From assembly GCF_017811155.1 (NCBI RefSeq), contig NZ_JACVCV010000015.1, positions 1-64,000 of the forward strand: a stretch of DNA of 64,000 nucleotides. The letters are read 5' to 3'. The notes under the pieces were generated by a model. The model saw only the letters and a program-made list of their open reading frames with translations. It did no database searches and was not told the origin of the DNA. The stretch is from Lunatimonas salinarum. GTDB lineage: Bacteria > Bacteroidota > Bacteroidia > Cytophagales > Cyclobacteriaceae. Both the position numbers and the translations under genes were made by a program. Positions 1 through 64,000 of the stretch are shown here, one piece after another; the stretch's first letter is position 1; each line of letters opens with the position of its first letter.

Positions 1-18
1 GATCAAACTCTCCATTGT
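1..18 (-). rRNA. 16S rRNA, first ~18 nt only (gene continues left of window)
   Basis: On the minus strand the first bases read ACAATGGAGAGTTTGATC, the conserved 5' end of bacterial 16S rRNA (the universal primer-27F region) with the ACAATGG lead-in usual in Bacteroidota. Aligned to E. coli numbering, base 18 of the window corresponds to 16S position 1. The rest of the gene lies outside. The double promoter upstream supports this. Confidence 0.85.
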
Positions 19-254
19 AAAGTTCTTGGCTCTCCTTAAACAAAAGGAAAATAATCTCTATTTGCGTCCGGCTGACCAATCGGAATCAATCCCGATCACA
101 GCCTTCCCGCTTATCTTATTGTGTCTACATCCTTTCAAAGAACTTTTCCGCCCCGCATCCATACCACTCGGCATGCACCGGACAAATCGGCCGCGGACGT
201 TTCCGCGCCATGCAACGAACCGGTCCTGAAACCGCTTCCCCGCTTTTGGGATTG

Positions 255-285
255 CAAAGGTAGAAAGTTTTCCTACATCCGCAAA
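255..285 (-). promoter_or_regulatory. rRNA operon promoter P1 (TTTG / 19 bp / TACCTTTG)
   Basis: On the minus strand TTTG (285-282) is followed after exactly 19 bp by TACCTTTG (262-255). This is a full match to the Bacteroidota housekeeping consensus of -33 TTTG and -7 TAnnTTTG. It points at the 16S gene about 235 bp downstream, so the leader would be about 230 nt. The -7 box lies in a 17-bp block that recurs at 388-404. Confidence 0.75.
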
Positions 286-397
286 GGTTTTTTTTGGTTT
301 TTTTTTTCGAAACAAAACCCGAACATATACCCAGCAAAAACCCTTCTAAACCCCTTTTCAATTCCGCCTTTCAGCGCTTATCCCCCGTTTGGGATTG

Positions 398-428
398 CAA
401 AGGTCACCATTTATCCGGAACTTCCAAG
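398..428 (-). promoter_or_regulatory. rRNA operon promoter P2 (weaker, tandem)
   Basis: A second copy of the block TTTGGGATTGCAAAGGT (388-404, identical to 245-261) gives GACCTTTG on the minus strand, one mismatch from TAnnTTTG. A poor -33 (TTGG or CTTG) lies about 19 bp upstream. Tandem promoters are typical of rRNA operons. The rest of 19-488 is leader and spacer with no credible gene. Confidence 0.5.
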
Positions 429-488
429 GGGTAGACGCAAAATAATTCATAAGCCTCCACAAAAGCTCTGATGATCAAGCGAAAAAAA

Positions 489-1511
489 TCAATACTTAAA
501 TCCAGGGATCACCCGATCCCGCTTCTTGCCAAGCTTGTAATTTAAAAAGGTATAGCGAATAGAGAGCTCATGGGCCCCTCCGGAATTTCTCAGGCCTAGC
601 TTGGAAACCGTAAAATCATAACTGTAGCCGACATCCAAATCATTCGGAAGGGAAAAACCGAGCAGCGCCACGATGGCCTCGTTGTTCGGCAACGCATTTT
701 TCGTAGGAAGGCCGCGGTACCAAAATCCCAATATCACAGGTTGAAAGTAAAACTCTGCACCTATATCCAACTGATCGAATACTCCCTGTCTCTTGTAATT
801 AAATGCGAATGCCAAACTCCGCTCCTGCTCTACATTGTTCAGGTACTCCCGGATCATCCCATCCCGCAAGGGGATTTTATACCCCCCATGAATGGAATAG
901 CGAATAGGCAATCTGTTCATCTCTATTTCCATGAAAGAGATATAGGGTTGGGTGAGGTGGTGTGCAGCCACTCCCAACCAAAATCGGTTGTCGTAGTAAT
1001 ACATCCCTACATTGAGATCTCCATGACTGCGCTGACTATCATCACTCACCCAGGAAGTAGCATCCAAATCGATGGAACCCCGGTCTATATCTAACTGAGT
1101 CCCCAAGATGATTTGTTCCACATTTACATACCTGTTTACGAAACTACCCTGGGCTCCAGCATGCAAAAAACTAGATTCTCCGAGTTTTAATCGATAGGAA
1201 TATAAAAACCCCACTTCCACATTCTGAAGGTCTGCGAAGTTATCCCTTGTAGCATTTGCGATAAAGCCAATCCCACTGTTACGGTGATCGATGAAATGAT
1301 CGAAGTAGGCCGACATCGTATAAAAGGAATAATCCAAGCCTGGCCATTGATTTCGAAAATTCAACCCTACCCTGGTCCATTCGGTGCTGCCGGCAAATGC
1401 CGGATTCAGGTACAAAGGAGATGCATAAAACTGAGAAAACTGCAGGTCTTGCGCTCTCAGACCTCCCTGCACCCAAACAGTAAATATCAATATGTAAACC
1501 AATGCCCTCAT
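489..1511 (-). CDS. PorP/SprF family type IX secretion membrane protein
   Basis: A 340-residue outer-membrane beta-barrel protein of the PorP/SprF family. A signal peptide ends near residue 20 (LRAQ). The family hallmark follows at once: QFYASPLYLNPAFAG, about residues 27-41, then N-x-RNQWP. The rest is the alternating aromatic pattern of a barrel, ending in a Tyr. Its ATG overlaps the stop of the upstream type-B T9SS substrate by 4 bp (ATGA), so the two are translated together. In gliding and secreting Bacteroidota, SprF-like proteins are needed for secretion or anchoring of the type-B cargo encoded just upstream, so this copy is probably a dedicated partner of that cargo. The family call is firm; the pairing is inference from position. 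Confidence 0.9.
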   Translation of the reverse strand: MRALVYILIFTVWVQGGLRAQDLQFSQFYASPLYLNPAFAGSTEWTRVGLNFRNQWPGLDYSFYTMSAYFDHFIDHRNSGIGFIANATRDNFADLQNVEVGFLYSYRLKLGESSFLHAGAQGSFVNRYVNVEQIILGTQLDIDRGSIDLDATSWVSDDSQRSHGDLNVGMYYYDNRFWLGVAAHHLTQPYISFMEIEMNRLPIRYSIHGGYKIPLRDGMIREYLNNVEQERSLAFAFNYKRQGVFDQLDIGAEFYFQPVILGFWYRGLPTKNALPNNEAIVALLGFSLPNDLDVGYSYDFTVSKLGLRNSGGAHELSIRYTFLNYKLGKKRDRVIPGFKY

Positions 1512-3832
1512 CGCACCATCAGAAATTTACCTGTCTTGACGATTTCCTCGCCATCTTCTGCCACCATATTTACACGATACACGTACGTACCTGGTGGCGC
1601 ATCTTTGCCATTTACATTTCCATCCCAACCTAGGGTGTTCAAATCATCGGACTGAAAAAGCAGCTCTCCCCAAACACTGAACACCAAAAGCTCCATTCGG
1701 GAAATCCCTTTCGTTTTCGGCCTAAAATGAGTGTTTTGGTTGCTGGTAGGGGTGAAACCGGTAGGAAACATCACTCGATAAGAGCGCTCTATGGCAATAT
1801 TCATTTGAGCAATGGACTCACAATTTCCCTCACTTCGCACGGTAAGCGTCACTAAAAAATCACCCTTTTCTCCGTAAATATGCACAGGATTTCTTGTTCT
1901 ACTGGTATTGCCATCTCCGAAATCCCATTCCCAGCCAATGATGGAGCCAGTAGATTGATCTCTGAACCAAATGGGGTCCACCGTCAGCACAAAACCATCG
2001 TCATCGGCTTTCCGATCGCTGCCATCTATGCCGTAATCAAAAGCCGCCTCCACCGGTCTGGGGACCACTCTTATCCGAAACTCCAAATTTTCGGACCAAC
2101 AATCGGTTCCCTTATTCTTGACAGACACATAATAGAGACCCGCTACATATTGCGACATCATCGCCTCATTCACGAGCTCATCCCCGTCAGGAGTGAACAC
2201 CCGATAATCATAAACTTCTTCGTCATAATCCTCAATGTATTGCCTCACGTCAACCAATTCTTCAGGGAAACAAGCCACAATGGGCGACTCGATGGCCAAC
2301 TCCGGAAAGGGAGGTTGCTCTACGGTCAATATACTGGACTTGGCGGGGCATCCCAACGCATTGTAAGCCCACACTTCGTATTCGCCCGCGCGGGTTATGA
2401 CATATTCATTTTCCTGCGTGGTCTCCAACAGTTCCCCAAAACGGTACCACTCGTAGTACTCGTACGTGTCGGTGCCCTCCGCCGTCAACGGAAGCTCATC
2501 TCCAGGACAAATATTCCAGGTGGCTATGGGCATTGCATTTACCAGTAAATCAACCGGATTGGGGGTAGTATTGATCGAAAAAGAGAGTTCGGAACCTGCG
2601 GAAGTTTTCCCGTAGTTATCCGTAACGGTATAATACAACGATACTTCCTGACCTTCCGAGCCGACAACCGGAAAGAAGGTGATACCTGTACCTGAGTCAT
2701 CTACCTGGACAACCCCTTCAGCGAATTCCAGTAGTCTGTTGGCATCCCCGCATATTCCCCCTTGAAGGCAAATATCTTCCTCGTCTGTCAGAATGTGATC
2801 CAGACTTTGATATAGCCGAACACATTGAATAACGGAGTTATCATTAGGCAACGTTACATCATCGGTGGTCAACGCATAGTTGTTCTCCTGCCCCGCGCAG
2901 GCTAGGAGACCGAGCAAGTCGGACCCTACCGGTAACTGCAAATCATCCTCTGCTGATACTTCCACCTGTAAGTTTCTGATTTCGTGAAAATTGGTATTCC
3001 CTCCCGTGGAAGCAGAAAAGCCAATCTTTAAATTGGGCGGAGGGGGATAGGGATAGGCAAAATCCCGAAACAAATTAACCATCCTGGGAGTACCTGCCAC
3101 GGTGGTCACCTGCATATCCATGGTCAACAAAAAACCAACCCCGCTTGGGGAAGGACGAAGGTCGATGAATACCTTCCGATATCCCACTTCATTGGGCCCG
3201 TTTACCCTGCCTCGTTCAGATTCTATGCGAAACCGATCCGCTACTGGCAGTCCAAAATCTCCCCCTTGGTTTACCCTCTTACCCGTAACAAAAGGGTACC
3301 CTGCAGAGGCTGGGCCCCTCACCACGATGCTGTTTGGCTGCAATTGGTCAAAAGCACCTGGAAAGCCTCCGTTTTTCCCCTCGACCTGATTTCCAAAATT
3401 ACCAAAGGAATCCAACCCTACCCCAAGATACGCACCAGAAAGGCCCGCCCTGCCATTTCCCTGAGCGTATCCCAAAGACCCGCCAAAAGCTCCGGGAGTG
3501 AATGCACCAATTCTTCCATCAAACAGAAACATCGTGAGACCATCGGCCCCATCGCCTCCATAGATAAAATATTCAAAACTGGCCTTGATACCGAAAGAAG
3601 AAGCAAAGGGAATATCAATGTACACATAGCCATTCTGATTGGGACTGGCTTGGGTCAGCTGTAGGACCTGCCCAGTCAATCGCGCATTGCCCCCCACGAT
3701 CGTTTGCTGACGTAGCGTAGTAGACTCAAATGATTCACAATAGGGGAACCCGACCTGGCCATTGGCCAAGTTGGCGATTAGGGCAAACCATGCCATTACC
3801 AGGTAACGCAGAAAATATACCGTGGGCCTCAA
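1508..3832 (-). CDS. Secreted L-type lectin / PKD protein with type-B T9SS C-terminal domain
   Basis: A 774-residue exported protein. The start is a TTG at 3832, which gives a normal 26-residue signal peptide; the only early ATG (codon 13) would leave too short a signal. Residues about 27-270 look like a legume-lectin-type beta sandwich (FEYFIYGGDGADGLTMFLFD, then a GVGLDSFGNFGN core). An Ig-like segment follows around 430-510. A PKD domain lies near 595-680 (WDFGDGNTS). The last ~90 residues are the gliding-motility-associated C-terminal domain (MFPTGFTPTSNQNTHF, then GWDGNVNGKDAPPGTYVYRV), the type-B T9SS signal. It likely binds a surface glycan or polymer. It is followed directly by its PorP/SprF partner. 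The ligand is unknown. Confidence 0.85.
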   Translation of the reverse strand: MRPTVYFLRYLVMAWFALIANLANGQVGFPYCESFESTTLRQQTIVGGNARLTGQVLQLTQASPNQNGYVYIDIPFASSFGIKASFEYFIYGGDGADGLTMFLFDGRIGAFTPGAFGGSLGYAQGNGRAGLSGAYLGVGLDSFGNFGNQVEGKNGGFPGAFDQLQPNSIVVRGPASAGYPFVTGKRVNQGGDFGLPVADRFRIESERGRVNGPNEVGYRKVFIDLRPSPSGVGFLLTMDMQVTTVAGTPRMVNLFRDFAYPYPPPPNLKIGFSASTGGNTNFHEIRNLQVEVSAEDDLQLPVGSDLLGLLACAGQENNYALTTDDVTLPNDNSVIQCVRLYQSLDHILTDEEDICLQGGICGDANRLLEFAEGVVQVDDSGTGITFFPVVGSEGQEVSLYYTVTDNYGKTSAGSELSFSINTTPNPVDLLVNAMPIATWNICPGDELPLTAEGTDTYEYYEWYRFGELLETTQENEYVITRAGEYEVWAYNALGCPAKSSILTVEQPPFPELAIESPIVACFPEELVDVRQYIEDYDEEVYDYRVFTPDGDELVNEAMMSQYVAGLYYVSVKNKGTDCWSENLEFRIRVVPRPVEAAFDYGIDGSDRKADDDGFVLTVDPIWFRDQSTGSIIGWEWDFGDGNTSRTRNPVHIYGEKGDFLVTLTVRSEGNCESIAQMNIAIERSYRVMFPTGFTPTSNQNTHFRPKTKGISRMELLVFSVWGELLFQSDDLNTLGWDGNVNGKDAPPGTYVYRVNMVAEDGEEIVKTGKFLMVR

Positions 3833-3914
3833 GGTTAGATTTGGGAAATCATGGGTAGTCGTTATTTTGCATTATTGCCAAAGGGCCTTTAAATTAACCA
3901 AATATCCCAGAAAA

Positions 3915-3950
3915 GAAAAAAGGCTTCCACTTTATGTTAAGGGAAGCCTT
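3915..3950 (-). terminator. Intrinsic terminator after purA
   Basis: Minus strand: AAGGCTTCC, an ~11-nt loop, GGAAGCCTT, then a run of T interrupted once by C. It lies just past the purA stop and before the lectin gene's TTG start. Confidence 0.7.
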
Positions 3951-3968
3951 TATTTGGGCAATGAATGC

Positions 3969-5249
<1,281 letters not shown>

Positions 5250-5299
5250 CTAGAATTCTTATTATTTACGTTGTTTTTTTTAAAAGACCCGCAATTACG

Positions 5300-5329
5300 T
5301 CAAAAAAAACCAACTGCAATGGTTTTTTG
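5300..5329 (-). terminator. Intrinsic terminator after STAS gene (symmetric)
   Basis: TCAAAAAAAACC and GGTTTTTTGA flank an AACTGCAAT loop. Because both arms carry A/T runs the hairpin can work in either direction. It follows the STAS gene stop on the minus strand. Confidence 0.6.
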
Positions 5330-5352
5330 ACGGGAATTTCCCAAAGCCTCCA

Positions 5353-5697
5353 TTAAGGTATATTGGCCAAGGCCTCTTCCAGATTGTCATACACGGTAAA
5401 AATATTGTTGAGCTTGGTAATGATCAGCAGCTTTTTTACGTGCTCTGAGGGAGAAGTTAAGAAAACTTCTCCGCCTACGTTCCGCATCTTCGTCAAAATA
5501 GTAATCAATACACCAATACCACTGGAACTGATGTAACGAACACGGCTCAAATCAATAATGCAATTTCTGGCCCCATCATTAATCGCATCTGAAACCAACC
5601 CCATCAACTTGGGACCGGTTTCATCTCCGATTAGATCGCCTGCTATTTTTACGATAAAATTATTTTTGTCTAAGCTGCTCTCAACGTTCACGTTCAT
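5353..5697 (-). CDS. STAS-domain protein (anti-sigma factor antagonist type)
   Basis: A 114-residue single-domain STAS protein of the SpoIIAA/RsbV type. The core strand-helix carries IDLSRVRYISSSGIGVL at about residues 46-63. The Ser cluster next to Gly is where family members are phosphorylated by a partner serine kinase. A partner kinase, phosphatase or sigma factor is not encoded nearby, so the regulatory circuit cannot be named. It sits between purA and the Fur-family gene on the same strand, with its own terminator. Family assignment is secure. The role in partner-switching is inferred from the family. Confidence 0.85.
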   Translation of the reverse strand: MNVNVESSLDKNNFIVKIAGDLIGDETGPKLMGLVSDAINDGARNCIIDLSRVRYISSSGIGVLITILTKMRNVGGEVFLTSPSEHVKKLLIITKLNNIFTVYDNLEEALANIP

Positions 5698-5759
5698 TGG
5701 TTCAAAAATTCAAGGTTATTTAACGTAGTTGCTTTTGTGGAAAAACCGGAAGGCATGAC

Positions 5760-6236
5760 TCACTTGGCCTTTACCTTCGGTTTAAATTCACAGGACTCGT
5801 CCAGGCAGTTGCCGTACAAAATCAGTGAATGGTGGATGATATTAAAATTCAAGACCTCCCCTACCGTGTTCTGGATCGTTTGGATTCTGGGATCACAAAA
5901 CTCCTTAACTTGGTGGCATTCGGTACATATCAGGTGGTCGTGCTGCTTGTAGCCGTAGGATTTTTCATACTGGGCCAGGTTTTTGCCGAACTGATGCTTG
6001 GTCACCAAATCGCATTCCACCAATAAGTCTAGGGTGTTGTACACGGTAGCCCTACTTACCCGGTAGTTTTTGTTTTTCATACTGATGTAGAGGGATTCCA
6101 CATCAAAATGGCCGCCCCTGCCATAGATTTCTTCTAAAATCGCATATCGCTCAGGGGTTTTTCTTAGTTTTTTGTTTTCCAAATAAGCGGTAAAGATCTT
6201 CTTTACCTTTTCAAACAGACTTTCGTTTAATGCCAT
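5760..6236 (-). CDS. Fur family transcriptional regulator
   Basis: A 158-residue metal-responsive repressor. The winged-helix recognition segment reads [14 protein letters not shown] at about 57-70. A metal-site segment GHFDVESLY precedes it. The structural zinc site is supplied by CTEC (within HDHLICTEC) and the C-terminal CLDESC. I chose ATG 6236 rather than the longer start at 6299 because a perfect -7 box (TATATTTG, 6255-6262) lies between them and because the shorter product matches the family length. The residues seen do not decide between Fur, PerR and Zur. It follows relA/spoT by 59 bp but has its own promoter. Confidence 0.88.
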
Positions 6237-6254
6237 CGGCGATTTGGTTTTTTG

Positions 6255-6262
6255 CAAATATA
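6255..6262 (-). promoter_or_regulatory. -7 box TATATTTG for the Fur-family gene
   Basis: An exact TAnnTTTG match on the minus strand, 18 bp upstream of the ATG at 6236. No good -33 TTTG is present. It rules against the start at 6299. Confidence 0.55.
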
Positions 6263-6295
6263 CAGTAGAATTCGATATCCGGTAGGCAGAGGTCG

Positions 6296-8515
6296 TCAAT
6301 CAAACCTAGATACCTTTAATACTCCACTTACCTTTGAAAGGTTATGGATCAATTTCTCCAGATGGCCGGTACTATGGACATACAGCTTGATAGAACCTTC
6401 AAAAATCCCACTGTCCGAGTCCACCGTGATCGAACGCATATTGACTTTGAGTTCATTGGATATCACCTTGGTCAAATCGCTGATAAGCCCCACCCGGTCG
6501 GTACCGACAATCCTTAGCCCCGCCAAAAAAGCAATTTCCTGCTGACTGGTCCAGCGTGCTTTAATCACCCGGTTTCCATGGTTCGAAAGCAGCTCCAGGG
6601 CATTGGGACAGGAAGTCCGATGTATCTTTATCCCCTCATTGACGGTCACAAAACCAAACACGTCGTCACCCGGAATCGGATTGCAGCATTTTGCCAAGAT
6701 ATAGTCCACCACATCCATATCCTCGCCGATGAGAAGCTGATCGTGTTCGGGACCCTTGAGATTTTTGATTTCCTTGGTAAAGGAGGACTCATCAGTTATC
6801 TTGCTCATGGAGCTCTTCTTGTCCTTCTTGTCCAGCTTGAAATCCTTAAACGCCTTAATAGAAGTGGGATCAATAATTCCCTTCCCTACCTTATAATAGA
6901 ACTCCGTGGTAGTTTTGGTTTCGAAAAAAGCCCTTAGCTGCTCTACCACCATCGAAGAAAACTCCATTTTCATCTGCTTGAGCTTCCGCTGAACAATTTC
7001 CTTCCCGTCCAGTATATACTGCTTTTTCTCCTCCTTAAGTGCATCTTTTATTTTGGCTCTGGCCCGGGAAGTCATCACATGCTTGAGCCAATCTTCGTTG
7101 GGACGCTGCTTTTTAGAAGTCAGAATCTCCACCTGATCCCCGTTTTTGAGCACGTGGCCTATGGGAACCAGTTTTTGATTGACCTTGGCACCAATACATG
7201 AACTTCCTACCTCGGAGTGAATCTCAAATGCAAAATCCAATGCCGTAGCTCCAAAAGGAAGTACTTTTAGGTCTCCTTTAGGTGTAAAAACAAACACTTC
7301 ATCACTAAAGAGGTTGCCCCGGAAATCGTCCATAAACTCAATCGCCGACCCATCGTTATTTTCCAACACCGTTCGAACCTGGGTGATCCAGTCATCCAAC
7401 CCTACGGCGCCTTTTTCGGGAGAATTTTCTTTTTCCTTGTACTTCCAATGGGCAGCATACCCCCTTTCGGCGATGTCATCCATGCGTTGGGTCCGGATCT
7501 GTACCTCCACCCACTGCCCAGTTTGACTCATTACCGTGGTATGCAAGGACTCGTACCCGTTGGCACGAGGTGTGCTGATCCAATCCCGCAGGCGATCGGG
7601 GTTGGGCCGGTAAAAGTCCGTGACCACCGAATACACCTGCCAACAATCCGCTTTTTCGTTTTCCAACTCTGTATCAATGATGATCCGGATGGCGAACAGG
7701 TCATAAACCTCCTCAAAAGGGATGTTTTGCTTCTTCATTTTATTGTAAATGGAAAAAATAGACTTTGGCCTCCCTTTGATAAAAAACTTGAAATTCTGCT
7801 GCTTTAACTCCGTTTCGATTGGGGCCACAAACGTTTTAATAAACTTATTTCTGGATACCCTGGTTTCCTTAATCTTATTGACGATAAATTCGTACGTTTC
7901 CTTATCGGTAAACTTGAGGTAAAGATCTTCCAATTCCGACTTGATACTGTAGAGACCTAACCTATGGGACAAGGGGGCATACAGGTATTTCGTCTCCGAT
8001 GCAATCTTGAGTTGCTTGTGCCTGGGCATACTGTCCAAGGTCCGCATGTTATTTAACCTATCTGCCAGCTTGATTAAAATCACCCGTACATCGTCGGAAA
8101 GGGTAATTAGCATCTTACGGAAATTCTCTGCCTGCTGCGAAGTACCGTATTCAAACACGCCGGAAATCTTAGTCAACCCGTCGATGATCGAGGCTACCTT
8201 GGAACCAAACTCACGCTCTATATCTTCCAGTTCCATCTCGGTATCCTCCACCACATCATGCAGCAGCGCGGCAATGATACTCGTGGTACCCAGACCAATC
8301 TCCTCCACACAAACCAACGCGACTTCTAGTGGATGGTAGATGTAAGGCTCCCCCGACTTCCGCCGCATGTCTTTGTGGGCATCATTGGAAATATTAAATG
8401 CCTTTTTGATTAGCTTTGCGTCATTGTCCCTCAGTAGGGGTTTGGCTACCCGCAACAGCCGTCTATATCGCTTGAGGATTTCCTTACGCTCCTCCTCTAT
8501 ATCTACCTTAATCAT
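6296..8515 (-). CDS. RelA/SpoT family (p)ppGpp synthetase/hydrolase
   Basis: A 739-residue stringent-response enzyme with the full Rel/SpoT architecture. The N-terminal HD hydrolase domain has intact metal ligands (H61 and HDVVED at 86-91), so hydrolase activity is expected. The synthetase domain follows, with DLFAIRI and [15 protein letters not shown] domain starts at about 405 ([19 protein letters not shown]). The zinc-finger/RIS region has [10 protein letters not shown] near 585. A C-terminal ACT domain follows from about 665. This fits a bifunctional Rel, the usual case in Bacteroidota. Whether a second copy exists elsewhere cannot be seen. Confidence 0.95.
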
Positions 8516-8589
8516 ACAACTAAATTACATATTAATACGTCCCAAATCGTGCTTTGGTGCAATTATTTTATACTTTTTTAGGCGGCTCT

Positions 8590-8620
8590 ATTGAATCTTA
8601 AAAATTCATTTGTACATTTG
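8590..8620 (+). promoter_or_regulatory. Promoter for tRNA-Leu (ATTG / 19 bp / TACATTTG)
   Basis: TACATTTG at 8613-8620 is an exact -7 box. ATTG at 8590-8593, 19 bp upstream, matches the -33 TTTG in 3 of 4 bases. The predicted start is near 8627, about 114 nt before the tRNA. The intervening stretch contains a 17-codon ORF (8641-8694) for which I see no support. Confidence 0.55.
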
Positions 8621-8740
8621 CATCCACATTGATCAAACACATGGAAAAGGTTGCTTTTCGGCAAAGTTCCAAGTGGTTGAAACCAAGGCGATAATTGATC
8701 ATTACAGTTGTATTGGCTAGTTGTTTCCTTTATTTATTTT

Positions 8741-8822
8741 GCGGATGTGGCGAAATTGGTAGACGCACTAGACTTAGGATCTAGCGCCGCGAGGCATGGG
8801 GGTTCGAGTCCCTCCATCCGCA
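8741..8822 (+). tRNA. tRNA-Leu (anticodon UAG)
   Basis: A class II tRNA cloverleaf. The acceptor GCGGATG pairs with CATCCGC. The D-arm contains AAATTGGTAGACGC. The anticodon stem CTAGA/TCTAG encloses CTTAGGA, giving anticodon TAG. The long variable arm has a GCC/GGC stem, and the T-arm is GGGGG-TTCGAGT-CCCTC. The discriminator base is A and the CCA end is not encoded. Confidence 0.96.
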
Positions 8823-8832
8823 CACTTCAACT

Positions 8833-8884
8833 CCCTCGATCTAGATCACTACTTCTACGTAATGGTTCAGATTGAGGGTTTTTG
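8833..8884 (+). terminator. Intrinsic terminator after tRNA-Leu
   Basis: CCCTCGATCT (8833-8842) pairs over 10 bp (one G-U) with AGATTGAGGG (8869-8878) across a 26-nt loop, followed by TTTTT. It separates the tRNA from tig and overlaps the upstream-most TTG codon of the tig reading frame. Confidence 0.65.
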
Positions 8885-8891
8885 TTATCGG

Positions 8892-8899
8892 TAACTTTA
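8892..8899 (+). promoter_or_regulatory. Probable tig -7 box (TAACTTTA)
   Basis: Seven of eight positions match TAnnTTTG. It lies between the tRNA terminator and the TTG start at 8912. Confidence 0.4.
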
Positions 8900-8911
8900 A
8901 ACATCATCCCA

Positions 8912-10240
8912 TTGGAAATTACATTAGATAAGCACGCTGCCAATGAAGCCTTCATTAAAATTACGTTAAATGAGGCAGATTATCAACCAAAAGTTGATGC
9001 CAAAATAAAGGACTACGCTAAAAAAGCCAACATCAAAGGATTCCGACCCGGAAAAGCTCCCTTTGGCATGGTGAAGAACTTATACGGCACATCGGTATTG
9101 GTAGAAGAGATCAACAGCATCCTTTCCAATTCCTTGGGAGATTTTTTGAAAAAACAGGAGTTCAAGGTATTGGGAGATGCACTGCCAATCATCGAACAAG
9201 ACAAGCAGATTGACTGGAAACATCAAAAGGAGTTTGATTTTAGCTATAAAGTAGGGTTCGTCGAGGCCGTCTCGGTAGATCTAGATACTGCCAAGCAGGT
9301 AAAAGCCTACAAAGTAGCGGTTTCCGAAAAAGAACTTGAAGACGCACTCACCAATATCAAGCGCCAATACGGAAAGATGACCAACCCGGAAATCAGTGAG
9401 GAAAATGACTTTCTCTATGGTGACCTAAAGTCCGCAGATGGCTCCTTTGAAAAAACACTTTCCCTTCCCCTTTCCAAAATTGACGGCAGAACGGTAAAGA
9501 AATTTATCGGCGTGGAAAAAGGTGCGGTGATTGAGTTTGACCCTGCAAAGGCGCTAAAGGACGAACTCACCTCGGTACTGAATATCTCCGAAGAAGAAGC
9601 CAAAGTGCTCGCTGGAGAATTTACCTTCACGGTCCAAAACATTAACCGAACCGAAGAGGCGGAACTCAACCAAGATCTGTTTGATAAACTATTCGGACCG
9701 GATCAGGTAAAATCGGAGGAGGAGTTTATTGAAAAAGTGAAGGAGATCCTTGCGGAAAATTACAACAAGGAAATGAAAATCTTCAGTGAGGAAGAGTTGA
9801 AAAAGCAGCTTATTGAAGGTGCGAAAATCGAACTTCCGGAAAGCTTCCTCAAAGAATGGCTTGTAAAGGCAAATGAGGGCAAAGTAAGCGAAGAAGAGGT
9901 GGAAAAGGAATACCCGGCTTATGCACGACAACTTACTTGGTCTTTGATCTCCAATAAAGTAGCTGAAGACAATAGCATCAAAGCAGAACACGAGGATGTG
10001 ATTGAGAAGACCAAGGAGATGATCCGCGAACAATTGGCTTCTTCTGGACTCGGTGCGCAGATGGAGAGCAACATGGACATGTTCGTGAACAACTACCTGC
10101 AGGGCAATGAGGGGCAAAACTATATGCAGATGCTGACCTCCGTCCAAAACGACAAAGTTTTGTCCTTCATCAAGGAAAAAGTCGGGCTTGAAGAGGAAGT
10201 TATCTCCGTCGAAAAGTTCAATGAGCTTCTGGAAAACTAA
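8912..10240 (+). CDS. tig: Trigger factor (ribosome-associated chaperone)
   Basis: A 442-residue protein that meets nascent chains at the ribosome exit tunnel. The ribosome-docking signature GFRPGKAP is at residues 43-50. The central PPIase-like region and the long helical C-terminal chaperone domain follow. The start is a TTG at 8912, chosen because the product then begins MEITLDKH, as in Bacteroidota relatives. An earlier in-frame TTG at 8882 falls within the preceding tRNA terminator. It heads the cluster tig-clpP-clpX, a classic proteostasis arrangement. A terminator with a fused promoter separates it from clpP. Confidence 0.93.
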   Translation: MEITLDKHAANEAFIKITLNEADYQPKVDAKIKDYAKKANIKGFRPGKAPFGMVKNLYGTSVLVEEINSILSNSLGDFLKKQEFKVLGDALPIIEQDKQIDWKHQKEFDFSYKVGFVEAVSVDLDTAKQVKAYKVAVSEKELEDALTNIKRQYGKMTNPEISEENDFLYGDLKSADGSFEKTLSLPLSKIDGRTVKKFIGVEKGAVIEFDPAKALKDELTSVLNISEEEAKVLAGEFTFTVQNINRTEEAELNQDLFDKLFGPDQVKSEEEFIEKVKEILAENYNKEMKIFSEEELKKQLIEGAKIELPESFLKEWLVKANEGKVSEEEVEKEYPAYARQLTWSLISNKVAEDNSIKAEHEDVIEKTKEMIREQLASSGLGAQMESNMDMFVNNYLQGNEGQNYMQMLTSVQNDKVLSFIKEKVGLEEEVISVEKFNELLEN

Positions 10241-10262
10241 TTCCAAGAATTAAATGTTAAAT

Positions 10263-10290
10263 AAAAAGTCCTTTTTTAAGGGCTTTTTTT
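10263..10290 (+). terminator. Intrinsic terminator after tig
   Basis: AAAAAGTCCTT pairs with AAGGGCTTTTT across a short T-rich loop and is followed by a T run. The end of the T run is the first base of the clpP -7 box. Confidence 0.65.
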
Positions 10291-10297
10291 ATTTTTG
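10290..10297 (+). promoter_or_regulatory. clpP -7 box TATTTTTG
   Basis: An exact TAnnTTTG match 22 bp upstream of the clpP ATG at 10320. It begins inside the T-tract of the tig terminator. No clear -33 element, since the region upstream is the hairpin. Confidence 0.5.
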
Positions 10298-10319
10298 TAA
10301 CATTCATAAACCGCAAAGT

Positions 10320-10997
10320 ATGTTGAATAAAAAAGAATTGAGAGATTTTGCCGTCAAACACCGAGGCGTTAACGGTATGGCATTTGACCAATATACCCAA
10401 CATGTGGAGAGCATGACCAGGGCAGTCATCGAGGAACGGCCTACCAATTTCCGGGAAATAGATGTTTTTTCCCGATTGATTATGGACCGAATCATTTTCC
10501 TTGGGACGGGAGTGGACGATCACATTGCCAACATCATCACGGCACAGCTGCTGTTTTTGGAATCCGTTGATTCCAAAAAAGACGTACTGCTCTATATCAA
10601 CAGCCCCGGAGGGTCCGTGTATGCAGGGCTTGGTATCTACGACACCATGCAATACATCAACCCGGAAGTGGGCACCATCTGTACTGGACTCGCTGCCTCT
10701 ATGGGCGCTGTACTGCTAGCCGGAGGAGCAGCCGGTAAGCGCGCGGCACTTCCGCATTCCCGCATCATGATCCATCAACCTTCAGGAGGCATGCAAGGCC
10801 AATCCAAAGACATGGAGATCACGGTAAAACAGATCTTGGAATTGCGAAAAGAACTCTATGAAATCCTAGCCCATCACAGCGGACAGTCCATAGAAACAAT
10901 CGAGCGGGACTCTGACCGGGATTATTGGATGAGAGCAGATCAAGCAAAAGAATACGGGTTGGTGGACGAAGTACTGACCAGAAAAAGTAAACAATAA
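10320..10997 (+). CDS. clpP: ATP-dependent Clp protease proteolytic subunit
   Basis: A 225-residue serine peptidase forming the tetradecameric chamber that degrades proteins fed in by ClpX or other Clp ATPases. The catalytic triad is visible: Ser127 in AASMGA, His152 in MIHQP and Asp201 in DRDYWM. Substrate-groove glycines lie in SPGGSV (95-100). The start is ATG 10320. An upstream in-frame start at 10254 would add 22 residues encoded by the tig terminator and is rejected. clpX begins 3 bp after the stop, so both are on one transcript. Confidence 0.96.
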
Positions 10998-11000
10998 GTA

Positions 11001-12227
11001 ATGGCTCAAACAACGTGTTCCTTTTGTGGTAGGAACAAAAAAGATGTAGACCTAATGGTTTCGGGGATATCCGCCCATATCTGCAATTTTTGCATAGAGC
11101 AAGCCTATCAGATATTGGGTGAAGAAGACCGCACAAAAAAGCAAACCAAGAAGCCTAAATTTAAACTACGGAAACCCAAAGAGCTCAATGAGTACCTAGA
11201 CCAATATGTCATTGGTCAGCAGGAAGCTAAAAAGGTGCTGACGGTAGCCGTATATAACCACTACAAGCGTCTAAGCCAAAAGGATTTTGACGAAGATGAG
11301 ATCAAGATTGAAAAATCCAACATCATCATGGTGGGCGATACCGGAACCGGAAAAACCTACCTGGCAAAAACGTTGGCAAAAATCTTGGAAGTTCCCTTCT
11401 GTATCGCCGATGCGACGGTGCTTACGGAGGCAGGATACGTGGGAGAGGATGTGGAAAGCATTCTTACCAGACTGCTACAGGCAGCCGATTACAACGTGGA
11501 AGCCGCCGAACGGGGCATTGTCTACATCGATGAGCTGGATAAAATAGCCCGCAAGTCGGACAACCCCTCCATCACCCGGGATGTAAGTGGGGAAGGCGTG
11601 CAACAGGCCCTGCTGAAACTGCTGGAAGGAACGGTGGTTAATGTACCGCCGCAAGGAGGGAGAAAACACCCTGATCAAAAGATGATTGCTGTAAATACGG
11701 AAAATATCCTCTTCATCTGCGGGGGGGCATTTGACGGTATTACCCGCCACATCGCCAACCGTCTGAATACCCAGCCCATGGGGTTCAGCAAGAAGTCGGA
11801 GACCGAGTTTATCGACCGAAACAACCTGTTGCAGTACGTAACAGCTCAGGATCTGAAATCCTTTGGGTTGATACCCGAATTGATCGGCAGGCTACCGGTG
11901 CTTACCCACTTGGATCCGCTGGATCGGGCTACCCTCAAAAAGATCCTGACTGAACCAAAGAATGCGCTGACTAAGCAGTACATCAAGTTGATGGAAATGG
12001 AAAATGTAAGCCTGTCCTTCGATGAGTCCGGTATAGATTTTATCGTAGACAAAGCGGTGGAATTTAACCTGGGAGCCAGAGGCCTGAGGTCCATTTGCGA
12101 GGCCATCATTACCGATGCCATGTACGAGCTTCCGTCAGACGAGACCGTAAAGGAACTCACCATCGACGAAGCTTACGCAAAGTCGCAGTTCGAAAAATCC
12201 AAGTTCAAAAAACTACAGGTGGCTTAG
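11001..12227 (+). CDS. clpX: Clp protease ATP-binding subunit ClpX
   Basis: A 408-residue AAA+ unfoldase. The N-terminal zinc-binding domain has Cys6, Cys9, Cys28 and Cys31. Walker A is GDTGTGKT (112-119), with Asp where many ClpX have Pro. Walker B is in VYIDELDK near 180. The loop that docks on ClpP (IGF in E. coli) reads MGF in the matching position, just before [13 protein letters not shown]. It is co-transcribed with clpP. The stop lies 4 bp from the stop of convergent lpxB, and the transcript ends at a hairpin inside lpxB. Confidence 0.96.
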
Positions 12228-12231
12228 GCGC

Positions 12232-13335
12232 CTACAGTACATTAGCGTATATCAGCCTCGCAGTTTCCTGCGAGGCTTTTTTTGTGCCCAGTTTTTCCTG
12301 GATCAACACATACCCTTCCAATATGCGCTCCCTTCCCGCTCCTTCCTCCATAAGCATTTTCAGTTCGTTGCCCAGATGCTGCATAGTGTACTCATGCTGG
12401 ATCAGCTCTCTTACAACTTCTTTGTCGGCAATCAGGTTTACGAGGGAAATAAAGGGAACCTTCACCAAGTTTTTTGCTATGGCATAGGTGAATGTGCTGG
12501 TCCGGTAAACGACCACCTGCGGCACGTTGAACAGTGCAGTCTCCAGCGTAGCCGTGCCAGACGTAACCACGGCGCCATGAGCGACAGAGAGCAGGTCATA
12601 GGTTCGATCAAAAACAACGTTAACACCCGCCTTCCTAGCCTCTGCGTACACCTCCTCTGGGAGATTACGCACACCAGCTATTACAAAATCCCACTGCTGT
12701 TGTTCTCGCACCAGCCCGATCATGGTGTCTAGCATGGCCATCACCTCTTGCCTTCTACTTCCGGGAAGAAGCGCTACTATGGGCTTCTTCCCCAAATTAT
12801 ACGTTGCCAAAAATTCCCTGTCAGGAACAAATTTGTCCAATTCATCCCTAAGCGGATTGCCAACATAGGGAACCTCCATCCCAAATCTCTTGAAAAAGGC
12901 AGGTTCAAAAGGCAGTATGGCGTAGAGTCGATGACAATACTTTTTCAACGTAAGTGCACGCTTTTGATTCCAAGCCCAGACCTTTGGGGCGATGTAATAG
13001 TGTACCGGAATATCTCTGGACTTTGCAAATTTGGCTATGCGCATGTTAAACCCGGCAAAATCGACCAAGATAATGGCATCTGGCCTAAAAGTCTCGATAT
13101 CCACCTTGATCCGTTTCAGGTACTTGAACACCTTGCGAAACCCCATTAATACCTCCAAAAAGCCCATAAGGGATACCGCTTCATAATGTGCCGCAACCTG
13201 AAGGCCCTGAGCGATCATATAGTCTCCACCCATACCCCGAAACTGGGCATTTGCATCCAAGCGTTGGATTTCAGCCATCAGATTGGCTGCGTGCAGGTCA
13301 CCGGACCGTTCGCCGGCGATAAGGTAATATTTCAA
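12232..13335 (-). CDS. lpxB: Lipid-A-disaccharide synthase
   Basis: A 367-residue GT19 glycosyltransferase that joins UDP-2,3-diacylglucosamine to lipid X to form the lipid A disaccharide at the inner membrane. Family features are the N-terminal GERSGDLHAANLM, then VDFAGFNMRIA, then HYYIAPKVWAWNQKR near 120, LPGSRRQEV near 195 and VTSGTATLETALF near 260. The start is a TTG at 13335, which gives the expected MKYYLIAGERSGD. Its 3' coding end contains the clpX terminator. The PTPS-like gene lies 23 bp upstream and is probably co-transcribed. Confidence 0.95.
   Translation of the reverse strand: MKYYLIAGERSGDLHAANLMAEIQRLDANAQFRGMGGDYMIAQGLQVAAHYEAVSLMGFLEVLMGFRKVFKYLKRIKVDIETFRPDAIILVDFAGFNMRIAKFAKSRDIPVHYYIAPKVWAWNQKRALTLKKYCHRLYAILPFEPAFFKRFGMEVPYVGNPLRDELDKFVPDREFLATYNLGKKPIVALLPGSRRQEVMAMLDTMIGLVREQQQWDFVIAGVRNLPEEVYAEARKAGVNVVFDRTYDLLSVAHGAVVTSGTATLETALFNVPQVVVYRTSTFTYAIAKNLVKVPFISLVNLIADKEVVRELIQHEYTMQHLGNELKMLMEEGAGRERILEGYVLIQEKLGTKKASQETARLIYANVL
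12255..12283 (+). terminator. Intrinsic terminator of clpX, inside the lpxB 3' end
   Basis: A perfect 9-bp stem GCCTCGCAG / CTGCGAGGC with a TTTC loop and seven T. It acts on the plus strand only and lies within the last codons of lpxB on the other strand. Confidence 0.8.
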
Positions 13336-13358
13336 GGCTTACCGGATTAGGATAAAAA

Positions 13359-13778
13359 TCATTCTCCAAAATACTCCACAAAATTCCGAGGGGTTTCGTA
13401 AAGCGTCATCTTGTAAAGTCCTCCCTCCTTCACCAACGTGTCCACCTTAGGCTGTAGAATCTTCCAAAACTCAATCACCAGGTTCTCACAACTGGCCATC
13501 TTACCTTCCATGAAGGGGACATCCAGGTTAAGGTTTTTATGATCTACCTTGGCAATGATTTCTTGTCGAATCAACGTACTGAGTTTCTTGAGATCCACTA
13601 CAAAACCCGTCTCCGGATCGGGCTTCCCTTTGACGGTCACGATCAGCTCAAAATTATGGCCGTGCCAGTTCGCATTGGCACAGGGTCCGAACACTTCTGT
13701 ATTCTTTTCCTCCGACCAATTCGGGTTCCATAACTTATGGGCGGCGTTAAAATGCTCTTTCCTACACACGTGTATCAT
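13359..13778 (-). CDS. 6-pyruvoyltetrahydropterin synthase / QueD family protein
   Basis: A 139-residue COG0720 enzyme. Zinc ligands are His14 (NAAHKL) and His39/His41 (HGH). The active-site Cys33 is followed by five residues before HGH, the spacing of mammalian 6-pyruvoyltetrahydropterin synthase; E. coli QueD has three. The DHKNLNLDVPF segment near 80-90 also resembles the mammalian enzyme. The product could be 6-carboxytetrahydropterin (queuosine pathway; queE is at 25150) or 6-pyruvoyltetrahydropterin. I leave the symbol open. It is probably first in a unit with lpxB, from a -7 box at 13800-13807. Confidence 0.88.
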   Translation of the reverse strand: MIHVCRKEHFNAAHKLWNPNWSEEKNTEVFGPCANANWHGHNFELIVTVKGKPDPETGFVVDLKKLSTLIRQEIIAKVDHKNLNLDVPFMEGKMASCENLVIEFWKILQPKVDTLVKEGGLYKMTLYETPRNFVEYFGE

Positions 13779-13799
13779 GGCTGCTTACTATTCGAGGTC

Positions 13800-13807
13800 C
13801 AAAGTTA
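13800..13807 (-). promoter_or_regulatory. -7 box TAACTTTG for PTPS/QueD-lpxB
   Basis: An exact TAnnTTTG match on the minus strand, 21 bp upstream of the ATG at 13778. No good -33 is present. The remaining spacer, 13808-14056, shows nothing further that I can identify. Confidence 0.5.
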
Positions 13808-14056
13808 GGAAAAAAGAAAGAGAATAGACACCTGCTAGCGTTTTGCCTGGACATAATACGCTGAACGGGTTTTTCTTCCAGAAAACAACAACCTGACGTA
13901 TCTAGGAACACTGCAATCTTGAAAGCTCAAGGTAATGTTACCCAGATAATGGCAGAACCACCACAATAAACAGTGATTTTATAGAAAGTATTTAGACGGA
14001 TCAGCTCCGACATGCTTAATCATATTGCCTACCCAACTCCAAAAAAGAGATCAGCT

Positions 14057-17000
14057 CTACTGTTTTACCAGCTTATACTGCACGACCTCCGAGCCAGCCC
14101 GAATAATCATCAAATAAAGCCCTTTCACCTCCGGCATTTCCATCTCGTGGGTAACCTGCTGCTGGTTTTTCATCAGTTCAAAGCTGCTGACCAAGACACC
14201 GGAACTGGAGTATAGTCCATAGTGAATCATCCCTCTATACCCATTATTGACCGTAACAGTGATTTCCTCGTCGAAAGGATTTGGCCCGATCGAATACCCC
14301 CTCCGCGCCAATTCCGGTTCGGGAGCCGGCTCTATGCTGGAAATGACCACAGCCGCAGATAGTCGGTTGCACTGATCATCAATCACAGCTACTTGAAACG
14401 ACCCTCCTTCTTCTGCCATTAGGGAACGGGAAGTCTCTCCAGGTAGCATCACTCCGTTTCGGTACCACTGATAACGGGAAGCCGGTACCAAGGAAGTAAG
14501 TTGTGAGCCATTGACCACAATTTCGGGACGCCTCAAGCTGTTGGGAGTGACTGTTATATTCTGCTGAAACGTACGCTGTCCTCCTGGACCCCTGACCAAT
14601 AACGTGACCGTGTAGTTCCTGGCATTATTGAACATAAAGGTGGGATTCTCCGCAGTGGAACTACCGAGGTTGCCGAAATTCCAACTATATGAGGTAACTG
14701 TTCCCTCCGTGAGATTGACAAATTCTGTTAGACCACCTACACAGGAAAACCGAACCTCAAAATTCGGGAACAACACGTTGTCACAAGAGATGTTCAGCCA
14801 ATTTGCACTGTTACTGATACTAGCTCCCGGACCCAAGTTGATGATGGCATCTCCTGCCAAATCCACGTTAGTGATACTAATCTGTCGAAAGCAATACTTG
14901 CGATAAACTGGATGGGTGATCGTGGCACGTCCCGAAGAGCGTATGCGGGTCGTGCCCGAGCCTACTTCGTCGTGCTGAATACTCGAAGCCACACGTAACG
15001 TAGATCCGTCAGCAAGTGACAACTCCACTCCGCGTAGCAGGGCCCAAGTATTTACTTCTACCAATTCTTGGCTGATATTTACGATTCCACTGTTTTGGCG
15101 AAGATCGCCAACGCTACCGATGGATTGTAGGTCAATACTTCCTCCATCGGCTGTAAACCCGGAAATGGGGGACCTAGTATCATCATTGAAACTCCCATTG
15201 GATCCCGTAAAACGATACGTAAACTGACCGGAAATCGCGGCGTCTGCCGCTATGTCCACTGATCCAGAAAAAACCAATTGCTCCAAACGCCCTTGGATGC
15301 TCGCATTCGGGCCAACTGTAAAATCCCCTACCGAAACGCTCGAAAGGTCAAAATTGACCTCTGCATCCGAGAGTACCAAATCGCGCAACGACGGGGCTGT
15401 CAAAACCCGCCATCTTCCATTTCGAATCCGTACGCCTACCTGATTTAGGGAAACCTGCCCAAAATCCAACACGTTTTCACTCGTACCTGTATTATCAAAA
15501 ACCAGCGACCCGTTACTGACCCTCGTTTGGGCATTGCTTGACCTAAACCCGCTTTCCAAGATAAGCTCATTCCCCCCTAGATCAAGATCCAAGGGGCTAT
15601 TTCCAAATACATTTAGGCTAAACACACGGGTGTTGGAAGTTAACGCAATCCGATTTCCGGGTACAGGCTGGTCAATGACCACGCGGGTACCCTCTCCTGG
15701 AATCAATCCAGCAGCAGGTCCATTACTGCTCAATGACCAGTTAGTTGGATTATTCCATCCGGCATTTTGTCCGATCCAATACAGTGTATTCACCTGCCCA
15801 TCAATCACCCCTGCCGAGAGCACCAAGCTAAATGGCTGACGTCCGTTTTGAAGTGCTCCTTTGTGGCTGACACGAACGGTGTACCGTTGTGATACCGGCG
15901 TCCGAATTTCGATTTTCTCCACATTGTCCCGTGCATTGTCGGTATTTCGGGAAGCTACGGCACTGATGCCATTATTTGGGTTTAATGACCATGGAAAGAA
16001 CACCGTCCCATCCTCACCAATGATCCTTATATCCAGGTCATTGACTAATACCGGGATGCGGGGATTAACGGAAGGCGCCGGGGAGTTTCCCGGTGGATCG
16101 GTCCAGGCGATGGTTGCGACGACGGGCTCAACTCCGTCTGAGATAAAATCAAACTCATAGGTTTGACTGTTTTCCAAGGTCAGTTCCCGAATGGCTCTGG
16201 AAGAACCGTTCTCATCGATAATCATTCTGGCAGATGCTTCGGCATCCAACAATCCCCAACCAAACATGTAATCGGGTCCGTCGTTCATCCCTGCCTCCTT
16301 GGCTGTATGGATAGCTAATGCCTTGACTGTAGCAGAACGCATATACCTACCGGCATTACGGTTTCTATACAGTTCCTGCAATAGCAAAAGTGCCCCTGAC
16401 ACATTGGGAGCAGCCATGGATGTGCCGCTAAGAGAGGCATAACCGTCTCCTGCTCCGTCGTTTATGATCGAAGAGCTGAACACATTCACACCCATGGAAA
16501 CCAAATCAGGTTTTATCCGTCCGTCATCCACAGGGCCCCAACTTGAAAAAGAGCTCATGACTACAGATTCCGGCCCGGTGTAATTGGTAACCGAGTTGAC
16601 CGCTCCCACCACGATGTTATTTTTAGCAACTCCTTCCGGACCAATGGAATCTTCCGGGCCATCCGCATCCCGACTTCCATCACCCACATCATTGCGATCA
16701 TTGCCTGCAGCCCACACCACGGTATAGTATGGCTTTGCAAAGGCTACCTCGTCAATCTGTCGGGTGCGGTTACCGTAAAATCCAAAGCGATAGTCCTCCC
16801 TAGGACTTACGCCTTCATTACCTGACCATGCCCAGTTGCCATTATTATCCCTAAACCAGCCAACCAGTATTCCATACGAATGATTGGATACCAAATGCCC
16901 GGTGGGTAACAGGTCGGGATCGTAGCCATTTTGAAGCATTTTGGAGATATCGGCATCCCAATTGAAAGCCCATCCCGTAGCTTCGTTGGCCATGCCCCTT

Positions 17001-17518
17001 GCATTTGGGTTATTTCCGCGTGCCAAGATGGTGCCCGTAACATGGGTGGCATGGTTGCTAATTGTTTCGGTAGACCCGTCAATCTGCGTTACCCTATTGC
17101 CAAATTCGTTATGGTTGGCCCGAGGGCGGGTCTGATCGTAAATTCCGATCACCATTCCCTGCCCTGCCAGTCCAAGATTCAAACTGCCACCGGCCTGCAA
17201 TCCGCGCACCCCATTAGTAATCGCAGCGGCTACGTTATGGGTGGTAAAGTAGACCGGGTGCGCATCATCATCCAAGTATTGAAACCTAGCCTGCCTATCC
17301 GAGTCTAGGTCTATTACCATAGGGATTCCTAGCCGCGTCGTAATTTCCAGCTTCTCTTGGGGAGTTAAGGAATAGCGGGCCACCCGCTGCCGCAACCCAT
17401 CCAACACCTCACGCCGGACTTCAAGCATCTCAGCGCGCTGTGCGTTGATATCCTGTGCACTCACTTGGAGAGCCAGTCCGATTAAGAATATGCAAATGAT
17501 TCCTATTCTCATAGCCAT
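14057..17518 (-). CDS. Secreted subtilisin-like (S8) protease with PKD and type-A T9SS sorting domain
   Basis: A 1153-residue exported serine protease. The signal peptide ends near residue 21. The S8 catalytic residues are Asp128 (GIYDQT), His156 (NHATHVTGT) and Ser367 (GTSMAAPNVSG), with oxyanion Asn273 (AAGND). A beta-rich region (about 450-580) follows, then a repetitive region of short beta repeats (about 600-880). A PKD-like domain (YSWNFGNLGSSTAENPTF) lies near 950. The C-terminus is a type-A T9SS sorting domain (YSIGPNPFDEEITV ... GLYLMIIRAGS ... YKLVKQ). It is last in an apparent operon susC-susD-lipoprotein-protease, 65 bp after the lipoprotein gene. That suggests it makes peptides imported by the SusCD pair. 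The substrate is unknown. Confidence 0.9.
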   Translation of the reverse strand: MAMRIGIICIFLIGLALQVSAQDINAQRAEMLEVRREVLDGLRQRVARYSLTPQEKLEITTRLGIPMVIDLDSDRQARFQYLDDDAHPVYFTTHNVAAAITNGVRGLQAGGSLNLGLAGQGMVIGIYDQTRPRANHNEFGNRVTQIDGSTETISNHATHVTGTILARGNNPNARGMANEATGWAFNWDADISKMLQNGYDPDLLPTGHLVSNHSYGILVGWFRDNNGNWAWSGNEGVSPREDYRFGFYGNRTRQIDEVAFAKPYYTVVWAAGNDRNDVGDGSRDADGPEDSIGPEGVAKNNIVVGAVNSVTNYTGPESVVMSSFSSWGPVDDGRIKPDLVSMGVNVFSSSIINDGAGDGYASLSGTSMAAPNVSGALLLLQELYRNRNAGRYMRSATVKALAIHTAKEAGMNDGPDYMFGWGLLDAEASARMIIDENGSSRAIRELTLENSQTYEFDFISDGVEPVVATIAWTDPPGNSPAPSVNPRIPVLVNDLDIRIIGEDGTVFFPWSLNPNNGISAVASRNTDNARDNVEKIEIRTPVSQRYTVRVSHKGALQNGRQPFSLVLSAGVIDGQVNTLYWIGQNAGWNNPTNWSLSSNGPAAGLIPGEGTRVVIDQPVPGNRIALTSNTRVFSLNVFGNSPLDLDLGGNELILESGFRSSNAQTRVSNGSLVFDNTGTSENVLDFGQVSLNQVGVRIRNGRWRVLTAPSLRDLVLSDAEVNFDLSSVSVGDFTVGPNASIQGRLEQLVFSGSVDIAADAAISGQFTYRFTGSNGSFNDDTRSPISGFTADGGSIDLQSIGSVGDLRQNSGIVNISQELVEVNTWALLRGVELSLADGSTLRVASSIQHDEVGSGTTRIRSSGRATITHPVYRKYCFRQISITNVDLAGDAIINLGPGASISNSANWLNISCDNVLFPNFEVRFSCVGGLTEFVNLTEGTVTSYSWNFGNLGSSTAENPTFMFNNARNYTVTLLVRGPGGQRTFQQNITVTPNSLRRPEIVVNGSQLTSLVPASRYQWYRNGVMLPGETSRSLMAEEGGSFQVAVIDDQCNRLSAAVVISSIEPAPEPELARRGYSIGPNPFDEEITVTVNNGYRGMIHYGLYSSSGVLVSSFELMKNQQQVTHEMEMPEVKGLYLMIIRAGSEVVQYKLVKQ

Positions 17519-17583
17519 TTTATATCATGGAGTCACCTTCCTTGTGGAAGCGACATTATTTACCTTATGCCCTCAGAAAGCCC

Positions 17584-18387
17584 TTAGGGTATTCTGGTCA
17601 GCGTTGTCACCCCACTTTCTTCGGCTTCGTTGCTCCAGCTAATCCGAAGCGTTCCGTCTGCGTTAACCCTGCCGGTACCATTGAACGCTCCGCCACCGAA
17701 AACCACATCGGGTTGGTCAGTAATGGTAATCTCTCCACAGAGTTCAGTGAATATAGCCGGGTTATCGCTGCCACCAAACACCTGCGAATACACTCCACCG
17801 GTAATATCGGAGATGCGATAGGTGAAGGGTTCGATCTCAGTAATCGTCACCTCGTAATTGGTGGTTCCACCAGGTCCTATGGTCACCGTGCTGTAGGTTC
17901 CTGCCAAATCGGAAGGACAGGACAACCGGATTTCAACCGTTACTTTGTTATAGTTGGCGCTGATCTTTGTGTTTCCTGCATCCAAGATGGCAAGCACCAA
18001 GTTTGGTTCCTCCTCAGAACCCAAATTGCCTGTCAGAATTTCTATAGGGACATCCACAAAACTGGTATTTGGGGCTATGGTTACCTCGCTGACAAGCAAC
18101 CGAAAATGCACATTCCTGACGGCAGTGGAACTCGGATCTACTCCAATGGTAACTTCGATTGGCTCATTGATATGGGCACCCACCAGATTTACCCGTACGG
18201 TGGTTTGATCCACCTGATTAGCAGAGTTTTGTGTTACTACCCGACGCACCGCACCATTTGGTCTGGAAGCTTCTTCAAACTCTACTTCCAAGCCAGTCCA
18301 TACGATGTTAAACCCAGAATCCTCCATACAGGAGACACCGACCAACCCAATCAGAGCCAACAGTATCGTTACATAAAAATTTTTCAT
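17584..18387 (-). CDS. Putative surface lipoprotein of the SusCD operon
   Basis: A 267-residue lipoprotein. The signal peptide ends in the lipobox VGVSC with Cys20, taking the start as the ATG at 18387. Upstream Met codons at 18399 and 18402 overlap the susD stop region. The first half resembles the bacterial Ig-like/DUF4843-type folds found with SusD (NEPIEVTIGVDPSSTAV, SFVDVPIEIL). The second half, from about residue 160 (CPSDLAGTYSTVTIG), is a beta-rich module found in many Bacteroidota lipoproteins of SusCD loci. It probably helps capture substrate at the cell surface. The exact family is uncertain. Confidence 0.75.
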   Translation of the reverse strand: MKNFYVTILLALIGLVGVSCMEDSGFNIVWTGLEVEFEEASRPNGAVRRVVTQNSANQVDQTTVRVNLVGAHINEPIEVTIGVDPSSTAVRNVHFRLLVSEVTIAPNTSFVDVPIEILTGNLGSEEEPNLVLAILDAGNTKISANYNKVTVEIRLSCPSDLAGTYSTVTIGPGGTTNYEVTITEIEPFTYRISDITGGVYSQVFGGSDNPAIFTELCGEITITDQPDVVFGGGAFNGTGRVNADGTLRISWSNEAEESGVTTLTRIP

Positions 18388-18401
18388 TGCCAGTACCATC
18401 A

Positions 18402-19841
18402 TTAATAACCTGGATTTTGGACCAAACGGTCGTTTAACTGAATCTGCTCCAATGGAATGTTTGAAAGGATACGATAATCTGTATAGGGAACTTCTTCAAA
18501 ATTACCGTGTTTGGTAATGTTCAAACCATTCCGCTTTAGGTCAAAAAAGCGGTGCCCTTCCAAGGCAAACTCTAATCGCCTTTCCAGCAGGATGCGATTA
18601 CGCAGCGCCACTCCGGAAAGCAGATTATCTACCGGACCCAAGCCCCGCTTTGATCTAAGCGCATTGATATCTGCCCTTGCCCCCGCTGGATTGGTTTGGT
18701 ACCTAGCTTCGGCGCGGATCAGGTATAACTCTGCGGCCCGAAGAACCGGGATATTTTCCAAAAAGTCACCCTTGTAACCGGTCCATTTTCTGCTGGCATA
18801 GACAGGGCCTTCGATCCCGTCTCTTGTCGTTTCAGCCCAGCAGTTTCTCCGCACATCCTCCGGTTCGTAGGCTTCCATCAATTCATTGGATGCTGCAATG
18901 ATAAATTGGGCATTGGGATCGGTGTTGGACACCAGGGAATTGAGGGAGTTATTTACCCCATCTACACTGCTCCAATCCACCACCCGCAGCTCCAGTTCAA
19001 AAATAGATTCCGGGTGGGGCGCACGGGAGAACCCTTGCACATACTGACCTGCTTCGGCTAGACCGTCTCCATTGGTCCGAAGGCCCAGCGCATTCATGAC
19101 GGAAGTGGCTGCTGCTTCCGCGTCCTCCATTCTACCCCAATACAAATAAAGCCTGGCCAACAGGGTCAGGGCCGCACCCGCGTTGGCGAAATAGGCCCCC
19201 TCCGAGCCTACTGGCACGAGCGGCAGCAAGGAAATGGCCTCAAGGAGATCTGACTCAATCTGCTCATACACCTCCGTGACAGTGGCTCGTTCCCTGAAAT
19301 CCGCATCTGAAGCTGCTACCGTGGGGGTTGTTCGCAAAATTGGACCTAAATTAAACCCGTCCACCTCTCTGCCGGGTTCGTAGCCATACACCCGGCACAG
19401 ATCGAAATAAAACAGTGCCCGCATAAAATAGGCGTCTCCTTTTATAAAATCCTTTTCCTCCTGATCTCCCCTCACGTTCTCATCGTCTATCCCTGCTAAG
19501 ATGATATTGGCATCATTGATACCACCGTATATAATGCCGTTCCAAAGACCAATATGGTCTCTATCGCCATTGGCTTCCTCTCCCTGATACCTTCCCGTAT
19601 TGGCTACCAGTCTCAGGTTATCGGCCAAAATCTCCGGGGCAATCATCATTTGCTGCCCATAATAGGTAAATGTATTTGCCAAACTATACATGGAATTAGC
19701 CACCGCCTGATACCCGGCTACATCGCTTAGGGCTACTTCCGGGGTAAGGCTTTGCCTTGGTGTAGTCTCCAAATCTGTACAGGCAATCATCGACACCGTA
19801 CAGATCACCGAAAATACTATTGATCTCGCATTCATAATCAT
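18402..19841 (-). CDS. SusD/RagB family outer-membrane lipoprotein
   Basis: A 479-residue SusD-family lipoprotein forming the lid of a SusC transporter. The lipobox is SMIAC with Cys21. TPR-like helices carry the family features: AYFMRALFYFDLCRVYGYEPG near 140-160, LTLLARLYLYWGRMEDAEAAA near 225-245, then RAAELYLIRAEARYQTNPAGARADINALRSKRGL and a C-terminal RRLEFALEGHRFFDLKR. The gene starts 6 bp after the susC stop. Members bind glycans or, as in RagB, peptides. The protease downstream favours peptides here. Confidence 0.95.
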   Translation of the reverse strand: MIMNARSIVFSVICTVSMIACTDLETTPRQSLTPEVALSDVAGYQAVANSMYSLANTFTYYGQQMMIAPEILADNLRLVANTGRYQGEEANGDRDHIGLWNGIIYGGINDANIILAGIDDENVRGDQEEKDFIKGDAYFMRALFYFDLCRVYGYEPGREVDGFNLGPILRTTPTVAASDADFRERATVTEVYEQIESDLLEAISLLPLVPVGSEGAYFANAGAALTLLARLYLYWGRMEDAEAAATSVMNALGLRTNGDGLAEAGQYVQGFSRAPHPESIFELELRVVDWSSVDGVNNSLNSLVSNTDPNAQFIIAASNELMEAYEPEDVRRNCWAETTRDGIEGPVYASRKWTGYKGDFLENIPVLRAAELYLIRAEARYQTNPAGARADINALRSKRGLGPVDNLLSGVALRNRILLERRLEFALEGHRFFDLKRNGLNITKHGNFEEVPYTDYRILSNIPLEQIQLNDRLVQNPGY

Positions 19842-19847
19842 ACCGAA

Positions 19848-22820
19848 TCAGAAATTCACGTTTATGCCAGCCGTCAATTGCCGGGAATTAGGATAGGTTC
19901 CGTACGTACTACCCAATGAGTTTACCTCGGGATCCAATCCGTTGTATTTGGTCAGCGTCCATAAATTGATACCTTGAATGAAAAACTTCGCGGATTCTAT
20001 TTTGGCCTTTTGGGTAAACCGCTGCGGAACCGTATAATCCAAGGTAACTTGCTTTAAACGCACATAACTGCCATCAGAAAGCTGCTTGGTAGAAAACTGC
20101 TGATATCCAGAGTGACCGGGAAACCTTCCACCTTCATAGGGCTTTGGAACGTTGGTGATGTCGCCCGGTCTGCGCCAGAAATAAATTTGATCAACCGTCT
20201 GATTATCCTGTCCGATGGAACCAGCCTGTGCGATGTTATAGAGATCTTGGTTAAATGCCAAGTTGCCAAACTGGTACTGAAAAAACACTTCCAACGACAA
20301 CGGCCCGTAGCGGAAGGTGTTGGATAGGCCTCCAAAATTCCAAGGCAAGGCACTGCCAATATACTTTTGGTCATCATCAGATAACAGGTAGGTATATTCT
20401 CCAAATTGATCGAAATACATGGGTGCACCATTCGCCGGATTAACGCCCGCATACTCGTATGCGTAATAAAAATCCACCGGCTTACCCACGATCAGTTCAT
20501 TACCAATCCGATCCAAGCCTCCATAGAGCTCCAATAACTCGTTGGAAAAAATGGAAATATTGAAAGCCGTATTCCAGCGGAATTTGCCCCAAACCACATT
20601 CGTTGTCTGCAAGTCGAAGTCAATGCCCTGATTGCGAAGTTTTCCCGTATTTCTGGTGATGGCACCAAACCCTGAGTCTATGGGCAACTGCGTCTCAAAC
20701 AGCAGTCTACGGGAGTCCTTTCTCCAAACATCGACGGTAGCGATGATCCTTCCATTAAAGAACGTTCCATCCACACCTATGTTGGTAGAGGCAGCTTCCT
20801 CCCAAGTCAACAAGTCGTTTCCAAGCTGTGAGAAACGGAGTGCGCCTCCACCCAAATATTGGCCGGAGGTACCTACGAGTGTTCTGGCTACAAAGTTGCC
20901 AATATCTGAGTTCCCTGTGATGCCGTATGAAGCCCTTAACCTTAAGTTGTCCAGCCAGGTAGTATTTTGTAGGAACGCTTCTTCTGAAATTCGCCATCCG
21001 GCTGATACCGCACCAAAGTTACCCCATCGGGTATTGGCACCAAATCGGGAGGATCCATCCCGCCGGGCGGTGATGTCGAAGGTATATTTGTCGTCGTAAT
21101 CATACTTTGCCTGCGAGAAAAAACCCGCTCGCTTGTACTCCGTGAAAAAACCACCTACTTCAAAGGGCTGGGCAGCATTCTGAAGATACCTCAACACCGG
21201 ATTGGGAAATCCGCGCCCTGTAGCAGAGGTAGCTTCCGAGGTTTCCGCTTTGTATTCGTATCCTAGAATTCCCGACAGCGTATGAACACCATTAAATTTC
21301 TTGTTTACATTGAAATTGCCATTGGCATTAGAGTTGATGATACGTCGGTCAGTATAGGTGGACGACCCACCGTATGCAGAGAAAGCAGGTATGGTGGACG
21401 GACGGTTGTTTTCATCCCGGTTATCCGAAAAATCGATCCCTCCAAAACCAGTGAAGCCCAGCCAAGGTAAAATTTGGTAGGTCATCTGCAGGTTAGATAC
21501 GGACTGATAGGTCGTGGCCCTACGCAACTCCTGATTCACACCCTGCACAATATTGTATCCAAACAAGTGCTCGTTCGGATACTCGGCAAAGGTACCGTCT
21601 TCGTTGTAAATCGGCACATTAGGGCGGGAAACAAACCCCGCCACAAAGGGGCTATTGACGAAATTTCCCCGATCGATGGTTCCATTGGTGATTTGTCGGG
21701 ACAGGGATATATTGGCATTGATGGTAAATCGCTCGTTTGCCCGGTGGGTGAGATTTAACCTGCCGGTAGTACGGCTGTAATCCGAACGAATAATCTGTCC
21801 CTGCTGAAAGGTATGGCCTCCGGATATAAAAAACTGGGTTCGATCATCCCCACCCGAGATAGACATATCGTAAATCCGGAGTCTTCCATCTCTGTAGAGT
21901 GCCCCTAACCAATCGGTGGTCTCCAAGTCCCGGTCACCAGGGCTACCAAATAGCTGTTCTGCCTCTAAGGGATTTAGCCCCGCATTGATGTAGGCCTGCC
22001 TTTTGATTGATGCTAGCTGATTCGCATCCATCATGTCGTAAAAGGCAATTGGCTGCACAATACCTTCTTGCGCACTGAATCGCACATTGGTTTTTCCTTG
22101 CTTCCCTCGTTTGGTCGTAATCAGGACCACCCCATTAGAGGCTTGTGCCCCGTAAATGGAAGCCGCAGCCGCATCCTTAAACACCTCAATGGATTCGATA
22201 TCGTTGGGATTAATAGATGCCAGCGCATTTTGAGAACCTTGCCCAGAAAGCCCTCCCGGGGCTATCTGCACGCCGTCTACGATATACAAAGGTTGGGTTC
22301 CTGCGTTGATAGAGCCCACCCCCCTAATCTGCACGTTTAGGGTGCCTCCCGGCTGACCGGATCCAGCTGTTACCTGTACTCCCGCTACCCTTCCCTGCAT
22401 CGCACGGTCAAAGGACTGCATGGGAAGATCCTGAAAAATCTCCCCTTTTACCGATGCAATAGCTCCGGTGACCTCCCGCCTCGTTTGATCCCCATAGGCG
22501 GTTACCACCACTTCTGAAAGGGACGTAAGCTCAGGCTGCATGGAAATGATCAGATTTGTCCTGTTGCCAATTGTCACCTCTTGGGTTTGCAATCCTACAA
22601 ACCTGAACACCAACACATTACGATCCTCCGGAACAGAAAGCTGAAAGTTTCCATCCAAATCAGTAATGGTGCCCTGCGTCGTTCCTCGGATGACGACGGT
22701 TACACCTGGGATAGGCCCTCCGTCTTCGGCGGAGTTGACTACCCCGCTAATCGTTCGCACCTGAGCGTCCACGGCTAGAGAGATTCCAAGTAGGAAAGTT
22801 AACGCCAGTAATGCCTTCAT
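19848..22820 (-). CDS. SusC/RagA family TonB-linked outer-membrane protein
   Basis: A 990-residue TonB-dependent transporter. The signal peptide ends at about residue 19 (VDAQ). A carboxypeptidase-D-like N-terminal extension follows (ISGVVNSAEDGGPIPGVTVV, about 24-43). The SusC box SEVVVTAYG near 103-111 precedes the plug domain (QIRGVGSINAGTQPLYIVDG). A 22-strand barrel with a C-terminal NVNF end follows. It is first in the susC-susD-lipoprotein-protease operon. The ~146-nt leader between a -7 box (22973-22980) and the ATG contains a repeat unit shared with the ccm operon and a 35-codon upstream ORF ending 3 nt before this start. Confidence 0.95.
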   Translation of the reverse strand: MKALLALTFLLGISLAVDAQVRTISGVVNSAEDGGPIPGVTVVIRGTTQGTITDLDGNFQLSVPEDRNVLVFRFVGLQTQEVTIGNRTNLIISMQPELTSLSEVVVTAYGDQTRREVTGAIASVKGEIFQDLPMQSFDRAMQGRVAGVQVTAGSGQPGGTLNVQIRGVGSINAGTQPLYIVDGVQIAPGGLSGQGSQNALASINPNDIESIEVFKDAAAASIYGAQASNGVVLITTKRGKQGKTNVRFSAQEGIVQPIAFYDMMDANQLASIKRQAYINAGLNPLEAEQLFGSPGDRDLETTDWLGALYRDGRLRIYDMSISGGDDRTQFFISGGHTFQQGQIIRSDYSRTTGRLNLTHRANERFTINANISLSRQITNGTIDRGNFVNSPFVAGFVSRPNVPIYNEDGTFAEYPNEHLFGYNIVQGVNQELRRATTYQSVSNLQMTYQILPWLGFTGFGGIDFSDNRDENNRPSTIPAFSAYGGSSTYTDRRIINSNANGNFNVNKKFNGVHTLSGILGYEYKAETSEATSATGRGFPNPVLRYLQNAAQPFEVGGFFTEYKRAGFFSQAKYDYDDKYTFDITARRDGSSRFGANTRWGNFGAVSAGWRISEEAFLQNTTWLDNLRLRASYGITGNSDIGNFVARTLVGTSGQYLGGGALRFSQLGNDLLTWEEAASTNIGVDGTFFNGRIIATVDVWRKDSRRLLFETQLPIDSGFGAITRNTGKLRNQGIDFDLQTTNVVWGKFRWNTAFNISIFSNELLELYGGLDRIGNELIVGKPVDFYYAYEYAGVNPANGAPMYFDQFGEYTYLLSDDDQKYIGSALPWNFGGLSNTFRYGPLSLEVFFQYQFGNLAFNQDLYNIAQAGSIGQDNQTVDQIYFWRRPGDITNVPKPYEGGRFPGHSGYQQFSTKQLSDGSYVRLKQVTLDYTVPQRFTQKAKIESAKFFIQGINLWTLTKYNGLDPEVNSLGSTYGTYPNSRQLTAGINVNF

Positions 22821-22931
22821 GTGTTAATAACTTTTTTTAATTTCCCGGATGAAATCCCTGACTACCGGCATACAGGTCGCATGATTTATTATCATCCAAC
22901 TAGGTTTCGATTGCGTCATGCTCGATTTCAT
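22821..22931 (-). repeat. Leader repeat unit (susC copy) of the ccm-type family
   Basis: A 111-bp unit on the minus strand. It begins ATGAAATCGAGCATGACGCA and ends directly at the susC ATG. It contains GCATG ... CATGCGACCTG, then TGCCGGTAG and CAGGGATTTCATC. It aligns over its length with the units at 53198-53322 and 53829-53933 in the ccm operon, including the paired GCATG/CATGC stem. The rest of the susC-OmpA spacer (22932-23229) holds only a -7 box and weak hairpins. Confidence 0.75.
22824..22931 (-). CDS. Possible 35-codon leader peptide upstream of susC
   Basis: An ATG ORF whose product starts MKSSMTQSKPSW. It ends with TAA three bases before the susC ATG, in the same frame. Translation would bring ribosomes to the susC start, so coupling is possible. 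Related small ORFs (MKSST..., VKSN...) occur in the ccm repeats, but several of those are truncated, so coding is not uniformly conserved. There is no protein-family match that I recognise. Confidence 0.3.
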   Translation of the reverse strand: MKSSMTQSKPSWMIINHATCMPVVRDFIREIKKSY

Positions 22932-22972
22932 CATATTAATTTTTCTAAGTAGTTTACGTCTTCCCAATATAT

Positions 22973-22980
22973 CAAAATTA
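22973..22980 (-). promoter_or_regulatory. Candidate susC -7 box TAATTTTG
   Basis: An exact TAnnTTTG match on the minus strand with no good -33. Start would be near 22966, which puts the repeat unit inside the susC leader RNA. Confidence 0.4.
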
Positions 22981-23229
22981 CCACCATAAATAATCGGAGT
23001 TTGTCACTTTATTTCTTTCCTGACCGTTACTTTTTGCGCTAAATAAACATGGGGGACCCGATTATATCAGGAAAATTAAGCACGGTTAACGGCTTCACAT
23101 CTCAAACAGCAAAAGACAACCAATTAAACGGCCTAGCTTTGAAATAAACTCGTTATATTCGAATGAGTTTTAAAAAATCACAAACAATCTGTCCCAAACG
23201 GTGAATTTTTTTCAACCGCTCTCTGAAAA

Positions 23230-25146
23230 TCATAAAATAACCACCTCGATTCTTCTGTTCAACGCACGGCCTTCTTCCGAATCATTAGGTGCCAAGGGTG
23301 ATTTATCGCCTTTGCCCAAAACATCTACCCGTTCGGCATTGATGCCTGCTTGGATCAAAAAATCCTTCACGCTTTCTGCTCGCTGCCGACTTAGTTTTTC
23401 ATTGTAAGCTGCATTTCCAACGTTGTCGGTATGTCCTTCTATGCGAATGCGCAGGATGGGATTTTGCTTCAGAAAAGCTTGCAGCCTATTTAGAGAAGCC
23501 ATGGAATTCTCCTTCAAATCAGCTTTATCAAAATCAAAAAACACATTTTCAAAAATAAAGTAGGTCCCACTTTCGATCGGATCCAAGGAAATCACGAGGT
23601 TGTCCCGATTCTTGAGGCTGTCTCGCTCCACATTGTAAATTTTGGGAACAAACCCTTCTCGCTCCACATATAGCCCTGCATTTGCTTTGTCCGGGTAGAG
23701 CATCAGAAAATCCCCCGTTTTCCCATCTGAACGAAATTCATATAAGGTGCTGTCATTATCCAGTTGCACCAATGATAGTCTTGCATCTATGGGCTGACCG
23801 GTTTTAGCATCCTGCACCACCCCTTCAGTGACCAGCAGTTTTTCACCAAGGTAGATCTCCTCTGGGAAATTAAACCGAAAAAGAAAACTACTGTCCGGCC
23901 TTCCTTCATAGAAGATATTTTCCGTATAATAGGCATAATCCATCTGTGCAGTAATAAAAAGTGCCAATTGGTCATTTTGGTCATTGATAGGATATCCCAG
24001 ATTTTGGGGTTCTCCAAACTCCCCAGCGCTGAATCTGGACAAGTAAAGATCCTTGCCCCCAAAGCCCAAATGACCGTCGGACGCAAAGAACAACACCTCG
24101 TTGTTAAAAAAAATAAAGGGAGAAACCTCGTCCTTTTCTGTATTTACACGGGGACCTAGGTTCTTTGCTGTACTCCAAGATCCATCGTCCAGTCGTTCGG
24201 AATACCAGACATCATTTCCACCAATGCCTTCTCGCCGGTTAGAGGCAAAAAAAAGCACCCTTCCATCCGCCGAAAGAGAGGGCTGGGAGTCCCAGAAGCG
24301 TGAATTGACATTTTTTCCCATATTTGTGGGCCGTTGCCACACGCCCTTTGTTTTTTGGGAAATGTACAGGTCGCAGCTGCCATATGAGTCCGGTGTATCA
24401 CAGGAGGTAAAGATAAGCACATTTCCATCTGCGGAAATGGTGCAGGTTCCCTCGTTGTACCGCGAATTAATGGATTGCGAAATGGGCTGCGGCGCAGACC
24501 AGTTTTCGTATTCATCCAAGTAGGAAACAAAGATGTCTTCGTGCTCGTGGTTTTGAAGACCGTCCCTTTTAGTAAATAGAATTTTCTTGCTATCTGCGGT
24601 CAAAACGGGAAAATATTGCAGCCGAAAACGATTCAGCGGATCCGGTAGGCGTTCCTTCCGGATATCACGCTTCTGCGCCAATTGCTCAGAAACAAATTCC
24701 AGCTGTAGGCTTCGCTGCCGGAACCGGTCAGAATCTCTTATTTCCTCCTGAAGCAGCGGAATGCTCTCCTCGAAGGTCTCTATTGCAGCCTGAAATTCAC
24801 CTTTCTGAAAATGGATCTCTGACATCAGCCAGGCAAACCGACCTTTAAAATCTGACTGACCCTTAATTCTTCTCGCCCCTTTTTGGGCAATTTCCATCGC
24901 CTTATCCAGACTGCCCCTGGTCAATAAAACCTGGGAATGCCTCAGGTACGCTTCAAAAAAATCACTGCTCCGCTCATACGCCGCCTGAAAACTCATGGCT
25001 GCTTCATCCCATTGCCTTGTGCCTAAAAACTGCTCCCCCTCTTCATAAAATCGAATGGCACGGCGATCAATAATGGAATACGTTTGCCCAAGCGAAATCA
25101 AAGGACTCAACAAAAACAGCAAGAGAAGGGTATTCCGGGCAATCAT
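23230..25146 (-). CDS. PorE-like OmpA-family protein (TPR, PD40 propeller, CRD, OmpA)
   Basis: A 638-residue periplasmic/outer-membrane protein with a signal peptide of about 20 residues. The domain order is TPR-like helices (about 25-130), a PD40/WD40-like beta-propeller (about 185-400, with repeated GTCTISADGNVLIF and QPSLSADGRVLFFAS), a carboxypeptidase-regulatory-like domain (about 425-510, EGVVQDAKTGQPIDARL) and an OmpA peptidoglycan-binding domain (about 525-638, FFDFDKADLKENS, RIEGHTDNVGNAAYNEKLS). This is the architecture of PorE, a T9SS component that ties the machinery to peptidoglycan. Bacteroidota carry several paralogues, so PorE itself is not proven. The stop-to-start gap after queE is only 3 bp. 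Confidence 0.82.
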   Translation of the reverse strand: MIARNTLLLLFLLSPLISLGQTYSIIDRRAIRFYEEGEQFLGTRQWDEAAMSFQAAYERSSDFFEAYLRHSQVLLTRGSLDKAMEIAQKGARRIKGQSDFKGRFAWLMSEIHFQKGEFQAAIETFEESIPLLQEEIRDSDRFRQRSLQLEFVSEQLAQKRDIRKERLPDPLNRFRLQYFPVLTADSKKILFTKRDGLQNHEHEDIFVSYLDEYENWSAPQPISQSINSRYNEGTCTISADGNVLIFTSCDTPDSYGSCDLYISQKTKGVWQRPTNMGKNVNSRFWDSQPSLSADGRVLFFASNRREGIGGNDVWYSERLDDGSWSTAKNLGPRVNTEKDEVSPFIFFNNEVLFFASDGHLGFGGKDLYLSRFSAGEFGEPQNLGYPINDQNDQLALFITAQMDYAYYTENIFYEGRPDSSFLFRFNFPEEIYLGEKLLVTEGVVQDAKTGQPIDARLSLVQLDNDSTLYEFRSDGKTGDFLMLYPDKANAGLYVEREGFVPKIYNVERDSLKNRDNLVISLDPIESGTYFIFENVFFDFDKADLKENSMASLNRLQAFLKQNPILRIRIEGHTDNVGNAAYNEKLSRQRAESVKDFLIQAGINAERVDVLGKGDKSPLAPNDSEEGRALNRRIEVVIL

Positions 25147-25149
25147 ATC

Positions 25150-25776
25150 TCAGGGAATGTTCATGAATTTATGGGTCTGCAGGGAAATCTGCCAGCTTGG
25201 ATGGCTTTTTGCGTAAGCTATTATTTTTTCCAGCATTTCACTGGATTTTGACCATTCTGGCTGCAATAATTTCACACAGTCTGCCGAAACCTTATCCGCA
25301 TGCTCTTCGGCAAACAAGAAATCACTCTTGTGGTACACCACCACCTTCAATTCGTCTGCCTTTTTATATATTCCAGGGTGCGGTGCCTTGAATTTCTTGG
25401 GAGAGAAACATACCCAGTCAAACTCCCCCGAAAAGGGATGTGCACCGGAAGTCTCTATATTGATCTTAAAACCATGCTGTTTCAGAAGCTGTGTCAAGGG
25501 ACCCAAGTCGTGCATCAATGGCTCTCCCCCGGTGATCACCACCAACCTTCCTGGATACTGCAAAGCACCGGCAACAATGTCCCGTATGTCTACAGCCGGC
25601 CACTTGGAAACGTCCCAGGAATCTTTAACATCACACCATACACAGCCCACATCACAGCCTCCGAGTCTGATAAAATATGCGGGGTGGCCGGTATACCGAC
25701 CTTCTCCTTGTATGGTATAAAAAGCTTCCATCAGGGGCAATTTAAGCCCTGGCTTAGCTACTATTGTTTCTTGCAT
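25150..25776 (-). CDS. queE: 7-carboxy-7-deazaguanine synthase
   Basis: A 208-residue radical-SAM enzyme that converts 6-carboxytetrahydropterin to CDG in queuosine (7-deazaguanine) synthesis. Cys41, Cys45 and Cys48 (CDVGCVWC) bind the 4Fe-4S cluster. The substrate-side MEAFYTIQGEGRYTGHPAYF lies at 16-35, and TGGEPLMH near 100 is the SAM-site glycine/glutamate motif. It lies 3 bp before the OmpA-family gene, presumably on one transcript without a functional link. The COG0720 gene at 13359 could supply its substrate. Confidence 0.92.
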   Translation of the reverse strand: MQETIVAKPGLKLPLMEAFYTIQGEGRYTGHPAYFIRLGGCDVGCVWCDVKDSWDVSKWPAVDIRDIVAGALQYPGRLVVITGGEPLMHDLGPLTQLLKQHGFKINIETSGAHPFSGEFDWVCFSPKKFKAPHPGIYKKADELKVVVYHKSDFLFAEEHADKVSADCVKLLQPEWSKSSEMLEKIIAYAKSHPSWQISLQTHKFMNIP

Positions 25777-25834
25777 GAAATTTTTGGTAAAGCGGGTGAT
25801 TGAACCGCTAATGAATATATAGTAAACGGCTAAC

Positions 25835-26719
25835 TCAAGGATAAATTTTGCGCTCCGCCGCCAAAAGCGTGTTATAAAGCAAAGAGGCGATCGTCATGGG
25901 TCCTACTCCACCGGGAACCGGCGTGATGGCCGATGCCTTTGGCGCCACTTCGTCGTACTTTACGTCACCGATCAAGCGAAAACCACTCTTCTTCGATTCG
26001 TCGGCAATTCGGTGTATGCCCACATCAATTACCACCGCTCCCTCTTTTACCATATCGGCAGTCACGAATTCAGGCCTGCCCAACGCCACAATGAGGATGT
26101 CCGCAGACCTTGCGATTTCGTCGAGATTTTTGGTACGGCTATGGGTGATCGTCACCGTGCAATTACCGGGGTAATCGTTTCTAGCCATCAAGATACTCAT
26201 GGGCGACCCAACGATATGACTTCTTCCTATGACTACACAGTGCTTACCCGAGGTTTCGATTTCGTGCCGCTTTAATAGCTCCAGAATACCATAAGGGGTA
26301 GCGGAGACGTAGGTGGGCCAATTCAATGCCATTCGACCTACATTGGCAGGGGTAAATCCGTCCACATCCTTCTCTGGCTTGATCTTAGCGGTGACTTTCT
26401 CTACCGATATATGCTTGGGCAGAGGCAACTGTGCAATCAACCCATCGATATCTGGATCGTCATTGATGCGCTGCACTTCATGAAGCAATGCCTCTTCAGT
26501 GATCCCCGCATCCAACCTTACGAGGGTGGATCGAAATCCCACCTGCTCGCAGGCCTTTACTTTGGCACCTACGTAGGTTTGACTGGCGCCGTCGTCACCT
26601 ACCAAAACCGCTGCCAGATGAGGGATTTTTCCTCCGGACGCCTTGATTTCGCCAACACGAGAGGCTATTTCAGATTTGATTTGCTCAGAGGTTTTCTTCC
26701 CGTCTATTAGTATCGCCAT
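25835..26719 (-). CDS. folD: Bifunctional methylenetetrahydrofolate dehydrogenase/cyclohydrolase
   Basis: A 294-residue cytosolic enzyme interconverting 5,10-methylene- and 10-formyl-THF for purine and formyl-Met supply. The active-site [13 protein letters not shown] (about 49-61) contains the catalytic Lys, the family signature [12 protein letters not shown] lies near 95, and the NADP-binding [16 protein letters not shown] lies near 165. The C-terminal [20 protein letters not shown] is diagnostic. It has its own -7 box (26741-26748). Confidence 0.96.
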
Positions 26720-26740
26720 ATTTTACCTTATCTTATCATT

Positions 26741-26748
26741 CAAAAATA
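26741..26748 (-). promoter_or_regulatory. folD -7 box TATTTTTG
   Basis: An exact TAnnTTTG match on the minus strand, 21 bp upstream of the folD ATG. No -33 TTTG at the usual spacing. Confidence 0.5.
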
Positions 26749-26828
26749 TATCCATAAACCTACCTAAGTCCCGTTTAGACCGACGCTGAAGCCAAGAAGC
26801 TAAGAAACTCCGGGGAATTTGTACGAAG

Positions 26829-28616
26829 CTAATCCAACTTAAGCACTGCCATGAAGGCCTCCTGCGGCACCTCTACGTTACCTACTTGGCGCATGCGCTT
26901 TTTACCCTTCTTCTGCTTTTCGAGGAGTTTTCGCTTACGTGAAATATCCCCTCCATAACATTTAGCCAACACATTTTTACGAAGTGCCTTGACCGTTTCT
27001 CGTGCAATGATCTTTGACCCAATCGCCGCCTGAATGGCAATCTCAAACATCTGCCTTGGCACAAGTTCTTTGAGTTTTTCGCAAAGCCTCTTTCCCCATT
27101 CGTAAGCCTTGTCACGATGTACAATGGCTGAAAGCGCATCCACCGGTTCTCCGTTTAGCATGACATCCAACCGGACCATATGGGACTGCCTGAAGCCTAT
27201 TAGCTCATAATCCAAGGATGCGTAGCCCCTTGAAATGGTTTTCAACTTATCAAAGAAATCGAACACGATCTCAACCAGTGGCATTTCAAATGCCAATTCC
27301 ACCCGCTCCGCCGTAAGGTATACCTGATTTTTTATCAGTCCACGCTTATCCATACAAAGCTGTATCACCGGGCCCACATATTCGGCTGCCGTAATAATGG
27401 AAACCTTCACAAACGGCTCCTCAATGTGCTTGAAGAGATTCGGCTCCGGCATGTCAGAGGGAGCATTGACGACTTTATATTGGTCATTGTTCATCAGGGC
27501 TCTGAACTGTACGGAAGGAACCGTGGTGATCACCGTCATGTCAAATTCCCGCTCCAGACGCTCCTGTATGATCTCCATGTGCAACATACCCAAAAATCCA
27601 CATCGAAACCCAAACCCCAGGGCAGCAGAAGTCTCCGGTTCCCACACCAGGGAAGCATCATTTAACTGGAGTTTTTCCATAGAGGCCCTGAGTTCTTCAA
27701 AATCCGTGGTCTCTACCGGGTATATCCCTGCAAAAACCATCGGCTTCACGTTTTCAAACCCTTGTATACTGGACGCACAGGGTCTCTTCACATGGGTGAT
27801 GGTATCTCCCACCTTTACTTCTTTGGCTACCTTTATCCCAGAAACCAAGTACCCGACGTTACCTGCTTTCATCGTTTGCTGAGGCTTTTGCTGTATGCCC
27901 AATATGCCGATCTCATCGGCTTCGTATTCCTTCCCGGTATTGACGAACTTAATCTTATCACCCTTGTTCATGGTGCCGTTAAAGATCCGGAAGATTACTT
28001 CCACGCCCCTAAACGGATTGTACACCGAGTCAAATATCATTGCCTGCAAGGGGGCTTCTTCGTCTCCCTTGGGTGCAGGGACGCGCTCCACGACGGCATT
28101 AAGGATATCCTCAATCCCAAGTCCTTCCTTTCCCGAGGCCAAAATTATGTCTTCTCTGTCACATCCAATCAAGTCAATCACCTCGTCAGCGACCACCTCG
28201 GGATCCGCTCCCGGAAGGTCTATCTTGTTTAGCACCGGGATAATTTCCAAATCATGGCCTATCGCCAGGTACAAATTTGAAATAGTCTGTGCCTCCACAC
28301 CTTGGGATGCATCTACAATCAGCAAAGCCCCCTCACATGCTGCGATAGATCGGGACACCTCGTATGAAAAGTCCACATGACCGGGGGTATCGATCAAGTT
28401 AAGGGTATACTCCTCTCCCTTGTAGGTATATTTCATCTGTATGGCGTGGGACTTGATGGTAATCCCTCTCTCCCGCTCCAAGTCCATGTTATCCAGTAGC
28501 TGATCCTGCATCTCCCTTTCCGAGACTGTGTTGGTAAATTGCAATAAGCGATCTGCCAAAGTACTCTTACCATGGTCGATGTGGGCGATGATACAGAAAT
28601 TTCGTATTCGTTGCAT
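26829..28616 (-). CDS. lepA: Elongation factor 4 (LepA)
   Basis: A 595-residue translational GTPase, a ribosome-associated factor implicated in back-translocation and 30S assembly. The G1 motif AHIDHGKST begins at about residue 9. DTPGHVD and [10 protein letters not shown] follow in the G domain. The LepA-specific C-terminal domain includes [20 protein letters not shown] and a basic [16 protein letters not shown] tail. The start is ATG 28616, giving [16 protein letters not shown] as in relatives. The longer in-frame start at 28634 overlaps the -7 box at 28632-28639 and is rejected. Confidence 0.96.
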
Positions 28617-28631
28617 ATCCATAATTGGGTG

Positions 28632-28639
28632 CAAAAATA
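28632..28639 (-). promoter_or_regulatory. lepA -7 box TATTTTTG
   Basis: An exact TAnnTTTG match on the minus strand. Transcription would start near 28625, only about 9 nt before the chosen ATG, so the leader would be very short. Confidence 0.5.
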
Positions 28640-28749
28640 GTAAATAGTTAGGGTATTAGAATGGTAACAGCGATTATATTCTTACCACTACTGCTGCCTG
28701 TCAAACCTAAAAACCGTTTGGACTGTTTATAATATAATTTTATTTCCCC

Positions 28750-28757
28750 TAAATTTG
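28750..28757 (+). promoter_or_regulatory. -7 box TAAATTTG for the DUF922-like gene
   Basis: An exact TAnnTTTG match whose last base is 4 bp from the ATG at 28762. This predicts a nearly leaderless mRNA. No -33 at normal spacing. Confidence 0.45.
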
Positions 28758-28761
28758 AAAC

Positions 28762-29364
28762 ATGCTGTTTCCCCCGTTCAAAATTGTTGCCTTCTTGTCT
28801 GTTTTATTGTCTCAGATCCATGGATCCTTGGCAGGAAAGGTGATAAATGACGATGAAAAAGTAGCCATTTCTCCCAAACGAACTTTGGAATGGAAGGATT
28901 TCAAAACCGTGAAGACCATTCAAGGTAAAAGCAGCATCAACGCACTTTGCTTAAGTACCTGCGATATCGAAATCAAACGGGTAATCCCAAAAGGCAGCTA
29001 TGTTCAGTTGGAGGTTAAGGCCCTTGTAAACCATAAAAATGACCTTTCACAGGTAACCGAAAACTTCCTGACAACCAACGATGAGGCCACTAAGGCGCAG
29101 GTGCTGCACCATGAAAATGGGCATTTTCTCATCGCACAGATCATTGGATACCGTATCGTAAAAGATGCTCAAGGTTTTCAATTTCACCCCAAAAACTACA
29201 AAAGCCAGCTAAACCAACTCATCAGTGGGCATTTCCGATATTGGAAACAAATGGATCAACTCTACGACCTAGAGACTACCAAGCCGCGAAATCCTGCAAT
29301 GCAAAAAAAATGGGATGAATACTTCGCCAAAGAACTCGCTAAATTGAAAGCTGCCATTAACTAA
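28762..29364 (+). CDS. Secreted DUF922-like putative zinc protease
   Basis: A 200-residue protein with an N-terminal hydrophobic signal (about 8-25). The fold appears to match DUF922-type secreted predicted Zn-dependent proteases. The motif HENGH at about residues 114-118 (LHHENGHFLIA) fits the HExxH metal site, with SPKRTLEWKDF near the start as in that family. A Lys-rich helical C-terminus follows. It is first of a short run with the DUF4924-like gene (11 bp gap). The substrate is unknown and activity is inferred only from the motif. Confidence 0.7.
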   Translation: MLFPPFKIVAFLSVLLSQIHGSLAGKVINDDEKVAISPKRTLEWKDFKTVKTIQGKSSINALCLSTCDIEIKRVIPKGSYVQLEVKALVNHKNDLSQVTENFLTTNDEATKAQVLHHENGHFLIAQIIGYRIVKDAQGFQFHPKNYKSQLNQLISGHFRYWKQMDQLYDLETTKPRNPAMQKKWDEYFAKELAKLKAAIN

Positions 29365-29375
29365 CCCGTCCTAAC

Positions 29376-29894
29376 TTGGAAAAAATCGCCCAACAAAAAT
29401 TCAAGCAGAGCATCGGTGAATACCTCCTCTACATGTACCAAATGGAAGACCTGATCCGATCCTACCAGTTCAGCCTGGCGGATATTAAACAGTATGTGGT
29501 CTCCCATTACCCCATTTCAGAGGACGAAAAGAAACAAACCTTGGAATGGTTTGCCGATTTATGCTCGCAGATGAAAGCCGAAAAGATCGAGCAGCGGGGA
29601 CATCTGGCGAGCGTTCAAAAACATGTAGATCAGCTTGCCGCATTACATTGGGAATTATTGAAATCCGATAGTACCTACTTCGACTTATACCAGTATGCCA
29701 AACCCCATGTGGTCGAACTGGTATTGGGCGCTGGAACAGCGGATCCGGGACACGAGATACAGGTGTGCATCCATGCGTTATATGGCCTGTTGCTGAGCCG
29801 ACTGCACGGCAAGGAAGTGCCCGAACCGATTATCGAAGCCACGACGCATTTTGGAAAAGTCCTTCAATACCTGGATCAGGCCTATGTCAGGTGA
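29376..29894 (+). CDS. DUF4924-like family protein
   Basis: A 172-residue helical cytosolic protein of a family found essentially in Bacteroidota and of unknown function. It starts with TTG at 29376 (MEKIAQQKFKQSIGEYLLYM), the position expected from relatives' N-terminal pattern of AQ-K ... EYLLYMYQMEDLIR. No upstream ATG is in frame. It lies 11 bp after the DUF922-like gene. I recognise no catalytic motif. Charged amphipathic helices suggest a protein-protein role, but that is only an impression. Confidence 0.75.
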   Translation: MEKIAQQKFKQSIGEYLLYMYQMEDLIRSYQFSLADIKQYVVSHYPISEDEKKQTLEWFADLCSQMKAEKIEQRGHLASVQKHVDQLAALHWELLKSDSTYFDLYQYAKPHVVELVLGAGTADPGHEIQVCIHALYGLLLSRLHGKEVPEPIIEATTHFGKVLQYLDQAYVR

Positions 29895-29947
29895 ACGTTT
29901 TTTAGCAAATTCAGGTAAGGGCTAATCAGGTATCTTGTAATTTGACA

Positions 29948-29955
29948 TATCTTTG
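29948..29955 (+). promoter_or_regulatory. -7 box TATCTTTG
   Basis: An exact TAnnTTTG match 27 bp upstream of the ATG at 29983. It argues against the in-frame TTG at 29953. Confidence 0.5.
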
Positions 29956-29982
29956 GGATGTCTAAGACGAAACCCAAACCAA

Positions 29983-30540
29983 ATGCAAACAAACCTCTGC
30001 TATTTCTCTTGGCTCATTTTTGGTATATGCTGGATGCACCTCTCCACTTCATTGGCACAAACCAACGCAAGTACAGAAGCTTGGATTAATGAGCTTCAGC
30101 TTGGCATGCCCTTGGAACCGCTAAAACCGTCTGTTTACCTTATCACTGGAAAAGAGCAGGTGTATCGAAATAATCCGTGGATGGCACAGAGTTACCTCAG
30201 AAACCTAGACCGTGGGATCATAGAGGCAATTTATGAAGGAACAACCGCCAACTACCTCAATGGACGCAAAGCATCGGACACCAAACTTCATTTTTTCAAC
30301 GAGCACCTCTATAAAATCCGCTGGACCTTCGAACGTAAGGATCTAGGTAATCCCAAAACACACCTGGAAGACTTTAAGGCTTACTTTATCAAAAGATACG
30401 GTAATCCTACAGAGGTCCTTTTGGGAGACACGTTTATTTGGGAGCAAGCTGGCCAACGTCTGCAACTCTTTGCCGACAATGAATCCCTACAGGTGGAACT
30501 GCGAGACAACGAAATTGAAAAGAAACTGAAAGCCCTTTAA
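29983..30540 (+). CDS. Hypothetical exported protein
   Basis: A 185-residue protein with a signal peptide (hydrophobic LCYFSWLIFGICWMHL, cleavage likely after SLAQ near residue 26). The mature part has GMPLEPLKPSVYLITGKEQVYRN and a C-terminal half (HLEDFKAYFIKRYGNPTEVL, DTFIWEQAGQRLQLF) resembling the wedge-shaped domains that sense or bind cell-envelope ligands. I do not recognise a named family. The start at 29983 is chosen because a -7 box precedes it. It is followed by the convergent helicase gene. Confidence 0.6.
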   Translation: MQTNLCYFSWLIFGICWMHLSTSLAQTNASTEAWINELQLGMPLEPLKPSVYLITGKEQVYRNNPWMAQSYLRNLDRGIIEAIYEGTTANYLNGRKASDTKLHFFNEHLYKIRWTFERKDLGNPKTHLEDFKAYFIKRYGNPTEVLLGDTFIWEQAGQRLQLFADNESLQVELRDNEIEKKLKAL

Positions 30541-30594
30541 TTATCTAGCTTTAGCTGCCTTGCCTACATGGCATAAACCAAGACAAACCGCCAT

Positions 30595-32529
30595 TCAGCT
30601 TTCCATCCATTCGTAGATGCTGCTATAGCCTGCTTTCTCATCCACATAGTCTAAAAAGCGTCCATAAAATGGGTGGCTTGCCAGCGTTGAACTGTCGCCC
30701 ACCACGATCAACCGACGCTTTGCCCGGGTCAATGCGACATTCATTCGGCGTACATCCGATAAAAAACCAATTTCTCCCCCAGGGTTACTTCTTACCAGAC
30801 TGATCAAAATCAGGTCCCTCTCCTGCCCCTGAAACCCGTCTATCGTGTCAATGGTAAGCAATGTCTCCAGAGAACGGAGGATAACAAAAGCATCCTCACC
30901 TGCCACCAATTCCTTGAGGTATTCCACTTGGGCTCTATAAGGGGAAATGACACCAACGTTCCACCCGTTTTCCTTAAAAACCTTATTTCCTACCCGTTTC
31001 ACCAGGTCAGTCAGCACCTGCAGGCTAAACCTGCCTTCCTCGTTATTGCGTGTGCTCAAGGTTTCCTTGTCAGTAAACTCTGTGTAACCGCTTCCGGCGG
31101 TATCGATAAATGTCAGGATCGGCTCATCCCCGAGCTGATGGGACGCCGTATTGGGGGCGGCAATCAACTTATTTTGGTAAAAATACCGACTGGAAAAGCC
31201 CATGATGGTATCAGGCATTCTATATTGTGTCCAAAGCATACAGGAAGCCTTGGCTTGCCGGGCTATCACTTTTTCAAATAAGGTCTCGCTCAATCCCTTC
31301 TTGGCAGCCTCCAGTGACTTCACCGTCGGGGGCAGTTGGCGGTGGTCACCGGCCATAATTACCTTGTCGCTGATAAGCAACGGAATCCAAGTCGCCGGCT
31401 CCAATCCTTGAGAGGCCTCGTCGATAAATACCACCGGAAATCGCATCCCCTTAAGTACCGTAGAAGCTGCGCCTGACAGCGTGGTAGCGATCACCCGAGC
31501 CTGCTGCAGCACATCAAACCGAATATAATCCTCCAAATGTGTAATTTCTTCCTTAACCCGGCGGGACTCATCGTACAGACGCTGCTTTTGGCCCCTTTCC
31601 GCTGCTCCAAAATGCCTTTTGTATTTTCCAGCTTGCCGCTTCAGTTCTGCATGGGATTTCTTGAGTTTTTTTAGATCCTTATAGCTTGGATGCGTGGAAA
31701 TCTTGGCGTCGAGGGTCTGACTGATGATCTGATCATCCACCCGGGCAGGATGACCGATTCTCAAGGTTTCCAGGCCAGCGTCTGACAACTTTTCTACCAG
31801 AAGGTCTACCGCTGTGTTGCTGGGAGCGCACACCAGCACCTGGACATGTCCTTTAAGTACCTCCAAAATGGCCGCCACCAATGTCGTGGTCTTGCCGGTG
31901 CCGGGAGGACCGTGAATAACGGCAACATCCTTGGCCCTTTCAACTAATCGAACCGCTTCGGATTGACCTTCATTTAGGCCTTCAGGTTGGTAATGCTGTT
32001 CCGAATGCTCCTCAAACGCTGCCTGCTGCTCTCCCAATAGCACGCTCTTAAGCGTAGCCAATCGCCCAGATTCGGCCCGCAACACGGCGTTTAGTGTAGA
32101 TTCCATTTGGCGGTAAGTGTTTTCGTCAAATAGCAAATCCACACCCAATTTCCCCTCATAAAGCCAGTCCGGAGGGGTCTCCACGCCTAACGTTAACATC
32201 ATAGCGTCACCCTTGACATAATTGACCACCCCATTCAGGCTGTCTTTGGAGCTGTCGCCCTCACCCGTATTGGAAAACAACGCGACCGACTTTCCCGACT
32301 GAAAACCATGGGACGGGGTACTCCCATTTTGCCGCACTTCGATCATCACCTTATCCGCCAACCCTGCCCTTACCCGCTGTACCTGCACGGGATACCAACA
32401 GGTTCCCGCCGTTTTTCTTTCGACAATGGACTTGCCCCAGGTACGTCGTTTATACTGCTCTAAATCCTCTTTCCATTCCGTCCTTAAAAGATTTTTAACG
32501 ATTACTAATTCTTCCTGTATATTTGCCAT
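30595..32529 (-). CDS. Superfamily 1 DNA/RNA helicase (IGHMBP2/UPF1-like)
   Basis: A 644-residue UPF1-like SF1 helicase. An N-terminal beta domain (about 45-125) precedes the ATPase core. Walker A is GPPGTGKTTTL near 206-216, motif II DEASQGLEPATW near 370, motif III GDHRQLPPT near 397 and motif V/VI FQGQERDLILISLVRSN with NVALTRAKRRLIVVGD near 600. Bacterial members are linked to nucleic-acid processing but have no well-established pathway. A -7 box (32568-32575) sits upstream. It diverges from acpH with about 60 bp between starts. Confidence 0.9.
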   Translation of the reverse strand: MANIQEELVIVKNLLRTEWKEDLEQYKRRTWGKSIVERKTAGTCWYPVQVQRVRAGLADKVMIEVRQNGSTPSHGFQSGKSVALFSNTGEGDSSKDSLNGVVNYVKGDAMMLTLGVETPPDWLYEGKLGVDLLFDENTYRQMESTLNAVLRAESGRLATLKSVLLGEQQAAFEEHSEQHYQPEGLNEGQSEAVRLVERAKDVAVIHGPPGTGKTTTLVAAILEVLKGHVQVLVCAPSNTAVDLLVEKLSDAGLETLRIGHPARVDDQIISQTLDAKISTHPSYKDLKKLKKSHAELKRQAGKYKRHFGAAERGQKQRLYDESRRVKEEITHLEDYIRFDVLQQARVIATTLSGAASTVLKGMRFPVVFIDEASQGLEPATWIPLLISDKVIMAGDHRQLPPTVKSLEAAKKGLSETLFEKVIARQAKASCMLWTQYRMPDTIMGFSSRYFYQNKLIAAPNTASHQLGDEPILTFIDTAGSGYTEFTDKETLSTRNNEEGRFSLQVLTDLVKRVGNKVFKENGWNVGVISPYRAQVEYLKELVAGEDAFVILRSLETLLTIDTIDGFQGQERDLILISLVRSNPGGEIGFLSDVRRMNVALTRAKRRLIVVGDSSTLASHPFYGRFLDYVDEKAGYSSIYEWMES

Positions 32530-32567
32530 GTTGTTTGCTTACCCGTCGTACTTATTATAGCAGTCGC

Positions 32568-32575
32568 CAAAGTTA
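32568..32575 (-). promoter_or_regulatory. Helicase-gene -7 box TAACTTTG
   Basis: An exact TAnnTTTG match on the minus strand, 38 bp upstream of the ATG. The divergent acpH start is only 15 bp away on the other side. Confidence 0.45.
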
Positions 32576-32590
32576 ATTGTTTTATTCTTT

Positions 32591-33190
32591 GTGAATTTTC
32601 TTGCACACGCATATTTGTCATTTGACCAACCAAAGGTACTGGTAGGCAATTTTATAGGCGATTTTGTAAAGGGAGACCTTACGAAACAGTTTGATTCGGA
32701 AATTATCGTGGGAATACAATTGCACCGGGCCATAGACCGGTACACCGATCTGCACCCCGTAGTGAAAGAATCGCAAAAACTGCTGAAACCCGTTTTTGCC
32801 AGGTATTCATCCGTGATCACGGATATGTTTTTTGACTATTTTCTAGCTAGAAACTGGCAATCATATCATATAAAACCGCTGGAGGAGTATGTGCAGTCCG
32901 TTTATCAACTATTACAAAGCCATGCCGCCATCCACCCGCCTAAGTTCCGAGAAACCTTTAAATATATGCAAAAAGAAAATTGGCTGGTTGCTTATGGAAC
33001 TACCTCCGGAATCCAACGTGCACTGACTGGGATTTCCTATCGGACCACGTTCAAATCCCATATGGAAAAAGCACCGCAGTACCTGGAAAAACACCACAAC
33101 GAATTTGAGCGTTATTTTAAAGCTTTCTTTCCGGAACTGATTCGCTTTTCAGAACAGAGATTACGGGAGCTTAGATCACAGAAGCCATGA
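32591..33190 (+). CDS. acpH: Acyl carrier protein phosphodiesterase
   Basis: A 199-residue HD-superfamily-like enzyme that removes the 4'-phosphopantetheine arm from ACP. Family hallmarks are the N-terminal MNFLAHAYLSF, GNFIGDFVKGD at 18-28, LHRAIDRYTDLHP near 44-56 and TDMFFDYFLARNW near 77-89. The start is a GTG at 32591, which fits MNFLAHAYLS exactly. The mRNA leader must be very short. Its stop overlaps the start of the next gene by 4 bp. Confidence 0.9.
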   Translation: MNFLAHAYLSFDQPKVLVGNFIGDFVKGDLTKQFDSEIIVGIQLHRAIDRYTDLHPVVKESQKLLKPVFARYSSVITDMFFDYFLARNWQSYHIKPLEEYVQSVYQLLQSHAAIHPPKFRETFKYMQKENWLVAYGTTSGIQRALTGISYRTTFKSHMEKAPQYLEKHHNEFERYFKAFFPELIRFSEQRLRELRSQKP

Positions 33191-33636
33191 TACACTGCAG
33201 ACCAAAAACCAACACCTACCTTTCTCTGGGTTTAATCGTACTGATTCTGACGGCTGGCCTAGTATACCTGCTGGTAGACTTTTCCCGAGGGCGAACTTAC
33301 GCGTTTTGGTTTTACCTGATCGGATGTACACTGATTACCGTCGTTTTGCTTATGCTTTTGGTCAAGATGATGGCCGGGTTTAAATTTATTTCTGCGGGAA
33401 ACAACGAACTAGTGGTACGCATCCCATTAAAGTCTCTGAAGGCCACGTATCCCCTCAGCTCCATACTGGGATGGCAGGAAGAAATCATTAAAGCCAACAA
33501 CCGGCAATTCAAGCAATTAAGCATTCTTTTTGACCGTAACACGTCTTTTTCCATCAGCAACCATGAGCACGAACGGTACGATGAATTGGTAAAATACCTG
33601 CAACGAAAAATCCCGAAGAAAAAGATTAAAAATTAA
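33187..33636 (+). CDS. Small membrane protein with two TM segments and PH-like tail
   Basis: A 149-residue protein with two hydrophobic segments (about 12-32 and 41-63) followed by a soluble region of about 85 residues. The latter's pattern (NNELVVRIPLKSLKATYPLSSILGWQEE) looks like the bacterial PH-like domains found after paired TM helices. The C-terminus is very basic (KIPKKKIKN). It overlaps acpH by 4 bp (ATGA) and is translated with it, although no functional link is obvious. The PH-like call is an impression from the pattern. Confidence 0.6.
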   Translation: MIHCRPKTNTYLSLGLIVLILTAGLVYLLVDFSRGRTYAFWFYLIGCTLITVVLLMLLVKMMAGFKFISAGNNELVVRIPLKSLKATYPLSSILGWQEEIIKANNRQFKQLSILFDRNTSFSISNHEHERYDELVKYLQRKIPKKKIKN

Positions 33637-33677
33637 TTTCCTCCGGGATTTGGCAACGCGAAAAACCTTACTGAAAA

Positions 33678-34730
33678 TCAATGGCTCCAGTCAAACTTAT
33701 CGATTTTTTCCAAGCATGCCTTTAGCAAATCAATACTGGCTGCAACGTCTTCTTTGTGCGCCATTTCAATCACTTGGTGTAGATGTCGGGTTGGAATGGA
33801 AATGGCACCCGCAATAGCCCCCTGTTTGCCCATGCGTTGCACGCCTGCGGTATCAGTACCTCCGGCAGTCAAAATTTCCGGCTGCCACAGAATTCCACGT
33901 TCATTGGCTGTCTCTTTCATAAACGAGACCATCCGGTAGTCACATATGGCAGATCCGTCCATGATTTTAATCGCAGTACCCTTTCCGAGCTCTGTAATTT
34001 TCTCATGGGGTGAGGCCCCCGGCACGTCATAGGCTATGGTCGTATCCAGGGCGATTCCAAAATCCGGATTAATCAAATGCGCAGAGACACTGGCTCCCCG
34101 TAGACCCACCTCTTCCTGTACGGTAAAGGTGGCGTATACATCGTAAGCCGGATCTTTGAGGGTTCGTAGCGCTTCTAGGAGGATAAAAACCGCTACCCGG
34201 TTATCTATGGACTTGCAATTTACGCAATCACCCATTTCGATCAGCTCTCGTTCCCTCGTGATGGGATCCCCTACCGTAACGTATTTCTCTACCTCTTCCT
34301 TCTTCATGCCCAGGTCTATGAAAAAATCGGTGGTTTTAGGTAGCTTCAGCCGCTCCTCCTGTGTCATCACATGTATGGGCTTGCTGCCCATCACACCCAC
34401 TAGGTCTTTCTTTCCATGTACAATGACCCGCTGTGCTGTCAGCGTCTTTGGATCAAAACCACCCAAGGTATGAAAACGGAGAAAACCGTTTTCATCTATA
34501 TGCGTGACAATAAAGCCTATTTCATCCATATGGGCGGCGACCATTACACGCTTTTTTTCAGGGTTTCGACTTCCCTCTTTCACGGCAATGATATTTCCCA
34601 TGTTGTCTATCTCCACGGTGTCTACCAAGGGACTGACTTCGGCCAAGATAAAATCCCGAACCTTCTTTTCAAATCCCGGAGCCCCCGGTAGTTCACAGAT
34701 TTTCTTTAACAGCTCTATATTGATGCTCAT
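33678..34730 (-). CDS. M42 family metallopeptidase (aminopeptidase/glutamyl aminopeptidase type)
   Basis: A 350-residue di-metal peptidase of the M42 family, which forms dodecameric tetrahedral aminopeptidases that trim peptides. Metal and catalytic residues are His67 (AAHMDEIG), the Asp in CKSIDNRV near 180, EE in TVQEEVGLRG near 210, and the Asp in ALDTTIAYD near 230. The late His in IPTRHLHQVIEMAHKED near 320 completes the site. It is a single gene, upstream of which 34731-34824 shows nothing notable. Confidence 0.93.
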   Translation of the reverse strand: MSINIELLKKICELPGAPGFEKKVRDFILAEVSPLVDTVEIDNMGNIIAVKEGSRNPEKKRVMVAAHMDEIGFIVTHIDENGFLRFHTLGGFDPKTLTAQRVIVHGKKDLVGVMGSKPIHVMTQEERLKLPKTTDFFIDLGMKKEEVEKYVTVGDPITRERELIEMGDCVNCKSIDNRVAVFILLEALRTLKDPAYDVYATFTVQEEVGLRGASVSAHLINPDFGIALDTTIAYDVPGASPHEKITELGKGTAIKIMDGSAICDYRMVSFMKETANERGILWQPEILTAGGTDTAGVQRMGKQGAIAGAISIPTRHLHQVIEMAHKEDVAASIDLLKACLEKIDKFDWSH

Positions 34731-34824
34731 GATGTGTAAGGGTTACTAATTTCATCGAAACAAGTCTATTGGCAAAATAGGCAGCTGCCTACTACCTGGA
34801 CAAACCATGGGGAGCAGATTGCTA

Positions 34825-36705
34825 TCAATAGGCTCTTACACCCTTTCCCTCCATGTAGTTGAGAAAGGCCCGGTTTACCACCTTCATGCCTCCATGTGTG
34901 GGAAAGTTACCAGTAAAATACCAGTCGCCTAAATGATCCGGACAGGCCAAGTTGAGATTTGCAACCGTTTGATAAATCACAGTCACCTCCGCCTTAATGG
35001 TATCGGATGTGATGATCTGGGCGATTTTATCTGAAATCTCCTGATCGGTAAAGTTGGCGTAGATTTCCTTGACAAAGTTTTCTTGGGCATTCGGATAAGC
35101 AAGGCATTTATCTTTGACCTGATCCAACACATAATCTTGGCCCCGTTCCTTGAGCAAAGCCACTGCACCGCGAAAAGCAATGAATTCTTTCATCTTTGAC
35201 ATATCGATCCCATAACAATCCGGAAAACGGATCTGGGGAGCGGAAGATACGATGATGATCCTCTTGGGATTTAACTTGTCTAACGTGGTCAGGATGCTTT
35301 TCTCCAAGGTAGTTCCCCGCACAATACTATCGTCTATCACCACAATGGTGTCCAATCCAGGACGAATCACCTCATAGGTGGTGTCATACACATTGGAAAC
35401 CATCACATCCCGGTCATTGTCATTGGTAATAAAGGTTCGGAGTTTCACGTCCTTAGCCACAAGCTTTTCCACCCTGGGTCGAAAACTCAGCAGCTCTTCC
35501 AAATCATCCAAGTGTGGTTTCCCCTCTAGCAATACTTCTTTTCGCTTGGTGCAAAGATAGTCTTCCAAGCCTTCGATCATACCATAAAAGGAGGTCTCCG
35601 CGGTATTTGGAATGTATGAAAAGACGGTGTTTTTTACGTCAAAATCGATGGCCTTGAGAATCTGTGGCACCAGTGCCCTGCCGAGCTTCTTTCTTTCCTG
35701 ATAAATATCCGGGTCTGTACCTCTGGAAAAATAGATCCGCTCAAAACTACACGACTTCTTTTCCTTCGGCGGCAGGATCTCAAATTCCCCGTAGCTTCCA
35801 TCCTTGTTAACAATGAGCGCATGACCCGGCTGTATTTCCTTTATCGCACTGTATTCGATGTTAAACGCTGTCTTGATAGGAGGCTTTTCGGAGGCTATCA
35901 CAACGATCTCATCATCCGCATAGTAATATGCCGGTCGGATGCCGATTGGATCACGAACCACAAAACTGGCTCCGTTACCAATCAGGCCCGCCATGGCATA
36001 ACCCCCATCAAAATCGCGGCAGCTGCGGCGTAATATTCGTGCCACGTCCAACTCCTGCTCAATATATTCGGTAATGTCCTTATTCGGTAAGCCTCTGTAT
36101 TTATCAAAGATTCGCTGATTTTCCTCGTCTAGAAAGTGTCCGATCTTTTCCATTACCGTGACCGTATCGGTTTTTTCCTTCGGGTGCTGACCTAATTTGA
36201 CGAGATTGCCAAAAAGCTCTTCCACATTGGTCATGTTGAAATTACCTGCCATGACCAGATTCCGGCTTCGCCAGTTATTCTGCCTTAGAAAGGGGTGACA
36301 GGTTTCAATGCTGTTTTCCCCATGAGTACCGTAACGCAGGTGTCCCAGCCAAACTTCTCCACTAAACGCAATGTTTTCCTTGATCCAGTCCGCATTTTCC
36401 AGATCTTCTTGTGTCCCGACCTTCTTGGCCTTCTTGAATTTCTTGGCGATCTTTCCAAAAATATTGGTTACCGCATCCGACTCTATCGATCGGTACCGAC
36501 TGATGTAGCGCGTACCTGGGCAGGTGTTGATCTTGATATTGGCCACCCCAGCACCATCTTGACCCCGGTTGATCTGCTTTTGCATCAACACGTACAGGCG
36601 GTTTGCTGCATATAGCGGCGTATTGTATTTATCAATATAATATTGAAGGGGTTTCCTAAGCCTGATCATGGCTATTCCGCACTCGTGTTTGATCTGATCA
36701 CTCAT
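34825..36705 (-). CDS. Amidophosphoribosyltransferase-like protein (long PurF paralogue)
   Basis: A 626-residue Ntn glutaminase plus phosphoribosyltransferase protein. The nucleophile candidate is Cys9 (HECGIAMI), preceded by an 8-residue stretch that would have to be removed as in PurF. Glutaminase features include RGQDGAG near 50, LGHLRYGTHG near 122 and AGNFNMTN. The PRPP loop is VIDDSIVRGTT near 456-466. It is about 120-150 residues longer than typical PurF (~470-500), with insertions. Bacteroidota often carry such a paralogue beside a standard purF. Whether it makes phosphoribosylamine is not settled by sequence, so I give no symbol. Confidence 0.8.
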   Translation of the reverse strand: MSDQIKHECGIAMIRLRKPLQYYIDKYNTPLYAANRLYVLMQKQINRGQDGAGVANIKINTCPGTRYISRYRSIESDAVTNIFGKIAKKFKKAKKVGTQEDLENADWIKENIAFSGEVWLGHLRYGTHGENSIETCHPFLRQNNWRSRNLVMAGNFNMTNVEELFGNLVKLGQHPKEKTDTVTVMEKIGHFLDEENQRIFDKYRGLPNKDITEYIEQELDVARILRRSCRDFDGGYAMAGLIGNGASFVVRDPIGIRPAYYYADDEIVVIASEKPPIKTAFNIEYSAIKEIQPGHALIVNKDGSYGEFEILPPKEKKSCSFERIYFSRGTDPDIYQERKKLGRALVPQILKAIDFDVKNTVFSYIPNTAETSFYGMIEGLEDYLCTKRKEVLLEGKPHLDDLEELLSFRPRVEKLVAKDVKLRTFITNDNDRDVMVSNVYDTTYEVIRPGLDTIVVIDDSIVRGTTLEKSILTTLDKLNPKRIIIVSSAPQIRFPDCYGIDMSKMKEFIAFRGAVALLKERGQDYVLDQVKDKCLAYPNAQENFVKEIYANFTDQEISDKIAQIITSDTIKAEVTVIYQTVANLNLACPDHLGDWYFTGNFPTHGGMKVVNRAFLNYMEGKGVRAY

Positions 36706-36731
36706 AGGTCGTATGGAAAGTAATATGGGAA

Positions 36732-36739
36732 CAAAGTTA
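36732..36739 (-). promoter_or_regulatory. -7 box TAACTTTG for the PurF-like gene
   Basis: An exact TAnnTTTG match on the minus strand, 26 bp upstream of the ATG. Confidence 0.5.
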
Positions 36740-36883
36740 ACGGATTTTTTTAGAATTAAATTCTAGAAAAAGGACAACATGCTTTATCAAAAAATAAATC
36801 CAAGCCCCTCAGATTCCTGTAAAAAAATTTTGCATTCCGACCTTTAAACTAACGCTTAGGAAATTTTATGACGAAAACGAATA

Positions 36884-37690
36884 CTATTCCCAAAGAGCAT
36901 ACCGCTCTAGCTTGACCGATTTCCCAAAAAACAGGGAGGTGGCATGCTGAAACGCAGCGGTGAAATCTGACACCAAAAACCGATCTTCTCCTGTGGGCCC
37001 TTCATTCAAAAGCTCCCGGGTTTCCAGAAATTCCTTCACCGCACGTGCCACAATCTCGGAGCTGTCGATGATGGCTACTTGATGGGCAAAATAGGCGTCG
37101 ATCTGCCTTTTGATCAAGGGGTAGTGCGTACATCCGAGCACCAATGCTTGTATACCGTGAAGATCTTCCTGGTTCAAATAGGATTGGATGATGGTATCAC
37201 TCACCTCGTCCCGCTGAAAACCCTCTTCGATCATAGGTGCCAGCAGCGGCGTAGCTAACGCCTGTAAAACGATGCCTGCATGAAGGGAGTCCACCTTTTT
37301 GGTGTAAACACCTGAGTTTATCGTTTGTTTGGTGCCTATCAGCCCTACTTTTTGCCCTGCATGATAGATACCTAGATGCGATACCACCGGATCGATCACA
37401 TTAACAACATGTGCTCTCGACCCAGCGTATTCCTTTACCAGCTCAAAGGCAGCTGCAGAAGCAGAATTGCAGGCAATCAAAATCAATTTACAGCCTGCCT
37501 GCAGTAGCACATCTACAATTTTCACCGAATAAGCCTGAATCGCTGCGGTACTTTTATCTCCATAGGGCAAATGGGCCGTATCCCCGAAATAAATCAACCG
37601 CTCTCGGGGCAATAATTTTCGGACAGCCTTTGCGACTGTTAACCCGCCGATTCCTGAGTCAAAAACACCTATTGGCTGATTGGCATTCAT
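36884..37690 (-). CDS. murI: Glutamate racemase
   Basis: A 268-residue cytosolic enzyme supplying D-glutamate for peptidoglycan. The two-base catalytic pair is visible: Cys74 in IACNSASA and a second Cys in LGCTHYPL near 185. Asp11 in FDSGIGG and FGDTAHLPYGD near 36-45 complete the site. Start is ATG 37690. It follows the recQ terminator, so it is independently transcribed. Confidence 0.95.
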   Translation of the reverse strand: MNANQPIGVFDSGIGGLTVAKAVRKLLPRERLIYFGDTAHLPYGDKSTAAIQAYSVKIVDVLLQAGCKLILIACNSASAAAFELVKEYAGSRAHVVNVIDPVVSHLGIYHAGQKVGLIGTKQTINSGVYTKKVDSLHAGIVLQALATPLLAPMIEEGFQRDEVSDTIIQSYLNQEDLHGIQALVLGCTHYPLIKRQIDAYFAHQVAIIDSSEIVARAVKEFLETRELLNEGPTGEDRFLVSDFTAAFQHATSLFFGKSVKLERYALWE

Positions 37691-37727
37691 TCGAATTTAA
37701 GCATGTTTTTCTTTTCGCAGAGGCTAT

Positions 37728-37756
37728 AAAAAACCCCCAAGCGCTTGGCTTGGGGG
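37728..37756 (-). terminator. Intrinsic terminator after recQ
   Basis: On the minus strand CCCCCAAG, a 7-nt loop, CTTGGGGG, then TTTTTT. It lies between the recQ stop (37870) and murI. Confidence 0.8.
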
Positions 37757-37869
37757 CATCTGTGCAAGCAGAGAGTGAAGAATATATTACGAGGTACAAA
37801 TATACAAAATATTATCACCTCATGTAGGATAACCTCAATAAAAGCGCAGGTTGAAAGTAAATGGAATCC

Positions 37870-40014
37870 TCATTCCAGCGTTCGCTTGGAGTAGGTATGA
37901 TGGGCGACAGCCAATCGAAGGTCAAAATAGCTGTATTTATCCCCAAAAAACTCCTTCAATGGCTTGAGGAATCCGCTTTCCTGCTTTCGGTGTTCCCCCA
38001 GAATCTCCTCCATCTCGTCCACCGTCAGAAAACTGCCAACCGGTATTTTACCCTGCTCTACCAGCTCCACCAAGTGTCCTTCCACCGTCCGAGGACTGAG
38101 ACCCCGCTCAACGGCAATTCCCTCAGCATCCATGCCCCTTTCAAAAAGCTTAAGGGTTTGGTAAACCGTATCCGCAGGAACGCTTCTGCCGGACTTCTTC
38201 ACGGACACGGTGATCGTTCGCTTCGGCTTTAGCTGGTTCTCTACGACGTAGTTTCGGATTACACGCAGAAAATCATCGCCAAACCGCTCTGCCTTTAGTT
38301 GCCCTACTCCATGGATCATCCGGAATGCCGAAGAATCCTGTGGATAATGTACTGCCATCTCCACGAGAGTCGCATCTGAAAACACCAGGTATGGTGGTAC
38401 GCCCAGTTTGCGAGCAAGGCTAAACCGCAAGTTTTTCAGCTTCTCAAACAATCCCTTATCGTAACTTTCCTCGCCTACAAGACCTTTCCTAAATTCATCG
38501 CTTTCGAGTGCCAGCTGAATTTTCTCCTTGCTCTTTAACTTTTCCCAAGCTAGCGGACTTAGGGAGAGCACCGGATAGGGATCGCCTGCACTTATCAAGT
38601 AACCCTCCCGCACCAACGAGTTGCCCAGCTTTTTCCAGTGATCCTCGGTTTGGCCTTTTCCGATTCCAAACACACTTAAGGACTTGTGCGCTTCCTGAAT
38701 CTTAGCTGACGCAGATCCCCTCAGCACCAAAATAACATAGCCCATACCAAAGCTTTCCCCCAAGCGGACTACCGTGGAAAGGAACATTTGCGCAGGAATA
38801 GTAGCATCCAACTGCTTTCCCGCCCGGAAGCAAACGTCACAATTGCCACAGTCTTCGCTGGGCTTTTCCCCAAAGTAAGTCAATAAAAAACGCCTTCTAC
38901 AGCTACTTAGCTGGCAGAACTGGACCATTTTAGCCAATTTAGCTTTGGCTACGTTTACATATTCGGGGTTTTCCGCATTTTCAATCATGCGGGTAAGCGT
39001 GACGCTATCTCCATAGCTGTAAAACAACAACGCTTCGCTAGGCAATCCATCACGCCCTGCCCGCCCCGTTTCTTGATAATAAGACTCAATGCTTTGCGGC
39101 ATATTCATGTGAACGACAAACCGCACATTGGACTTATCTATACCCATTCCAAAAGCGATTGTGGCCACCATGATCTTTACTTCATCCTTGATAAACAGTT
39201 CCTGGTGCCGATCTCTAACCTCCTTGTCCAGGCCGGCATGGTAAGGCAGCGCACTGAATCCCAGAGCGGCTAACTTTTCAGCTGTTTCTTCCACGCTCTT
39301 TCGGGAGAGGCAGTAGATGATGCCGGAATCCTCGGATCGGCCGGAGAGAAATCCGGTCAGCTTTTGAAAGGCATCGCTGCGAAGCGCTACCTGATAAGAG
39401 ATATTGGGACGGTCAAAGGAGGAGATAAACCATTGAGGATTCCTCAGCGCCAATTTCTCGGCGATATCCCGGCGGGTTTGGGGATCGGCCGTAGCAGTGA
39501 GTGCCAAAAAAGGGATATCGGGAAAGGCCTCTCGCAGCAAGCCAATCTTAAGGTATTCCGGGCGAAAATCATGCCCCCATTGGGATACACAGTGCGCTTC
39601 GTCTACGGCCACCAGGCAGAGGTTCGCCTTTTTCAAAAACCCCATCCATCCATTTGATCCGGAAAAAAGCCTCTCGGGTGCAACATAGAGCAATTTCACC
39701 TTTCCCTGCAATACCTGTTCGGAAATAAAGCGCTGCTCGCTCACGCTCTGGGTCGAATTGATGAACGTGGCCGGTATGCCTAGCCCATTTAATGCATCCA
39801 CCTGATCTTTCATCAAGGCAATCAGCGGAGAAATGACCAACGTGAGCCCAGACAACACCATGGCGGGCACCTGATAACATACCGACTTACCCGCTCCCGT
39901 CGGCATTAGCGCGATGCTATCCTTCCCCTGCAGCATCGCCGTTATCACTGCTTCTTGGCTACCGCGAAACTTACTGTAGCCAAAAAAATCAGTCAATACC
40001 TGCAATGGAGTCAT
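37870..40014 (-). CDS. recQ: ATP-dependent DNA helicase RecQ
   Basis: A 714-residue 3'-5' DNA helicase of recombination and repair. Walker A is PTGAGKS (38-44), with DEAHC near 137 and RDGLPSEALLFY-type motif VI near 320. Zinc cysteines lie in CQLSSCRRRFLLTYFG and CGNCDVC. RQC, HRDC (about 525-600) and a C-terminal helix-turn-helix domain (RGLSPRTVEGHLVELV) follow. Start is ATG 40014; a GTG three codons upstream is less likely. It has its own terminator. Confidence 0.95.
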   Translation of the reverse strand: MTPLQVLTDFFGYSKFRGSQEAVITAMLQGKDSIALMPTGAGKSVCYQVPAMVLSGLTLVISPLIALMKDQVDALNGLGIPATFINSTQSVSEQRFISEQVLQGKVKLLYVAPERLFSGSNGWMGFLKKANLCLVAVDEAHCVSQWGHDFRPEYLKIGLLREAFPDIPFLALTATADPQTRRDIAEKLALRNPQWFISSFDRPNISYQVALRSDAFQKLTGFLSGRSEDSGIIYCLSRKSVEETAEKLAALGFSALPYHAGLDKEVRDRHQELFIKDEVKIMVATIAFGMGIDKSNVRFVVHMNMPQSIESYYQETGRAGRDGLPSEALLFYSYGDSVTLTRMIENAENPEYVNVAKAKLAKMVQFCQLSSCRRRFLLTYFGEKPSEDCGNCDVCFRAGKQLDATIPAQMFLSTVVRLGESFGMGYVILVLRGSASAKIQEAHKSLSVFGIGKGQTEDHWKKLGNSLVREGYLISAGDPYPVLSLSPLAWEKLKSKEKIQLALESDEFRKGLVGEESYDKGLFEKLKNLRFSLARKLGVPPYLVFSDATLVEMAVHYPQDSSAFRMIHGVGQLKAERFGDDFLRVIRNYVVENQLKPKRTITVSVKKSGRSVPADTVYQTLKLFERGMDAEGIAVERGLSPRTVEGHLVELVEQGKIPVGSFLTVDEMEEILGEHRKQESGFLKPLKEFFGDKYSYFDLRLAVAHHTYSKRTLE

Positions 40015-40107
40015 TTTAAACACGATTTAGGAAACAGATGAAACCACCAATTTAAAAAAAATCCACTCAATGAAGAAAGATACCCTTGCGTAAAAATTCA
40101 CGGGCAG

Positions 40108-40200
40108 CTACTTTTTGATTCCTTTCAGACCTGAAACCTCCATCTCCACGGTCAGTTCGATCACATACATACCCTTGGGGATCAACCGAAAGGCATCTAC
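40108..40200 (-). pseudogene. Remnant of a type-A T9SS C-terminal sorting domain
   Basis: Reading minus from 40200 to the TAG at 40108-40110 gives about 30 codons: VDAFRLIPKGMYVIELTV, then EMEVSGLKGIKK, stop. This is the last strand pair of a T9SS type-A CTD. It aligns residue for residue with the end of the protein at 44798-46528 (IRLAPKGLCMIEVV ... LKVMKL, 11 of 27 identical). The codon just upstream is a stop (40201-40203) and no start exists, so only a scrap survives. The rest of 40024-40458 shows no gene. Confidence 0.6.
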
Positions 40201-40458
40201 CTAAAGTAGATTTATACTTAGCCGAAACAGCCCATACATTTAACTAAAAACAATCCCCATACCTACCCCTTGGGTCAAAAAGGCAGATGCATAGGACCTT
40301 CCGAAAGACTAGTAAAAAAAAAATAGCCATTAAACAGGTATACGTGCCTCACAATTACAAAAAAATATTGATAACTTACAGACGGATTTTTACGGTTACC
40401 TGTATTTTTCCGGTCAAGAAATTATTGGTTCGTTTACCCCGCTCACACCGGGACTGTA

Positions 40459-43400
40459 ATGATTTTTAAAAAACGTTTTTGCTGGACTTTTGTAGCCACG
40501 TTTTTAGGTTTGCTACTGCCGATTATCACGGCAGAGGCACAGGTTGAAAACAGGCTTCCCTTTCGACAGCGGGTTGGGAACCCCGCTCCGGAAAACAACC
40601 TTTTTCGTATCAAGGGCGACTTTGCGATTATCGGAAACGCCAATTTGACGCTTGCCGATTATGATGACAACAGAGAAAATTCCCTTAAGGAGATGGTCTT
40701 TGTAGACATAGATCAAGATCCCACGACGGCAAATTCCTCCTCGGCCACCTTGGTTTTTTCGGAGGAAAACGGCGCTGTCCCTTCCTGTTCAGACATTCTT
40801 TACGCTGGGCTTTATTGGTCGGGTAGAGCCAAACAAGGGCTTGGAATAAGCTTTGACGTACTGCAAGGCTACGTGCCTGGGCAACCGCAGGAAATCGACA
40901 AGACTATCCAACAGCTATACACTGATGACAGCCTTCATTATTCCAACTATTTCTCCTATTCGTTTCCTTTGGACGAAGAGGAGGACTATTCGCTTTTCCC
41001 AATGTTTTTGCTGGTTTCAACAGCAGGCTTGGATGACATTGCATTTGAATTCAGAAATCACGGAACCGACAGGGTTCGCTTTGGTATTGGAGGAACAGAT
41101 AACATGCAGCCTGTTACCGGTCTAAAAATCAGTGAAACGGATTCAACCATCACCGCTATCTTTGACCCGGTCACTTTTTCCGAAAATGGCATGCATTACC
41201 AGGTGGATAAGATCACCCGTACATCCGGCACCGATTATCATACAATCAGGAATGAGCTTAACTCGATGGAGGTCACCCTTTCAGGAACCTATATCCCCCA
41301 GTTACCCCAGATCAAACAATTTGACAAGCGTAAAGTAAAAATAAAGGGACCTTCCGCCTCGGAGTATACCGAAATCACCGCAACTGGAAACCAGATTCTA
41401 TTCCCCGTAGGAGAACTTTCGGACATGTACGTCGGATACACGGATATCACCCAGTATGTAAAAACGCAGGGCCCGGGTGAGTATACCGTTGCAGACTTGG
41501 CATTGACCGGTGGTATGGGAGATGCCACCGGCAATTTCGGACACTGGGGATTGATCGTGGTGTACCAAAACCCCGAAATGCACTGGAGGGACGTGACCAT
41601 ATTTGACGGGTATTCATTGGTGCAGGCACTTAACTTTGCAGAACAGAGTGGTGAATTCAGTATAGCGGGCTTCGAGACCGTCAATCAGGGGCCGGTAAAC
41701 CTAAAGCTCGGAGTGATGGCCGGAGAAGGAGACCGGACGATTGAAGGGGATTTTTTAGAGATCATCAACCAACAAGGCGAGTGGACGCGCTTAAGCCATC
41801 CTCTCAACACTGTCAATAATTTTTTCAATTCTTCCATCTACACCCCCGTTGCCGATCGCGACGGTTTCTTGGTACAAAATCCCAGGAACCCAGAATTATT
41901 GAACAATACGGGCATAGACATCGTCCAATGGGAAATCCCCAATCCTGACAACTCGATCATAGGAAATGGTCAGAAATCAACACGGTTTCGCTTCGGAACC
42001 AAGCAGGATATCTACAACATCTACGCTATGGCATTCTCGGTACGCAGTTACGTTCCGGAAATTCAGGCATTGAATCAGCTGACCGCTATAAACGGTACAC
42101 TTCCCGGTGAAGACCCATCGGTAAAGCCCGGAGAAGAGATGGGCTTTACTTTGGGAATCAGAAACCGCGGAAACGAAGAAACGTCTGAAACCCATGTCGT
42201 CATTCCCCTCCCCTACAACACCGCATTCGTAGATGCCCAAACGATTCCTTCCGACTACGGAACCATCCTTTTTAACCCGGATTTAGGCGTAGCAGGTTCC
42301 TTGATTTGGGAAATCGGACCGGTGCCGTTGGTTGCCAATTCCGACTTGCCGATAGCCTCTCTGCAGTATACGCTCAAGGTTACCGAGGATTGTAATATCT
42401 TGGCAACTAGCCAATGTGAATCGACCATTGCCGTCCGAGGAGGGATCTATGGTACCGGAAAAACCACCCAGAGTACCTTTGCCAATATCCCCTTTATCCA
42501 AGGAATCGAGAAAGACGACTGTGTGGGCAGGGAGATCGTAGATCCCCTGGAGCTCACACTTACGGGCGTATCGGAATTTGTAGAGGCTCAATGTGGAGAT
42601 ATAGAACTGGTTCCGGGTTTGGGAACCATTGACCTCCCGGATTTCTGTCGAGGAGATTCCCCTGTAGACCTGAGTACGTTGATTAAACCCACACGGACGG
42701 GATTCTCTATCTTTTATTTTTCGGATGAACAAAATAACAGTCCTTTTTACGAATACAAAGTGAATACCAGTTTGATCGGCGTAGATACTGTCTGGATAGC
42801 AGAAGGCCCATCGATTACCTGCACCGGCCAACGGATACCCGTGAGAATAAATGTACTGCCCAGATCGCCATCGCCCAACGTCTTTGATCAACGGGTATGC
42901 AGCGAGGAATCCGTTTTAAACTACGGAATACAACACAATGGGATCTATCACTTGATTTACTATCCCGACAACGATCCCGATAGCGATCCAATCTCCGGTA
43001 TTCCATCGGTGGACATGTCAGTGCCTGGAATATATACCGTTTGGGTAAGTCAATCCAAGGAAGATGAGTGCGAGAGCCTTCGTCGAGAGGTGCACATAGA
43101 CGTGCAGGATTGCAGCCTAAACGGTGACATCAACGTCAGCATTCATACGGACATTCAGACTTATAGCACTGTAGGAGAGGTAATTACCTACACCATTGAG
43201 TTAAAAAACACAGGGAAAGTAGCACTTTTCGACGTGCAGTTAACAGAAAGCCGGAATAATTCATCTTGGGAAATCCCGCTTTTGGAGGTCGGGGAACAGT
43301 TGACTTTCACGGTCACCTATACGATTACCTCGGAGGACTTAACTAATGGCAACGTATACAACTACACCCACACGGTAGGACATGCGAATGAATTTAGCCA

Positions 43401-44724
43401 AGTGATCGATGAGGAGCATACTACTATTTACCGATTGCCTAAAGGGTTTCTGGATTTCCAGATCACTCCCTTCGACGAAAACTGTCCAAATCTAGGCAGT
43501 CCCACTGGGAAGATCGAACTGAAATTCCTTTCTACCCGCCAAAGCGGGAGTTACCGACTGGTAAGTGAGGAAGACGGGAGTGAATACAGCGGAGGATTTG
43601 AGCAAGAAAACTTGCTGAGCATTAACGTTCCTGTGGGGACCTACCGGATGACACTCATCCCCCCAGGGGGCTATGAGCATCTTATAGACGAGTCCTATGA
43701 AGTCAAAAAAAAGGAAACGGTTGAGTTTACCGTTCCTGACCTTATCGATGCGTGTTTATCTTACACATTCCTGCCGGACTACTCCCTGCAACTAACCTAT
43801 ATTCTCCATGGGCCCGACGGTGCCGTCATTCGCCCAGGACAAGGAAACAGTTATGAACTGGCTCAAAGTGGCACCTATACCCTTTGGGGATCGGATCCTA
43901 GCGGCAGCAAGTGCCAAACGTCGAAAACCTTTCAGGCTACCATCACTCAGCCTTCCGACCTCAACTTCAACGTCACGCCATTCTGCGGAGACCAGGCATT
44001 TAGCACCATCGAATTGGATTCACAAGGATTGTTGGTAAACTGGTACCTATTAGAAGAGGGCAAGGAAGTTCTATTGCCTTGGGCGCAGGGCTATGAATTA
44101 CTATTTGTAGAAACCGAGGGAGACTATATCGCTACCCTTACGGATCCGGAAGGATGCAGAGTTGCGGAAGGGCACGTATCTGTCAAAAAAACCAATGTAC
44201 TTGCCCCCGTTTTAGAACCGCTATACAGCATCTGTTCAGCCAAAAAAGTGGGGGTAACCCTACAGGCAGGCAATGATTTTGCCCAAGCAGCCTGGTATAG
44301 AGAAGGCATTTTGGTGAGCAATGCCCCACTTTTCTCCGTCGAAGCGGAAGGTGCGTATACTTTGCTAGCTACAGATCAGGCTGGCTGCGAATATAGTGTT
44401 GAATTTGAAGTGGAAGATAAGTGCAAATCCACCCTACGCTATCCCAATGCGGTATCACCCGGTAACCCCGAACAAACGTTTGTGATTTATCCCGACAATT
44501 TGGTCGAATGGCTGGAGGTGACTATCCAAAACCGATGGGGTGAACTGATCTACTTTTGCAAAGATAGTGCTCCGGTCTCAGGTAAGCCATCTTCCTGCAT
44601 TTGGGACGGAACCATCCATGGAAAGCGGGCCATCACCGGTTCTTACTCTGTTCAGCTGCGCTATGGTGTCAAAGGACATGGCGAAGTAGTCACCGAACGA
44701 GGCGGCGTATTTGTGGTGGAATAA
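40459..44724 (+). CDS. Giant secreted adhesin-like protein with DUF11 repeat and type-B T9SS domain
   Basis: A 1421-residue exported protein with a signal peptide of about 28 residues (ending TAEAQ). The N-terminal ~450 residues carry a pattern common in large Bacteroidota surface proteins (DILYAGLYWSGRAKQG near 110). Regions near 550-650 and 895-1000 look like DUF11/conserved-repeat folds (EVITYTIELKNTGKVALFDVQL). Several Ig-like modules with paired Cys follow. The last ~90 residues are the gliding-motility-associated type-B CTD (YPNAVSPGNPEQTFVIYP ... NRWGELIYF ... IWDGTIHGKRAITGSY). No PorP/SprF gene is adjacent, unlike the cargo at 1508. Likely a surface-attached adhesin; the ligand is unknown. 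Confidence 0.85.
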   Translation: MIFKKRFCWTFVATFLGLLLPIITAEAQVENRLPFRQRVGNPAPENNLFRIKGDFAIIGNANLTLADYDDNRENSLKEMVFVDIDQDPTTANSSSATLVFSEENGAVPSCSDILYAGLYWSGRAKQGLGISFDVLQGYVPGQPQEIDKTIQQLYTDDSLHYSNYFSYSFPLDEEEDYSLFPMFLLVSTAGLDDIAFEFRNHGTDRVRFGIGGTDNMQPVTGLKISETDSTITAIFDPVTFSENGMHYQVDKITRTSGTDYHTIRNELNSMEVTLSGTYIPQLPQIKQFDKRKVKIKGPSASEYTEITATGNQILFPVGELSDMYVGYTDITQYVKTQGPGEYTVADLALTGGMGDATGNFGHWGLIVVYQNPEMHWRDVTIFDGYSLVQALNFAEQSGEFSIAGFETVNQGPVNLKLGVMAGEGDRTIEGDFLEIINQQGEWTRLSHPLNTVNNFFNSSIYTPVADRDGFLVQNPRNPELLNNTGIDIVQWEIPNPDNSIIGNGQKSTRFRFGTKQDIYNIYAMAFSVRSYVPEIQALNQLTAINGTLPGEDPSVKPGEEMGFTLGIRNRGNEETSETHVVIPLPYNTAFVDAQTIPSDYGTILFNPDLGVAGSLIWEIGPVPLVANSDLPIASLQYTLKVTEDCNILATSQCESTIAVRGGIYGTGKTTQSTFANIPFIQGIEKDDCVGREIVDPLELTLTGVSEFVEAQCGDIELVPGLGTIDLPDFCRGDSPVDLSTLIKPTRTGFSIFYFSDEQNNSPFYEYKVNTSLIGVDTVWIAEGPSITCTGQRIPVRINVLPRSPSPNVFDQRVCSEESVLNYGIQHNGIYHLIYYPDNDPDSDPISGIPSVDMSVPGIYTVWVSQSKEDECESLRREVHIDVQDCSLNGDINVSIHTDIQTYSTVGEVITYTIELKNTGKVALFDVQLTESRNNSSWEIPLLEVGEQLTFTVTYTITSEDLTNGNVYNYTHTVGHANEFSQVIDEEHTTIYRLPKGFLDFQITPFDENCPNLGSPTGKIELKFLSTRQSGSYRLVSEEDGSEYSGGFEQENLLSINVPVGTYRMTLIPPGGYEHLIDESYEVKKKETVEFTVPDLIDACLSYTFLPDYSLQLTYILHGPDGAVIRPGQGNSYELAQSGTYTLWGSDPSGSKCQTSKTFQATITQPSDLNFNVTPFCGDQAFSTIELDSQGLLVNWYLLEEGKEVLLPWAQGYELLFVETEGDYIATLTDPEGCRVAEGHVSVKKTNVLAPVLEPLYSICSAKKVGVTLQAGNDFAQAAWYREGILVSNAPLFSVEAEGAYTLLATDQAGCEYSVEFEVEDKCKSTLRYPNAVSPGNPEQTFVIYPDNLVEWLEVTIQNRWGELIYFCKDSAPVSGKPSSCIWDGTIHGKRAITGSYSVQLRYGVKGHGEVVTERGGVFVVE

Positions 44725-44797
44725 TCGGTTTGGAGCTTGGGATGCTTCAGTACTGCCAATAATCCTTCACCGCTTGCTGAATTGCCTACGTTTTCCC

Positions 44798-46528
44798 TTA
44801 AAGCTTCATAACCTTAAGGTGATGTACCTGGCTGTCAGCTACGACCTCGATCATACATAGGCCCTTAGGCGCCAATCGAATTTCCTCCGCTACCATCAGA
44901 GATAGCGTTTCCAAGCTTTCAGCCTTGAGCAGCTTACTGCCACCCCAAGATTTGAAAGTGGCCGTAACGGTGTGTGTTCCTACATTAGCATGCTCAAAAC
45001 GAATTTGAAATTTATCCCCATTGGTAGGATTAGGGTAGGCTATCAGTCTACCAGCATGCTGCAGACTGGAATTTTCCACCTGCACACCAAACACCTCTGA
45101 AAAAGCCGACTTTCCATCAAAGTCTACTTGCCTTATTCGGTAATAAATCATTCCACTCATCAACGGCAGGTCTGTGTCCAAAAACTGATACTCACTTGAA
45201 ACATCGGACCAACCGACCGCTGCAACCTCCTTCACTTCATGAAAGCCTTGAATGCCGGAAACTGATCGCTCAATAACAAAGTGGCTGTTGTTCTTTTCCG
45301 CCGCCGTGACCCATCCCACATGTACCTGCCTTTTAGTTTGCTGAAAAGTAGCCTGAGTGGATTTCCAAAGTACCGGTAAGGGTATGCAACCGGTGCCATA
45401 AAAACTGTCGCCCTGCCGACTAACATGATAGGTGCCTAACTGTGTGGAATTTGGATAGTCACAAATAAACACCGAAGAGCTACTAGTGGTGGTGACCCTA
45501 CCCCCATTGGATGCAACTAGGCGTCCACCTACATTCAACTCCGCTGCGTTTCCAGTTTGAATTTCGCCATTAGGAAGTGACACGTCCTTGACGATGATTC
45601 CACTCGCCTGATCAGACAAGATCAGCTTGCCGCCACCACTCATCTCCAGTCCTTCGTCAAACCGGAAATTAGCGGCATTTCTTGACCTAAATGTAGCTCC
45701 ATTGGGTATGCTTACCTGCTGTGCAAACATGGCCGAAGCGGATTCTCGCAAGTCAATCGTGCCACTTTGCCCGACGTCTGTCTTGCCGGCTACCTCCAAC
45801 TTGGCGCTACTACCGAGGTTCAGCGTACCATTGGATACCGTAAGGTCCCCCTCCACTGAAATCGAAGCCAAAGGATCGGATGCATTGACCGTTCCTCCGG
45901 AGGTAAATGATAGATCTTTGGTCAGGAATTTTCCAGAAAGATTTAGGGTGCTGCGACTGCGTAGGGTGGTTGTTTTGTGAACAATCAACTCTCCGCCTTC
46001 CTCCACTGTAATCACAGGGCTATTATTACCAATCACCAATGCATTGACCACCATGCGGGAACCAGCAGGAATGGTGATTAATACAGGTCTATCCAGTGTA
46101 AATGTACCCTCTACGTGAAATTCCGCTCCCGGTGAAAGCTGAAAAGTCGGTACAGATCCCCCTCCATTTATCGTCAAATCTCCTTTAAAAGTCAGCTTGC
46201 CCGCAGAAGCTATGGACACACTCGCAAACACTCCCGATCCAAATCCCGATGCATTTCCCGTGTAGGCTACCTGGTGGTTAATAAATACAGAAACACCGCA
46301 GCCCCAGTTCTTTGAGATGGGAGGAAATCCTGTGGAAGGGTTTTGATTCTGACCACAGTTACCTGCTGTAGTCCATGTGGCTACATCCTGCCAAGTAGCA
46401 TCCCTTTGTGAGGTAAACTCTTGAGCGGAAATCCTTTCAGTGGTAATCAAAAATACCACAACAAAAAGGAAACCCAACAGCGTGGAAAAACCTGCTTTTT
46501 GATCGGATATGGCTGCTTGACGTAACAT
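44798..46528 (-). CDS. Secreted beta-repeat protein with type-A T9SS sorting domain
   Basis: A 576-residue exported protein. ATG 46528 is used; an upstream TTG at 46561 would add 11 residues. The signal peptide ends near ISAQ. From about 100 to 370 there are short degenerate repeats of the form [GxLxLxGxLxxxxL] (GTFTLDRPVLITIPAGSRMV, GDLTVSNGTLNLGSSAKLEV), suggesting a beta-solenoid. A fibronectin-like segment follows (NNSHFVIERSVSG ... YYRIRQVDFDGKSAFSEV). The end is a type-A T9SS CTD (IAYPNPTNGDKFQIRF ... LAPKGLCMIEVV ... LKVMKL). It converges with the giant adhesin gene. Function is unknown. Confidence 0.82.
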   Translation of the reverse strand: MLRQAAISDQKAGFSTLLGFLFVVVFLITTERISAQEFTSQRDATWQDVATWTTAGNCGQNQNPSTGFPPISKNWGCGVSVFINHQVAYTGNASGFGSGVFASVSIASAGKLTFKGDLTINGGGSVPTFQLSPGAEFHVEGTFTLDRPVLITIPAGSRMVVNALVIGNNSPVITVEEGGELIVHKTTTLRSRSTLNLSGKFLTKDLSFTSGGTVNASDPLASISVEGDLTVSNGTLNLGSSAKLEVAGKTDVGQSGTIDLRESASAMFAQQVSIPNGATFRSRNAANFRFDEGLEMSGGGKLILSDQASGIIVKDVSLPNGEIQTGNAAELNVGGRLVASNGGRVTTTSSSSVFICDYPNSTQLGTYHVSRQGDSFYGTGCIPLPVLWKSTQATFQQTKRQVHVGWVTAAEKNNSHFVIERSVSGIQGFHEVKEVAAVGWSDVSSEYQFLDTDLPLMSGMIYYRIRQVDFDGKSAFSEVFGVQVENSSLQHAGRLIAYPNPTNGDKFQIRFEHANVGTHTVTATFKSWGGSKLLKAESLETLSLMVAEEIRLAPKGLCMIEVVADSQVHHLKVMKL

Positions 46529-46740
46529 AGGCTTGCGTAGATTTCTAAATGACTGACACAAACCTACGCGCCAACATTCACCGTTTTAAAAAAAATCGGT
46601 AAACCGGTGCCTCTGATCGTCAAACACGGGCCAAATTGAGGATGAATTTTTTATAAAAATATTTTTTATGTATTTGAAATGCGTTTTTTTATGCGCAATT
46701 CACTCTAAAAACCCTTCACCCGGTTTTAGAAACCATCCAC

Positions 46741-46772
46741 AAAAAAATCCTGCCTTATCGCTAAAGCAGGAT
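46741..46772 (-). terminator. Intrinsic terminator after rho
   Basis: Minus strand: ATCCTGCTTT, a short loop, AAGGCAGGAT and seven T. It lies 28 bp past the rho stop. The stem has one mismatch. Confidence 0.75.
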
Positions 46773-46799
46773 CGATTCAAAAGTATTTTATTAAGCAGA

Positions 46800-48647
46800 T
46801 TATCCATTCATGCTGATCAAAAATTCCGCATTATCACGGGTACCGCGCATACGTTGCAACAGAAACTCCATCGCCTCCTGCGAGGTCATGTCGGACATCA
46901 ACTTTCGCAATATCCAAACCCGCTGCATTTCTTCCTTGTCCATCAACAGATCTTCGCGGCGAGTACCTGATCCAGGTACATCGATCGCCGGATAAATCCT
47001 TCTGTTGGAAAGCTTTCTGTCCAAAGAAAGTTCCATATTGCCGGTGCCTTTGAATTCCTCAAAGATTACCTCGTCCATTTTGGAGCCTGTCTCCACCAAT
47101 GCCGTGGCAATAATGGTCAGCGATCCTCCATTTTCCACGTTTCGGGCTGCACCGAAAAAGCGCTTGGGCTTATGGAGTGCATTGGCATCCACACCTCCGG
47201 AGAGAATTTTACCGGAAGACGGTACTACCGTATTGTGCGCACGTGCCAGCCGGGTAATGGAATCCAAGAGAATTACCACGTCATGGCCGCACTCCACCAT
47301 TCGCTTGGCCTTTTCCAAGACCAAAGAAGCCACTTTCACGTGTCGCTCTGCTTGCTCGTCAAAGGTAGAGGAAATCACCTCTGCCTTCACCGATCTGGCC
47401 ATGTCGGTTACTTCTTCGGGACGTTCGTCGATCAGTAGGATCATAAGGTGAACTTCCGGATGGTTTTCCGCTATGGCATTGGCGATTTTCTGTAGCAGCA
47501 CCGTTTTACCGGTTTTCGGCTGTGCCACAATCATACCTCGCTGTCCTTTCCCAATAGGCGCGAATAAATCGACAATACGTGTGGAATAATTATCCGGTGT
47601 GGTGGTTAATCTAAGACGCTCCTCCGGAAAAAGAGGAGTCAGGTATTCAAAGGGAATCCGATCCCTGATTTCGTCCGTTGTTTTGCCGTTTACAGAGATG
47701 ACTTTAAGCAGGGCAAAATATTTTTCTCCCTCTTTGGGAGGTCGGATTTGTCCCTTTATGTTGTCACCGGTTTTGAGTCCAAAAAGTTTGATTTGGGAGG
47801 GCGATACGTAGATATCGTCCGGTGAAGCCAAGTAATTATAGTCCAATGAACGCAAAAAGCCATATCCGTCGGACATGATCTCCAACACCCCAACATTTTC
47901 GATGATCCCGTCAAATTCCTTGATGGTCATCGCTATTTTCTTCTTGGACATGTAAGGGGTCGAGGAATCAGAAGCCGGAATCTGCGGCTGCTCCTCGAAA
48001 TCCTTCATGTTCTTTCTTTTGGGCAGCTCTACCTCTGATGCTACTGGTTGCTCTGACGTATGGCGTTCCTCCTCAATATCCACTACGGCGCGGCGTCTGG
48101 GCCGGAAACTTCTTCCTTTTTGATCCTCAGACTGGGGCGAAGGCTGCTCTTTTTTGGCTTCGGAAGGAGCAGGGGTGGTCTCCGTTTTCAATACCGTTTC
48201 CTTTGCTGGCGTAGGTTCCTTTCGTTCCTCTGCTTTTGCTGTCAATCGATCTTCCCGACTTCGAGGTCTGGCTTCCCTGCTTTCGCGGGGGGTTGGCTTT
48301 TTAGCGGACTCTTCCTTATCACTAGGTGCAGGATTGCCCTCGCCCGTCTCTTTGGGGATTTCGGTTACATTTTGTCTCTTAAACTTCGGCTTTTCCTCTT
48401 TGGCTGCGGGAGCCTTTTCAGCGCTTTCATCTTCCTTGGATACAGCAGCAGGTACAGGCTCTTCTACTTCTACTTTGGAAGGCTTCTTCTTCGGAAGAGC
48501 ATTTTCAGGTAAAATAGCCTGCTGATCAAGAATCGCGTAAACAAGCTCGTCCTTCTTTAGAGACTTAAAATTTTTCACGCCAAGTTCTTCGGCTATTTCC
48601 TTGAGTTCGGACAATAGCCTAATTCGTAATTCTTCTATGTTATACAT
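46800..48647 (-). CDS. rho: Transcription termination factor Rho
   Basis: A 615-residue hexameric RNA helicase. An N-terminal helical domain (1-45) is followed by a long charged, low-complexity insertion (about 55-235, rich in E, K, P, S), as in Bacteroidota Rho. The RNA-binding cold-shock-like domain follows ([15 protein letters not shown]). The ATPase core has P-loop QPKTGKT near 385, [15 protein letters not shown] near 415 and the RNA-contacting Q/R loops. The -7 box at 48835-48842 implies a ~180-nt leader, long enough for the autoregulation known for rho in E. coli. Confidence 0.95.
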
Positions 48648-48834
48648 AAAAAACGTATGAGGGTAATTTCAACTGATTAATTGAGAGATGTGTATCTTGA
48701 TTGCTGTAAAAAGGTACTCAGATTATACTAAAATCTCCAGGATTGGGATTTTGGACACAATGACGCTACAATATTACAGTAACATATCTTAAAACGCAAG
48801 CATTAACAAAAATGTTGCGGATCATGCGGATGAC

Positions 48835-48842
48835 CAAAGGTA
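48835..48842 (-). promoter_or_regulatory. rho -7 box TACCTTTG
   Basis: An exact TAnnTTTG match on the minus strand, identical to the rRNA P1 -7 box. Start would be near 48828, giving a leader of about 180 nt before the rho ATG. The remaining 48648-48981 spacer has the divergent serS promoter and nothing else that I can identify. Confidence 0.45.
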
Positions 48843-48934
48843 ATCAAAAAAACACCAATTTTGGGAAAGAATCTTCATTATTAGAAAAAAAAGGGCACAA
48901 GGTGCTTTCCTAGGTACCTTGTAGGGGAAATGCT

Positions 48935-48942
48935 TATCTTTG
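48935..48942 (+). promoter_or_regulatory. serS -7 box TATCTTTG
   Basis: An exact TAnnTTTG match 40 bp upstream of the serS ATG. No -33 TTTG at the usual spacing. Confidence 0.5.
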
Positions 48943-48981
48943 TCGCATAATCAAAAAAAGGTTTCCCATCACACGTAATCT

Positions 48982-50259
48982 ATGCTTCAAGTAACGTTTA
49001 TCAGAGATAATTTTGACCTAGCCGTAAGGGGACTTCGCAAGAGAAACCTTGACGATGCCGAAACATTGCTCAAACAAGCCATTCAATTGGATGACGAGCG
49101 AAAAAGTATTCAACTGCAACGCGATCAGCTTCAAGCAGAATCCAACAGCATCTCCAAAACCATCGGCGAACTCATGAAAAGCGGCCAAAAGGCCGAAGCT
49201 GAAAAGGTGAAGTCACGCACAAGCGAAATCAAACTTCAAGTTAAGCAATTGGAGGTTAGCTACATCGAAAAGGAAACCGCGCTCAACCAACTCCTCTATA
49301 CGCTGCCCAATATCCCACACGAATCCGTTCCTTCGGGCAAATCAGCAGATGACAACGAAACTGTCTTCACACACGGCATCCTACCAAATTTAGGTGTAGA
49401 TGAAAAATTGGCCCATTGGGACTTAATCAAAAAATACGACATCATCGACTTTGAGCTTGGAGTGAAAATTTCCGGTGCCGGATTTCCTGTGTACAAGGGA
49501 AAGGGTGCCCGACTTCAGCGGGCTTTGATTAATTTTTTCCTAGACGAGGCCCTTCAGGCTGGATATACGGAAATTCAACCGCCCGTTTTGGTCAACGAAG
49601 ACAGTGGATATGGTACGGGTCAGCTTCCCGACAAGGAAGGGCAAATGTATTTTGCCCCGGTAGATAACCTATACCTAATACCCACTGCGGAAGTGCCCAT
49701 CACGAACATCTATCGAAACGAAATATTACAGGAAGAACAGCTACCTATCAAAAACGTAGGATACACCCCTTGCTTCAGACGGGAAGCTGGCAGTTGGGGG
49801 GCACATGTAAGAGGGCTCAACAGACTACATCAATTCGACAAGGTAGAGATCGTCCACATTTGCCACCCGGATAAGTCCTATGAGGCGTTGGAAGAGATGA
49901 GTACTTACGTACAAGGATTGCTGCAAAAGCTTGAGCTGCCCTACCGGGTGCTGAGGCTATGCGGTGGGGATATGGGCTTCACCTCCGCACTTACCTACGA
50001 CATGGAAGTATTTTCTGCTGCACAGGAGAGGTGGCTGGAAGTTAGTTCTGTTAGTAACTTCGAAACATTTCAGGCAAACCGCCTAAAATTACGCTTCCGG
50101 GATGAAAGCAAAAAAACCAATTTGGCGCATACGCTAAACGGAAGTGCGCTTGCCTTACCGCGGATCGTAGCAGCAATATTGGAAAACAACCAACACGCCG
50201 AGGGCATCAAAATGCCGGAAGTATTGGTCCCTTATTTGGGATTCGATTGGATTCGGTAA
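48982..50259 (+). CDS. serS: Serine-tRNA ligase
   Basis: A 425-residue class II aminoacyl-tRNA synthetase. The N-terminal coiled-coil arm (about 30-105) contacts the long variable arm of tRNA-Ser. The class II core carries motif 1 around FFLDEALQAGYTEIQPP, motif 2 TPCFRREAGSWG near 262-273 and motif 3 NGSALALPRIVAAILEN near 387-403. TAEVPITN near 236 is the serine-site signature. Length is normal. A strong hairpin terminator follows. Confidence 0.97.
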   Translation: MLQVTFIRDNFDLAVRGLRKRNLDDAETLLKQAIQLDDERKSIQLQRDQLQAESNSISKTIGELMKSGQKAEAEKVKSRTSEIKLQVKQLEVSYIEKETALNQLLYTLPNIPHESVPSGKSADDNETVFTHGILPNLGVDEKLAHWDLIKKYDIIDFELGVKISGAGFPVYKGKGARLQRALINFFLDEALQAGYTEIQPPVLVNEDSGYGTGQLPDKEGQMYFAPVDNLYLIPTAEVPITNIYRNEILQEEQLPIKNVGYTPCFRREAGSWGAHVRGLNRLHQFDKVEIVHICHPDKSYEALEEMSTYVQGLLQKLELPYRVLRLCGGDMGFTSALTYDMEVFSAAQERWLEVSSVSNFETFQANRLKLRFRDESKKTNLAHTLNGSALALPRIVAAILENNQHAEGIKMPEVLVPYLGFDWIR

Positions 50260-50285
50260 CCATAGCCACTATACTCTATTGGAGA

Positions 50286-50329
50286 GGTCTTGATTCTGCG
50301 CTCTAGTGGAATCAAGACCCTTTCCTTTC
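50286..50329 (+). terminator. Intrinsic terminator after serS
   Basis: A perfect 11-bp stem GGTCTTGATTC / GAATCAAGACC with a 12-nt loop, followed by a T-rich tract broken by C residues. Confidence 0.65.
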
Positions 50330-50364
50330 TGATCCTAAAAGCGAGGACTGGACTTACCGCTCGA

Positions 50365-51426
50365 TTACCAGAGCGAATCAATGCCCAATCGCTCCTGCCA
50401 CCCTTTTACTTCGGTCAATAAATTATCCAAGACCTGCATTTGGGCTCTTTCCAACGGGGCATCCGTACTGCGGCACTTCACCGGGGTTTCAAAACCTCGC
50501 TTGGATAAAAAGTAACGAGCTCCAAGCTGATACTGTTTGCCGATTTTTTGTTCTGCCACCCGAAGCCTTTCCTGCAGCCATTCCACCTCATGGCGATGGC
50601 GGGGATTCGATGCATGATCGCACATCCAAGTGATGATGTCGGGATAAAAATTACCAGCAATAGGGGAAAGACCTGCCCCTCCATATTGTAACGAAGCGGC
50701 CGCACTGCCGATATGGGCATTATAAATCTCTAAGTCAGTACCCTTGCTTTTATCCAACTTAGCCCTGATCTGCGCAATATCTTCGGTAGTATCCTTGTGA
50801 TAAATAAAACGCTCGGATGCTACCATAAAATCCATTATGGCGGGCGTTACGATGCGCTTGTAGGGAGACGGACATTCGTAGGTTCCCATACGAATCCCAT
50901 CGGTATCCTGCAAGAATTCGTCAAGGCGTTGGATCAAGCGTCCATCCGATTCGGACTTCTCCGCAAAATGACTGGTTATCAAGATCACGGCGTCGACACC
51001 GGTATCCCGCATCTTTTTGGCAAAATCAGCTTGCGACCTAACATTCTCTCCAAAAGAGCCGGTAGCCACTACCGGAATCTTGCCTCCGACATGCTTAACC
51101 ACGTGGTTTGTCAGTTGAATACGTTCCTCACTGGACAGATGATACATCTCGCTGCTCAGGCAGTTGGCAAAAAATCCCGTCGCCCCAGCTTGAAGGTAGT
51201 AGTCCATGAGACGGCTCATTCCACTGTAATCGATGGCACCATTTTCTTTGTACACAGTCAGCATCACAGGAATAAACTTTTGACGTTCCTTAGGGACCGA
51301 TGGAGATTCAACTAGGCGGGAGGCCATCGGCTGGGCCACGCCCTGTAGACCAACCGTTGTCATTCCCAAGCCCAAACCAAGCTTGCTCAAAAAGTTTCTT
51401 CTCGACACATAAATTGATGAATTCAT
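50365..51426 (-). CDS. DapA/NanA-family aldolase with Tat signal
   Basis: A 353-residue class I aldolase-fold protein of the dihydrodipicolinate synthase / N-acetylneuraminate lyase family. The N-terminus carries a twin-arginine signal: SRRNFLSK at 8-15, then LGLGLGMTTVGLQG. In the family, Lys on strand 6 forms the Schiff base, here Lys211 (FIYHKDTT), and the Tyr of the YNxP motif appears as Tyr183 in TYECPSPY. Export of this normally cytosolic fold suggests a periplasmic role in sugar-acid or sialic-acid breakdown; the substrate is not known. Start at ATG 51426; an ATG 13 codons upstream is possible. Confidence 0.8.
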   Translation of the reverse strand: MNSSIYVSRRNFLSKLGLGLGMTTVGLQGVAQPMASRLVESPSVPKERQKFIPVMLTVYKENGAIDYSGMSRLMDYYLQAGATGFFANCLSSEMYHLSSEERIQLTNHVVKHVGGKIPVVATGSFGENVRSQADFAKKMRDTGVDAVILITSHFAEKSESDGRLIQRLDEFLQDTDGIRMGTYECPSPYKRIVTPAIMDFMVASERFIYHKDTTEDIAQIRAKLDKSKGTDLEIYNAHIGSAAASLQYGGAGLSPIAGNFYPDIITWMCDHASNPRHRHEVEWLQERLRVAEQKIGKQYQLGARYFLSKRGFETPVKCRSTDAPLERAQMQVLDNLLTEVKGWQERLGIDSLW

Positions 51427-51610
51427 TGTTATGGGAGTTAATGGGTTATTTCTTGATAGCTTCATCGGGTGATAAGGTTATGGTAGGGAATCAATAGTCT
51501 ATACCTACTGAATGCATACTGCCAACCTAGCAAAACAGACCAGTGGAGAACGAACTTTTTACTCTTCACCTCTTTTTCTAGCGAAAATACCTTACTTCCC
51601 CGATAGCTTG

Positions 51611-51618
51611 TATCTTTG
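51611..51618 (+). promoter_or_regulatory. ccmB -7 box TATCTTTG
   Basis: An exact TAnnTTTG match ending 4 bp before the ATG at 51623, predicting an essentially leaderless ccmB mRNA. It argues against the long in-frame start at 51512. Confidence 0.5.
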
Positions 51619-51622
51619 CAGC

Positions 51623-52291
51623 ATGATGCGGCAGGAAATCATCACCTTGGTAAAGAAAGAGGCAACGCTGGAATGGCGGCAGAAATACGCCCTGAACGGC
51701 ATATTGCTCTATGTGATCAGCGCGGTTTACATCACCTACCTAAGCGTGGGAGTCAAAGGTGGCACTCTTCAGGTTCCTACATGGAATGCCCTTTATTGGA
51801 TCATCATTCTGTTCTCTGCCGTGAATGCGGTAGCCAAGAGCTTTATCCAGGAAAGTCAGGGCAGGCAGCTTTATTACTATATGATCGCCTCTCCGGAAGC
51901 AATCATCCTTTCCAAAACCATTTATAACACAGGGCTCACGCTGTTGCTTTCTTTGCTGGGGTATGCGGTTTTTTCCGTGATTATGGGAAACCCGGTTCAA
52001 GATCAACCCATGTTTCTACTGAACCTCCTGCTGGGCGCCGTCGGCTTTTCTTCTAGCCTCACGATGGTTTCCTCCATTGCAGGCAAGGCTGGAAACAACG
52101 GCACACTGATGGCTATTTTGAGCTTCCCCGTCCTCATTCCCATCCTACTACTCACCATTCAAATCTCTCAAAACGCCATCGATGGGCTAGACAGAAGCGT
52201 CAGTTACGATAAAATGATCACCCTATTGGCCATCAATGGGTTAGTCGGTTCATCCTCTTACATACTCTTCCCCTATCTCTGGAAAAGCTAA
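51623..52291 (+). CDS. ccmB: Heme exporter permease CcmB
   Basis: A 222-residue inner-membrane protein with six predicted TM segments, the length of E. coli CcmB (220). It is the membrane part of the CcmAB transporter that releases holo-CcmE from CcmC. Its cytosolic start MMRQEIITLVKKEATLEWRQKY resembles the family's KKELRLE-R segment. FSAVNAVAKSFIQESQGRQLYYYMIASPEAI near 75-105 is the conserved loop. The ATPase CcmA is not encoded in the window. Start is ATG 51623 (or the next codon), not 51512. Confidence 0.92.
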   Translation: MMRQEIITLVKKEATLEWRQKYALNGILLYVISAVYITYLSVGVKGGTLQVPTWNALYWIIILFSAVNAVAKSFIQESQGRQLYYYMIASPEAIILSKTIYNTGLTLLLSLLGYAVFSVIMGNPVQDQPMFLLNLLLGAVGFSSSLTMVSSIAGKAGNNGTLMAILSFPVLIPILLLTIQISQNAIDGLDRSVSYDKMITLLAINGLVGSSSYILFPYLWKS

Positions 52292-52392
52292 CCGCACATA
52301 CCGATCAAATAAGCAACTAACACGCCCGTTCAAGTCCCAATTACGTTGATCAAATAAACCCTATTATAATAAAGAATTAGGGATTTAAACCT

Positions 52393-52400
52393 TACTTTTG
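52393..52400 (+). promoter_or_regulatory. Candidate -7 box TACTTTTG upstream of ccmC leader
   Basis: An exact TAnnTTTG match. Start near 52406 would place the whole R0 repeat unit (52413-52518) in a ~112-nt leader of ccmC. No good -33. Confidence 0.4.
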
Positions 52401-52412
52401 TCGTAAGACTAT

Positions 52413-52514
52413 GTGAAATCGAACATACGGAAAGGGTCGCACGTAAAATTGATTATGATGCGGCAACCTGTATCCCGAAAGGGAGGCTGTAGACCCGTGA
52501 CGAATAAATTATAA
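52413..52514 (+). CDS. Possible 33-codon leader peptide upstream of ccmC
   Basis: A GTG ORF (VKSNIRKGSHVKLIMM...) ending TAA four bases before the ccmC ATG. It is strongly basic. The position parallels the 35-codon ORF before susC. It may be a by-product of the repeat rather than a gene. Confidence 0.25.
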   Translation: MKSNIRKGSHVKLIMMRQPVSRKGGCRPVTNKL

Positions 52515-52518
52515 ACAC
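52413..52518 (+). repeat. Leader repeat unit R0 before ccmC (divergent)
   Basis: A 106-bp unit. It starts GTGAAATCGAACATACGG, aligning with the ATGAAATCGAGCAYGACG start of the other units, and ends ...AAATTATAAACAC at the ccmC ATG. Inside is a GNRA hairpin TCCCGAAAGGGA (52473-52484) with flanking CAACC/GGCTG pairing. CATA/TATG replaces the GCAYG/CRTGC stem. This is the least similar of the six units. Confidence 0.6.
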
Positions 52519-53193
52519 ATGAAATCAACTTGGTGGAAGGTATTGGCCATTATCTTACTGGCGTATACCATCATTGCAGGCGTCCTAGCTGACGTGCCAC
52601 GCCTCCCCATTCTTAATGAAACGATCCGCGCATTGTATTTCCATGTAACCATGTGGTTCAGCATGATCCTATTGCTTACAGTGGGAATCGTGTATAGCAT
52701 TCGGTTTTTGAAAAACAACCGCTTGGAAGATGATGATATGGCCGTGGAGTTTACCAATGGCGCTATTTTGTTTGGCGTGATTGGAATCGTCACAGGCAGC
52801 CTATGGGCCAGGTTCACCTGGGGGGCCTACTGGACCAATGACCCGAAACTGAACGCTGCAGCGGTGGGACTCCTTATGTATTTTGCCTATCTCATTCTTC
52901 GGAATTCCCTTACGGACATGCATCAGCGGGCCAAAATCAGCGCCGTATACAGCATATTCGCCTATGCGGCGTTTATCCCACTGATATTCGTCTTACCCCG
53001 CCTTACAGACAGTCTTCACCCCGGAAACGGCGGAAATCCCGGATTCAATGCCTACGACATGGACAGTCAGCTTAGAATGGTCTTCTACCCGGCGATTGTC
53101 GGATGGACACTCTTGGGGGCTTGGGTCAGCACGGTGCGCGTAAGGCTACGGAGAATGGAGCGTAAAATGGAGGAAAACTTAATTAATCAATAG
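52519..53193 (+). CDS. ccmC: Heme-handling protein CcmC
   Basis: A 224-residue inner-membrane protein with six TM segments that loads heme onto CcmE. The tryptophan-rich WWD heme motif appears as WARFTWGAYWTNDPKL near 94-109. Two conserved periplasmic histidines flank it: YFHVTMWFS near 41 and DSLHPGNGGN near 170. Its ATG lies at the exact 3' end of repeat unit R0. The C-terminus is basic and cytosolic. Slightly shorter than E. coli CcmC (245). Confidence 0.94.
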   Translation: MKSTWWKVLAIILLAYTIIAGVLADVPRLPILNETIRALYFHVTMWFSMILLLTVGIVYSIRFLKNNRLEDDDMAVEFTNGAILFGVIGIVTGSLWARFTWGAYWTNDPKLNAAAVGLLMYFAYLILRNSLTDMHQRAKISAVYSIFAYAAFIPLIFVLPRLTDSLHPGNGGNPGFNAYDMDSQLRMVFYPAIVGWTLLGAWVSTVRVRLRRMERKMEENLINQ

Positions 53194-53197
53194 ACAC

Positions 53198-53322
53198 ATG
53201 AAATCGAGCACGAGGCAAGCAGCACACGGAGGGACGCCCCGATAGTTATCGGAGAATTCGTGCGACCTGCCTGCCGGTAGGCAGGGATTCCATCTGACCG
53301 CTTAAAGACAAATTATATACAC
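53198..53322 (+). repeat. Leader repeat unit R1 (tandem, longest)
   Basis: A 125-bp unit that begins 4 bp after the ccmC stop with ATGAAATCGAGCACGAGG. It carries two palindromes, CCCCGATAGTTATCGG (53237-53252) and CCTGCCTGCCGGTAGGCAGG (53266-53285). It ends ATTCCATCTGACCGC...ATTATATACAC exactly where R2 starts. The stem GCACG/CGTGC is kept. The small ORF in it stops after 15 codons in the first palindrome. Confidence 0.75.
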
Positions 53323-53414
53323 ATGAAATCGAGCACGACGCAAGCGACACACGGAGGAACGATTGTAATACGTGCGAGATTCCATCTGACCGCTTAAAGA
53401 CAAATTATAAACAG
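53323..53414 (+). repeat. Leader repeat unit R2 before the ccmD-like gene (shortest)
   Basis: A 92-bp unit in head-to-tail tandem with R1, starting ATGAAATCGAGCACGACGCA and ending directly at the ATG of the ccmD-like gene. Both palindromes of R1 are missing, leaving the bare core with the GCACG/CGTGC stem. It contains a 24-codon ORF (53323-53397) starting MKSSTTQATHGG. Last ~35 bp are nearly identical to R1. Confidence 0.75.
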
Positions 53415-53663
53415 ATGAAAAAATTACTGTTCATTTCGCTGATCCTGCTTTCCCTTTCGCTCAAGGCCCAGGATAAAATCGAAATAACTGGGGAAGACTA
53501 CCAAAACACCGGCGTAGAGATGGCTGATGTGATGCGGTCAAATGGCAAAATCTTCGTTTTGGTGGGGATAATTGGAATTGTTTTGGGGGGAATTTTGGTT
53601 TATGTGATACAGACAGACCGGAAGATTTCCAAACTGGAAGAGCAATTTAAAGATCTATCTTAA
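53415..53663 (+). CDS. CcmD-like small membrane protein
   Basis: An 82-residue protein between ccmC and ccmE, the place occupied by ccmD in classical operons. It has an N-terminal signal-like segment (MKKLLFISLILLSLSLKAQ), a short periplasmic stretch, one TM helix (about 46-66, IFVLVGIIGIVLGGILVYVI) and a charged tail DRKISKLEEQFKDL. A TM helix followed by a basic then L-E-x-L pattern is the CcmD style; CcmD helps release holo-CcmE. Bacteroidota versions carry a longer N-terminus. The call rests mainly on size, topology and position. Confidence 0.7.
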   Translation: MKKLLFISLILLSLSLKAQDKIEITGEDYQNTGVEMADVMRSNGKIFVLVGIIGIVLGGILVYVIQTDRKISKLEEQFKDLS

Positions 53664-53705
53664 AATAGGGTAAGGTATGCCTGCATAAATTCAACTGGTA
53701 AAAGG

Positions 53706-53828
53706 ATGGAATTAAGCATGACGTAGCCGAGACGCAAAGGGACAACGAACATACATGCTGCCTACCAGTAAGCAGGCATTCCGAAAAATCGAAAAAGGTT
53801 GTGACCACTGAAAATCAATTATTGACAC
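53706..53828 (+). repeat. Leader repeat unit R2b (divergent) after the ccmD-like gene
   Basis: A 123-bp unit that starts ATGGAATTAAGCATGACGTA, 18 of 22 bases matching R3's start. It holds the GCATG/CATGC stem and a palindrome-like TGCCTACCAGTAAGCAGGCA (53758-53777). It ends GTGACCACTG...AATTATTGACAC at the start of R3. Its small ORF stops after 6 codons. Confidence 0.6.
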
Positions 53829-53933
53829 ATGAAATCGAGCATGACGTAGCTGTCACACAGTGGGCTGCCCCGATAGCTATCGTGGCAACCATGCGAGATT
53901 CCATCTGACCGCTAAAGAACAAATTATAAACAG
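53829..53933 (+). repeat. Leader repeat unit R3 before ccmE
   Basis: A 105-bp unit starting ATGAAATCGAGCATGACGTA and ending directly at the ccmE ATG. The stem is GCATG/CATGC, where R1 and R2 have GCACG/CGTGC: a compensatory change. A palindrome CCCCGATAGCTATCGTGG lies at 53868-53885. The 3' part GAGATTCCATCTGACCGC matches R2. The ORF stops after 6 codons. Confidence 0.75.
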
Positions 53934-54350
53934 ATGAAAAAAGGACATATCATAGGACTGGGAATCATTGGCGTAGCCATAATGATCATTATCACTTCAA
54001 TAGGGGATGCCAGTACTTACGAGAGCTTCTCAACCGCTCGCATACTTGCCAGCAATGGTGACGTAAAACCGATCCACGTAGTAGGAGAACTTAAAAAGAA
54101 CGACGCGGGAAAAGTAGTCGGTATCGAAGTGGGAGAAGACAAAACCTCTTTCACCTTCCTTATGGTGGACAATGACGGCACCGAGCAACAGGTGTACTAC
54201 AACGAACCTGTACCTGCGGATTTCGAGCGTTCTGAGCAAGTGGTCGTGATCGGTTCCTACAAAAATGAATCCATCTTTGTGGCCGAAAAAATCCTCATGA
54301 AATGTCCATCTAAGTATCAGGAGACCGATGTCCAAGCAGCCTCCATGTAA
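53934..54350 (+). CDS. ccmE: Heme chaperone CcmE, Cys variant
   Basis: A 138-residue periplasmic heme chaperone tethered by an N-terminal TM helix (about 5-23), followed by the OB-fold barrel (VVGELKKNDAGKVVGIEV, QVVVIGSYKNESIFVAEKILMKCPSKY). In most CcmE the heme is bound covalently by His in HxxxY. Here the motif is CPSKY near 125-129, with Cys in the His position and the Tyr kept. That is the signature of the System I* pathway described in some sulfate reducers and archaea, which also lacks CcmG and CcmH. Neither is present in this operon. Confidence 0.9.
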   Translation: MKKGHIIGLGIIGVAIMIIITSIGDASTYESFSTARILASNGDVKPIHVVGELKKNDAGKVVGIEVGEDKTSFTFLMVDNDGTEQQVYYNEPVPADFERSEQVVVIGSYKNESIFVAEKILMKCPSKYQETDVQAASM

Positions 54351-54385
54351 TTACCATTCTCACTTGTAAATCAACCCAAAGGATA

Positions 54386-56914
54386 ATGATCAATACCTTC
54401 GTTGGTAATTTGGGGCACCTGATGACGATAGTCGCTTTTGTGACGGCCATCATCACTGCCTTTTCCTACTTTCAATATATCAAAGCCCCGGAACTAGAAA
54501 AGGCTTCTTGGAGAACGTTTAGTAGATTCACCTTTTATGTGCATTCGATTGCCAGCGTAGGAATGGCAATAGCGTTATTTGAGATTATCTACAGTCATCG
54601 GTTTGAGTATTTTTATGCATACTCCCACTCCTCTGTAGCACTACCCGTCCATTACATGATATCGAGTTTCTGGGAAGGGCAGGAAGGGGCTTTCATACTT
54701 TGGATTTTTTGGAACGTTGTTCTAGGACTCATACTCATCCATACCAATAAATTCTGGGAGGGTCCGGTCATGTTGGTATTTGCTTTGGTTCAAGCGTTTT
54801 TGGTTTCGATGATTTTGGGGGTGGTGATTGGCGACCTGAAAATTGGTAGTTCCCCCTTTATCCTTTTACGGGATGTGTCAGACGCTCCGATTTTCCAAAT
54901 CAACCCAGACTTTATCCCAGAAGACGGTACGGGATTAAATCCCCTTCTTCAGAATATATGGATGGTAATCCACCCACCCACGCTATTTTTGGGATACGCT
55001 TCTACCCTGGTTCCCTTTGCGTACCTGATGGGAGGGTTGATCATGAAAAAATATTCCGACTGGGTCAGGCCGGCCCTCCCTTGGGCGATATTTTCTGCCA
55101 TGATATTGGGCATGGGAATCATCATGGGGGCTTACTGGGCTTATGTCACCCTTAACTTTGGCGGTTATTGGAACTGGGATCCGGTGGAAAACGCAGTATA
55201 TGTACCTTGGCTGGTGATGGTGGCAGCTATACATACCATGATCACCTATAAGAAAAGCAGTACGGCACTGAAAACTTCCATCGTCTTAGTGATCAGCTCT
55301 TTTATCTTGGTATTATACGCTACCTTCTTGGTGCGCAGTGGAGTACTGGGAGATTCCTCCGTCCACTCCTTTACCGACTTGGGGCTATCGGGGCAGTTAT
55401 TGATCTACATGCTGTTTTTTCTGTTCGTGGCAGTATTTTTTTCTGTCAAGGAATGGAAGCACATTCCGACTTCAGAAAAAGAGGCGTCCGTGTATTCCAG
55501 AGAGTTTTGGATATTTATCGGCGCCACTACGCTGGGTTTGATGGCATTTCAGGTGATCGTACCTACCTCTATTCCTGTGTATAACGCCATTGTAGAGGGG
55601 CTGGGTGGCATCTCCAATATGGCTCCGCCTGCAGACCAAGTTGGCTTTTATACCAAATTTCAGCTATGGTTTGCCGTTGCTCTGGCACTGTTAACGGGGG
55701 TTGGCCAGTATTTCTGGTGGAACAAAATGGATAAAAAGGACCTGAAGGATGCTCTGGGAACGCCCTATGTCATTTCCATGATCCTGGCGGCAGCCATTAT
55801 CACCCTTGGAAAGGTCTATGATGTCAGTTATATTGTGGTAGTATTGGCCGGAGCCTTTACCATTGTTGCAAACGGTTCCATTCTGATCAAGTTGATTAAA
55901 TCGGGCTCTCTAAAGCTTACGGGAGGATCCGTAGCCCATATAGGCTTGGGTATGGTACTGATCGGTGTCATGTTTTCTTCGGGGTATTCCGACACGATCT
56001 CCATCAACATGTCCGGCCTGACCTATAAAAAAGACTGGGAGGACGAACTCAACAAACAAAACGTGCTTCTCTGGATCAACAAGCCCCTTCAAATGAAGGA
56101 ATATGAGGTCATTTATCGGGGCCGTCATAAAAAAGTATCCGGTGTACCCGGTTATGTAAAAGCCGATCTGCTGGAGTCTACCGACGGTGTCAATCAAGCA
56201 ATAGCACTGGATGATATTCGGATCAAGGACAAACTTTACCATAGAAAAGGGGACACGGTGGACATTGTATTGGAACAAAACAGCTACTTTAAGGTAGAAT
56301 ACTATCAGAAGGACGAGCTGCAGTTTACGCTGTACCCCATGTCCCAACCCAATCCCACCATGGGCCTGATCTCATCTCCGGATTCCAAGCGGTACTTGTC
56401 GAGAGACTTGTACACTCACGTTTCGGCCATCAACGACTATGAAGAACCGGAGTGGAAAGAAGATCAGTTTGAGGGTGCTGCCCCCGGAGAGCAGTTCTTC
56501 ATAAACGATTTTGTCACGTTTTTTGAAGGTGCCGAAATTGTTAAAGAAGTCGATGGTGTGGAACTTATGGAAGGGGATATCGCAGTAAAAGCGACACTGA
56601 TTATCAACGATTACGACGTGGAAAAAAGATTGGAACCTATCTTCCTCATACGTGGAAATCAGGTAGGAAAAATATCCCACGTCGACAATGACCTCGGCAT
56701 TAAGGTGGAAATCGAAAATATTGTCCCGGAAGATAATAAGTTCATGTTCAAGTACAACACCTATCAAAAAGACTACGTGGTGATGAAGGCTTCAATTAAG
56801 CCGTTCATCAATGTACTCTGGATGGGCACCATCATCATGCTGATAGGTTTCACCGTGGCGATATATCGCCGCTACGACGAGTTTACCAAAATGAGAAATA
56901 AGGGTTTGGAATAA
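54386..56914 (+). CDS. ccmF: Cytochrome c synthetase subunit CcmF
   Basis: An 842-residue polytopic inner-membrane protein that ligates heme to apocytochrome c. Multiple TM helices run through about residue 540. The WWD heme motif is GGYWNWDPVENA near 260-272. Conserved heme-face histidines include HYMISSFWEGQEGAFILW near 87-105, IHPPTLFLGY near 193-202 and VHSFTDLGL near 325. A large periplasmic domain (about 545-810) and a last TM helix close the protein. It is last in the ccm run, with a terminator 28 bp after the stop. It is longer than E. coli CcmF (~650), mainly in the C-terminal periplasmic domain. Confidence 0.94.
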   Translation: MINTFVGNLGHLMTIVAFVTAIITAFSYFQYIKAPELEKASWRTFSRFTFYVHSIASVGMAIALFEIIYSHRFEYFYAYSHSSVALPVHYMISSFWEGQEGAFILWIFWNVVLGLILIHTNKFWEGPVMLVFALVQAFLVSMILGVVIGDLKIGSSPFILLRDVSDAPIFQINPDFIPEDGTGLNPLLQNIWMVIHPPTLFLGYASTLVPFAYLMGGLIMKKYSDWVRPALPWAIFSAMILGMGIIMGAYWAYVTLNFGGYWNWDPVENAVYVPWLVMVAAIHTMITYKKSSTALKTSIVLVISSFILVLYATFLVRSGVLGDSSVHSFTDLGLSGQLLIYMLFFLFVAVFFSVKEWKHIPTSEKEASVYSREFWIFIGATTLGLMAFQVIVPTSIPVYNAIVEGLGGISNMAPPADQVGFYTKFQLWFAVALALLTGVGQYFWWNKMDKKDLKDALGTPYVISMILAAAIITLGKVYDVSYIVVVLAGAFTIVANGSILIKLIKSGSLKLTGGSVAHIGLGMVLIGVMFSSGYSDTISINMSGLTYKKDWEDELNKQNVLLWINKPLQMKEYEVIYRGRHKKVSGVPGYVKADLLESTDGVNQAIALDDIRIKDKLYHRKGDTVDIVLEQNSYFKVEYYQKDELQFTLYPMSQPNPTMGLISSPDSKRYLSRDLYTHVSAINDYEEPEWKEDQFEGAAPGEQFFINDFVTFFEGAEIVKEVDGVELMEGDIAVKATLIINDYDVEKRLEPIFLIRGNQVGKISHVDNDLGIKVEIENIVPEDNKFMFKYNTYQKDYVVMKASIKPFINVLWMGTIIMLIGFTVAIYRRYDEFTKMRNKGLE

Positions 56915-56942
56915 ATTTTCAAGACATATTAACTATCTTCAT

Positions 56943-56976
56943 AGCCCCTGACCTAGGTCAGGGGCTTTGTTGTTGT
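56943..56976 (+). terminator. Intrinsic terminator after ccmF
   Basis: A perfect 24-bp palindrome AGCCCCTGACCT/AGGTCAGGGGCT followed by TTTGTTGTTGT. Confidence 0.75.
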
Positions 56977-56991
56977 AATTTGACTGGAACA

Positions 56992-57780
56992 ATGGAATTT
57001 AAAATCGCCATACTTGGTACCGGAAACGTTGCTTGGCACCTGGGTGGGGCCTTGGAAAACGCAGGACACATCATCACGGAGGTATATGGACGAAACCTAC
57101 AGCATGCCGAGAAAATCACCAACCGCCTATATGCCACAGAAGCCAAGTGCGATCTCGATTTCAGCGAAAGCGAAGCAGAAATTTTTATCCTAGCGGTGTC
57201 AGATCAAGCCATCGCATCCCTCGCAGATGCGGTGATTTTACCGGAAGGGAGTATTTTAGTGCACACAAGCGGTACCATGCCTTTGGAAATCCTTGGGTAC
57301 AGTTCAGCAACCTTCACCGGCATTCTATACCCCCTCCAAACCTTGAGTAAATACCATCCCCTGGATTTTTCAGAAGTGGCCCTCCTGCTGGAATCGGATG
57401 ACTCAGACACATTGAAAAAATTGCGAAAACTTGCCAACAGCCTAAAATCCCCACACTACACGGTAAAATCCAAAGACCGGCAGGCGGTACATGTGGCGGC
57501 CGTCTTCGCCAGCAACTTTACCAATCACCTGCTAGGGATTGCTGAAAGAATCATGGAACGGCATGGCCTGGATTTTGAGATGCTAAAGCCATTGATTATC
57601 GAGCAAATCAGCAAATCGCTGGAGATTGGGGCCAAAAGAGCCCAAACCGGACCTGCCGTAAGAGAGGATTTGGATACGCTCGAAAACCACCATCAATTTC
57701 TCCAGTTTGACGAAAAATTGGCAGAAATTTATCGCTCAATCTCCCAACATATACTGGACACTTGGTCTTCTGAGGGCTAG
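56992..57780 (+). CDS. Rossmann-fold DUF2520 protein
   Basis: A 262-residue two-domain protein of a widespread family related to F420-dependent NADP oxidoreductase and pyrroline-5-carboxylate reductase. The N-terminal nucleotide-binding motif is IAILGTGNVAWHLG (5-18), with ILAVSDQAI near 68. The C-terminal helical DUF2520 region includes HVAAVFASNFTNHLLG near 165-180 and the family's GPAVREDLDTLENH near 223. Its substrate is unknown; the gene often lies near cytidine deaminase or pantothenate genes. Start is ATG 56992, with an upstream TTG rejected. Confidence 0.85.
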   Translation: MEFKIAILGTGNVAWHLGGALENAGHIITEVYGRNLQHAEKITNRLYATEAKCDLDFSESEAEIFILAVSDQAIASLADAVILPEGSILVHTSGTMPLEILGYSSATFTGILYPLQTLSKYHPLDFSEVALLLESDDSDTLKKLRKLANSLKSPHYTVKSKDRQAVHVAAVFASNFTNHLLGIAERIMERHGLDFEMLKPLIIEQISKSLEIGAKRAQTGPAVREDLDTLENHHQFLQFDEKLAEIYRSISQHILDTWSSEG

Positions 57781-57850
57781 ATCCGTGGCAAGACATTTCT
57801 CCTGATGAATCAAGTAGGATATTCCCTTTGCACAACAGAAATTAAGACGT

Positions 57851-58339
57851 ATGGCCCAAAAGAAAATCAGACAAGTCAGTGAATTGCACGAATTGACGTT
57901 AGAAGAGTTGGATCTCCCACGACAATCCTTGGTTTCGGCCGCCCAAAAAGCCGTTGAAAAAGCGTACGCACCTTACTCCCAGTTCTTAGTCGGGGCTGCG
58001 GTTTTATTGGACAATGGCATCGTGATTTCAGCTAATAATCAAGAAAATGTCTCCTTTCCCGTTGGAACCTGCGCAGAACGGCTTGCACTGGGATATGCGT
58101 GTGGTCAGTATCCCGCAGCCAATCCGCTAAAAATCGCTATAGCTGCGCGCCGGATGGAAACCCCCTCTACCTATGCCGCTGTCACCCCCTGCGGCATGTG
58201 CCGCCAAACCATCAGTGAGTACGAGGTTCACTTCGGACAGGAAATGGAAATACTGATACTGACCCCCAACCAAACGGTACTGGTCAGTGATGGAGTCAAG
58301 CATTTGCTACCCTTTAAGTTTGAAGATCTAAACCGTTAA
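57851..58339 (+). CDS. cdd: Cytidine deaminase
   Basis: A 162-residue zinc enzyme converting cytidine/deoxycytidine to uridine/deoxyuridine in pyrimidine salvage. The catalytic motif CAER has Cys74 and Glu76. The second zinc motif is PCGMC with Cys114 and Cys117. APYSQFLVGAAV near 40-51 is the substrate loop. It has the short homotetramer-type length with a ~25-residue N-terminal extension. A broken hydrolase remnant starts 4 bp after its stop. Confidence 0.94.
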   Translation: MAQKKIRQVSELHELTLEELDLPRQSLVSAAQKAVEKAYAPYSQFLVGAAVLLDNGIVISANNQENVSFPVGTCAERLALGYACGQYPAANPLKIAIAARRMETPSTYAAVTPCGMCRQTISEYEVHFGQEMEILILTPNQTVLVSDGVKHLLPFKFEDLNR

Positions 58340-58343
58340 CTCT

Positions 58344-58605
58344 ATGAGCACCTACTACCAAGGGAATGTGCGCTGTCGATTTCACAAATCCTACCTGTGC
58401 TCATCAAAACCCAACAGCCGTACCCGCGAAATTTGGCTGGTTCTGCATGGCTATGGGGAACCGGGATGAATTACTTACTCCTGAAAAGAGACAGGAACAG
58501 GAAGCCCTTTGGGCACAAGTAGTGCCAAACAATCGGCTTGTAAAAACATACGATGGAGGTCATGAATTAGACGATCGGTTGCTTTGCGAAATTTTCGACA
58601 CCTAA
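58344..58605 (+). pseudogene. Alpha/beta hydrolase remnant with large internal deletion
   Basis: The ORF from ATG 58344 reads MSTYYQGNVRCRFHKSYL, then ...IWLVLHGYGEPG and a TGA at 58467. This is the N-terminus of a carboxylesterase/phospholipase-like alpha/beta hydrolase up to the HGYG oxyanion strand. In another frame, from about 58453, the C-terminal end follows: MGNRDELLTPEKRQEQEALW ... YDGGHELDD, with the catalytic Asp and His regions. Family members are ~210-220 residues. The middle, including the nucleophile GxSxG, is missing and the frame shifts at the junction near 58450-58469. Non-functional. Confidence 0.7.
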
Positions 58606-58698
58606 GGGGGCTATTGATCCGTTTGTGTTAGTTGCCTGTTCAGATTAGGAAAAAACTTATTATATTGAAAGGCTAATAAGACCTAACCGATTCGAAAC

Positions 58699-59904
58699 AT
58701 GCTTTTCAAAACACCGAATTTTCTTCTATTTGCGGCATTTCTTGCCTGCATGCTACAGGGCTGCGGAGAAGCCGAGGTAGAAGATACCAGAAAATGGTAC
58801 AAGGGGAACTTGCACACCCACTCTTACTGGAGCGACGGAGACGAGTTTCCTGAAATCATTATGGACTGGTATAAATCCCATGACTACCATTTCGTGGCCT
58901 TGACAGATCATAATATTTTCGCCGAGGGTGAAAAATGGGTGACGATCAACGAAGACAGTGTATACCAAGAAGCTTTTCAGAAATACTTGAAACTATACGG
59001 CGAAGAGTGGGTAAAATACACAGAAGACGAGGGCACCCTACAGGTACAATTAAAGACCTATGCCGAATATGCGCCGTTATTTGAAGAAGAGGAAAGGTTT
59101 TTGATGATTCCCGCACAAGAGATATCTGATGGATATAAAGGAAAACCACTGCACCTAAATGTCACCAACCTGGATAAAATATTTCTCCCAACAGGCGGCG
59201 AAAGTGTAGCCGAGGTACTCCAAAACAATATTAATGCGGTTTTAGAACGTAGACGGGAAACCGGCCAGCCTATGTTGGTACACATCAACCATCCCAACTT
59301 TCGCTGGGCCATCACGCTACAGGACATAGTCAAGCTCAAAGGCGAGCGCTTTTTTGAAGTTTACAATGGACACCCCCAGGTTCATAATATGGGAGACGGC
59401 CTGCGAATGGGCACCGAGCGAATGTGGGACTTTATCAACATTGCCTATATTCAAAAAGGACAGCCGCTACTTTTCGGCTTGGCCACAGACGACAGCCACA
59501 ATTACCACCGCTTGGGGAAGGAATTTAGCAATTCCGGACGGGGATGGGTCATGGTACTTGCTGACTCGCTAAACCCAGGGGCATTGATAGACGCACTGGA
59601 AGCTGGGGACTTCTATGCTACTTCGGGAGTGAACTTGGACAAGGTGAGCTATCGAAACAATTCCCTGTACGTAAAAGCGAGCGAAGAAGCCGGTGTAACC
59701 TACACCATTGAATTTATCGGATGTAGGGAAGGAGAACGTGAAACGGAGGTTTTGGCTACAGTAAAGGAATCGGAGGCAACATTTGACCTAACCCCTGACC
59801 TACTATTTGTCCGGGCAAAAGTCACTTCGAGCCGAAAACAACAGAACCCCGTAGAGGATATGGTATTTGAGATGGCCTGGACGCAACCGGTTAGACCATC
59901 CTAA
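58699..59904 (+). CDS. PHP-domain lipoprotein (putative metal-dependent phosphoesterase)
   Basis: A 401-residue lipoprotein with lipobox LQGC (Cys22), so anchored in the envelope. The PHP domain's metal ligands are visible: NLHTHSYWSDG with His39, His41 and Asp46, then ALTDH with Asp70 and His71, and later LVHINHPNF near 195 and ATDDSHNY near 265. A long insertion sits between the two halves (about 75-165). The last ~75 residues form a beta-rich tail. PHP proteins hydrolyse phosphate esters, but the substrate here is unknown. It is followed by an amidohydrolase gene 48 bp downstream, probably in one operon. Confidence 0.85.
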   Translation: MLFKTPNFLLFAAFLACMLQGCGEAEVEDTRKWYKGNLHTHSYWSDGDEFPEIIMDWYKSHDYHFVALTDHNIFAEGEKWVTINEDSVYQEAFQKYLKLYGEEWVKYTEDEGTLQVQLKTYAEYAPLFEEEERFLMIPAQEISDGYKGKPLHLNVTNLDKIFLPTGGESVAEVLQNNINAVLERRRETGQPMLVHINHPNFRWAITLQDIVKLKGERFFEVYNGHPQVHNMGDGLRMGTERMWDFINIAYIQKGQPLLFGLATDDSHNYHRLGKEFSNSGRGWVMVLADSLNPGALIDALEAGDFYATSGVNLDKVSYRNNSLYVKASEEAGVTYTIEFIGCREGERETEVLATVKESEATFDLTPDLLFVRAKVTSSRKQQNPVEDMVFEMAWTQPVRPS

Positions 59905-59952
59905 ATCAAGTAGCCTTATTCCACCATTTCCAAACCGAGCTTCATTCAACTC

Positions 59953-61077
59953 ATGACAAAAATCCTCCCCCTGATCCTTCTGTTCTACGGTGTATCTGCC
60001 TTAGACCAATTTTTACTGGGACAACAAATGGATTTTGAGGACTACGATCCTATTTCCACGTTGGTAGTTCCCGAAAACCCCGTATACCGGGCCAAGTTCC
60101 CCTTTGTCGACATACACAGCCATCAATCCAACGTGACCCAAGAGCGAATCAACCTCCTGCTACGGGAAATGGGAGAGTTAAACATGGCTACCATGGTCAA
60201 TCTGAGCGGGAAATCCTTTGCCCGTGGACGGAGTGAAATCGACGCACAGGAATACCTAAATTCCATGATCCGGCGCTTCAATGGTGTGGCACCCGGTAGG
60301 TTTGTCGTCTTCACCAATCTTTCATTCGAAAACTTCGGCAGTGCTGACTGGACCGCCAAAGCCGTGGCCGAGCTGGAAACTGATGTAGAAAATGGAGCCA
60401 AAGGGCTCAAAATATTTAAGAATCTAGGTCTCTCTGTAAGAGATATTGACGGAAAACGGGTGCCGGTAGACCACCCACACTTGGACCCCGTGTGGGCCAA
60501 ATGCGGCGAATTGGGCATTCCAGTACTGATTCACTCTGCAGATCCTGCCCCCTTTTGGGAGCCTATGAATGCGGAAAATGAACGGTGGCTAGAGCTAAAG
60601 ATCCATCCGGGAAGACGTAGAGGCGCCGATAATCCCGCTCCCTTTGAGCAGATCATCGCAGAACAGCACCGTGTATTCCGAAAGCATCCGACCACCACCT
60701 TCATTAATGCCCACATGGGATGGATGGCCAATGATTTGGACAAGGCCGCCAAGCACTTAGACACTTATCCGAATGTGAATTTCGGTATTGGGGCGGTAAT
60801 CGCCGAATTCGGCAGACAGCCAAGGAAGGCGCGTGAGTTTTTCATCCAATACCAAGACAGGCTATTGTTTGGAAAAGATGCCTATAACAAGGAGGAGTTT
60901 TACACTTACTTTCGCGTACTGGAAACCGAAGACGAATATTTTCCCTATTACAAAAAATACCACGCATTTTGGCGTATGTATGGCCTGGGCCTGCCGGATG
61001 AAGTCTTGAAAAAAGTATACTACAAAAATGCGCTTCGGATCATTCCTAACATGGATAAAAGCCTATTTCCGAACTAA
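59953..61077 (+). CDS. Exported amidohydrolase-family metal-dependent hydrolase
   Basis: A 374-residue TIM-barrel protein of the amidohydrolase-2 type. An N-terminal signal-like segment (MTKILPLILLFYGVSA) suggests export. The metal site starts with VDIHSH (Asp53, His55, His57). LIHSADPAPFWEP near 195, TTFINAHMGW near 250 and LLFGKDAY near 305 carry the other ligands. Family members hydrolyse or decarboxylate cyclic and aromatic acids and lactones; this substrate is unknown. It lies downstream of the PHP lipoprotein and ends before a strong terminator. Confidence 0.82.
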   Translation: MTKILPLILLFYGVSALDQFLLGQQMDFEDYDPISTLVVPENPVYRAKFPFVDIHSHQSNVTQERINLLLREMGELNMATMVNLSGKSFARGRSEIDAQEYLNSMIRRFNGVAPGRFVVFTNLSFENFGSADWTAKAVAELETDVENGAKGLKIFKNLGLSVRDIDGKRVPVDHPHLDPVWAKCGELGIPVLIHSADPAPFWEPMNAENERWLELKIHPGRRRGADNPAPFEQIIAEQHRVFRKHPTTTFINAHMGWMANDLDKAAKHLDTYPNVNFGIGAVIAEFGRQPRKAREFFIQYQDRLLFGKDAYNKEEFYTYFRVLETEDEYFPYYKKYHAFWRMYGLGLPDEVLKKVYYKNALRIIPNMDKSLFPN

Positions 61078-61109
61078 CACCAAAAAAGCAGTCCGATTGA
61101 AAAGAATTG

Positions 61110-61155
61110 CCCCACCCTATTCCGGATTTCATCCTTAGGGTGGGGTTCCTTTTTA
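61110..61155 (+). terminator. Intrinsic terminator after amidohydrolase gene
   Basis: A perfect 10-bp stem CCCCACCCTA / TAGGGTGGGG, 16-nt loop, then TTCCTTTTT. It also sits beyond the convergent gene's stop (61162). Confidence 0.75.
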
Positions 61156-61161
61156 GACAGG

Positions 61162-61740
61162 TTAAAAGTGAAAGATTTTGGTATGGCCGTTGGCATCTTT
61201 TACCTCCAAATATACCTGGTCTACCGTGGTATCTGCTAGCCGGTAATCCCTGGAAAAACCCGCATATTCCTCCACATAATCTGAATTGATTTTCCGTAGG
61301 GTACGATTATCGTAGAAAGTGACTTCCGTACCAAGCGTTTCAATGCCAATCACGGTAAGTGAAATCACGTTGGAACCTTTGGCCTTTGCGAAAGCTACCA
61401 AGGCTTTGTCAAAGGCCTTTTTTGAAGTTACAGGAAACGTCACGGCATCTTCCTTGTTGCTCACCTGTACACGGTACTCCCCTTCCGGTACTTGGGTTAA
61501 GTTAAACGGAACGGATACCGGTTCATTTGCATGAAACGACACCTTGTCGATCATTTTTCCCTTCTCATCGTAGATGGAAACGGTAATTTTTCCCACCCCC
61601 TCTTTTAAGATCAGGTTGAAGCATTGGTCTTTAAATTCCAGCACGGCTACTTCCTCCAGCTTTCTGTCTGGGAAGATCGGATCGGCAAATGAGAAAGTAG
61701 CTACTGCAAGCGCAAGAAATAAGGTCATCAGCGTTTTCAT
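61162..61740 (-). CDS. Hypothetical exported beta-sandwich protein
   Basis: A 192-residue protein with a clear signal peptide (MKTLMTLFLALAVATFSFA). The mature part is beta-rich, with an Ig-like opening (AVLEFKDQCFNLILKEGVGKITVSIYDEKGKMIDKVS) resembling the strands of T9SS-type sorting folds. A Lys/Ala-rich segment near 125-140 and a beta-rich end follow. It lacks the terminal lysine motif of a sorting domain, so it is probably periplasmic. I recognise no family. Convergent with the amidohydrolase gene. Confidence 0.6.
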   Translation of the reverse strand: MKTLMTLFLALAVATFSFADPIFPDRKLEEVAVLEFKDQCFNLILKEGVGKITVSIYDEKGKMIDKVSFHANEPVSVPFNLTQVPEGEYRVQVSNKEDAVTFPVTSKKAFDKALVAFAKAKGSNVISLTVIGIETLGTEVTFYDNRTLRKINSDYVEEYAGFSRDYRLADTTVDQVYLEVKDANGHTKIFHF

Positions 61741-62162
61741 AGTATTAGCGTTTTTTGGTTGACTTGTTTGATTTTGTTTGACTCACCCATTGCTAATGCC
61801 ATACCATGTCCCAACCTCCAATACCTGATGCGCCTGAAAATGGATTATCCCGTATAGCGGCCGTACTCCTTTACACATCGAATTGCGCCAGATCTGCTTT
61901 GACTAATTGTCACAAAACCGAACACTTGTACAAAAACTGTTTTCCAAACGATACACATTTTTCCTAAAAACCTGATTTTCTTCCCTTCAAAAAGGTTGCA
62001 CCACGTGACGAAAAAAAAATGAATTTATTTATTGTAACCAACTCGCATTCTATCGATTAAAAAATGTATTGTATTAAATCCGAACACATTACTGTATCAA
62101 TCCGACACATTTCCAGTCCGAGAAAATAATTGAAGGGATGCCGCAAGCCGACACCAAAGCAT
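61741..62162 (-). other. Intergenic stretch, nothing identified
   Basis: About 420 bp, AT-rich in its centre, between the start of the exported hypothetical gene and the ThuA-gene terminator. It must hold the promoter of the 61740 gene, but I find no exact TAnnTTTG box, no RNA gene and no repeat. Confidence 0.4.
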
Positions 62163-62216
62163 AAAAAAACCTCCGTGTTTGGTGACCGATCGAATCCGGC
62201 CAACTCACACGGAGGT
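62163..62216 (-). terminator. Intrinsic terminator after ThuA-like gene
   Basis: Minus strand: ACCTCCGTGT (10 bp) pairs with ACACGGAGGT across a 28-nt loop, followed by TTTTTT. Just past the ThuA-like stop. Confidence 0.65.
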
Positions 62217-62238
62217 AAACCACAAAGAGGCCTACTGA

Positions 62239-63009
62239 TTAAAACGGTCGTCCTAATGCCGCATACCAAATCCCTCCTAAAATATGTGTAAGGAAAGATT
62301 CATCCTGAAAGGCCTCGTCCGTATGTCCGAGCCCTGTATAAAATATCCTCCCCCCGTCAAATACGTGGTACCAAGAAATCGGATGATCCACCATTCCCAT
62401 AGACTGTCCATTTCGCTGACCTACATCATAGGATGTTTCGTCCAGCTTTACCAATACATTGACATTTTTATTGAAGTTTTTGAACGCATACCATTCATCG
62501 GTCATCAACCAGTTTTCTTGTAAATGGTAGGTAGACGGATGGTTTCTGTTTACTACTTTCAATCTAGCGGTCTGCTGATGGGGATGGTGTGCAAACTGGG
62601 CACCGATCATGTCATTATACCATTTCCAGTCATATTCCGTGTCCGTGGCACTGTGGATACCAACTACCCCTTTTCCACTTTGGACAAACTCCTGAAATGC
62701 GGCCTTCTGCGCATCATTAAAAATGGTCCCGGTCGTACTCATCAAAATGATCACATCGTATTTCTCCAGCTTCTCCTTAGTAAACTCCGCCTCATCCTCT
62801 GTGGTATACACCTGAAAGCGGTGCTTGGACGCTAATTTTTTGATGGCCATCACGCCATCCGGGATAGACTGATGACGGAATCCCTTGGTTTTGCTAAAGA
62901 CCAGTGCCCTAAATTGCCCTTGAGCCTGACTTTCATTGGTATGAAAAGCCAGTATCGACAGCATGAAGATTACAAAGGACAGCGCCTTCATTCGAAATTT
63001 TTTGTTCAT
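62239..63009 (-). CDS. ThuA-domain (glutamine-amidotransferase-like fold) exported protein
   Basis: A 256-residue protein with a signal peptide (start at ATG 63009, cleavage near SQAQG). The ThuA domain, a class-I glutamine-amidotransferase-like fold without the standard triad, shows ALVFSKTKGFRHQSIPDGV, YDVIILMSTTGTIFND, GVVGIHSATDT and a late ISWYHVFDGGRIFYTGLGHTDEAF. In Bacteroidota these proteins accompany sugar or glycoside use. It may run with the dipeptidase and SDR genes upstream on the same strand (39 bp gap). The substrate is unknown. Confidence 0.88.
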   Translation of the reverse strand: MNKKFRMKALSFVIFMLSILAFHTNESQAQGQFRALVFSKTKGFRHQSIPDGVMAIKKLASKHRFQVYTTEDEAEFTKEKLEKYDVIILMSTTGTIFNDAQKAAFQEFVQSGKGVVGIHSATDTEYDWKWYNDMIGAQFAHHPHQQTARLKVVNRNHPSTYHLQENWLMTDEWYAFKNFNKNVNVLVKLDETSYDVGQRNGQSMGMVDHPISWYHVFDGGRIFYTGLGHTDEAFQDESFLTHILGGIWYAALGRPF

Positions 63010-63048
63010 GGGTATTGTTTTTAGAAACTGAGGTCGATTATACAATTA

Positions 63049-63819
63049 TTATTCTACAATTTCGAATTTTTCTGCGGCAACTTTTCGGGTAAATGCGTCA
63101 AAATGCCACCACTCCGAGCCTATTCCGCTAAATCCAGCACCGCTCATCACTTCACGCAGTAATTCACGGTTTTGGATATGCGCCTGTGTAATCTTGCCCT
63201 CCCGAAGCATCTGATCCTCTCTGTCCGGGTACGCCGGATACCCAAAAAAATCATAATGTGTACCCAGGTCCAAAGCTTCGCCCGTTTGCTTGTTGGCAAG
63301 CGTGAGGTCTACCGCTACCCCATAGTTATGCAAACTCCCCCGCCTCGGATCCGCTACGTAGAGAGGCTTTAGGCTATCAGGTTTATCTAAATTATCCCAA
63401 AGAATCCACTGAACCGATCGTGGCCGTACGCCATCATAAACCAAAAGGGTCAATTCAGCATTTTGCTGCTGTAGTAGGTCGTAAGCAGTCTTTAGCATCT
63501 GCGCCACCTCAGGCTGCAGGTAGGCATTTTCCAAATCGCCATATACATCCATTCCGAAAAAATTATCGGTGGTGGAATATTTCAATTCTACCAAAGCCTC
63601 TGGAATGACCTCTTGAACATTGGCTAAACCCGCATCAAGGAGCCGCTGCTCCAACTCTCCCACTACTGCCACGGTAGCCGGAACATTTTGTACTCCCCGA
63701 TCCAGACTTGGCGACACCTCTTCCACCGAGGGAGACCCATTTACACTGGCTCCCCCCGGGCTGGATGGCCCACAACTTACTGCCAATAAACCGATGAACA
63801 ATAGCTTAACCTGCTTCAC
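63049..63819 (-). CDS. DdpX/VanX-like D-Ala-D-Ala dipeptidase (M15D), lipoprotein
   Basis: A 256-residue lipoprotein: lipobox LAVSC with Cys16. Catalytic residues of the M15D family are present: GSLHNYGVAVDL (SxHxxGxAxD) near 160-171 for zinc and EWWHFDAF near 235 for the Glu and last His. A DGVRPRSVQ-type Arg near 130 matches the substrate-binding segment. VanX/DdpX members cut D-Ala-D-Ala. Start is GTG 63819, overlapping the SDR stop by 4 bp, so it is translated with it. Role in cell-wall recycling is likely. Confidence 0.85.
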   Translation of the reverse strand: MKQVKLLFIGLLAVSCGPSSPGGASVNGSPSVEEVSPSLDRGVQNVPATVAVVGELEQRLLDAGLANVQEVIPEALVELKYSTTDNFFGMDVYGDLENAYLQPEVAQMLKTAYDLLQQQNAELTLLVYDGVRPRSVQWILWDNLDKPDSLKPLYVADPRRGSLHNYGVAVDLTLANKQTGEALDLGTHYDFFGYPAYPDREDQMLREGKITQAHIQNRELLREVMSGAGFSGIGSEWWHFDAFTRKVAAEKFEIVE

Positions 63820-64000
63820 GACGGATTCCGGTTAAAGACAGTGGCACTTGCTTGCGCCAGTGGCAGGAGCAACACGTCTGCCATGACCACATGCCTGGGC
63901 CGGGTGACTGCGAAGGCAATGATCTCTGCTACATCATCGGCTGTAAGCGGATCGAAGCCATCGTACACGCCCGATGCCCTATCCGCATCTCCCTTGAATC
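63816..64000 (-). CDS. Short-chain dehydrogenase, C-terminal part (continues right of window)
   Basis: The last ~61 codons of a minus-strand gene, ending TGA at 63816-63818. The translation (FKGDADRASGVYDGFDPLTA, then DDVAEIIAFAVTRPRHVVM) is the C-terminus of a YdfG-type NADP-dependent SDR, where the segment after the active site closes over substrate. The N-terminal Rossmann motif and catalytic Tyr/Lys lie outside the window. It overlaps the dipeptidase start by 4 bp. Confidence 0.8.
   Translation of the reverse strand, partial: FKGDADRASGVYDGFDPLTADDVAEIIAFAVTRPRHVVMADVLLLPLAQASATVFNRNPS

Follow-up and report, generated by a model that had tools for sequence, protein, structure and literature searches.

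The repeat units that separate genes of the ccm operon of Lunatimonas salinarum are probably members of a family of mobile elements of Bacteroidota-type bacteria, small, non-autonomous, and likely to move as single strands. The element enters immediately 5' of ATGAA(A), always in the same orientation to that target and without duplicating it. I lean towards reading the units as short non-autonomous copies of an element directed to its sites by a guide sequence and served in trans by an enzyme of the HUH (Y1) type.

The window, by which is meant the whole stretch of 64,000 nucleotides that was analysed, contains five such units and one segment that had been mistaken for one. CM stands for the covariance model described below:

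22821..22931, minus strand: additional unit, absent from the earlier note, 111 nt; CM match, E=2.2e-10
52413..52518, plus strand: 5' leader of ccmC, not a unit; no CM match; aligns with the leader in G002
53198..53322, plus strand: R1, 125 nt, both of the optional palindromes present; CM match, E=4.8e-19
53323..53414, plus strand: R2, 92 nt; CM match, E=1.1e-17
53706..53828, plus strand: R2b, decayed, beginning ATGGAATTAAGC; weak CM match, E=0.003
53829..53933, plus strand: R3, 105 nt; CM match, E=2.8e-23

A sequence-only reading of this DNA had listed five ATG-edged repeats in the ccm operon, and four of the five do belong to a single family, 52413-52518 being the exception. Those at 53198-53322, 53323-53414 and 53829-53933, together with the degenerate unit at 53706-53828, begin with a form of ATGAAATCGAGCAYGACG and have ATG directly 3', as that reading had it, and the head-to-tail pairs it recognized, R1-R2 and R2b-R3, are both evident in the sequence. 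R1 sits between the leader of ccmD (left flank ...CAATAGACAC) and R2, which lies directly 5' of the start codon of the ccmD-like gene (53415-53663). R2b lies directly 5' of R3, and R3 directly 5' of the ccmE start codon at 53934. The additional unit, at 22821-22931, stands directly before a 990-codon SusC-type gene that starts at 22820. The sequence ATGAAATCGAGCATGACG, with up to three mismatches allowed, occurs five times in the window, where 100 shuffles average 0.03, and the right-end motif AAATTATAAACANATGAAA six times, where they average 0.18.

The segment 52413-52518 is not among the CM matches in its own genome, of which there are at least 100 at E≤0.1 (the best 150 of 1883 candidates were scored). 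It can be aligned with the leader 5' of ccmC in the sister species G002, a leader that does not resemble a unit, and near it, at 52393-52400, is a TAnnTTTG sequence that I take to be a promoter-like box. Because of this alignment and this box, it is best regarded as the ordinary leader of ccmC. Its right edge, AAATTATAAACAC/ATGAAA (here and below a slash within a sequence marks an edge or cleavage site), does resemble that of a unit.

Units are mostly 91-125 nt in length, and about 90-125 nt overall. The parts of the element may be seen in R3:

53829..53834, plus strand: left end, ATGAAA, constant in the element while targets vary
53833..53843, plus strand: left arm of stem P1 (AATC-GA-GCATG), from covarying pairs
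53868..53882, plus strand: optional REP-like palindrome in the loop of the stem (CCCCGATAGCTATCG...), an inverted repeat
53890..53900, plus strand: right arm of stem P1 (CATGC-GA-GATT), from covarying pairs
53899..53907, plus strand: guide-like segment TTCCATCTG, complementary to CAG/ATGAAA at the right edge
53908..53933, plus strand: A/T-rich right end, ...AAATTATAAACAG
53934..53939, plus strand: target ATGAAA, the first two codons of ccmE, from a target profile of 114 arrays

The consensus of P1 is AATC-GA-GCAYG ... CRTGC-GA-GATT. In the alignment of 30 units from which the covariance model was made, 95.3% of the cells of P1 are paired and the covariation score of 0.108 is reached by none of 500 shuffles (0.055). 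Two of the five covariation measures, the number of changed pairs and the number of pair types, do not exceed what shuffling gives: 447 and 495 of the 500 shuffles equal or surpass them. A second alignment, of 23 units drawn from 11 genomes, considers the stem together with the pairing at the right edge. Here 93.5% of cells are paired, the covariation score is 0.308, where shuffles give 0.116 and none of 500 equals it, three pairs are changed on both sides (35 of 500 shuffles at least as high), and the five pair types represent no excess (398 of 500). The units are related, so counts such as these are not independent. Stems in public genomes differ greatly yet pair, for example AATGCCC with GGGCATT. 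A loop motif like CACAC..GGGATGATTAT, with no more than two mismatches, is found in 55 of 83 rows of public units L271-L350 (one row empty).

The segment TTCCATSTG is complementary to the right edge and target taken together, CAS/ATGAAA. The variable base of the guide complements the unit's own end base in 104 of 126 units from L. salinarum and G002 (64 C-G, 40 G-C) and at 87 of 91 public sites among the matches listed. TTCCAT can also pair with the left ATGAAA of the unit, with one A.C mismatch, in 112 of 113 units of L. salinarum and G002 and in 22 of the 23 units of the second alignment, and TTCCATCTG of R3 can do the same; the pattern used to scan public genomes fixes the C of this A.C, so those genomes are uninformative concerning the mismatch. 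On the bottom strand the A.C becomes G.T. Wobbles within the stem (five G.U and five A.C) indicate no preference of strand. When six bottom strands were folded as DNA, the 3' TTTCAT was paired with the guide in four, of which only L043 and L046 clearly beat shuffles, and in L042 and L018 the folding gave no such pairing. The base to the left of a unit tends not to complement the guide, a tendency largely limited to units in tandem or beside relics; elsewhere the comparison gave p=0.075. In the tandem arrays of G000 and G002, a unit ending in CAC is often followed by one ending in CAG, and the reverse.

Then there is the evidence of related genomes that have the flanks and not the units. At site A (C89:50069), occupied by a 91-nt unit in L. 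salinarum and a 92-nt unit in G002, the flanks in G001 are contiguous between 4028 and 4029, exactly AGACAC/ATGAAAGCATCC. An older unit, decayed and common to all three species, supplies the left flank of this site with its A/T-rich end, which shows how an array is built up. Between ccmC and ccmD, all three aligned relatives (G001, G002 and G003) are without R1 and R2, and their ccmD leaders match the left flank of R1; with no unit at that place in any of them, the suggestion that the repeats are a leader element of these genes fails there by the condition that the sequence-only reading had set for refuting it. Between the end of ccmD and the ATG of ccmE, G001 has nothing like R3 and G002 has other sequence in its place. 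Both sisters lack the 84-nt divergent unit and the 92-nt unit of site B (C122:191404), and both lack the pair of units at site D, where the upstream flank has diverged. Site C is occupied in G002; no empty junction could be read at site C in G001, where the sequence is unreadable, at C89:54348, or at the first array of L140. The divergent 84-nt relative (ATGAAATCGAGCCTGCC...) in the region C122:191404-191579 (L135, L023) shares only the ends of units and, compared with both sisters, was acquired along with the 92-nt unit.

The two ATGAAA sequences that bracket a unit have different origins. The left end of the element is constant, ATGAAATCG, while the right targets vary (ATGAAT, ATGAAG, ATGGAA, ATGCAA, GTGAAA), so the left ATGAAA is a part of the element, and the right one is its target. 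The same observation rules out a target-site duplication.

Copies are numerous in some genomes and few in others. At E≤0.001, a search of 39 genomes, L. salinarum included, found CM matches in 12: 92 in L. salinarum, 45 in G001, at least 101 in G002, 16 in G022, 6 in G003, and one to three in each of seven more. Of the 96 best matches in L. salinarum, 89 could be placed in arrays (the other 7 and the 4 weakest matches were left out), giving 73 arrays: 58 single, 14 double and one triple. In G002, 40 regions holding the best-listed matches gave 56 units in 41 arrays. The public matches listed come mostly from Algoriphagus, Cyclobacterium, Lunatibacter, Lunatimonas, Pleomorphovibrio and Agaribacillus; others are from Labilibaculum, Saccharicrinis, assemblies of Bacteroidales and Flavobacteriales, and the Bacterium BMS3Abin03 record. 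Rfam gave no match at E≤10 to 51000-55000 of the window and none at E≤1 to six public loci, and no description of the element was found in the open-licence literature of PubMed Central.

What lies at the right edge is strikingly uniform. The edges of the 73 arrays in L. salinarum are ATGAA in 66 cases, GTGAA in two, ATGGA and ATGCA in one each, and something else in three, one of which (C79:61943) is a shift of the model boundary and reads AAAC/ATGAAAAC. ATGAA is found at the edge of 40 of 41 arrays in G002 and, with a scan pattern that stopped before the ATG, at 87 of 91 distinct public sites from the 80 loci listed. The profile over 114 arrays is ATGAA with A as the next base in 88%. A frame of at least 70 codons opens at the edge of 49 of 73 arrays in L. 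salinarum, 32 of 41 in G002, and 51 of 91 listed public sites (some frames run off the locus). The edges with no such frame are mostly ATGAA too (19 of 24 in L. salinarum, 8 of 9 in G002, 36 of 40 listed public sites), and it follows that the edge is set by the target sequence and not by the gene. Start codons are nonetheless enriched: of the 224 ATGAA sites that 452 kb of L. salinarum has outside the interior of genes, 92 (41%) look like starts (a simple ORF caller placed 1043 more within genes), and against this baseline, used for both genomes, the excess at array edges has p=6e-6 in L. salinarum and p=2e-6 in G002. Some of the sampled stretches were picked because they hold units, and the ORF caller is crude; I take the excess to be modest.

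How else might such units have arisen? The sequence-only reading was right that the units run from ATG to ATG, and this is the key to the element. It went on to suppose that copies were made by duplicating a start-to-start segment, which within operons could mean tandem duplication or gene conversion. Such a process would yield head-to-tail units, and 15 of the 73 arrays have them. It is too much to expect, though, that duplication would leave single units at unrelated loci in the other 58 arrays, a constant left end beside varying targets, and empty sites in relatives, where a foreign segment has evidently been gained; I give the idea scarcely any credence. The notion that the units are structured mRNA leaders deserves somewhat more, though it too is improbable. 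By this account TTCCAT pairs with the AUG of the unit or that of the gene, a short frame within the unit controls the gene, and copies that spread by some other means are retained for regulation. Consistent with it, many predicted RNA folds place the start codon within a pairing, array edges coincide with start codons in excess as just described, the frame from the left ATG stops on a TGA overlapping the right ATG in 14 of 89 units, and in one member of the Bacteroidetes initiation is tuned by structure close to the start (PMC6847099). Against it, that frame stops internally in 58 of 89 units, several of the orthologous genes in sister species have no units, and of the 73 arrays, the 24 without a frame of at least 70 codons still mostly end at ATGAA. 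For the last reason the leader idea fails as the main cause. The counts of 14 and 58 units also dispose of a conserved leader peptide as the main function. Insertion remains the preferred reading, and units may have a secondary effect on translation, which the predicted structure around the start codon could reduce or regulate.

If the units are mobile, some enzyme moves them. L. salinarum has five Y1 genes, and the ends of units were found at none of 35 Y1 loci scanned for an autonomous parent (those five and 30 of relatives). On its contig C44 (L033), a fragment of a Y1 transposase has at about 1720-1736 the sequence AAATATAAACAGATGAA, which agrees at 16 of 17 positions with the right edge of a unit. 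The unit and Y1 gene on G001:C86 were rejected as a parent, with ordinary genes lying between them, and a general correlation with Y1 was rejected as well (10 of 12 genomes with units have Y1, versus 21 of 27 without). All five genomes with six or more units have a RAYT 88-96% identical to L034, while the other RAYT loci compared, a part of all RAYT matches, are at most 50% identical to it; three of the five genomes belong to one genus. Genes of this type have GTAG palindromes on their flanks, where units are absent. The palindrome CCCCGATAGCTATCGGGG, present in many units, occurs near the 5' end of a RAYT gene (L035 and L222, from G000 and G001) and is missing from other aligned copies, as if mobile alone. 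Several of the genomes encode class-1 Y1 proteins with the motif YIxNQxxHH, which marks subclass 1.2, whose ends are not known according to PMC6006769. An alternative is that a non-HUH enzyme, RNA-guided or a recombinase for example, moves the element, with TTCCATSTG serving as an RNA or DNA guide. In favor of this are the want of a Y1 gene that shares the ends of units, the presence of units in G005 and G011, where no Y1 match was found, and a guide pairing that spans six to nine bases, where the guides described for IS200/IS605 are tetranucleotides (PMC6006769). On the other side, a search for a TnpB-type gene gave no match in L. salinarum (control matched in 6 of 14). The search for IscB (PF14239) matched none of 39 genomes, and the control genomes likewise gave none. 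I consider a non-HUH enzyme unlikely, if less so than the leader.

I propose that the element is moved by a candidate HUH (Y1) enzyme acting in trans, by a single-strand route, as follows. TTCCATSTG would pair either with the right edge and target or, with one A.C, with the element's own left ATGAAA, and would serve as the guide by which both cleavage sites are chosen, in the manner of the single-strand systems of IS200/IS605 and REP. On the bottom strand the sites would be TTTCAT/ and the guide CASATGGAA, at the 5' foot of the hairpin, with G.T in place of A.C. Should the left ATGAAA of a resident element be targeted again, or that of the gene, head-to-tail arrays would result. With ATGAAA at left and right, ATGA is kept for both neighbors, as a start downstream and an overlapping stop upstream; at C55:23988 and C81:37084, upstream frames of 486 and 514 codons do end on the TGA of the left ATGA. 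The A/T-rich right end would presumably substitute for the native ribosome-binding region of the gene. A/T-rich leaders with no Shine-Dalgarno sequence are normal in this phylum (PMC6847099), and because of this it is plausible that a replaced leader is tolerated.

More tentatively, this may be a widespread Bacteroidota family that aims at start codons by means of a built-in guide of six to nine bases that spans the end and ATGAAA, one guide for both ends. This model predicts that a changed guide would bring a changed target. Once a copy is in place, the pairing might double as a translational switch, and if the guide is real, the guide logic of single-strand elements would extend to a longer, single guide. 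This would be a mobile element that gets into operons at the only place where both neighbors can have an ATGA restored, with the upstream stop and the downstream start kept. Insertion explains the odd, long gaps in compact operons such as ccm. About 100 natural insertions per genome offer a test of how well Bacteroidota tolerate a replaced ribosome-binding region.

How do the units compare with systems already known? HEARO elements were reportedly found by Weinberg in 2009 to adjoin ATGA or GTGA, and the units resemble HEARO/IscB in this neighborhood. They differ in size and anatomy and have no match to HEARO in Rfam. TAACTGA direct repeats, which also occur in some Bacteroidetes, lie like the units mostly just 5' of start codons, but they are seven-base tandem repeats with no hairpin, guide or insertion junction like those of the units (PMC4679880).

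The REP/BIME elements served by RAYT are closer: small, about 100 per genome, with a single hairpin that has a guide (in the units a putative one) at its 5' foot, head-to-tail or clustered copies, and an enzyme in trans, which for the units is proposed. The units, in contrast, have no guide of the GTAG type, are longer (mostly 91-125 nt) and have ATGAA as a precise target, while the RAYT genes here have GTAG palindromes of their own and no units alongside. With IS200/IS605 the units share a fixed orientation to a short target that adjoins one end, the lack of a target duplication, a subterminal hairpin, and a putative bottom-strand guide 5' to its foot that is complementary to the predicted cleavage sites. 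They depart from it in having no linked transposase, a single hairpin and a single putative guide that would serve both ends, a guide that pairs six to nine bases and not a tetranucleotide, and a target that coincides with the context of the start codon.
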